IMG/VR virus record: IMGVR_UViG_3300049783_000355
Span: 1 to 28,579 of that record
Origin: a virus
Reading direction: 5' to 3' (one strand)
Length of the DNA stretch: 28,579 nucleotides
Part shown: positions 1 to 28,579 of the stretch, one piece after another
Layout: each line of letters starts with the position of its first letter
How positions within the stretch are numbered: the first letter of the stretch is position 1
Made by a program: the position numbers and the translations under genes
The notes under the pieces: model-generated
Told to the model about the DNA's origin: nothing
The model's database searches: none
Seen by the model: only the letters and a program-made list of their open reading frames with translations

Positions 1-90
1 CTAGGCGGAGACGCTGACAAAGGGCAAGGCGGTTTAATCTCTAGCTTATTAGGTAAACTCGGTATAAGCTTACCTGGAGGAATACTATAA
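1..90 (+). CDS. C-terminal end of an upstream late gene (partial)
   Basis: The first frame is open from the window edge to a TAA at 88-90 and gives 29 residues ending in SLLGKLGISLPGGIL. The stop overlaps the next ATG by one base (TAATG), as expected for translationally coupled genes of one late operon. A GGAGG inside this tail serves the next gene. The fragment is Gly/Leu-rich and probably belongs to a virion or tail-region protein, but too little remains to name it. Confidence 0.6.
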   Translation, partial: LGGDADKGQGGLISSLLGKLGISLPGGIL

Positions 91-1400
91 TGGAAGGACT
101 ACTTAATTTAGGCAAGCTATTTGCTCCTGAGCTAGGCTCACAGGGCATCAGAGAAGCTGAAGCAGCTCAGTTGCCTGGAGGCATGGCAGCTCTGTTAGCT
201 CCACAGCGCTTTAACAACATTAGAAAAGCCTCTGGTAATCTATTTGGTGTTGACACCTCTACGTCTAAAGAGAGACTACAGAAAGCTCTAGGGCAGCTTG
301 ATATGTCTACACCACAAGGTCAGGCTAAGGCTGTGGAGCTTGTTAGAGCTGTAGACCCTGCTATAGCTGCTCAGATGCAACAGCAGTTTAAGTTGTCTAG
401 GGAGTCTGCTGCTGAAAGTGCTGCACGAACCTCCACTGCTGCTACTGGCGAAAGTAATATGAGGCTGCGCGCTGAGGAGCTACAAGCGTCCAACAGTTCA
501 GCTGGTCAGTTTACTAATTCCGAGCAAGCAGAAATAAGAACAATCAGAGATCAACTAATACGCAGAGGTGGTTATAGTCCTCAAGATGCACAGGACTTCG
601 CAACCCGTATTACAACAGGGCAGATTGAGATAACCCCTAACGAGGACGGCACAGCAACTATGACAGATAAGATAGGTGCTTTGACAGGCTCTTCTGCTAA
701 TACAAGACTGCCTTTTATACCTAGCGGAGCTACTTCAGAGGTGACAGGTCTTTCTAACGTAGGCAATCAGCCCTTACAAAGCGCAGCCCCTGCTGAGATA
801 CAGAGCTATGCAGATACTATAGGGACAGAAGGTGGGCCTTCATTGTTTGAAGCAGCTGAACAGGGTACAGGGTTTTGGAACGTCACAAGAGATGTAGCTG
901 GTAGATTCTTTAACAACTTCTATGAGGGCGCTCTGGACGAAGAAAAAACACAGGCGGCGGATACACTTAAAAACGCAACTATGCCTTTAATTCGTTCTCT
1001 ATCTTTAAACCCAAGGTTTCCGGTAGGAGAGCAAGATAGAATCCGAGAAAGCATAAAAATAGAACCAAAGCTTCTAAGAAGCCCTGGCGAGTTAAAGGTG
1101 CATTTAGTAGGCGTAGATAACATCTTAGAGAAAGAACAAAATAAACTCTTAGAGCGTATGAGCGACCCACAGACACAGCCTAGTCAAGTCAGTCAAGACA
1201 GGGTTTCTTTCCGCGATGTCCAAGCCTTTAGAGATATGATTTTCCCTAAAGAAGTTAGGATTACTTCTATAGACTCATCAGAGCAAGTTAAAAACATGTC
1301 TAGAACACGCGCTAGAGGGTATATCAACAACGCTACAGATCAAGAACTAGAAAGGCTCTCTCCAGAAGTTATGGCAGAGTTTTTAAACATACTTAGGTGA
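90..1400 (+). CDS. Putative internal virion protein
   Basis: This 436-residue protein has no recognisable catalytic motif. The ATG is preceded by GGAGG at an 8-base distance and overlaps the previous stop, which fixes the start. The N-terminal third (about 60-160) is Ala/Gln/Glu-rich and looks helical, including a stretch rich in SAAESAART-like residues. The middle is low-complexity, and the C-terminal third is charged and helical with a possible coiled coil (residues 340-360). It lies 4 bases before the 848-residue gene at the distal end of the late block, where T7-like podoviruses encode core and DNA-ejection proteins. That position and the composition are the only grounds for the call. A tail accessory protein is the main alternative. 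Confidence 0.5.
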   Translation: MEGLLNLGKLFAPELGSQGIREAEAAQLPGGMAALLAPQRFNNIRKASGNLFGVDTSTSKERLQKALGQLDMSTPQGQAKAVELVRAVDPAIAAQMQQQFKLSRESAAESAARTSTAATGESNMRLRAEELQASNSSAGQFTNSEQAEIRTIRDQLIRRGGYSPQDAQDFATRITTGQIEITPNEDGTATMTDKIGALTGSSANTRLPFIPSGATSEVTGLSNVGNQPLQSAAPAEIQSYADTIGTEGGPSLFEAAEQGTGFWNVTRDVAGRFFNNFYEGALDEEKTQAADTLKNATMPLIRSLSLNPRFPVGEQDRIRESIKIEPKLLRSPGELKVHLVGVDNILEKEQNKLLERMSDPQTQPSQVSQDRVSFRDVQAFRDMIFPKEVRITSIDSSEQVKNMSRTRARGYINNATDQELERLSPEVMAEFLNILR

Positions 1401-1404
1401 TTAC

Positions 1405-3951
1405 ATGGCTGGAAATATTGAAGAACTTAGAGCAGCAGCACAGCAACAAGATACAGGCCTTTTAGAAGACCTCCGTAATTCGCTGTTGAAGCCTATAGCG
1501 TCTGCTATGTCTGGTGCACCTCGCCTTCGTTATGACGCGCTAATGGAAAACCCTGAAGTCAGAGACTTAGATAAACTGAAGTACGCTAGAGACTTTGGTG
1601 ACGTACCTGCTGAAGAGACACCGCTTCCTGACACTTTAGGAACAGCAACCGGAACAGCGGCTGTAGACTCTATTCCGTGGGCTATAGGACTAGGCGTACT
1701 AGCACAGCGCGTACCTGCTATTAATGGTGCAAACCGTCTTAGGACTGCTGTTCAGAACGCTGTAAACGGTTACGGTAATGTCTTTAAGGCCAACCCTATG
1801 ATGGCTGTCTCTACTGAAACAGTTTTAGGAGGCGCTTCTGGGGCTGGTGGCTTTGGCATGTCAAATGTTTTCCCAGACCTGCCTGGCTCTGCCTTTATAG
1901 GTGAAGTGTTAGGAGGCAGTGGAGGAAATTTAGCTTTAGCGGGTAGTAAGCGGGCTTTAAACCTAGTTCCTAGTAAGTATTTGTTCAACAAAGTAGATCA
2001 ATGGTTCAGTCCTGAAGGTGCTACAGCCAGAGCAGGTTCACGTTTACAGGCTGTAGGAGACCCTTCACTTGCTGTACAGGGCTTGGCAGATACTAACCTT
2101 TCTCCTAATTCTCGTCTAACTGTCTCGCAGAGAACCGGACAGCAGGGTTATATGGATTTAGAGAAGACTATCATCGAAGAAGCAAAAGACGGACACATGA
2201 GTCAGCAGTATATGGACGACTTAGCAGCAACTAATCGAGCCTTGTATGATGACGTTAGAATAGAAGGCGACCGTTTTGCTACGTCTGACGCTTATGAGGC
2301 TAAGTTGGGTTACTATAACAAATTAGTTCAAGGCCGTATACAAATAGCTGCACAGAGAGCGCAAAGAAGAACAGAACAGCTTGCACCTAGATCACAGACT
2401 AGAGAGGCTCTTGACACTTTCGTTTACGAAGAGCTAGACATTGCCTTACGAGATGCACGTAAGCTAGAGAACGAACTGTATGCACAGATACCAAAAGATA
2501 TGAGAGTCCCTGCTAACCTTGCTGTAGTTGGGCGGCGCCAGATATTGGAGAGCCTACCTCAAGCACAGTTAGACGATATGCCTAGTGCTTCTAAGTTCTT
2601 TGACCCTAAGAGTGCAGCGTATAAGAGTATCAGTAAAGACGGTAATGTCTCTATATTCGAGCTTAGGGGTGTACAGAGCAAGCTTAGAGCAGAGGCGCGT
2701 GCTAACAGAGCTGGTGAATCACCTAATTACAACAAAGCACGTCTAGCTGACGACCTCGCTGATTTGGTTACAGAAGATATATCTAACCTGTACATTGACG
2801 ATCCTAATGCAAACACTGTAGCAGCTGCTGTGGCGTTTTCTAGGGAGTTGAATCAGAAATTCAGTAGAGGGACTGTTGCGCGTGTGTTTAGACGTCAAGC
2901 AAGCGGTTCAGAGGCTATAGACCCTTCTAGGACATTAACAGCTACTTTGGGAGTAGGTAACGGCAAAAACAAGGTCGCTTACGATCAGATACTTACAGCA
3001 GTAGAAGGTAAGCCAGAAGTACAGGCTGCTATGGAGGATTACATACGCTTTAACTTCTTTAGAGGCGCTGAGTTTGACCCAGTAGCTTCGCAAAGGTTTC
3101 TAAATAGCAACGCAGATTTGATGAACAGACTTCCTGTTTTAAAAAGAGAAGTTCAAGGAGCTATTAGAAGCGGAGACTCTGCAAAGCTTTTAGCAGGCCG
3201 TAGCAGTCCATTTAATAATCCTAAATGGAATAAGGCCGTTCTGTTTATAGAGAAAACACCAGAGGTAGCCTTTAATGACGTAATATCTTCAAGGAGCCCA
3301 GCAAAAGAGATGCGAAAGCTCGTTCAATATACAGACGCGGATGAGACAGGTGAGGCTTTTACAGGTCTAAAGTCTTCTTTTACTAATATGATTATGAATC
3401 AAGCAACTACTACATCAAGAGCAGCAGATGGTTCTTTCTTCTTAGACGGTGCTAAACTAGGTGATATACTAGGTAACAAAGAAACTAAGCAAGCTATGAT
3501 AGCTCTGTTTAGCAGGGATGAGAGAGCTAGGTTCGATAGAGTGCTGCGTACAGCTAAGAAGCTAGACTTAGCACGTACAGCAGGGACTTTTGAGTCTACA
3601 ATGGAAGGTAGTGCTGGCTTTCTAGGTAACATAATAAGCAGAGTTATAGGCGCTAGAGCAGGTAGGTTTGTCAGTCAAGGAAAGGATATACAGACTCCAG
3701 CTCTATTTTCTCAAGCTTTCCAGCGGTTAGCTAATGCTGGTGTTGTTAATCCGTCTAGACAGCTTCTAGAAGACGCCATAGGTAATGAAGAGTTGTTTAA
3801 GGCTTTGCTGGAGGTTAAAACAGATAAAAGAGGCTTAGCTATTTTAAGTGAAAAGAACAGAAGCGTGATTAACGCTTGGGCTGCTAACTCTCTTATGAAC
3901 CTTGGTCAGGAGAATGAAGAAGCTCAGCAACAGCAGCCTCCTCAGCAGTAG
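1405..3951 (+). CDS. Large putative DNA-ejection / internal virion protein
   Basis: This 848-residue protein is the last gene of the rightward block before the convergent hairpin. Its start has AGGTGA four bases upstream, formed by the previous gene's end. Residues 80-185 contain Gly/Ala-rich hydrophobic segments (around SIPWAIGLGVLA and VLGGASGAGGFGM) that could cross or insert into a membrane. The rest is long, charged and helical, and the tail is Gln/Pro-rich (EEAQQQQPPQQ). A long helical protein with an amphipathic Gly-rich part, encoded last in the structural module, fits the ejection proteins of podoviruses such as T7 gp15/gp16. No lysozyme or transglycosylase motif is evident. The name rests on position and composition. 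Confidence 0.5.
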   Translation: MAGNIEELRAAAQQQDTGLLEDLRNSLLKPIASAMSGAPRLRYDALMENPEVRDLDKLKYARDFGDVPAEETPLPDTLGTATGTAAVDSIPWAIGLGVLAQRVPAINGANRLRTAVQNAVNGYGNVFKANPMMAVSTETVLGGASGAGGFGMSNVFPDLPGSAFIGEVLGGSGGNLALAGSKRALNLVPSKYLFNKVDQWFSPEGATARAGSRLQAVGDPSLAVQGLADTNLSPNSRLTVSQRTGQQGYMDLEKTIIEEAKDGHMSQQYMDDLAATNRALYDDVRIEGDRFATSDAYEAKLGYYNKLVQGRIQIAAQRAQRRTEQLAPRSQTREALDTFVYEELDIALRDARKLENELYAQIPKDMRVPANLAVVGRRQILESLPQAQLDDMPSASKFFDPKSAAYKSISKDGNVSIFELRGVQSKLRAEARANRAGESPNYNKARLADDLADLVTEDISNLYIDDPNANTVAAAVAFSRELNQKFSRGTVARVFRRQASGSEAIDPSRTLTATLGVGNGKNKVAYDQILTAVEGKPEVQAAMEDYIRFNFFRGAEFDPVASQRFLNSNADLMNRLPVLKREVQGAIRSGDSAKLLAGRSSPFNNPKWNKAVLFIEKTPEVAFNDVISSRSPAKEMRKLVQYTDADETGEAFTGLKSSFTNMIMNQATTTSRAADGSFFLDGAKLGDILGNKETKQAMIALFSRDERARFDRVLRTAKKLDLARTAGTFESTMEGSAGFLGNIISRVIGARAGRFVSQGKDIQTPALFSQAFQRLANAGVVNPSRQLLEDAIGNEELFKALLEVKTDKRGLAILSEKNRSVINAWAANSLMNLGQENEEAQQQQPPQQ

Positions 3952-3960
3952 AAACTAAAG

Positions 3961-3985
3961 AGCCTCTAGAATTACTCTAGAGGCT
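3961..3985 (-). terminator. Convergent hairpin terminator for the leftward operon
   Basis: A perfect 10-bp stem (AGCCTCTAGA / TCTAGAGGCT) encloses a 5-base loop. It lies between the last rightward gene (ends 3951) and the last leftward gene (ends 4001). Read on the minus strand the stem is followed by CTTTAGTTTC, a modest U-rich tract. On the plus strand it is followed by CCGCAGCC, so it is the better terminator for leftward transcripts, though it may slow both. Confidence 0.7.
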
Positions 3986-4000
3986 CCGCAGCCTTCTTAC

Positions 4001-4144
4001 TTACTCCTCCGCCAGCATAGTTTCCTCGTAAGCTATTACAGCGTCCACTAGTTTATCAAGCTCCTCACCCTCTGGAGTGCCTTCCTTGGCATTCATTAGG
4101 TCGTATATACGGAGTAGGTTCTCTAGATGCTCCTCATACGTCAT
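4001..4144 (-). CDS. Small orphan protein resembling the N-terminal segment of HigA antitoxins
   Basis: This 47-residue ORF is the last gene of the leftward operon. GAGGAG lies 7-8 bases before its ATG, and it overlaps the preceding gene by 11 bases. Residues 15-41 (core AKEGTPEGEELDKLVDAV, then IAYEE) match the pattern I recall for the region before the helix-turn-helix in HigA-type antitoxins (PGTPEGDELELL..LVEAYE). Here the protein ends where the DNA-binding domain would begin. It is acidic and probably all-helical. It could be an antitoxin-like decoy or simply a small phage protein sharing the motif. No toxin gene is adjacent. Confidence 0.75.
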   Translation of the reverse strand: MTYEEHLENLLRIYDLMNAKEGTPEGEELDKLVDAVIAYEETMLAEE

Positions 4145-4394
4145 TCTTAGTCTCCTCAGTCTCCCTAGCGGCTATTGAGCTATGTATAACACGCATAGCT
4201 TCTTTGTACTCATCCCCTGTCAGCAGTGTAATCTTCTTAGCTGTAGTTGACCAGCCTCTAACAGTATCAAAAGCCTGTAGAAGCGGTATAGACACATCAG
4301 CATCAGCGGCAATCGACATAGACGCTGATACTCCTTTGCATCTTGTCTGCTCCCAGCATCTTAGAGTGTCCCGTAGCACTTCATCAGTTATCAT
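4134..4394 (-). CDS. Small early protein, unknown function
   Basis: This 86-residue protein starts at an ATG that shares ATGA with the previous stop and has GAGGAGG upstream. I do not recognise a family. It has two Cys (CWEQTRC) near the N-terminus, a small-residue-rich middle (SMSIAADADVS) and a charged helical C-terminus (AARETEETKNDV). It is translationally coupled on both sides within the small-gene cluster after the ribonucleotide reductase. Confidence 0.65.
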   Translation of the reverse strand: MITDEVLRDTLRCWEQTRCKGVSASMSIAADADVSIPLLQAFDTVRGWSTTAKKITLLTGDEYKEAMRVIHSSIAARETEETKNDV

Positions 4395-4672
4395 ACATCC
4401 TCCTCAGTCTTCTTAACCAACACAGTCTTACTAGGCGTAGCAGCCTCTGTCTGAAACTCCATGCCTATGGCGTCTAAAATAAAACTTATAGTCTTATTCG
4501 TATTCTGCTCACCTTCATAAAGACGATTCCACGGTACTCTGGTCTGTAATAATAAGCTAGTATCCTCCTGTGTTACAAACCCTAGCATTCTTTTATCTAG
4601 CTCGTTTACAGTGTCTTCTAACTGCCCTATTCTAAAGTGTAGCGCGTCTATCTCGGCTTTATTATTAAACAT
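4391..4672 (-). CDS. Small coiled-coil protein, unknown function
   Basis: This 93-residue protein starts at an ATG with GAGGAG upstream (leader CTGAGGAGATTGAT), 14 bases after the reductase stop. Residues 5-31 (EIDALHFRIGQLEDTVNELDKR in two halves) form a clear heptad-type coiled coil, implying a dimer or a scaffold role. The remainder is mixed polar and ends in a Lys/Glu/Asp tail. No enzyme motif is visible. It sits directly downstream of nrdJ, but nothing in the sequence links it to that enzyme. Confidence 0.65.
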   Translation of the reverse strand: MFNNKAEIDALHFRIGQLEDTVNELDKRMLGFVTQEDTSLLLQTRVPWNRLYEGEQNTNKTISFILDAIGMEFQTEAATPSKTVLVKKTEEDV

Positions 4673-4686
4673 ATCAATCTCCTCAG

Positions 4687-6558
4687 TTACAATTCACAAG
4701 ATGTACCAACACAAGCAAGCTCCTGTGACCCTGTAGTCATGTCAGTGCTTTCATAGCTTGCCAGAGCTTCCCAATCAAAGCTAGGCATGTTCTTCAGAGC
4801 CTCGTCATAAGCCTCCTTAGTTATCTCCTGATACGGAGCCTGCTGATAGATGTGATCGCTGTGAGGTAAGAATGACACGCCACTCATGCTATCAAAGTTC
4901 TTCCACACCCATGAACATACATCAAAGAACTCTTCATCTGTGTAGTAGATGGTTACAGATGGCTTATGCTCACACCAGCTATCCTGGTAAGTCTTCCATA
5001 GCTTCAGCTGCTCTAGAGCTGATACGTCCTTCACCACTGTAGCGCCCTTCGGAGCCTTCACAGGGAATGAGAACACTAAGTTAGAATCCTTAGTCAGATC
5101 AGTCTCACAAGGAAACCCAGCCTCTTCCATGTACTTAGCCATAGGGTCTTTCTTGTCACAGCGAACTGTCCTGATGTAATAGCTACTGAATCTAGGGTGA
5201 ATACCAGAGGCGCTGTTGACCAACTGAGACACTGTGCCTGATGGCTTCACACACGTTATCGCTGCTGCCTGCTTAATGCCTAGCTTCTTAGCCCACACCT
5301 TGTTTACAGCTACAGCCTCAGCCTTCAGAGACTCTAGCAGGTCTTCTAGTCCGTCTGAAGACGTCTTAGTTAGCTTGTTATCCATGATGCCTGTTAAGCT
5401 CACACCTAGTAACGCTTCTTCCTCTGTGTTGTCCTTCCATATCTTACGCAGGTAACGAAAGTCTGTCAGTGTAGCCTGCAGCGTCCCTACAATGGCTGCT
5501 AGTCTCGTCTTACGTATTAGATCACTGGTGGTGTCAGAAGCTCTAACAACCACTTCAGAGAGGTTACAGAACTGATTAGGTCTTAGTATGATTTCGCTGC
5601 AGGGATTGGTTCCGAAGGCGTGTGTAGCGTCTCTTCTGCCGTTCCTGGCTGCTACGTTCTGTGCTGCCTGTCTACTGAAGATGCCTCGTTCACCACTGCG
5701 ACTCTCGTACATACTAGCCATCTCAGCTAAGAAGAAGTCAAACTCTGGCTTCTCTGTGTAGCAAGCAGAGTTGTTTGATAAGGCTCTCTGTCCGTTGTCT
5801 AGCCACCATTGACCACTCTTAGCAGAGCGTAGGCGTCCGTCAGAGGGGTTAGAGAGGCTAATCAAAGCACTCCGTCTTACACCACCAACTACAATAACCT
5901 CTGCAATCTTACAGCATAGGTCATGACATTCTAGGCTAGACAGCTTACGACCCTTAGCCTTCTTAAACATCTCCACTGTGAATGTGAACAAGCCCTCTAG
6001 AGGCTCTGGACCACTGGCACGACCTCCAAAGGTCTTTAGACGCTCTCCAGAGCCTCTGACGCCTGTAGTGTCCCATGAAGGCACTTGACCACTGTACAGA
6101 AGGCTCACAAGCTCTCTCATGGCCTTTGCCCAGCCTATCTTGCTATCTGCCACTTTCACCACTGTTTCTGTACTGAACAGCTCCTCAGCCACTTCAGGGA
6201 GCTTGTTAACATACTGGCGCTCTACAGAGAAGCCTACGCCTGTACCACACATTAGAATGTACATAAGCTCATCAAAGGCTTTAGGATGATCTATAGGCAG
6301 ATAGCTGCAGTTAAACCCTGCTACGTTGTCACGATCTAGAGCCTTGCCAGCAGTCATTAGACATCTCATGCTAGGCATCACTTCTAAGGCTACAATAGCG
6401 TCATATAGCTCTTCTGCTGTCTTAGCGTCTAGCTGCCCTCTATCGATAAAGAAGCCTATGTAGCGGCCTACAGTTTCTTCCCATGTCTCTCTACGGCCTT
6501 CATCGTCCTGCCATCTAGCGTATCGTGATGCTGCTATGAACTTCTGATAATTATCCAA
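4687..6558 (-). CDS. nrdJ: Adenosylcobalamin-dependent (class II) ribonucleoside-triphosphate reductase
   Basis: The 623-residue protein reduces ribonucleotides to deoxyribonucleotides for phage DNA synthesis, using a B12-generated thiyl radical. The active-site pattern is complete. FNCSY (C84) and FCNLSE (C331) should be the redox pair, TNPCSE (N318, C320, E322) carries the radical cysteine and base, and the C-terminal CVGTSC (C616, C621) is the shuttle pair. VRCDKKDPMA and CVKPSGTVSQL also fit the monomeric type typified by Lactobacillus leichmannii. At 623 residues it is shorter than that enzyme (about 740), mainly at the N-terminus. The start is TTG at 6558, because an in-frame TAA lies just upstream and the next Met is residue 61. 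It overlaps the preceding gene by 8 bases. No thioredoxin or glutaredoxin partner is encoded in the window, so host reductants are presumably used. Confidence 0.95.
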   Translation of the reverse strand: MDNYQKFIAASRYARWQDDEGRRETWEETVGRYIGFFIDRGQLDAKTAEELYDAIVALEVMPSMRCLMTAGKALDRDNVAGFNCSYLPIDHPKAFDELMYILMCGTGVGFSVERQYVNKLPEVAEELFSTETVVKVADSKIGWAKAMRELVSLLYSGQVPSWDTTGVRGSGERLKTFGGRASGPEPLEGLFTFTVEMFKKAKGRKLSSLECHDLCCKIAEVIVVGGVRRSALISLSNPSDGRLRSAKSGQWWLDNGQRALSNNSACYTEKPEFDFFLAEMASMYESRSGERGIFSRQAAQNVAARNGRRDATHAFGTNPCSEIILRPNQFCNLSEVVVRASDTTSDLIRKTRLAAIVGTLQATLTDFRYLRKIWKDNTEEEALLGVSLTGIMDNKLTKTSSDGLEDLLESLKAEAVAVNKVWAKKLGIKQAAAITCVKPSGTVSQLVNSASGIHPRFSSYYIRTVRCDKKDPMAKYMEEAGFPCETDLTKDSNLVFSFPVKAPKGATVVKDVSALEQLKLWKTYQDSWCEHKPSVTIYYTDEEFFDVCSWVWKNFDSMSGVSFLPHSDHIYQQAPYQEITKEAYDEALKNMPSFDWEALASYESTDMTTGSQELACVGTSCEL

Positions 6559-6985
6559 TGTCTTTGCTGTCCCTTTTAATTAGTTTACTAGTCGTCTCAG
6601 TTGCTGGTGTTACTTCAACTTCCAAGTCTAGGTAGTCTGTTATTAGTACTAAAGCCTCTTGCACTGTGACAAGCTTACCAGACGGGAGAGTTACTTGGTT
6701 GTTATTCACTATATCGCGGCTTAGTCTTTCTAGTGAGTTCATACAGGGGTGTCCTCGATAGATTGTCTCCATATCCGCTGTACTACGTATGTTTAAAACA
6801 CTAAGTATACGCCTTACGTCTTCGCTGCTTTGACTTATCGAAGGCTTTGCTGGTATCTTAATATCTACGCTTCTCTTGTCTAGGTGTTTAAGAAGGGCAG
6901 CGTTATTATTAGCTACACTATCTGTTTTAATAAACAGTATAAGTAGTAGTACGTAGGAGAACACTATTGCTCCAATCTCTATCAT
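6551..6985 (-). CDS. Membrane-anchored small protein, unknown function
   Basis: I place the start at the internal ATG at 6985 (144 residues, beginning MIEIGAIVFSYVLLLILF). The longer reading would overlap the neighbouring membrane-protein gene by 100 bases, and this ATG lies 15 bases after that gene's stop with AGGGAG upstream. Residues 3-19 form one transmembrane helix. The rest is a soluble domain with mixed charge and no known motif (SEDVRRILSVLN, LPSGKLVTVQEAL). The arrangement of an N-terminal anchor with a cytoplasmic or periplasmic domain resembles an i-spanin only superficially, since no long coiled coil is evident. Confidence 0.65.
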   Translation of the reverse strand: MIEIGAIVFSYVLLLILFIKTDSVANNNAALLKHLDKRSVDIKIPAKPSISQSSEDVRRILSVLNIRSTADMETIYRGHPCMNSLERLSRDIVNNNQVTLPSGKLVTVQEALVLITDYLDLEVEVTPATETTSKLIKRDSKDIG

Positions 6986-6999
6986 CTGTTTAGGCTCCC

Positions 7000-7191
7000 T
7001 TAGTCTGCTCTGCTTACAATGATTAGTGTGATGAATAAGATGGCTAGTACTAACACCACAGGTCCATACAAAGGCAGCATAACTAACCACCAGCTCCATG
7101 TTATCACGTTAGTTAGCTTAAGCCCTATAAACAACACAGCTAATAAGCCGAAGAAACCTACACCGCTACTACTGCTACTTGAATTACTCAT
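7000..7191 (-). CDS. Small two-helix membrane protein
   Basis: This 63-residue protein has a Ser-rich N-terminus (MSNSSSSSSG) followed by two hydrophobic helices, about 12-31 (VGFFGLLAVLFIGLKL) and 36-58 (WWLVMLPLYGPVVLVLAIL). The sequence type GFFGLL..LFI.LKL..VI.WSWWWVL.PL is common among small phage and bacterial membrane proteins of unknown role. Its ATG shares one base with the preceding stop (TAATG). A holin-like role is possible from size and topology, but the gene sits far from the endolysin and in the early block, so I leave it unnamed. Confidence 0.75.
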   Translation of the reverse strand: MSNSSSSSSGVGFFGLLAVLFIGLKLTNVITWSWWLVMLPLYGPVVLVLAILFITLIIVSRAD

Positions 7192-7811
7192 TATACATTC
7201 CTCCCCTTCATTTCAGGCATTGCAATCTCTTCCTTAGCCTTCAAAGCCTCTATCAACCACTCCTGATACTTACAAGACTTCTCCAGGTCTTCAACGCCTC
7301 CTTTGTACTTGTAACGATGCTGATACTTAATCATGTTACCCTCACAATAGGCTATGTAGCCTTCCTCGCCTAGCTGCTGTCGTATGTAGTCTATACATTC
7401 TATGCCGCCATTGTTGTAATGTGCTGGGGAGTCTACAAAGTCTTCTGTAGGTACGTCAACGTAGTAAAGCTTGCCAAGTCCTAACATCGAAGTTGTGTCG
7501 CCTGCATAAGCAAACTTAGACGCCTTGTCCAGTGCAGCAGCGCCCTCATCAACCCAATGAAGCTGTGTAGGCTCCTTAGACGCCTTGTCCCACTCAGCCG
7601 GTGTAGCATCGTTTAGCGTCTTAGGGCGTATCTCGTGTAAGTACATCCAATACTCTTCGCCGCTTGAGAGTCTAACTCTAGGGATAGTATCGCCATCGTC
7701 TTCTATAATAGTACCATAGTCTCCGTCTACATAGTCGCTATATATAATAGAGTTCGTAACAATAACAACTGTACCAACGTCCATACCGTCATCAGGATTA
7801 ATCTTGCTCAT
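7191..7811 (-). CDS. DUF3310 protein with N-terminal SH3/KOW-like domain (T7 gp1.7-like C-terminus)
   Basis: The protein has 206 residues. The C-terminal part (about 115-200) contains DSPAHYNNGGIECIDYIRQ and GNMIKYQHRYKYKGG, the hallmark of DUF3310, the domain found in the T7 gp1.7 nucleotide kinase. The N-terminal 75 residues (GTVVIVTNS, YGTIIEDDGD, RVRLSSGEEYWMYLHEI) look like a small SH3/KOW-type beta barrel. A role in nucleotide metabolism is inferred from the domain and from the reductase two genes downstream. Kinase activity is not shown by any P-loop, which is normal for this family. The start overlaps the preceding gene by 14 bases. Confidence 0.85.
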   Translation of the reverse strand: MSKINPDDGMDVGTVVIVTNSIIYSDYVDGDYGTIIEDDGDTIPRVRLSSGEEYWMYLHEIRPKTLNDATPAEWDKASKEPTQLHWVDEGAAALDKASKFAYAGDTTSMLGLGKLYYVDVPTEDFVDSPAHYNNGGIECIDYIRQQLGEEGYIAYCEGNMIKYQHRYKYKGGVEDLEKSCKYQEWLIEALKAKEEIAMPEMKGRNV

Positions 7812-7965
7812 CTTCTAAGTCCTCTGTCAAATACTCTAGTTTAATTTCAACTTTGTCTTGGAAGCGCTCTATAAGGTCTTCAGAGCTTATCTCCAACACT
7901 TCCATCAATGTAATCTCATCAAGCAGCTTTAGACGGGCTATAACGTCTTCAAAGATCATAGGCAT
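7798..7965 (-). CDS. Small acidic helical protein, unknown function
   Basis: This is a 55-residue ORF (MPMIFEDVIARLKLLDEIT...). The ATG at 7965 overlaps the previous TAA by one base (TAATG), and a second ATG two codons later is an alternative start. The sequence is strongly charged, with predicted helices (SSEDLIERFQDKVEI) and an acidic end (LTEDLEDEQD). Small proteins starting MxFEDVxxRLxLLDE.TL.E.L.I are familiar from phage early regions, without a known function. It fills the gap between its neighbours exactly, which supports its being real. Confidence 0.75.
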   Translation of the reverse strand: MPMIFEDVIARLKLLDEITLMEVLEISSEDLIERFQDKVEIKLEYLTEDLEDEQD

Positions 7966-8183
7966 TATTCTACAGGCTCTACGTCACTTAAATGAACATA
8001 CTGATCTAAGCCGGTCTCTTTATTAATAAAGAGAGGAGCATCAGAGCCGTCATCCCATCCCAAATAGATTACGGTTCCTACAGGCCACTCGTGGTAGTGC
8101 CAATCACTAGAGCCGTCTCGGACTGCTGATACTCTCACGGCTACATCTTCCTCTATACCATCTTCACTATTAAATACACTCAT
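7965..8183 (-). CDS. Small SH3/KOW-like early protein
   Basis: This acidic protein has 72 residues. Its beta-type pattern (VAVRVSAVRDGSSDW, VGTVIYLGWDDGSDAPLFI, QYVHLSDVEPVE) resembles the N-terminal domain of the adjacent DUF3310 protein and other short phage SH3/KOW-like proteins. It overlaps the metallophosphoesterase end by 4 bases (ATGA). No catalytic motif is seen, and the fold assignment is an inference from pattern. Confidence 0.65.
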   Translation of the reverse strand: MSVFNSEDGIEEDVAVRVSAVRDGSSDWHYHEWPVGTVIYLGWDDGSDAPLFINKETGLDQYVHLSDVEPVE

Positions 8184-8941
8184 CCATATTTCCTCTGTAG
8201 ATAACTCATAGACACAGGCAGCTCATCAAAGCTTCCGTTGTTCACTTCATTCAACATCCAAATACCTCTCCAGCTTCCGTTAGTCTGTGGTGTTAAGTAG
8301 TCTTCATCGTGTACGTAGAAGATGCCAGAGAACAGTCCTGTTACGTTAGTGCCATCAGCCTTCCTAGCGTAAGCAATGTCTCTGTCCTGCACATGTCCCA
8401 TTACACAGCTCATCATCTTCTTAGTTACTAGCGCCCTGGCAGACGATACAGGTCTGCCCATGACGCCAGAGGTGAAGTAGTGTGAATAGCAGACGCCATC
8501 AATCACTTCAACTTGTAAGAATGGTATCACATCGAAGCCTAGTCTGTCAAGCTCTAGATGCTCCAGAGACAGTACACCCTCTAGCTCTGCCTGCTTATTG
8601 ACAGCCCTATCTATTCTGTGCTCGTGGTTGCCCACTGTGAAGACTAGGCGAGGCTTCCATATCTTATGCTTGTTAGTGCGTAGACGCTCCTGCTCGTCTC
8701 TGATAGGCTGTAGAAACACCTCCATAGCCTCTACACCTGCTTTAACGTCTGCTAAGTAGCGTCTGTTCTCAAAGCTCTTAGTACCTTTATCGTAGCTAGA
8801 GAGGCTAGGGAAGTCCCAATGGTCTCCTATGTGAACGATGACGTCTGGTTTAGTGTTTACAGCGTATTCCCCTGCCCAGCGTAGGTGCTCTGTAGAACAT
8901 CCTGGCTTCACTTGTGTGTCTGGTATGATTAGATGTCTCAA
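8180..8941 (-). CDS. Calcineurin-like metallophosphoesterase
   Basis: The 253-residue protein carries the dimetal phosphoesterase motifs in order: PDTQ (D8), IGDHWD (D40, with H41 next to it), VGNHEHR (N105, H106) and later His residues in YSHYFTSG and MGHVQD. The usual DxH in motif I is DTQ here, as is common in phage members that begin with a LIIPDTQ-type sequence. The substrate is unknown; nucleic-acid or nucleotide phosphate hydrolysis is likely given the context of exonuclease, HNH enzyme and reductase. The start codon is TTG at 8941, overlapping the preceding stop as TTGA. It must be used, because the motif I strand begins at residue 3. Confidence 0.9.
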   Translation of the reverse strand: MRHLIIPDTQVKPGCSTEHLRWAGEYAVNTKPDVIVHIGDHWDFPSLSSYDKGTKSFENRRYLADVKAGVEAMEVFLQPIRDEQERLRTNKHKIWKPRLVFTVGNHEHRIDRAVNKQAELEGVLSLEHLELDRLGFDVIPFLQVEVIDGVCYSHYFTSGVMGRPVSSARALVTKKMMSCVMGHVQDRDIAYARKADGTNVTGLFSGIFYVHDEDYLTPQTNGSWRGIWMLNEVNNGSFDELPVSMSYLQRKYG

Positions 8942-9189
8942 TTTAGTTCCTCCGTCTGTAGAGCTTGCTTGAGTTCTGATTTGAACCAGCTAACTTTCCC
9001 TGCCTGCTCTGCTGTAAAGACCTTATCCTTTGTTAAGTCTTCAATAGCTACGGCGGCATATTTCGCACACTCTCGGCTTATGGTCACGCTATCACAACAC
9101 TTAATCGATAGAGTCTTAGTGTCATTACAGTTACCACATCTGTCTACCGGCTTTAGACACCTTGTACAGAACTCTGTTGTTTCACTCAA
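8938..9189 (-). CDS. Small Cys-rich (zinc-binding?) protein
   Basis: The protein has 83 residues. CTRC (residues 8-11), CGNC (18-21) and a later CC/C set (31-32, 41) could ligate one zinc ion in the N-terminal half. The C-terminal half is helical and charged. The start is TTG at 9189 behind an almost perfect Shine-Dalgarno, AAGGAGGTG, encoded in the end of the previous gene, and the codon overlaps that gene's stop as TTGA. The function is unknown; zinc ribbons of this size often act as adaptor proteins. Confidence 0.7.
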   Translation of the reverse strand: MSETTEFCTRCLKPVDRCGNCNDTKTLSIKCCDSVTISRECAKYAAVAIEDLTKDKVFTAEQAGKVSWFKSELKQALQTEELN

Positions 9190-9455
9190 TGCTTCACCTC
9201 CTTATTCTCTATATATCTCATCTCAAGCGCCATATACTCCATAGATAGGTCTAGCCTCTCAATTACAGAGACACCAGCTCTGGCTACTAAGCGCGCTGTT
9301 TCTTCGTCTAAGAATATATCAGCCTGTACTGTAGCTAGTCCGAACATAGTGACTAAGTCGACTATAGCGTCATCTTCTCCTCTTAATATACTCTCACAAG
9401 CCCTCATTAGGCTCGCCTTAATCTCATCCTTGCCATTGATTTCTAATACGCTCAT
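9186..9455 (-). CDS. Small early protein, unknown function
   Basis: This 89-residue protein is acidic and appears wholly helical (IKASLMRACESILRGEDDAIVDLV, split by a loop, then DEETARLVARAGVSVIERLD). The ATG has GGAGGAGGA upstream inside the preceding gene, with a 32-base overlap in another frame. I know no family for it. Its last codons create the strong ribosome-binding site of the next gene. Confidence 0.65.
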   Translation of the reverse strand: MSVLEINGKDEIKASLMRACESILRGEDDAIVDLVTMFGLATVQADIFLDEETARLVARAGVSVIERLDLSMEYMALEMRYIENKEVKH

Positions 9456-9564
9456 CGTAATCCTCCTCCGCTCTTAGTTGTGCATGACAGACAGTACAAT
9501 GAGTGTCTGTAGCGCCTTCGTCATCGTCCCAATAGTCGTTGCAGCAGTTGTCACATGTACTCAT
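9424..9564 (-). CDS. Short zinc-ribbon protein
   Basis: I choose the ATG at 9564, which overlaps the preceding stop as ATGA, giving 46 residues starting MSTCDNCCNDYWDDDEG. A longer in-frame reading would run back through the upstream gene. CDNCC (C4, C7, C8) and CTVC pair as a four-Cys zinc site across an Asp/Glu-rich loop. The C-terminus is charged (RAEEDYDERIRNQWQG). Such mini zinc ribbons are common in phage early operons; the role is unknown. Confidence 0.7.
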   Translation of the reverse strand: MSTCDNCCNDYWDDDEGATDTHCTVCHAQLRAEEDYDERIRNQWQG

Positions 9565-9791
9565 TGTTGTCTCTCCAGTGCCGCTAGTAAGGTTCTGGCG
9601 TCTCTTACTGACCAACCAGCGATTAACTCTCTATAACCATCGGCATTCCCAGAGGCTAAGTAACCCTGCATAGCCAACCCTGCAAAGTGTTCCAGCTTAG
9701 TTAAGCCTAGGAAATCGTAACCGTAGCCTTCTTCAAAACCTTTAATGGTATTGTGGTGTAGCGCGCTTGCTGGCATGTCTGAATTCTTCAT
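9561..9791 (-). CDS. Small phage protein with LTKLEHFAGLAMQGYLA motif
   Basis: The protein has 76 residues. The central LTKLEHFAGLAMQGYLAS resembles a short conserved segment (LTKREYFA.xAMQGLLA) that I recall from many phage early proteins of unknown function. The C-terminal part (REL..GWSVRDARTLLAALE) is helical. It overlaps both neighbours by 4 bases, so it is translationally coupled between the HNH endonuclease and the small zinc ribbon. Confidence 0.75.
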   Translation of the reverse strand: MKNSDMPASALHHNTIKGFEEGYGYDFLGLTKLEHFAGLAMQGYLASGNADGYRELIAGWSVRDARTLLAALERQQ

Positions 9792-10174
9792 AGCTTCTCC
9801 TCAATCAATTTAGCTTCTCTATCCGCTTTAGTCTTAGCATCGTGACAAGGCTTGCACAACACTTGTAAGTTATCAGCTTCACAGAACAGACGCTCTACAA
9901 AGCCTGGTAAGTCTCCGTAGCCTTTCAAGCTCCCTGCTGGCTTGATGTGATCTACAGCAATCTCCTTACCCTTCCACCACTTCTTACACTGCTTACACTT
10001 ATACTCATACTTGTGTCGCTGTCCTGTGACAGTCTTAGACGCTGCCTTCTTCACTTGCTGTATAACAGGATAGCTTATTGTTGCTCTGCGTAGTACAGAG
10101 CGTATGAATTGCCAATAGCGTGCCTCTGTCCATGTCTCTCCAGCTCTCGTGCGTTTAACTAGCTGTTTAGGCAT
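9788..10174 (-). CDS. HNH endonuclease
   Basis: The protein has 128 residues. The HNH core is complete: CKQC (C60, C63) and CKPCH (C107, C110) bind the structural zinc, VDHIKP carries the catalytic D75-H76 pair, and DNLQVLC (N102) is the central Asn. The N-terminal 55 residues are basic and helical and may bind DNA. The enzyme nicks or cuts double-stranded DNA. Here it is embedded in an operon rather than free-standing in an intron or between duplicate flanks, so a role in host DNA degradation or phage DNA processing is more likely than pure homing. It overlaps the lipoprotein-like gene by 8 bases. Confidence 0.9.
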   Translation of the reverse strand: MPKQLVKRTRAGETWTEARYWQFIRSVLRRATISYPVIQQVKKAASKTVTGQRHKYEYKCKQCKKWWKGKEIAVDHIKPAGSLKGYGDLPGFVERLFCEADNLQVLCKPCHDAKTKADREAKLIEEKL

Positions 10175-10325
10175 ATGCTGCTTCTCTAGGCGGTGGTGGT
10201 GGCGTAGGCTCTGTATTGAAATACTCCTGACACTCTGGAGCTTTGAATTGACACACAGAGTTCCATTGCCCTTGTGTGCATCCTTGTACTAAGAACACTA
10301 CACATATAATTGCTGCTTTGTTCAT
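10167..10325 (-). CDS. Short Pro-rich putative lipoprotein (Rz1-like?)
   Basis: The protein has 52 residues. The N-terminus is a short basic-hydrophobic signal (MNKAAIICVVFLVQGC) ending in a lipobox-like VQGC with Cys16 as the lipid site. After it come two more Cys and a proline run (TEPTPPPPPRE). Size, lipobox and Pro-rich tail are the features of o-spanins such as Rz1, although the gene is not nested in an i-spanin gene and lies in the early block. The ATG has a strong AGGAGG, and the gene overlaps the preceding one (ATGA) and the HNH gene. The alternative is another small exported protein. The lipobox is imperfect (Gln at -2). Confidence 0.65.
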   Translation of the reverse strand: MNKAAIICVVFLVQGCTQGQWNSVCQFKAPECQEYFNTEPTPPPPPREAAYA

Positions 10326-10555
10326 TGTTGCCTCCTATTGGCTAAATGTTGCGCTCGTAGGAAATCCATGCCCCTGTATTCAACCTCCCAAGTCGGGTGG
10401 CAATTTGAAACAACACCGGCCTTATCTTCATCAAAAGTCACGCCAATGTAATTTCCACGGTCCTCGGTTATTACGCCGGACTTCCCATCCACAATTACAG
10501 CTCTGCCTATACATGCTGGAACTTGATAATGCTCTTGAACATATTTGCAATTCAT
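10322..10555 (-). CDS. Small KOW/SH3-like phage protein
   Basis: The protein has 77 residues. The core (CIGRAVIVDGKSGVITEDRG followed by NYIGVTFDEDK and NCHPTWEVEY) matches a pattern I know from small phage proteins: G-rich turns, alternating beta strands and the conserved NYIGV.FD and HPTW segments, likely an SH3/KOW-like barrel. The role is unknown; nucleic-acid or ribosome contact would suit the fold. The start has AGGAGA upstream within a leader that is duplicated before the next gene. Confidence 0.8.
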   Translation of the reverse strand: MNCKYVQEHYQVPACIGRAVIVDGKSGVITEDRGNYIGVTFDEDKAGVVSNCHPTWEVEYRGMDFLRAQHLANRRQQ

Positions 10556-10575
10556 GTTGTCTCCTATTGGCTAAA
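10327..10575 (-). repeat. Duplicated 20-base translation leader (10327-10346 and 10556-10575)
   Basis: On the minus strand the sequence TTTAGCCAATAGGAGRCAAC precedes both the ATG at 10325 and the ATG at 10555, with 19 of 20 bases identical. It contains the Shine-Dalgarno. The first copy also encodes the last residues (LANRRQQ) of the upstream protein. The second contains the stop codon of the gene before it. The pair probably arose by local duplication. Confidence 0.75.
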
Positions 10576-10864
10576 GGTGTATGGTAAACTTACTAAGCTG
10601 CTCTTTAAGCTCTGGGAAGTGATTGTCTGTGAACATACTAGGCTCCTCCAGCTCTCTCCACAGCTCAGCCTCTAGAGCCTCTAGCTGCTCTTTAGTTAGC
10701 GTCTTTGTTATGTCGTAAGCGCCTCGGTGAACTGACATGTTCTCAATAGCCTCCTCAACTGCTGGTGTCTCTAGAGTCTCTGCTTCATACGGCTGATAGT
10801 CTGCGTAGACGCTCACCTTAACCTCTATGTACGTATCAATCTCTACAGTCTTTCTAGGTCTCAT
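10571..10864 (-). CDS. Small acidic early protein, unknown function
   Basis: This 97-residue protein has a short basic start (MRPRKT), then beta-like (VEIDTYIEVKVSVYADYQ) and helical acidic segments (TKEQLEALEAELWRELEEP). The start overlaps the preceding stop as ATGA. There is no known domain. It could be a helical adaptor or inhibitor, but nothing in the sequence decides this. Confidence 0.65.
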   Translation of the reverse strand: MRPRKTVEIDTYIEVKVSVYADYQPYEAETLETPAVEEAIENMSVHRGAYDITKTLTKEQLEALEAELWRELEEPSMFTDNHFPELKEQLSKFTIHL

Positions 10865-11241
10865 TGGCCTTGCTCCTTTGGTGGTTGTTGGAATATTGGA
10901 GTTCTAAGGCAGATGGCTGGTTCACCTTCATTGTCCCAAAGTACAAATGAGTCTCCATTGACATCACCATCGAGTCCCATCCAAGTACCAGAGCAATCTT
11001 CTCCGACTACTTCCTGCTGCTGCCAAATTACTTCTGTTTCTTTATCTAGCCTTGCCTCAAGCTCGGCTATGCTCTTACTCTGCTTATCCCAGCTTTTACT
11101 AAGAGACTCAGCCTCTGACAAAGCAAGACATAGTCTGGTAACGAGAGTATTAGGAAGGACTCGAATTGGTGAGTTATCAAAAGGGCTGGGCTGTACCTTT
11201 TCCTTGATTAGTTTTAATAAATCAGCGTAGTCTTCGATCAT
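10861..11241 (-). CDS. Early protein with central coiled coil, unknown function
   Basis: The protein has 126 residues and its ATG directly follows the exonuclease stop (TAGATG). Residues 40-75 form a coiled coil (SEAESLSKSWDKQSKSIAEL and following). The C-terminal half is acidic with a WMGLDGDVNGDSFVLWDNEGEPA segment that could be a small beta domain. A similar IAELEADK-type coiled coil occurs in the gene at 13993-14358. The function is unknown. Confidence 0.6.
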   Translation of the reverse strand: MIEDYADLLKLIKEKVQPSPFDNSPIRVLPNTLVTRLCLALSEAESLSKSWDKQSKSIAELEARLDKETEVIWQQQEVVGEDCSGTWMGLDGDVNGDSFVLWDNEGEPAICLRTPIFQQPPKEQGQ

Positions 11242-11943
11242 CTATCCTTGCTCCTCTACAGTTAAGCTACACTCAGGCGGCTCCCACAACTGTCCTGCTT
11301 CTCTCTGGAGCCACACGAGTCTAGCGTTCTCTAATGCTCTATCCCATCCTATTTGATCTACACAAATCTCCCACAGGTCTCCCTCTTTAGTACAGCCTTG
11401 CAAGAGGTCTCTAGCGCCTACATTGCCCATCCCGTCAACGCCTATGATGTTATCGACAGCGTCTCCTACAATGATCTGAATGTAGAAGTTTAGTAAACCC
11501 TCCCAAGGCTGTATAGTGTATTCAATGTCCTTTACAAAGTTGTAATGAACGCCAGGTATCTGATCAAAGTCTTTGTCTATCGAGGCCATTACAGCCTTTC
11601 CTAGATATAACGTAGAAGCTGCTGTGGCTATAGCGTCATCGGCTTCACAGCCATTTATAACCACAGCATCGTATGCTTCTAGTAGATGTTGTCTCACCTC
11701 CTCAAGTAACGTTGGCCTGCTGTTAGGGTCTCTATTGCCTTTATAAGGCGCGGTGACGGCTACATCATGTCTAAAGTTTCCTTTGCCTGTTAAATAAACT
11801 ATGTAGTCCATCTCAGGATACTTAAGCAGCACTCCTGAGATGTAGCTGTCTAGGTTACTCTTGTAATAAGACTGTCCTACCTCGTCTCCTTCACAAGCAC
11901 AGGCGATTCTATAAGCTATGATGTCTCCGTCAATTAGTAGCAT
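11242..11943 (-). CDS. 5'-3' exonuclease (T7 gp6 / FEN family)
   Basis: This 233-residue protein of the flap-nuclease family should degrade host DNA and remove RNA primers during replication. The metal-binding acids are visible: LIDGD (D5, D7), GCEADDAIA (E100, D102, D103), SIDKDFDQ (D123, D125) and VGDAVDN (D161, D164). The latter runs into the helix-three-turn-helix DNA-binding segment (NIIGVDGMGNVGARDLL). APYKGNR matches the phosphate-binding basic motif. The ATG follows the upstream TAA with no gap (TAAATG). In T7 the equivalent exonuclease works with the polymerase, SSB and helicase, all of which lie in this operon. Confidence 0.92.
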   Translation of the reverse strand: MLLIDGDIIAYRIACACEGDEVGQSYYKSNLDSYISGVLLKYPEMDYIVYLTGKGNFRHDVAVTAPYKGNRDPNSRPTLLEEVRQHLLEAYDAVVINGCEADDAIATAASTLYLGKAVMASIDKDFDQIPGVHYNFVKDIEYTIQPWEGLLNFYIQIIVGDAVDNIIGVDGMGNVGARDLLQGCTKEGDLWEICVDQIGWDRALENARLVWLQREAGQLWEPPECSLTVEEQG

Positions 11944-12123
11944 TTAAGCTGTAGCCTCCTGTTTACCTTGGTAGTAGTAACTAGCATCTTGGTCTAAATA
12001 GATGTTAGAGTTAACCTCCATAGCGTCTATCTCAGCTTTAAAGCCCTCGAAGACACAAGCAGAGCCATAGCCTCCTTCAATAGCTAATAAAGCAGCTGAA
12101 ACACGCTCATACAATGTCTTCAC
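11944..12123 (-). CDS. Small protein with GTG start between SSB and exonuclease
   Basis: This 59-residue protein (GTG)KTLYERVSAALLAIEGGYGS is read from a GTG at 12123 that overlaps the SSB stop as GTGA, with GGAGG seven bases upstream. No ATG in frame would give a useful product. The sequence has an amphipathic N-terminal helix and an aromatic C-terminus (DQDASYYYQGKQ). The exact fit between stop of SSB and start of the exonuclease supports it. The function is unknown. Confidence 0.75.
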   Translation of the reverse strand: MKTLYERVSAALLAIEGGYGSACVFEGFKAEIDAMEVNSNIYLDQDASYYYQGKQEATA

Positions 12124-12548
12124 AGCGCATCCTCCATAGTCATGTCCATATCATCCACAGACTCATACACCTCAAGCTCTGTCACGATTAGCTTCAGAAT
12201 AGAGCCGCTGCGTCCTGTCTTACCTGCTGGATTAGTCCAGTCGTAATACCCCACTGCCACCTTAGCTATAGAGCCATTACCTACAAGCGCACTAATCTCA
12301 TCACCTGCTGTGTTATAAGCTCTGATGGGATTCTCACTCTTGCATGTTATGAACTTCCCCTTATCAGGCTTATCAGGCTCTGGTGGTTTAGTTCTGGCCT
12401 CTATACCGCGCTGCTGTAATGCTTCTACAGCACCTTCAGAGAGCTGTCCTAGGTCTACCTGGTACTTACCAGACAGGCCACTCTTAGTGGCTAGGTTAGC
12501 CCAATAGATCGTTGTGTTCACTGTAATTGGTTTAGGCTTATCTGACAT
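12120..12548 (-). CDS. Single-stranded DNA-binding protein (T7 gp2.5-like OB fold)
   Basis: The protein has 142 residues. The pattern NPIRAYNTAGDEISALVGNGSIAKV followed by VGYYDWTN and GSILKLIVTELEVYE (each cited here in parts) is that of phage OB-fold SSBs related to T7 gp2.5. The C-terminus is acidic (DDMDMTMEDAL), as needed to contact polymerase and helicase, but it ends in Leu rather than the aromatic residue of gp2.5. It would coat single-stranded DNA at the fork. It has its own sigma70-type promoter 32 bases upstream, consistent with a need for high amounts. Confidence 0.85.
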   Translation of the reverse strand: MSDKPKPITVNTTIYWANLATKSGLSGKYQVDLGQLSEGAVEALQQRGIEARTKPPEPDKPDKGKFITCKSENPIRAYNTAGDEISALVGNGSIAKVAVGYYDWTNPAGKTGRSGSILKLIVTELEVYESVDDMDMTMEDAL

Positions 12549-12579
12549 TGTTACACTTCTCCTGTGTTAGTGTTGTGAT

Positions 12580-12608
12580 ATAATAGCATACTTCTGTGCT
12601 GCTGTCTA
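12580..12608 (-). promoter_or_regulatory. Sigma70-type promoter for SSB and downstream genes
   Basis: Read on the minus strand: -35 TAGACA (complement of 12603-12608), a 17-base spacer, and -10 TATTAT (complement of 12580-12585), with TGC directly before it (extended -10). Each hexamer matches consensus at 5 of 6 positions. It lies in the only non-coding gap in this stretch of the operon, about 30 bases before the SSB start. Confidence 0.7.
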
Positions 12609-12612
12609 GTAT

Positions 12613-12849
12613 TCATTGCATCTTCTCCATCAATCTCATTAACTTAGCCCTCATACCCTTGTTAGCTTTCTTAATCTGATTAGCTCCTTTGTAATATGGC
12701 TGTCCTTTTATATAGTCCCATACCAGTAATTCGTTTTCAACTACCCTAGGCTCTGTTCTACGATGTCCCTTAGAGTCCCATAGCAATATACCTTCCTTTG
12801 AAGACTGTATAGCCTTCTCCTGTTTGCGTTGTTTAGCTTTGTAGGTCAT
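12613..12849 (-). CDS. Small basic protein, unknown function
   Basis: This 78-residue protein is strongly Lys/Arg-rich at both ends (MTYKAKQRKQEKAIQ and KKANKGMRAKLMRLMEKMQ) with a beta-like centre (GILLWDSKGHRRTEP, ELLVWDYIKGQPYYKG). It may bind nucleic acid or an acidic partner. It is the last gene before the SSB promoter and follows the protease gene by 10 bases. No family is recognised. Confidence 0.65.
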   Translation of the reverse strand: MTYKAKQRKQEKAIQSSKEGILLWDSKGHRRTEPRVVENELLVWDYIKGQPYYKGANQIKKANKGMRAKLMRLMEKMQ

Positions 12850-12859
12850 CAGTCTCTCC

Positions 12860-13996
12860 CTAATCTACAGTGTGTATTAAATGTAACCCGTTAGTCTCTA
12901 TAGCCTGCTCCAGCGTCTCTCCCCATGTAGCATAGAACTTAGCACCTCTGAAGTTATCCATGTTCGTCCACGTTACAATGTCTATGTAGTTCTCTTCAGA
13001 GCCGTAGACTGTACTGTAAGCAGGCGGTACAGCCTCTCCTATGTTTATAGGACGCCAAGCATCTTGAGCAGCAGGTAGCTTTATAAAGGCTGTACCGCCT
13101 ATCTCAGCGCCTACCCACACTCTAAGAGTATTATCAAGCTCCTCAGCCCTAGGCACCACTTTAGCCTTACAAGTGAAGGCGCTACTAGACGTCTTAAACA
13201 CACCAGGCTGTAGCGGCACTGAATAGCCATTGAAGCTCCTAACCACCATAGCTTCAAAGAACGGATGAGCCAGGGATGCAAAGCCTAAGCCGAAGTAACC
13301 TCCATCGCCATACTCTTCACCCCAGCTGTTCAGGCACAAGAGCCTGCTGTGTATCATGCTACAGCCTACAACGCGCACTAGATGACCTCCTACGGCTCTG
13401 TTGTCCTTATGCTCTGGTAAGTATTGATGCTGCTTCCAAGGACCAGTTAAGTCATAGATGCTAGGTGTGACAGGAAAGGCTATCTCAACTGTCAAGCCCT
13501 CTTGCAAGCATGAGCGTATGTTATGTACAATGTCAATCACTGTCGCAGGCTGTAGCGGCTTCTTAACAAACTCGTAGCGATCTACTAAGCGCAGTGCTGA
13601 CTCCTCATAGATGTCCTTAGGAGGTTTAACATTGTCTAAGTCTTTGTCGTATGGGTAGTCATCTTCAAAGCATACACCATCTCTACTAGCTACCTTGTAA
13701 GCGTTGCGTGTGTACAGCCCTTCCTCGCCTAAGCGTCCTGAATAGGACTTAGTCATGTTGTACAGCGCCATACGGCTATAGTCTTCAGGGACGTTGTTAC
13801 GCTTCATAATAGTTTCTAAGCTGCCTAACAAGCCGTTGACAACACAAGAGCCTATGTCGCCTTGGTCTTCCACTTCATAGACATACTCGCGTAGGTCGTG
13901 TTCCTCGTCAAGCTCTTCAGGTTTATAGGGAGACACGTATGCAATGTCTCTAATGTCTTTTGGTGAGGCGCTTACGCCTGCTATGGGGTATTTCAT
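12860..13996 (-). CDS. Papain-like (C1-type) cysteine protease
   Basis: The protein has 378 residues. The catalytic set of the papain fold is in order: DQGDIGSC (oxyanion-hole Q45 and nucleophile C51), GGHLVRVVG (H205) and LNSWGEEYGDGGYF (N223 in the NSWG motif). The enzyme core spans about residues 30-255. Residues 265-378 are an extra domain of unknown fold, with Trp-rich strands (RVWVGAEIGGTAF, YIDIVTWTNMDNFRGAKFYA). There is no signal peptide and no inhibitory propeptide like that of cathepsins, so it should be active in the cytoplasm as translated. It lies between the polymerase-linked gene and SSB, so it is expressed early or mid infection and is not placed with the head genes. Possible targets are host proteins or a phage precursor. 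The substrate cannot be told from sequence. Confidence 0.92.
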   Translation of the reverse strand: MKYPIAGVSASPKDIRDIAYVSPYKPEELDEEHDLREYVYEVEDQGDIGSCVVNGLLGSLETIMKRNNVPEDYSRMALYNMTKSYSGRLGEEGLYTRNAYKVASRDGVCFEDDYPYDKDLDNVKPPKDIYEESALRLVDRYEFVKKPLQPATVIDIVHNIRSCLQEGLTVEIAFPVTPSIYDLTGPWKQHQYLPEHKDNRAVGGHLVRVVGCSMIHSRLLCLNSWGEEYGDGGYFGLGFASLAHPFFEAMVVRSFNGYSVPLQPGVFKTSSSAFTCKAKVVPRAEELDNTLRVWVGAEIGGTAFIKLPAAQDAWRPINIGEAVPPAYSTVYGSEENYIDIVTWTNMDNFRGAKFYATWGETLEQAIETNGLHLIHTVD

Positions 13997-14358
13997 TGTT
14001 GTGTTTCCTTTGCTGGTTGTTGGTGCTTGGCTAGTAGAGGGCTATCAATAGTAGGTTCTCCAGAAGGCGTAAAACCAATCTTTAACTTGGCTTTCATCTC
14101 GTTCAGATAGGTGTAGTCCTCTTGCTGGGCCTTTACAGCTATTATTCCAAGCATTACACACGCCTCGCTAAAGCCCATTAACAACTCAGCCTTATCAGCC
14201 TCAAGCTCGGCTATGCGCTTATCCTTTTGCTCTAGGGCTTCTTTGCAGTCAGTGAGGAGTTTTAAGCCGCTCTGTCTATCTACGTCCACCCAAACTTTAG
14301 GCGCGTGTCTTTTTAGCGTATCTTGTTCTGCTTCAAGTCTTTCAATCAATTCATTCAT
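13993..14358 (-). CDS. Coiled-coil protein coupled to DNA polymerase
   Basis: I place the start at the ATG at 14358 (121 residues, MNELIERLEAEQ...), which overlaps the polymerase stop as ATGA and has GGAGA upstream. A start 18 bases earlier is possible but would read into the polymerase end. Residues 1-70 are mostly coiled coil (ERLEAEQDTLKRH, EALEQKDKRIAELEADKAEL), and the rest is helical then Pro/Gln-rich. Translational coupling to the polymerase suggests matched amounts, but no role is evident. It overlaps the protease gene by 4 bases. Confidence 0.7.
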   Translation of the reverse strand: MNELIERLEAEQDTLKRHAPKVWVDVDRQSGLKLLTDCKEALEQKDKRIAELEADKAELLMGFSEACVMLGIIAVKAQQEDYTYLNEMKAKLKIGFTPSGEPTIDSPLLAKHQQPAKETQQ

Positions 14359-16046
14359 CAATGTGTCTCCGCCCAACTGTCGCCTATTTTGTATTCACCG
14401 TCCAGAGGACAGCGCATGTTGTAGTAATCACCAGCGTCTCTAATAGCTTGTACGCCCATCCTTCCTACAGTGTCTGCCAAGTACTCTGGAGCCTCCACTT
14501 GAAGCTCATCATGCACGTTAGCAACTACGCGAACTATATCATACAAGCCGTTCTCACGTAAGCGATCAGAGAATATTATTAAGGCTCTCTTCATCAACAC
14601 TGCTTCGTTACCTTGTAGTAATGTATTCAAAGCTCTGTACACTTCTCTAATCCTAAGCCGTCTACCGTCTAGAGCAGGTACAGACTTGTTACGTGACGCT
14701 ATCTTCTCTATTGTTTCAATCAGTTTCTTTAGAGCTGGGTTGTTCTTCAGAAACTTCTTCTTCAACGCAGCTCCCTGTGTTGCTGCTCCTCCTACAATAG
14801 CTCCTAGAAGTTTACCACCACCTCCAAAAATAAAAGCATATATGAAAGTCTTAGCTTGGTCTCTATTACTTAAACCTGCTGTATTCATGTTAGCTATGTG
14901 GATGTCACCATTCAATATAGTATCTATGTATTCTTTGTCCTGCATATAGTGAGCTAATATGCGTAGTTGTATACCACTAGCGTCAAAGCCAACTAACTTG
15001 TTACCCGGGTCAACTATCCAGCACTCCCTACACCGTTTACCGTACACCTTATCCTTAGACGCTGAAGGTATCTGAGCCATGTTAGGGTTAGAATGCGTCA
15101 TACGCCCTGTGACAGCTCCACAGCCTATCACCTTGCCTCGCACTCTACCATCAGGCTCTACACACTCTAGCCACTTACCAACTAAGCCTACGAGCTTCTG
15201 TAGCTTTAGATACTTAGCTATCATAAGAGACTCTGGTGTGTCTAAGTCTTTCAATACAGTTTCATCTATCTTGACACCACCACCGTCAGTCTTCTTAGTA
15301 AACTTAACGCCTATAGTGGCTAGGCGCTCTGCCACTTGCACTCTGCTGCCTACGTTGAACACTTCTACACCGTCCGCTAAAGGCTTACCAGACGTCTTGT
15401 GATATCGCTTAGTTATGATAGGAGGAAACATAGCCTGCATAGTTGCCTCAATCTCTAGCATCTCTGTATTAAGCTCGCTATAGAATAGATTAGCCTTGTC
15501 TATGTCTAGCTTAAACCCTGTGTCACGCTGCCTACGAAGCTCTACAGCCGTCTTATGCTCAAGCTCTACACAATCCCCTGTGAAGCCTTCCTTAGCTAGT
15601 AGAGCCTCTAAGTGCTTCTTGAGCTTAGTTGTGATGGCTACGTCCTGCTTTGCATAGACAATCATACGAGCTTGCCAAGCATCTATAGTCTCTCCCTCAG
15701 CTGGTGCGTCATAGTCTGTGAAGTCTCCTTTGGGATAGCCTAGCCGCTGACCCCAGGCATATAAGCTATGACCACCGCTAATAGCAGGGTTATACAAGCG
15801 ACTGAGTAGTATTGTATCGACATGCCTAAGCTCTCCTGTGTCACAGTCCCAGCAATTGCGAAGTACAGGGAGATCAAAGTCAATGCCGTTGTGAGTGATA
15901 GTTGTATCATAGTTCTCTAGCCTCTTAGAGACAGCAGCGCCGTCTCGGTCAATGAATGTGTTACCTTCTGAGTCTTCACCAGCGCATATCCATATATGGT
16001 CGTGCGTTGTCGTAGTTTCCAGGTCTAATGTGTACTCTTTATTCAT
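14358..16046 (-). CDS. Family A DNA polymerase with 3'-5' exonuclease, T7-like but without the thioredoxin-binding loop
   Basis: This 562-residue protein is the replicative polymerase. Proofreading motifs: LDLE (D8, E10), THNGIDFD (N53, D57) and YAKQD (Y131, D135). Polymerase motifs: A, FDASGIQLR (D355); B, RDQAKTFIYAF (R395, K399, Y403); C, VHDE (H512-E514). Tyr403 matches T7 Tyr526, the residue that allows dideoxynucleotide use. At motif A +5 it has Gln360 where T7 and Pol I have the steric-gate Glu. The thumb insertion that binds thioredoxin in T7 (roughly 75 residues) is reduced to a short loop around 208-230 (PPIITKRYHKTSGKPLADG), explaining much of the size difference from T7 gp5 (704). 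The gene shares its ends with its neighbours and follows the methyltransferase-like gene. Confidence 0.96.
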   Translation of the reverse strand: MNKEYTLDLETTTTHDHIWICAGEDSEGNTFIDRDGAAVSKRLENYDTTITHNGIDFDLPVLRNCWDCDTGELRHVDTILLSRLYNPAISGGHSLYAWGQRLGYPKGDFTDYDAPAEGETIDAWQARMIVYAKQDVAITTKLKKHLEALLAKEGFTGDCVELEHKTAVELRRQRDTGFKLDIDKANLFYSELNTEMLEIEATMQAMFPPIITKRYHKTSGKPLADGVEVFNVGSRVQVAERLATIGVKFTKKTDGGGVKIDETVLKDLDTPESLMIAKYLKLQKLVGLVGKWLECVEPDGRVRGKVIGCGAVTGRMTHSNPNMAQIPSASKDKVYGKRCRECWIVDPGNKLVGFDASGIQLRILAHYMQDKEYIDTILNGDIHIANMNTAGLSNRDQAKTFIYAFIFGGGGKLLGAIVGGAATQGAALKKKFLKNNPALKKLIETIEKIASRNKSVPALDGRRLRIREVYRALNTLLQGNEAVLMKRALIIFSDRLRENGLYDIVRVVANVHDELQVEAPEYLADTVGRMGVQAIRDAGDYYNMRCPLDGEYKIGDSWAETH

Positions 16047-16669
16047 TAGCGTTGCTCCTCAACATAAGCAGACCATTGTAACGCCATTGCCTCTGCAACA
16101 CCAGTGTAAGTTGTGCTTCTTATCTTCCAGCGATCTTTGCTAGGAGGTAGGTAGTGTATGCGTTGTCTCTCTTGTATCGTTAGCTTCATCATCTCCTCGT
16201 AGACATCGTCAGTAGTCTCTAACGCTGGTAAGTTATGTAGCGTTAGCCCTGTCTTCTTCTGCTCCTTATGCCCAAACTGATAAGGCTGTATATAACTAGG
16301 CTTAGGAAGGCTTGAGAGCCTAGGTAGTACGCCTACAGGGTTTTCTAGTGCTACGTGGCCGCTATACTCTATCGCTGTCTCCCATAACTCCTGAGTCCAT
16401 CGTACAGCGTCTAGTCTCTCCTGGTACTTAAGCATACCAGTGCCATAATGGCGATTACCACTAACTGCTAAGGCTGTACAGGGAGGATGCAGTATTATAA
16501 TGTCCCACTGCCAATCAGTTATAGCATCTAATACGTCCCACTCCATATGATAAACGCTGTCGTTATCGTCAGGCAGTAAGTCACAGCTGTAGGCATTGTG
16601 TCCTAAAGCTCTAAAGGCTTCTCTAACTGTGCCGCTAAACTCGCAGCCTATTAAGACATTTAAACTCAT
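16046..16669 (-). CDS. DNA cytosine-methyltransferase-like protein (short, phage type)
   Basis: The 207-residue protein has a Rossmann start (NVLIGCEFSGTVREAFRALG), an acidic second strand (CDLLPDD), HPPCTALAVSGNR (P63-C64, the catalytic PC of C5-cytosine methyltransferases) and ENPVG (E109-N110, equivalent to the ENV motif). These are the SAM-binding and catalytic motifs, but the target-recognition domain of restriction-type enzymes is missing and the protein is about half their size. Phages often carry such short proteins, and they may methylate DNA or modify free or incorporated cytosine. The ATG is preceded by GAGGAG. It sits between primase-helicase and polymerase and is coupled to the polymerase start. 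Confidence 0.82.
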   Translation of the reverse strand: MSLNVLIGCEFSGTVREAFRALGHNAYSCDLLPDDNDSVYHMEWDVLDAITDWQWDIIILHPPCTALAVSGNRHYGTGMLKYQERLDAVRWTQELWETAIEYSGHVALENPVGVLPRLSSLPKPSYIQPYQFGHKEQKKTGLTLHNLPALETTDDVYEEMMKLTIQERQRIHYLPPSKDRWKIRSTTYTGVAEAMALQWSAYVEEQR

Positions 16670-16692
16670 TTCACATTCTCCTCAATTAGTGC

Positions 16693-16757
16693 TTTACAGC
16701 TTACACGATATAGTGTACAATCTGACTGTCTCCGGCGCCAATGCAGCCCCTCTATAG
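16693..16757 (+). promoter_or_regulatory. Rightward promoter plus conserved transcribed segment, copy A
   Basis: On the plus strand: -35 TTTACA (16693-16698), a 17-base spacer, -10 TACAAT (16716-16721), predicted start at G16728. A segment at 16724-16757 (starts GACTGTCTCC, ends CAGCCCCTCTATAG) matches copy B at 19842-19875 in 30 of 34 positions at the same distance from the -10. It lies in a 93-base gap inside the leftward operon and points against it. No + strand ORF follows, so the product would be a short or antisense RNA. Confidence 0.65.
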
Positions 16758-16762
16758 CGCCC

Positions 16763-16927
16763 TCATTGTATGTCATAGTATTCAACATCTAAGTCATAGC
16801 CCTCATTAGCATCAATGTCTCCGCCTAGTATGCAAACCTCACAAGTATCTAGAGGCTCATCAGTCATTGTGTCAACTAATGAGAGTTCATAGTCATTCAA
16901 TAGTATGTCGCAGCATTTACATCTCAT
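16763..16927 (-). CDS. Short zinc-finger-like protein
   Basis: The protein has 54 residues (MRCKCCDILLNDYELSL...). CKCC (residues 3-6) and CEVC (29-32) form a four-Cys zinc-binding pattern, followed by an acidic tail (GGDIDANEGYDLDVEYYD). The ATG at 16927 overlaps the preceding gene by 11 bases. The gene was found by reading the gap between the 16917 stop and the methyltransferase. It ends six bases from copy A of the rightward promoter element, whose transcript would run antisense into its 3' end. Confidence 0.75.
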   Translation of the reverse strand: MRCKCCDILLNDYELSLVDTMTDEPLDTCEVCILGGDIDANEGYDLDVEYYDIQ

Positions 16928-17321
16928 TAGCTTGTAGCTCCTTAGTATAGATCAATGTAGGCTCTTCATCCTCTTCATACCTGTAGTGCCCTATATGACC
17001 ATCATGTTCTATGTAGGGTTTTATAAAGTCAATGAATAGGGCTATCTCATCATCATAGTTCTTTAGGTCTGAGCGTGTAGTGAAGTAGACACAGCCCCCT
17101 ATGTCGTCATCTATAGCTTTAGACAGTGCAAACGGTGTAAAGTTATAACTACTACAACTACCTAGCATATCCCACCGCTGACATTCAAAGAAGGGATGTT
17201 CTGGTAACTCTTCAGGTTCTTCCGTACCTCCGTTAAACATATAGAGTATAACGTTCTTTACAATCTCAGGTGTATCTCGTCTTAACGATGCTGACATATA
17301 TAGTTCTGTATACATTCCCAT
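16917..17321 (-). CDS. Conserved-type phage protein starting MGMYTE, unknown function
   Basis: This is a 134-residue acidic protein. The MGMYTELYMSASL start and the aromatic-rich centre (HPFFECQRWDMLGSCSSYNF) are reminiscent of small phage proteins beginning MGMYTE, for which no function is known. The C-terminus has a polar, Tyr-rich helix (FIDFIKPYIEHDGHIGHYRY). The start overlaps the helicase stop by one base (TAATG-type). A host-directed or accessory role is possible, but nothing decides it. Confidence 0.7.
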   Translation of the reverse strand: MGMYTELYMSASLRRDTPEIVKNVILYMFNGGTEEPEELPEHPFFECQRWDMLGSCSSYNFTPFALSKAIDDDIGGCVYFTTRSDLKNYDDEIALFIDFIKPYIEHDGHIGHYRYEEDEEPTLIYTKELQANEM

Positions 17322-19063
17322 TATAGTGCTTCCTCATCAGTGTTATAAGTTGTCTCTAACATTCTACCAGTGCTCTCATCAAAGCGCAAGTGTCCTGCTA
17401 CGCCTCCACCACCTCCGAAGCGCATCTTCAGTCCTCTAACGGTGGTGATGTTCCTCTCTTCAGGGTCTTCAGCCTGTCTATTACCCTCTAGCGCCCATGC
17501 AATGTTAGAGAGCTGTATAATAGCGCCTGAGCCTCTAGCCTCTACAGCCTGTACTCTGCGTCCTTCATCGTGTCCTTTGCCCTCTGAGGGCTTCCTAAGA
17601 TGGCACACGTTAATCAATGTGACGTTAGTGGACTCCACCAGCTTCCTAAGTTCGTGCATGGTAGCGTCAATGGCTTCACGTTCGCTGACGTTCCTAGAGT
17701 TAGCTGTCAAGCCCACCAGGATGCTAATATGATCTAGTACAATGACGCTGCAGTCCTTAGCCCTAGCTAAGTAGTTCATCTTGCCTATGACGCTCTCGAC
17801 AGTTATGTGACCTTCATGGTCTAAGAAGAGAAACCTGCCGTCCTCAAACACTTCCTTGTACGCTGCCTGCTTGTCAAGCTGCCGTTGCTCTGGTGTTACG
17901 TCATCTAAGAAGGGCTTTTCAACCACACGAGACTTGTCATGCAATATAGCCTTCATCTGCTCTACAGTGGGTAAGTGAAAGCGCTTATTAGACTTCAGAG
18001 ACATCATTGACAAGCCAGCCACCTCTATAGACTCCTCTAACGACAGTACGCCTATGTTCTTGTTGGTGTCGTCATAGATTCCTTTGATGATTTCCTTAGT
18101 GAATGTAGACTTACCAACGCCTGAACCTGCTAAGACAGTGATAATCTCTCCAGGTCGTATGCCGTAGCTCATCAGGTTAAGCCCATCCCAAGGATACTTA
18201 GCAAACGGCATCTGTACTGGCGCCATAAGAGCGTCATACATATCTGTGCAGCTTACAATACCATCTGGTGTATACTCCTTAGCATCCCACCAGTCGCGCT
18301 TGTAGGCTTCTGTAGCTCCTGCCTTTAAGTAGTCGCTGGCGTCTTTGTAGTCCTTAGTGTGCTTAACAATCTTAGACTTACCAGCAAATAATTCTGCCAC
18401 CTGTAATGCTGCTTCCTGACCCGGGGCATCGCTGTCGAAGTCTATGACAATCCCATCGAAGCTGTTTAGATACTCATAAGCCTCTTTACAGCTCTTTAGA
18501 GCGGCACTAGCACCATTCTTGATAGACACACAAGCATAGCGGCTACCTTGAAGCTGGAACGCCGCCATAGCATCCTCTTCGCCTTCTGTAACAGTGACGT
18601 ATAAGCCTCCCTCTTTGTTAATATGTTGTCCAAACAAAGCTGCTTCCTTCAAGTCACCAATACAGCTAAATTGCTTATCAGGCTTTCTAATCTTAGCAGC
18701 CACTAGCACGCCACTAGCTGAATAATATGGATAGACAATAGAGCCTTTGTGTTCAATACAGCCATATGAGTTCATTGTAGGCGCTGTAATGCCCCTGTCT
18801 GGTCTATTAGAGGCGCTTCTAAGAGCTATTAAGCCTTCTAAGGCCTCAAGTGTAAGGGAGCCGCTATACGATGACTTAGAGAGCTTCTGAGGGGCTTGTA
18901 AAGCTTCAGTGCCACCGCTAAACTCTAGCATCTTAGTAGTACTCTTCCACTTATCAGTCTCGGCACAGCCTGCAAAGCAGAACCCCGAGCCGTTATCGTT
19001 CCTAGCTAGTCCGTCTGAGCTTCCGCAATCTGGACAGGCTAGACCGGTGTCTGTGAAGCTCAT
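17321..19063 (-). CDS. Bifunctional primase-helicase (T7 gp4-like)
   Basis: The protein has 580 residues. An N-terminal zinc finger (CPDC at 10-13, CFAGC at 29-33) reads the primer template. The TOPRIM primase core has VTEGEEDA (E160) and IDFDSDAPG (D208, D210, D212). The C-terminal RecA-type helicase has Walker A AGSGVGKST (312-320), Walker B VIVLDH (D444) and downstream LINVCHLRKP and EARGSGAI motifs (H488, R510), as in the DnaB/gp4 family. It unwinds the fork and synthesises primers for lagging-strand DNA. The motif set is complete, so it is probably active. Its start overlaps the preceding gene (ATGA). Confidence 0.95.
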   Translation of the reverse strand: MSFTDTGLACPDCGSSDGLARNDNGSGFCFAGCAETDKWKSTTKMLEFSGGTEALQAPQKLSKSSYSGSLTLEALEGLIALRSASNRPDRGITAPTMNSYGCIEHKGSIVYPYYSASGVLVAAKIRKPDKQFSCIGDLKEAALFGQHINKEGGLYVTVTEGEEDAMAAFQLQGSRYACVSIKNGASAALKSCKEAYEYLNSFDGIVIDFDSDAPGQEAALQVAELFAGKSKIVKHTKDYKDASDYLKAGATEAYKRDWWDAKEYTPDGIVSCTDMYDALMAPVQMPFAKYPWDGLNLMSYGIRPGEIITVLAGSGVGKSTFTKEIIKGIYDDTNKNIGVLSLEESIEVAGLSMMSLKSNKRFHLPTVEQMKAILHDKSRVVEKPFLDDVTPEQRQLDKQAAYKEVFEDGRFLFLDHEGHITVESVIGKMNYLARAKDCSVIVLDHISILVGLTANSRNVSEREAIDATMHELRKLVESTNVTLINVCHLRKPSEGKGHDEGRRVQAVEARGSGAIIQLSNIAWALEGNRQAEDPEERNITTVRGLKMRFGGGGGVAGHLRFDESTGRMLETTYNTDEEAL

Positions 19064-19245
19064 GTTATATACCTCATGGTGGTTGTTTCCTCTAGCATGT
19101 GCAGGTCTGGAAATGCTACTTCACACCATATCTCTGTAGTGCCTCTTAGGGCAAACTGATGCCAGCAATTTAAACTACCTAGATAGACTAACCGTTCTGT
19201 CTGATGTTTCCAGTTGTAAAACTTACCAATCTCTAACGTGCTCAT
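19060..19245 (-). CDS. Small protein upstream of primase-helicase
   Basis: I choose the ATG at 19245 (61 residues, MSTLEIGKFYNWKHQTERL), which shares one base with the preceding stop (TAATG) and has GGGGAGA upstream. The longer reading would overlap that gene by 48 bases. Beta-like strands (GKFYNW, RLVYLGSLNCWHQFAL, EIWCEVAF) and a charged end suggest a small SH3-like barrel similar to others in this operon. The function is unknown. It overlaps the primase-helicase start by 4 bases. Confidence 0.65.
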   Translation of the reverse strand: MSTLEIGKFYNWKHQTERLVYLGSLNCWHQFALRGTTEIWCEVAFPDLHMLEETTTMRYIT

Positions 19246-19652
19246 TATAGCGTCTCCCCTGGTGCTGTGTAGTCTAGTCCGTAGTCGCTGCAATAAGAGA
19301 CTAGGGCGGCTTCGAAGGCGACTGGGAAGTCTTCGGAGAAGTCTAGCGTGTCATGTAGTTCTTCTTGTGCATCCTCTAAAGCACTATCTAGGTTGTTAAC
19401 AGCGATATTATAACCACTAGCCGTAAGAGCTTCAATAACAGAAGCGTCAGAGATACTCTTGCTCTCAAGGTCTTTTGTGTAGTGTTCATCAGATATTAAA
19501 GCACCTCCGAAGCATTTAAGATTATGCCCACGATATAGGCACCTAAGACCGTCAGCAGAGATACTACAACACCCTTGCGCCCTCATGTGCGTAGCTCCTA
19601 TGTCTATCATGCGCTGTAGTTCTGCCTTTGCTTCTGTTGATAATTTAGTCAT
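19245..19652 (-). CDS. Protein with CLYRGHNLKCFGGALISDEHY motif, unknown function
   Basis: The 135-residue protein carries RCLYRGHNLKCFGGALI, then SDEHYTKDLE. This matches a pattern (C.YR...GLKCAIGxLIPDExY) that I recall from uncharacterised phage and bacterial proteins. Two Cys flank the YRG...K segment, and GGALI would be a buried turn. The C-terminal half is helical and acidic (SALEDAQEELHDTLDFSEDF). The motif looks like a ligand- or metal-binding site, but no activity is established. It overlaps the preceding small gene by 8 bases. Confidence 0.75.
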   Translation of the reverse strand: MTKLSTEAKAELQRMIDIGATHMRAQGCCSISADGLRCLYRGHNLKCFGGALISDEHYTKDLESKSISDASVIEALTASGYNIAVNNLDSALEDAQEELHDTLDFSEDFPVAFEAALVSYCSDYGLDYTAPGETL

Positions 19653-19782
19653 TAGTGTTCTCCTTAGCTTCTATGTATTCAGTATATGCTTTAGTAACAG
19701 CATTGCTGTATTGTATTATAACCCTGTTGCGCTCAGCTATAGCTTTAAAATAATCAGCGCAAGCTTTTTCTAATCTGCTCAT
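19645..19782 (-). CDS. Small helical protein, unknown function
   Basis: This 45-residue ORF (MSRLEKACADYFKAIAERNR...) is read from the ATG at 19782 to the TAA at 19645-19647 and overlaps the next gene by 8 bases. It is predicted to be almost entirely one amphipathic helix. The ribosome-binding site is weak (AGGT about 7 bases upstream). It is the first gene after the intergenic element at 19807-19875. Moderate confidence because of its size. Confidence 0.6.
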   Translation of the reverse strand: MSRLEKACADYFKAIAERNRVIIQYSNAVTKAYTEYIEAKENTND

Positions 19783-19806
19783 AATAATACCTATATAGTT
19801 AATTGA

Positions 19807-19875
19807 GTTGTTTACAACATCTTAAATGTATGCTATACTCCGATTGTCTCCGCCGCCGCTGCAGCCCCTCTATAG
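19807..19875 (+). promoter_or_regulatory. Rightward promoter plus conserved transcribed segment, copy B
   Basis: On the plus strand: -35 TTTACA (19811-19816), a 17-base spacer ending TGC, -10 TATACT (19834-19839), predicted start at G19846. The segment 19842-19875 is the partner of copy A at 16724-16757 (30 of 34 identical). A 12-base inverted repeat GTTGTTTACAAC (19807-19818) covers the -35 and could be an operator. The element fills an 87-base gap in the leftward operon and overlaps the stop codon of the small membrane-protein gene. Confidence 0.65.
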
Positions 19876-20007
19876 TAGATTGTCTGTAATACTCCTATGT
19901 GAACTATCGTACACTATAACATCATGGTCGTAGGCTCTAGAGTCTAGCTTACCTGCTGCGTAGGTTAGTAGTGCTATGATGGTGATTGCTGTCAGTAGTA
20001 TTAGCAT
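19870..20007 (-). CDS. Small single-helix membrane protein
   Basis: This 45-residue protein starts at the ATG at 20007 with AAGGA about 8 bases upstream. Residues 2-16 (LILLTAITIIALLTY) form one transmembrane helix, followed by a short polar domain (KLDSRAYDHDVIVYDSSHRS). The size and topology resemble phage proteins that act at the host membrane early in infection, but no family is recognised. Its stop codon lies inside promoter element B. Confidence 0.65.
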   Translation of the reverse strand: MLILLTAITIIALLTYAAGKLDSRAYDHDVIVYDSSHRSITDNLL

Positions 20008-20033
20008 TGTTCTATTCCTTCTATGTTACCTGG

Positions 20034-20336
20034 TTAGTGGTCTGAGGCTATGAAGCCATCTGTACCATCTATGTATATAACAACTGTATTGTCTTCTATG
20101 TCTTCCATAGATGGATAGTCAGCGGCTCCGTATCTCTCCTGGTATTCTGCTAAGCTCTCGTATTCTGTCCAGTAGCAACATAGGCTAATAACATCTAATT
20201 CGATGTGCTCGCCCATGTCGTCACTTAGTTCTTCTAAGTAGTCAAACAAGGCTGCTAAGCCGTCATAGCTGAAGTTATCAGGGCGTGTAGTTCTAAATGC
20301 TTCTCTGAAGTCGTGTATGTTCACTGTAGTTATCAT
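20034..20336 (-). CDS. Small acidic early protein, unknown function
   Basis: I choose the ATG at 20336 (100 residues, MITTVNIHDFREAFRTTRPD). It has AGGA upstream inside a leader that is also found before the clamp gene. The longer reading would start within that leader. It is acidic throughout (LEELSDDMGEHIELDVISLC, DYPSMEDIEDNTVV) with aromatic residues spread across it. Proteins with HDFxxxFxxxxRxxNFSYxGLxALFxYLEE are known to me as phage small proteins without assigned function. It lies directly after the sliding-clamp-like gene. Confidence 0.65.
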   Translation of the reverse strand: MITTVNIHDFREAFRTTRPDNFSYDGLAALFDYLEELSDDMGEHIELDVISLCCYWTEYESLAEYQERYGAADYPSMEDIEDNTVVIYIDGTDGFIASDH

Positions 20337-20382
20337 GGTTGTATAGTCCTGTTTAGTGTTTATGTGGTGGTTGTACTGACTA

Positions 20383-20400
20383 AGCCGCACTTAAGCGGCT
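20383..20400 (-). promoter_or_regulatory. RNA hairpin in the leader of the 20034-20336 gene
   Basis: Six-base-pair stem AGCCGC/GCGGCT around a 6-base loop, in the 95-base gap after the clamp stop. No U-run follows on either strand, so it is not a classic terminator. A hairpin followed by a CA-rich unstructured leader and then the start codon resembles phage mRNA processing sites, which is an inference. Confidence 0.45.
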
Positions 20401-20431
20401 ATGTTGTCTGTGTTGTTTCTAGCTAGTTTAC

Positions 20432-21022
20432 TTAGACTTTGGAGTATGTTGGCAGAGCGTCACTAGCTATTTCAGAGTCTTTATCTATACGCATAGGCAT
20501 GATTACTAGAATACCATCAAGAATAGACGACTCAATCCTTATAGAGCTGCTAGTACCTCTAGTGTATATACCTACTTGAGCGCGCTTACCGAACGTCTTT
20601 TCTATCCTGGCTAACAGTGAAGCATCAAAGCATAGGAAGTTACTGTACTCATCAGACAGTCTAGCAGGTATAACTCGCTTGTAGTCTGGGTACTTACCAT
20701 CAATCTCTATACACTCTAACACCTTGTTACCTGCTCTAACTATGCCTTTGGTGGTAGCACTGCCTTCGATGTCGTCTAGCTGTATATTAACAACACTAGC
20801 ACTAATCGGAATAGCTCCCTTAATACTTAGTATAACGTCACGGGGTAGTGTATCACAGTCCTCCCACGTATGCTTACCAACAAAGCACGTATGCCCGTCT
20901 GTGCCTACTATGTCACCAGTGGTGGTGATGAGTATACCAGTTAAATAGTATCGAACGTCTTTAGTGGCTTGGTTAGCCATTGCTGCTCTAATTATACTAG
21001 CGTTTATGTTTAAGTTTATCAT
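20432..21022 (-). CDS. Sliding-clamp-like protein: reduced DnaN (beta) with two domains
   Basis: The protein has 196 residues. The first part has RYYLTGILI, GTDGHTCF and ECIEIDGKYPDYKRVIP. In DnaN clamps these are the middle-domain pattern (yL.G......TDGHRL, then LI.GkfPDY..ViP). The second part (FDASLLARIEKTF to VIMPMRID) ends in VIMPMRI, matching the DnaN C-terminus (VVMPMRL in E. coli). Both partial domains follow each other, and the N-terminal third of the usual three-domain, roughly 370-residue clamp is absent. Two domains per chain would need three chains to make a six-domain ring, like PCNA (inference). It should tether the polymerase to DNA. The ATG lies in the duplicated leader. The tail after PMRI is a short Ser/Asp-rich extension. 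Confidence 0.75.
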   Translation of the reverse strand: MINLNINASIIRAAMANQATKDVRYYLTGILITTTGDIVGTDGHTCFVGKHTWEDCDTLPRDVILSIKGAIPISASVVNIQLDDIEGSATTKGIVRAGNKVLECIEIDGKYPDYKRVIPARLSDEYSNFLCFDASLLARIEKTFGKRAQVGIYTRGTSSSIRIESSILDGILVIMPMRIDKDSEIASDALPTYSKV

Positions 21023-21049
21023 GGTTGTATAGTCCTATTTAGTGTTTGA

Positions 21050-21244
21050 TTAGTGGTTATTAATCCATCTGCCTAGCTCTATAACTGCTAGCGCATATGA
21101 CTCCTTAACATTATAATATTGTGCATAGTTCTCCACTGTCAAGCTATTTCTCACCCAATCGAGATAGTATTGTTCAGCCAGTGGTTCATTGAATAAGGCG
21201 TCTTTGATGGTGCATTGGTTGAGCTTGTCCTGGATTGTTAGCAT
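21050..21244 (-). CDS. Small early protein, unknown function
   Basis: This 64-residue protein (MLTIQDKLNQCTIKDALFNE) overlaps the previous gene by 7 bases and has AGAGG upstream. It is helical with aromatic positions (EQYYLDWVRNSLTVENYAQY) and a hydrophobic end (YALAVIELGRWI). The central VENYAQYYNVKESYAL could be a short helix-turn-helix (a family pattern SVExxAxxYxVs.xxA), but too little is present to call it. It is encoded just before the clamp-like gene. Confidence 0.65.
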   Translation of the reverse strand: MLTIQDKLNQCTIKDALFNEPLAEQYYLDWVRNSLTVENYAQYYNVKESYALAVIELGRWINNH

Positions 21245-21474
21245 TGTTTAACACCTCTAACGTTCTCAATAGTCACAGTACCATAATGAGTACCTATGTC
21301 TGCTATAACCTCTTTACCGTCATGGTTGGTTATGCTATAGCCTAGGGAGCTATCGACCGCTGTCTTAGCTGTAACACCATCTAGCCTAACTAGGTAGCGA
21401 GGGTTACCGTTGTACGAACTAGGCTCGCGCTGTATAACTTCTAAGATGCCTGTGTGTATTGTTGTATTCTTCAT
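21238..21474 (-). CDS. Small beta-rich early protein, unknown function
   Basis: This 78-residue protein has alternating strands (HTGILEVIQREPSSYNGNPRYLV, then GYSITNHDGKEVIADIGTHYGTVTIENV, each cited here in part) suggestive of a small beta barrel. The ATG at 21474 has GGAG seven bases upstream. It is the second gene of the leftward operon, so it is among the first made after infection. No family is recognised. A host-takeover protein is plausible from position only. Confidence 0.65.
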   Translation of the reverse strand: MKNTTIHTGILEVIQREPSSYNGNPRYLVRLDGVTAKTAVDSSLGYSITNHDGKEVIADIGTHYGTVTIENVRGVKQC

Positions 21475-21535
21475 TGTCGTGCTCCGTTGTCTGTGTGTGT
21501 GTGTGTTTCTAGCCCTGGTAACGGGGCTGTATCGT
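21475..21535 (-). promoter_or_regulatory. Leader with hairpin and (CA)n tract before the 21238-21474 gene
   Basis: On the minus strand the gap holds a hairpin (AGCCC/GGGCT at 21511-21528), then a CA-dinucleotide tract, then CAACGGAGCACGACA before the ATG. The last part matches the leader of the 34-residue gene (21641-21656) in 14 of 16 bases. The CA-rich part should stay single-stranded and help ribosome loading. A hairpin at this spot could be an RNase cleavage site. Confidence 0.5.
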
Positions 21536-21640
21536 TTACTTAGTTATTAAAGCTCTAACACTCTCAGTGTCTCTTCTGTCAGCTATCATGCCTGCTAATA
21601 ATCCTGCTAATGCTACTGCTATTAATAGTAATGTAATCAT
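21536..21640 (-). CDS. 34-residue membrane peptide, first gene of the leftward operon
   Basis: The protein is MITLLLIAVALAGLLAGMIA followed by DRRDTESVRALITK. Residues 2-20 form one transmembrane helix with a GxxxAG-type small-residue face (LAGLLAGMI) that favours helix packing, and the rest is a short basic-acidic cytoplasmic tail. It is the first gene behind the leftward promoter, with a leader of about 35 bases. Its ribosome-binding site is weak. The ORF is small, so moderate confidence; its exact fit between the promoter and the next leader supports it. Confidence 0.6.
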   Translation of the reverse strand: MITLLLIAVALAGLLAGMIADRRDTESVRALITK

Positions 21641-21682
21641 TGCCGTGCTTCGTTGTGTGTGTGTTTCTAAGTAAGTGAGACC

Positions 21683-21710
21683 ATCTTATCAGTTCAGTTT
21701 GCTGTGTCAA
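21683..21710 (-). promoter_or_regulatory. Leftward early promoter
   Basis: On the minus strand: -35 TTGACA (consensus, complement of 21705-21710), a 16-base spacer, then TGA and -10 TAAGAT (complement of 21683-21688), an extended -10. The start would be near 21676. It is the only strong leftward promoter seen between the control region and the SSB promoter, so it probably drives the whole early/replication operon. Confidence 0.75.
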
Positions 21711-22300
21711 CTGTTTATTCAATCTATTTACTATTTAATTACACAGCCCTATTAACTACATAACATCAACACAGACAACACAGCTACTATACAGACTACA
21801 CAGCTACACAGGATGTTAACAGCTATACATAGATGGCATAGCTATACAGATCAATACAGTCTATAGGGTACTACTCTGCCCTACACACTCCACAGTCTGC
21901 TAAGCACTGGACAGACTCCATAGCCTCTGTAGTTATCAGTTACTATATAGTGCAATGCTCTGTAGCCTATACAGTACGTGGCCTGTGGAGACTGCGTAGC
22001 CTGGGTAGGGCGGTGAGCTATCGAGGGGCGGGGGAGTTATGGAGCTTCGGTGATTGTTACGGTAGCTACTAAGACACAAAATAGGGCTAATTAGGCTTTA
22101 TAAGGCAGAGAGCTACACAGGCTACACAGAGCTTCTAAGGCTATGATAACTAAGGAGAAGAGGCGGCGGCTGCGGAGGCTGTTTAAGCTGCTGAAATCCG
22201 CATAGAAAGGGAAGCTGTATAGACTATAGAGTCTTAGGTGTTGCATGCATAGACAATAGAGGCTTATATGCTTCATTAGTGAAGATAGATGAGATAGTGC
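21711..22300. other. Non-coding control region between the divergent operons
   Basis: About 590 bases with no convincing gene. It contains many short direct repeats of the type CTACACAG and CTATACAG (clusters at 21778-21850 and 22110-22130), a G-rich stretch (GAGGGGCGGGGGAG near 22023-22036) and a 6-bp hairpin AGTCTG/CAGACT near 21894-21917. Placement between divergent promoters with iteron-like repeats makes it a candidate for a replication origin or regulator-binding region, which is inference. A 20-codon + strand ORF at 22143-22205 encoding a highly basic peptide is discussed in the findings but not called as a gene. Confidence 0.5.
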
Positions 22301-22329
22301 TTGACATTTAAGGCAAAGTATGCTATAGT
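22301..22329 (+). promoter_or_regulatory. Rightward promoter of the late operon
   Basis: Perfect -35 TTGACA (22301-22306), a 17-base spacer ending TGC, -10 TATAGT (22324-22329). The same hexamers, spacing and TGC are found at 26590-26618, and a close variant at 19811-19839, so this is a recurrent promoter type of the phage. The start would be near 22336, leaving a leader of about 200 bases before the TerS-like gene. Confidence 0.85.
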
Positions 22330-22533
22330 GTCTCCACAGTTTAACACACTCTATGTAGACTCTGCACTAGACAGTCTTCTACATAGCTCTCTGCTCTCTA
22401 GAGTAGAGGGTTATTAGTAACAGGTTTTAACCCTCCTCTTTAAACAACAGCGTCTCTGCTGTGTATGTCGTTGCTTTAGTCCTATATACCTTGTGTTGAC
22501 TACTTACTACACAGACTATATAGAGAGCTTAAT
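22330..22533 (+). promoter_or_regulatory. Long structured 5' leader of the late operon
   Basis: Two hairpins are visible. The first has the 9-bp stem CTATGTAGA/TCTACATAG (22351-22386) and can be extended past a small bulge by ACT/AGT-type pairs. The second is the 8-bp stem GAGGGTTA/TAACCCTC, extended by AGAG/CTCT after a 2-base bulge (22400-22439), and is followed by TTAAAC only. It may stop or slow early transcription (attenuator) or protect the mRNA. No ORF lies here. Confidence 0.55.
22496..22524 (+). promoter_or_regulatory. Possible second promoter immediately before the TerS-like gene
   Basis: TTGACT (22496-22501), a 17-base spacer and TATAGA (22519-22524), with hexamers matching consensus at 5 and 4-5 of 6 positions. 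The predicted start (about 22531) would leave almost no leader before the ATG at 22534, so the mRNA would be nearly leaderless. It is either a genuine late promoter or a chance match. Confidence 0.4.
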
Positions 22534-22911
22534 ATGACAGATGAGATTGTTAAGAGTAAGAGGGTGGGCAGGCCTAAGAAGGCTGATGTAGCTTCTAAGA
22601 AAGTAGGAGAGCGTAAGAAGGTGGGGAGACCTGCTGGTGACGCTGCTGCTATTAACGAATACAAAGCTAGGATGTTAGCGTCTCCTAAGTCTCAGAAGGT
22701 GCTAGACTCTATATTGAATGCTGCCTTAGACGACACCCACAAGAACCAAGCAGCGGCATGGAAGCTCTTAGCAGATAGGTTAATGCCTCTTAGCTACTTT
22801 GAGAAAGACAAAGGCACTAACGGTAAGAGTGCTGTCACCATTAACATCTCAGGCTTAAACGATGTTAAGATAGCTGAGGATATAGAGGACGTAGACTATG
22901 AAGAAGTTTAG
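22534..22911 (+). CDS. Putative small terminase subunit with AT-hook-like basic repeats
   Basis: The protein has 125 residues. The N-terminal 35 residues hold two GRP cores flanked by lysines (KRVGRPKKA and KKVGRPAG), which are AT-hook-like minor-groove binders. The middle is helical (YKARMLASPKSQKVLDSILN, KNQAAAWKLLADRLMPLSYF) and the C-terminus acidic (IAEDIEDVDYEEV). Position at the head of the packaging module, just ahead of endolysin and TerL, and the DNA-binding N-terminus support a TerS role. The sequence family itself is not certain. It overlaps the next gene by 14 bases. Confidence 0.6.
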   Translation: MTDEIVKSKRVGRPKKADVASKKVGERKKVGRPAGDAAAINEYKARMLASPKSQKVLDSILNAALDDTHKNQAAAWKLLADRLMPLSYFEKDKGTNGKSAVTINISGLNDVKIAEDIEDVDYEEV

Positions 22912-23248
22912 ATACTTTAGTGTTGATGAGTTTAAATGCTCACACACAGGAGAGAACAGAATAGACGAAGCCTTTATAGACATCTTAGATGAACTCCGTG
23001 ATCTATGTGGGTTTTCTTTTAAGATTACGTCAGGGTTTAGAGCGCCTAAGCATCCTATAGAGGCTAGGAAGACTAAGCCAGGCGTACACAGCGAAGGCAT
23101 AGCTGCTGACATTTATGTGTCTAATGGACGCCAGAGGGCTGTTATAATTGAGAATGCTATAGAGCTAGGCTTTAACGGCATTGGCGTAGCTAAGAGCTTT
23201 ATACACGTAGATAGACGCAAAGGCCCATTAGTTGTCTGGACATATTAA
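22898..23248 (+). CDS. M15-family peptidase, likely endolysin
   Basis: The protein has 116 residues. Motifs of the M15 metallopeptidases are complete: SGFRAP (R48), GVHSEGIAAD (H64 and D71, the H-x6-D zinc pair) and FIHVD (D105, with H103 as the third zinc ligand). It should cut the peptide part of peptidoglycan. It has no signal peptide or cell-wall binding domain, so it would need a holin. The gene is overlapped by the TerS-like gene and followed directly by TerL (TAAATG). Being inside the packaging module rather than in a lysis cassette is unusual. No holin or i-spanin is adjacent. Confidence 0.88.
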   Translation: MKKFRYFSVDEFKCSHTGENRIDEAFIDILDELRDLCGFSFKITSGFRAPKHPIEARKTKPGVHSEGIAADIYVSNGRQRAVIIENAIELGFNGIGVAKSFIHVDRRKGPLVVWTY

Positions 23249-24511
23249 ATGAGTAGTAGCACAGACCTCAATATAGAGCTACTCCCGTGGCAAGAAAGTG
23301 TATGGGTAGACCCGTCACGCTTTAAAGTGATAGCAGCGGGTCGTAGAACTGGTAAGTCTCGTCTAGCAGCTTATATGTTACTATACAGTGCTTTGTCCTC
23401 TAACAAAGGTAAGGTGTTCTACGTTGCTCCTACACAGGGACAAGCTAGAGACGTTATATGGGATATGTTGTTAGAACTAGGCCAGAGCGTCATAAGCAAC
23501 TTCCACGTTAACAACCTCTCTATAAAGCTCATTAATGGCTCTACCATCACTCTAAAGGGTGCTGACAGACCAGAGACTATGCGTGGTGTTAGTCTACGCT
23601 TTGTTGTCTTAGACGAATATGCTGACTTCAAGCCTGATGTGTGGGAGCTTATTCTACGCCCTGCTCTATCAGACTTAAAAGGCTCTGCTGTCTTTATTGG
23701 TACGCCTATGGGTCGTAACCACTTCTACGATCTCTACAGCGAAGCAAGCTTAGGTAAACTAGAGAACACTAAAGCATGGCACTTCACAAGCTATGACAAC
23801 CCCACCTTAGACCCTAAAGAGATTGACAGCGCCAAGGGCGGTATGTCTAGCTATGCCTTTAGACAAGAGTTTATGGCGTCCTTTGAAGCCAGAGGCTCTG
23901 AAATGTTTAAAGAGGATTGGGTGACCTTTACTAAGAAGGAGCCTAAAGAGGGTGACTATTACATAGCTATTGACCCTGCTGGCTTTGAAGAAGTAGGTAG
24001 AAGTAAGTCTAAAAACTCACGCTTGGACAACACAGCCATAGCGGTTGTTAAAGTGAACAATGACGGCTGGTGGGTTAAAGAGATTATCTCAGGTCGCTGG
24101 ACAGTGGAAGAGACGGCTTGGAAGATATTTAAGGCTGTAGAGGCTAACAGGCCCGTAGGCGTAGGTATAGAGCGTGGTATAGCTAAGCAGGCTATTATGT
24201 CTCCTCTACAAGACCTAATGAGGCGTCATGGGCGCTACTTCCAGATACAAGAGCTTACTCACGGTAATCAGAAGAAGACTGACAGAGTTATGTGGGCGCT
24301 ACAGGGCCGCTTTGAGAACAAGAGAATTAAGTTAAACAAAGGAGAGTGGAATACGCAGTTCTTAGATCAGTTGTTTCAGTTTCCTGATAAGCTTACGCAC
24401 GATGACGATATAGATGCTCTAGCGTACATAGACCAACTAGCTATACAAACCTACCACACTGATTTAGAGTGGGATGAACACACACCTTTAGACGACCTCT
24501 CAGGATTTTAA
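23249..24511 (+). CDS. Terminase large subunit
   Basis: The 420-residue protein packages DNA into the prohead. ATPase: Walker A AAGRRTGKS (29-37), Walker B FVVLDE (118-123), coupling motif GTPMG (151-155). Nuclease: IDPAG (D242), LDNTA (D260) and DDDIDAL near 395-405 supply the metal-binding acids of the RNase H-like domain. The start is fixed by the overlap with the endolysin stop (TAAATG). It is somewhat shorter than the T7 terminase, but all motifs are present. It is followed by the portal after one base. Confidence 0.95.
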   Translation: MSSSTDLNIELLPWQESVWVDPSRFKVIAAGRRTGKSRLAAYMLLYSALSSNKGKVFYVAPTQGQARDVIWDMLLELGQSVISNFHVNNLSIKLINGSTITLKGADRPETMRGVSLRFVVLDEYADFKPDVWELILRPALSDLKGSAVFIGTPMGRNHFYDLYSEASLGKLENTKAWHFTSYDNPTLDPKEIDSAKGGMSSYAFRQEFMASFEARGSEMFKEDWVTFTKKEPKEGDYYIAIDPAGFEEVGRSKSKNSRLDNTAIAVVKVNNDGWWVKEIISGRWTVEETAWKIFKAVEANRPVGVGIERGIAKQAIMSPLQDLMRRHGRYFQIQELTHGNQKKTDRVMWALQGRFENKRIKLNKGEWNTQFLDQLFQFPDKLTHDDDIDALAYIDQLAIQTYHTDLEWDEHTPLDDLSGF

Positions 24512-24512
24512 T

Positions 24513-26462
24513 ATGGACTTTAAAGACTACGACATGCAAGATGACTCCCTAAGCTCTTGGGTGATGGTGAAGGCTGATACGTGGCGTGAGCATTACGAGA
24601 GTAACTATCAGTCTAAGTTTGAGGAGTATACACGTATATGGCGTGGTATATGGGCCTCTGAAGACAAGACAAAGCAGAGTGAGCGTAGTAGGATTGTAAC
24701 ACCAGCAACTCTACAGGCTGTGGAGATTAACGTAGCAGAGCTTGAAGAGGCTACCTTTGGTCGTGGACGCTTCTTTGACATGGAAGACGACATAGCTGAC
24801 CAGAACAAAGCAGACATTGATATATTTAAGAAGCAGCTTGAGCAGGACTTTAAGAACTACGGCATTCGTAAGGACATCTCAGACTGCCTAATCAACGCTG
24901 CTGTCTATGGCACTGCCGTAGCTGAGGTGGTGTTAGAAGAGGTTAAAGAGATGCGCCCTGGCTCAGAGCCTATTATGGGCGGTGACTTAAGAGCTGTAGG
25001 TGTTAACATTACAGACAGAGTTGTAGTAAAGCTTAAGCCTGTACAGCCTCAGAACTTCCTCATAGACCCTGTAGCCACCTCTGTAGACAACGCTGTAGGT
25101 TGTATTATTGATGAATACGTCCCTAAGCATTCTATTGAACTATTACAGGAAGCAGGTGTATATGCTGATGTAGAGATAGCTGTAGCCTATGAAGACAGAG
25201 ACTTAAACGCTGACCAAGAACTAACTATACAGCCTGTTAACAAGGTGAGGCTTACTAAGTACTTTGGATACGTCCCTAGAAGCCTCCTAAGCGCTGCTAG
25301 TGAAGAAGAGGAAGACATAGTAGGCCTAATAGACGATGATGCCTCAGAGGACGCCTCAGAGCTTGTAGAGGCCATTGTAGTGATAGCTAACGGAGCTACA
25401 ATACTAAAGGCTGAAGAGAACCCGTATATGATGGGTGACAGACCAGTGATTAGCTTTCAATGGGACGCTATACCTAATTCGTTCTATGGCATGGGCGTAG
25501 TTGAGAAAGCCTATAACAGCCAGAAAGCCCTAGATGCTGAGATTAGAGCCAGAATAGACGCTTTAGCCTTAACAGTTCATCCTATGATGGGCGTAGACGC
25601 TACACGTATTCCTAGAGGAGCTAAGCCAGAGATTAAGGCTGGTAAGATGCTTCTAACTAACGGAGACCCTGCACAGGTGCTAAAGCCTTTTAACTTCGGC
25701 TCTGTAGATCAGATAACCTTTGCACAGGCAAGCGCTCTTAATAACATGGTACAGGAAGCTACAGGCGCTGTATCAGCTACGTCTATGGCGTCTGTTACAG
25801 GTACACAAGCTACATCTGGCGGGGCTTCAATGTCTACGTCAAGTATTAGAAAGCGTCAGAAGCGTACATTGATTAACTTTCAAGAGTGCTTCCTAGTTCC
25901 TTTTATTAAGAAAGCAGCTTGGCGGTATATGCAGTTTGAGCCTGAGTTGTACCCAGCAGCAGATTATAACTTTGTTGTAACGTCTTCTATGGGTACTATG
26001 GCGCGTGAGTTTGAAGTGAGTCAGCTTACACAGCTCCTACAGACAGTACAGCAAGGCTCTCCTGAGTATTCAGTGCTGCTACAGGCCATTATAGATAACA
26101 CTAACATTAATGATAGAGAGCAGCTTAAAGAGACTATAAAGCAGTCTGGACAGCCTTCAGAAGAACAGCAGAAGGCTCAGCAGGAAGCTCAACAGGCTGA
26201 ATTAGCTTTCAAAGCTAGTCAGACTAAGGCGCTAGAAGGCCAGGCAGCAGAGTCTATGGCGAGAGCTAAGAAGTACGATGCAGAGACTAGAGCAGTTCCT
26301 GTAGAGCTTCAGAATAATCAAATCAAAGCTGTCGCTTCAATGGACAACGATGATGATAAGAACTTTGAGAGAAGAATGAAGATAGCTAATCTAGCTTTAA
26401 ATGAGACGTCTATGAGACTCTCTAAACAGCCTGTGGAGGGCAATACCAATGGTAGTAACTAA
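24513..26462 (+). CDS. Portal protein (head-tail connector)
   Basis: The 649-residue protein sits right after TerL. The body (about 1-500) has the podovirus portal character, with a tyrosine/tryptophan-rich start (WREHYESNYQSKFEEYTRIW) and PHSIELLQEAG- and MGMGVVEKAY-like clip segments (for example PNSFYGMGVVEKAYNSQKAL). The C-terminal 110 residues are a Gln/Ala/Lys-rich helical barrel or coiled coil (EEQQKAQQEAQQAELAFKAS) ending in charged residues. It forms the ring through which DNA enters and leaves. The following small gene overlaps its end by 14 bases. Confidence 0.85.
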   Translation: MDFKDYDMQDDSLSSWVMVKADTWREHYESNYQSKFEEYTRIWRGIWASEDKTKQSERSRIVTPATLQAVEINVAELEEATFGRGRFFDMEDDIADQNKADIDIFKKQLEQDFKNYGIRKDISDCLINAAVYGTAVAEVVLEEVKEMRPGSEPIMGGDLRAVGVNITDRVVVKLKPVQPQNFLIDPVATSVDNAVGCIIDEYVPKHSIELLQEAGVYADVEIAVAYEDRDLNADQELTIQPVNKVRLTKYFGYVPRSLLSAASEEEEDIVGLIDDDASEDASELVEAIVVIANGATILKAEENPYMMGDRPVISFQWDAIPNSFYGMGVVEKAYNSQKALDAEIRARIDALALTVHPMMGVDATRIPRGAKPEIKAGKMLLTNGDPAQVLKPFNFGSVDQITFAQASALNNMVQEATGAVSATSMASVTGTQATSGGASMSTSSIRKRQKRTLINFQECFLVPFIKKAAWRYMQFEPELYPAADYNFVVTSSMGTMAREFEVSQLTQLLQTVQQGSPEYSVLLQAIIDNTNINDREQLKETIKQSGQPSEEQQKAQQEAQQAELAFKASQTKALEGQAAESMARAKKYDAETRAVPVELQNNQIKAVASMDNDDDKNFERRMKIANLALNETSMRLSKQPVEGNTNGSN

Positions 26463-26586
26463 ACCTGAGTTCGATAAAGCAATGAAAGAGATTAATGAGT
26501 TTGCTGTAGCAGTTAATAAGCGATTGGATGCGCTTGAAGCTGTCAAAGAGGCTCCTGCACCTAAAACAACACCAAAGGCTAAATAA
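26449..26586 (+). CDS. Small protein overlapping the portal end
   Basis: The protein has 45 residues (MVVTKPEFDKAMKEINEFAV...) with a helical middle and a Lys/Pro/Ala tail (APAPKTTPKAK). The ATG has GGAGGG about 8 bases upstream and overlaps the portal by 14 bases. The helical part (FAVAVNKRLDALEAV) could be a coiled coil. A packaging accessory role is plausible from position only. Confidence 0.7.
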   Translation: MVVTKPEFDKAMKEINEFAVAVNKRLDALEAVKEAPAPKTTPKAK

Positions 26587-26589
26587 AGC

Positions 26590-26618
26590 TTGACATTTGC
26601 GTCAAAGTGTGCTATAGT
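26590..26618 (+). promoter_or_regulatory. Internal rightward promoter in the late operon
   Basis: Perfect -35 TTGACA (26590-26595), a 17-base spacer ending TGC and -10 TATAGT (26613-26618). These features are identical to the late promoter at 22301-22329. It lies in the only sizeable gap (about 98 bases) between the portal-side genes and the scaffold-capsid group, so it should boost expression of the capsid genes relative to terminase and portal. Confidence 0.85.
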
Positions 26619-26683
26619 ACCGCCTATATATCACACTCTGATGTATGACGCAAGTAAAATAAACCATTAGGAGTTAGAACCCT

Positions 26684-26824
26684 ATGAAAGAATCAATAGA
26701 ACAAGCAATTATAGAGACAGTAACGAAGATAAAACAGGGAACGAGCCACGATGAGGATATGAAACATTCTCAAGCGGTTTTAAATCTTATGAATAGTCTC
26801 GCTACTCTAAACAATCTGTCCTAA
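26684..26824 (+). CDS. Small helical protein ahead of the scaffold genes
   Basis: The protein has 46 residues (MKESIEQAIIETVTKIKQGT...). It is wholly helical and charged, with a hydrophobic heptad-like second half (AVLNLMNSLATLNNL). The ribosome-binding site AGGAG lies about 11 bases upstream. It is the first gene downstream of the internal promoter. No family is recognised. Confidence 0.65.
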   Translation: MKESIEQAIIETVTKIKQGTSHDEDMKHSQAVLNLMNSLATLNNLS

Positions 26825-26838
26825 CGAGGATAAACAGT

Positions 26839-27093
26839 ATGAGAGATGTAGAACTAGAGGCTTATTGGGCTGATATAAGAGGTATGATGGAGACTGACGG
26901 GTGGCGTAGGCACTGTGAAGAGCTTACAGCACAAGCAGCAATCATCAACTCTGTAGAAGCCGCGCAATCCGCTGATGATATGTGGATTCGTAAAGGCCAA
27001 CTAAGCGTTATAGCTACGATATTAAACCTTGAAGCCACTGTTAACGCTGGTGAAGAGGCCTATCAAGCTGAATTGCAGGGCGAAGATGACTAG
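26839..27093 (+). CDS. Small late protein, unknown function
   Basis: The protein has 84 residues. The start MRDVELEAYWADIRGMMETD is charged with aromatic residues, and the remainder is helical (EELTAQAAIINSVEAAQSAD, KGQLSVIATILNLEATVNAG). Several small podovirus proteins between portal and scaffold have this length and helicity, but no role is established. The end overlaps the zinc-ribbon gene by 8 bases. Confidence 0.7.
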   Translation: MRDVELEAYWADIRGMMETDGWRRHCEELTAQAAIINSVEAAQSADDMWIRKGQLSVIATILNLEATVNAGEEAYQAELQGEDD

Positions 27094-27322
27094 ACGTATC
27101 TTTGATTACAAATGTTCTAATGACCACGTCAATGAATCCTTTATAGACGAGTCAATTACTGAAGTTCCTTGCAAAACGTGTGGTAACGTAGCATTTAGGA
27201 TAATCTCACCTGTCACAACTATGCTCGATGTAGCCTCTGGAGACTTCCCAGGCGCTACAATGAAGTGGGCTAAGGACCGGCAGCGTAAGCTTAACCAAGA
27301 GAACAAAGCCAACTCTGACTAG
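27086..27322 (+). CDS. Zinc-ribbon protein (FmdB-like), late operon
   Basis: I place the start at the ATG at 27086 (78 residues, MTRRIFDYKCSNDHVNESFI), overlapping the previous gene by 8 bases with AGGG upstream. A longer in-frame start would sit deep inside the previous gene. YKCSNDH and VPCKTCG provide the zinc ligands in the order of the short FmdB-type zinc ribbons (pattern YDFKC..CGHEFE.........PCPxCG), followed by FRIISPVTTMLDVASGDFPG, also common in phage members. The C-terminus is basic (KWAKDRQRKLNQENKANSD). The role in the late operon is unknown; an assembly adaptor would fit. Confidence 0.75.
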   Translation: MTRRIFDYKCSNDHVNESFIDESITEVPCKTCGNVAFRIISPVTTMLDVASGDFPGATMKWAKDRQRKLNQENKANSD

Positions 27323-27374
27323 AGAGCTTTGTAAGGACTTCTCCACAATGGGATAACACCCACGGAGTTTAATA

Positions 27375-28163
27375 ATGGCTACACTGATTAATGAAGAACA
27401 AGAGCGTCAGCAAGACGATGACACTCAAGACAACCTAGATGACTTTGCCGTACCTGAAGAGGTTACACAAGCAGAGCCTGTAGAGGATGTCCCAGAGAAG
27501 TATAGAAACAAAACAGCTGCTGAATTGGTTAAGATGCACCAAGAAGCTGAGTCTCTATCAGGTCGTCAGAGCAATGAGGTTGGTGAACTACGAAGAGTAG
27601 TTGATGATTTTATTACGCAGCAGACAGAACTCTCACAAGACACGCAAGACAATGGCGAAGAGATTGATTACTTCACCGACCCCGAAAAGGCTATAGCAAG
27701 GGCTATTGAGAAGCACCCGTATGTCAAAGAGGCTCAAAAGGCTTCTAAAGAGATGTCAATTACTAGTACGCGATCTAAGCTGCTAGAGAGGCATCCCAAG
27801 ATGGGGGAGTATTTTCAAGACTCTAAGTTTGCTGAGTGGGTTCAGGCCAGTGGTTCCCGTACTAATCGTTTAAGAGACGCTAACGAGAACTTTAACTATG
27901 AAGCTGCTGACGACATTTTCACACAATGGGAAGAGCGTCAAGAGTTAATTAGTCAGACTATGGCATCTGAAACTGACTCTCGTAAGGCTTCTAGTAAGGC
28001 TGCTTCAACAGGCAGTACACGGACAAGCTCTACAGGGAACGGAGGAGGTGGTAAAATCTATCGCCGCATGGACATTATTAAACTTATGAAAGACGACCCT
28101 AACCGATATGAGAAGCTTGGCCCTGAGATCAGGAGAGCTTACGCAGAGGGACGGGTTAAATAA
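27375..28163 (+). CDS. Capsid assembly scaffolding protein
   Basis: The 262-residue protein is strongly acidic at the N-terminus (MATLINEEQERQQDDDTQDN), has the VPEKYRNKTAAELVKMHQEAE segment typical of podovirus scaffolds and a coiled coil at about 60-95. IDYFTDPEKAIARAIEKHPY and the basic C-terminal IYRRMDIIKLMKDDPNRYEKLGP region follow, the latter being the likely capsid contact. A Ser/Gly/Thr-rich linker (about residues 205-225) precedes that end. It sits directly before the capsid gene, as in T7-like and Zobellviridae-type phages. A Shine-Dalgarno (GGAG) lies upstream. Confidence 0.85.
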   Translation: MATLINEEQERQQDDDTQDNLDDFAVPEEVTQAEPVEDVPEKYRNKTAAELVKMHQEAESLSGRQSNEVGELRRVVDDFITQQTELSQDTQDNGEEIDYFTDPEKAIARAIEKHPYVKEAQKASKEMSITSTRSKLLERHPKMGEYFQDSKFAEWVQASGSRTNRLRDANENFNYEAADDIFTQWEERQELISQTMASETDSRKASSKAASTGSTRTSSTGNGGGGKIYRRMDIIKLMKDDPNRYEKLGPEIRRAYAEGRVK

Positions 28164-28178
28164 ACCGGAGAAAGTAAA

Positions 28179-28579
28179 ATGGCTACAAGTACATTCCCGT
28201 CACAAGGCGGTACAGTTGATAACACAAGCTCTGCTAAATTCATCCCAGAACTATGGAGTGATGAGATTCGTGCAGAGTATGAGGCTAATCTAGTCCTAGC
28301 TAATCTCGTTAAAAAGATGAGCATGAAAGGCAAGAAAGGCGATACGCTACACATTCCAGCGCCCATCCGTGGCAGTGCTAATGCAAAAGCTGAAGGAACA
28401 GCGGTTACGTTGCAGAACCAAACTGAAAGCGAGGTTATTGTTACGATTGATAAGCACTTTGAATACTCAAAGCTTATTGAGGACATTACAGGCGTTCAGG
28501 CGCTAGACAGTATGCGAAGGTTCTACACTCAAGACGCTGGTTATGCGCTGGCAACTCAAGTGGACACCGACCTACACGT
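28179..28579 (+). CDS. Major capsid protein, N-terminal part (truncated by window edge)
   Basis: The frame stays open from the ATG at 28179 to the end of the window (133 complete codons plus 2 bases). It begins MATSTFPSQGGTVDNTSSAK and continues with FIPELWSDEIRAEYEANLVL and a Gly/Lys-rich loop (KMSMKGKKGDTLHIPAP). This is the start of an HK97-fold capsid protein of the podovirus type: an N-arm, then a FIPELWSDEI.xxxE.NLVlAxLV pattern. CGGAGAAAG upstream provides a ribosome-binding site (about 7-8 bases). Position after the scaffold gene supports the name. Confidence 0.85.
   Translation, partial: MATSTFPSQGGTVDNTSSAKFIPELWSDEIRAEYEANLVLANLVKKMSMKGKKGDTLHIPAPIRGSANAKAEGTAVTLQNQTESEVIVTIDKHFEYSKLIEDITGVQALDSMRRFYTQDAGYALATQVDTDLH

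Follow-up and report, generated by a model that had tools for sequence, protein, structure and literature searches.

A promoter-bearing element, in which a sigma70-type promoter is followed by a nearly invariant stretch of initially transcribed bases, occurs twice in the window (the whole stretch of DNA analysed, a 28.6-kb phage fragment of 28,579 nucleotides from a virus record), and a distant phage group keeps its sequence as one conserved whole, in the equivalent location. Because the promoter and the first ~25 bases are almost unchanged in two places of the window and in about ten distant phages, the element is, judging from its sequence, a real control element, which would most likely produce a counter-transcript or else start DNA replication. 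The most likely reading, held with moderate confidence, is that it would act as a regulated sigma70-type counter-promoter against the leftward replication operon, with its conserved start as the control site.

The replication operon runs leftward from about 22.3 to 4.0 kb and encodes a ribonucleotide reductase, a 5′-3′ exonuclease, a family A DNA polymerase, a methyltransferase-like protein, a T7-type helicase-primase and a clamp/RusA-like protein; rightward genes, encoding terminase and portal, begin at 22.5 kb. No RNA polymerase gene was recognized among the scanned window proteins of this record, which may be incomplete. Two of the leftward genes have almost identical 43-base leaders (20330-20372 and 21016-21058, 88%), and other apparent gaps of the operon (9456-9560 and 7100-7190) contain small open reading frames (ORFs), for a protein rich in Cys (MSTCDNCCNDYW..) and for a membrane protein rich in Ser (MSNSSSSSS..). 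The features considered below are as follows.

16693-16698, plus strand: -35 hexamer TTTACA of copy A, read from the sequence and found by weighted scan; identical in A, B and the distant relative L047
16716-16721, plus strand: -10 hexamer TACAAT of copy A, after a 17-base spacer; read from the sequence and found by weighted scan
16722-16757, plus strand: discriminator and conserved initially transcribed segment of copy A; start predicted at G16728; 30/34 bases as in copy B
19811-19816, plus strand: -35 hexamer TTTACA of copy B, read from the sequence and found by weighted scan
19834-19839, plus strand: extended -10 TGcTATACT of copy B, after a 17-base spacer; rank 3 of all window sites
19840-19875, plus strand: discriminator and conserved initially transcribed segment of copy B; start predicted at G19846
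16666-16788, minus strand: 40-aa ORF spanning copy A, a rival reading that may or may not be translated; two stops in frame in all ten relatives
17321-19063, minus strand: T7-type helicase-primase gene, between copies A and B (Pfam DnaB_C, Toprim_2 and T7 helicase-primase hits; phrog_239)
19738-19837, no strand: the 100 bases of the window with the highest AT content (74%), which overlap promoter B; they would be a candidate melting region were B an origin

Copy A (16693-16757) and copy B (19811-19875) lie 3.1 kb apart, and direct reading confirmed the features claimed in a preliminary description, namely plus-strand -35 and -10 hexamers with a 17-base spacer and a downstream segment in which 30 of 34 bases are identical between 16724-16757 and 19842-19875. 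This repeat is significant (self-blastn of the window, E = 2.2e-4), and a search of the window allowing up to three mismatches identified no third copy, with 0 expected in shuffled sequences. The 93-base gap said to contain copy A exists at 16670-16762, but it is also spanned by the 40-aa minus-strand ORF (16788..16666). The hexamers are near-consensus and lie within the 16-18 base spacing of sigma70-type promoters (TTTACA-17-TACAAT, TATACT or TATGCT). A simple consensus scan showed promoter-like sites to be no commoner in the window than in shuffles (25 vs 30.5); a weighted scan for sigma70-type promoters over all window sites on both strands placed B 3rd and A 9th, with 0.4 (B) and 2.1 (A) such scores expected in Markov sequences of equal length. 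Five of the nine best promoter sites fall in intergenic gaps, as defined by mechanical ORF cover, which make up only ~5% of the sequence. Since the two copies are probably homologous, their promoter matches do not constitute independent evidence. Ranks 1 and 2 were the late promoters 22301+ and 26590+; these late rightward promoters (22294-22350 and 26583-26639) have the form TTGACA-17-TGcTATAGT and a common spacer with a TTGAC..GTCAA-like dyad, which is a possible operator overlapping the -35.

Searched for directly, the element turned up in one other record only, the near-identical sibling L001. Distant relatives were gathered via polymerase and terminase (1.06 Mb). Five of the 16 single-nucleotide polymorphisms (SNPs) between the window and this sibling fall within 19888-19912, beside copy B, suggesting a short recombination tract. 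An nhmmer model built from A and B alone found the element of L047 (E = 1.8e-5 in the 1.06 Mb of relatives), a phage with 71%, 51% and 42% identity to the window in terminase, polymerase and helicase, respectively. A first motif scan had ranked the L047 copy among chance hits; a promoter scan then showed it to be real, with plus-strand TTTACA-17-TATGCT followed by CCGATTGTCAGCGCCGCCGGTGAAGTCCCT. This copy occupies a gap of 98 bases in the leftward operon, immediately upstream of the helicase gene region. Two pattern scans of a viral collection, one for the transcribed segment and one for the promoter plus segment, identified ten contigs of the L047 group that carry the element, including the L047 contig itself (L131). 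All nine with recognizable flanking genes carry the replication or terminase genes of the group, and L126, a short locus, was assigned by its DNA match to L131. Seven further contigs, which matched the transcribed-segment pattern only, are unrelated and without the promoter; four pattern hits in bacterial genomes all had unrelated flanks and were judged to be chance, and DNA and peptide searches of described phages found no homologue. The element is always oriented against the leftward operon, in a gap of 87-98 bases where this was measured (A, B and L047), and in B and the relatives it lies upstream of the helicase-primase gene. The comparison with related phages proposed in the preliminary description, for which loss of the segment beside retained flanking genes would have been the refuting outcome, did not refute it. 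Most relatives lack the element, and it is thus not essential to this phage type.

The loci of the relatives vary around the element. Directly after the core, a 20-base unit (GGTGAAGTCCCTACCGAGCA) is present in 2, 3, 3 and 6 perfect tandem copies in L126, L134, L136 and L130, respectively, the six-copy array being L130:6215-6335, and is single-copy in other relatives. Among close relatives (L124-L138), the small gene left of the element has been swapped at its start codon with the element unchanged; this gene behind the -35 has at least four unrelated N-termini (MSWRL.., MNEAY.., MEAHK.. and MEQLE..) and may occupy an accessory-gene slot. L005, which lacks the element, carries the palindrome GGTTAACGNCGTTAAC at least seven times in its replication region (2720, 2975, 3981, 4470, 4966, 6171 and 9000), and the DNA polymerase gene at L031:8079-10465 (also in L030) is matched in two pieces with ~830 bases between them, possibly an intron, intein or insertion.

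Among A, B and L047, the -35 is identical at 6/6 positions and the spacer is 17 bases long in all three lineages, with only 3/17 of its bases identical; the -10 is identical at 3/6 positions, each version still matching the consensus at 4 or 5 of 6. Identity amounts to 4/6 in the discriminator and 17/24 in +1..+24, with little beyond; between copy B and L047:5288-5317, these values are 6/6 and 19/24. As far as the letters themselves can tell, this is the signature of a promoter with a selected start and not of a gene. It supports the earlier proposal that selection acts on the RNA start or on a bound factor: the -35, the 17-base spacing, the discriminator and +1..+24 are kept in the distant group and the spacer sequence is not.

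If the element is a regulated counter-promoter, host RNA polymerase would fire from it rightward, against the leftward early/replication operon, and the discriminator together with the first ~24 transcribed bases (CnGAnTGTCnnCGnCGCCnnTGnAGnCCCT) would itself be under selection as a control site of specific sequence. This conserved start would be read, either as promoter DNA or as nascent RNA, by a protein of the phage or the host, and the reading would time or gate firing. No intrinsic terminator (a hairpin with a U run) was found in the 300 bases that follow A or B on the plus strand; a long unterminated counter-transcript through the replication operon would therefore be expected, and would lower or time expression of that operon through antisense pairing and colliding polymerases. 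The promoter ranks of 3 and 9, the ten L047-group contigs, the conservation of promoter anatomy, the fixed orientation and the lack of a surviving coding frame all support this reading, and the lower G-C skew of leftward genes to the right of the element, seen in all element-bearing loci and not in relatives without it, would be expected if something moves rightward from it. The antisense or regulatory small RNA of the preliminary description found no support in its compact form: RNA folding is ordinary on both strands (z-scores -1.1 to 1.7), Rfam gave no match to the element, and there is no close terminator of the kind that ends an intrinsically terminated small RNA, which together make a compact small RNA unlikely. 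Between the first bases of RNA B and the ribosome site of gene 13993-14376 (g13993), a pairing of 9-11 bases is possible, but no matching or covarying target was found in the phage relatives, and the pairing is therefore probably due to chance.

Several other explanations bear on the same block. It might be part of a small leftward gene (MLNTMTYNEGAIEGLHWRRRQSDC...), with the promoter match a by-product: gap A is filled by the ORF at 16788..16666, which shares ATGA with the following start codon, this frame is open in copy B too (IEGLxxRRRQS), and the differences between A and B are third-position-like. This is most improbable, however, as copy B has no ATG, GTG or TTG start, the part common to both copies differs in codon usage from the phage's genes (scores this low occur in 1.4% and 0% of true segments), the frame carries TAG and TGA in the ten relatives, and the 20-base tandem repeats in four of them would shift any frame. 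An open frame with a start was thus not found to be kept in relatives, and the minus-strand small protein was rejected on these stops and repeats. A plus-strand leader peptide was also rejected, its frames not being conserved between A, B and the relatives. Very unlikely, too, is a conserved gene-end sequence that aids module exchange as a recombination linker; the gene just behind the -35 does differ between relatives exactly at the start codon, and five SNPs against L001 are clustered within 25 bases beside B, but all five are synonymous in the neighbouring gene, and conserved promoter geometry with a free spacer and fixed orientation would be left unexplained. Binding of a phage or host repressor or activator to DNA spanning the discriminator and the first ~25 bp, switching the counter-promoter with the RNA sequence irrelevant, is an unlikely but less remote alternative, favoured by a conserved block that begins in the discriminator before the RNA start, by the absence of conserved RNA structure on both strands, and by the tandem repetition of the +13..+32 part 2 to 6 times in four relatives, as might be expected of a binding site. 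The conserved start nevertheless has no dyad symmetry or palindromic operator, no regulator of the element was identified, and such an operator overlaps the preferred counter-promoter, being one form of it.

The main rival is that the element is an origin: host RNA polymerase would initiate at A and B, and a T7-type replisome (helicase-primase, family A polymerase and 5′-3′ exonuclease) would begin leading-strand synthesis rightward, primed by the transcript or by the opened DNA. Transcription primes replication at the T7 primary origin. Here the T7-type helicase-primase and polymerase are encoded in the same genome, as for a T7-like transcription-primed origin, with no RNA polymerase seen in the window; the element adjoins the helicase-primase gene in B and relatives, and promoter B overlaps the 100 bases of the window that are richest in AT, although in L047 the AT content around the element is ordinary. 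Third-position skew in the leftward genes is +0.09 left of A, -0.07 from A to B and -0.29 right of B, with a change point near 19.26 kb (block-permutation p = 0.004), and the drop is present, also at fourfold sites, in element-bearing loci and not in architecture-matched relatives without the element. Against this, the skew minimum lies at 21.9 kb, at the change of gene direction, the late genes show a skew at fourfold sites opposite in sign to what a simple origin model predicts, and iteron-like repeats (ATGCAAnnATCATGCCAACTCTGA) in a noncoding divergent region of L047 (8540-8830) are a competing candidate origin. The expected RNA is C-rich, and a stable hybrid is not favoured. The GC-skew evidence comes from element-bearing loci of two lineages only, and genes of the g20034 family have C-rich third positions also where relatives lack the element, so that gene content confounds the skew. 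As proof of an origin, GC skew looked strong at first but was weakened by gene-content and fourfold-site controls, and the skew tests are mixed overall; their support for something moving rightward from the element is weak and confounded, and rightward transcription alone could also cause the drop. For these reasons (two lineages, confounding gene content, the wrong late-gene sign and the sufficiency of transcription alone), priming at A and B is regarded as possible but tentative. Restart of a T7 replisome from an RNA transcript that runs co-directionally is reported to be possible (PMC5997990). A rightward counter-transcript and a replication-primer transcript would both be possible products of the element. 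A more general proposal is doubtful: in phages that have a T7-type replisome but no RNA polymerase of their own, the replication origin or origin switch would be a host-polymerase promoter with a conserved GC-rich start, present in one or two copies next to the helicase-primase gene and firing against the genes.

Conserved noncoding control elements are rarely recognized in uncultured phages, and the present element, whose sequence and place beside the helicase-primase gene are defined and whose orientation is unusual, is directly testable. The preferred counter-transcript, if true, would represent a new way of timing replication genes; an origin, if true, would answer how DNA synthesis starts in T7-replisome phages that apparently lack their own RNA polymerase.

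The combination of one or two copies beside helicase-primase, orientation against the operon and a conserved RNA start was not found for a bacterial phage in the literature searched. The T7 primary origin promoters phi1.1A and phi1.1B are similar in that two promoters lie in the replication region with an AT-rich neighbour and a T7-type replisome. T7 has its own RNA polymerase, and its promoters follow the direction of the genes, in contrast to the host-type promoters here, which are 3.1 kb apart, run against the genes and are a candidate origin by sequence alone. As at lambda pR′ with its Q site and the HK022 put sites, as far as the available text describes them, function would reside in the promoter and first transcribed bases (PMC6606751, PMC9378689). 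Unlike those sites, the element has no RNA structure, with neither stable conserved stem-loops at the RNA start nor an Rfam match, no -10-like pause site conserved in all copies, no terminator shortly downstream and no recognized antiterminator gene. Transcripts antisense to phage genes, proposed to be regulatory, are described in the available text for Pseudomonas phages PAK_P3 (PMC4933390) and LUZ100 (PMC10134795), where no conserved initially transcribed segment is reported; those transcripts were detected by RNA-seq and lie mainly opposite structural genes, whereas the present one is predicted and lies opposite replication genes. The class I/II intergenic repeats of halovirus HF2, which together with these antisense transcripts are the closest precedents, are likewise short promoter-bearing repeats kept in sequence and place among related viruses (PMC8707807), as the element is kept at equivalent positions in the ten L047-group contigs; for HF2, the sequence around the start matters, long counter-transcripts were detected and there is no viral RNA polymerase (PMC8707807). 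The HF2 repeats differ in having archaeal TATA promoters in many copies, mostly directed along the genes, whereas the element described here has a sigma70-type promoter, is present in one or two copies and is directed against the operon.
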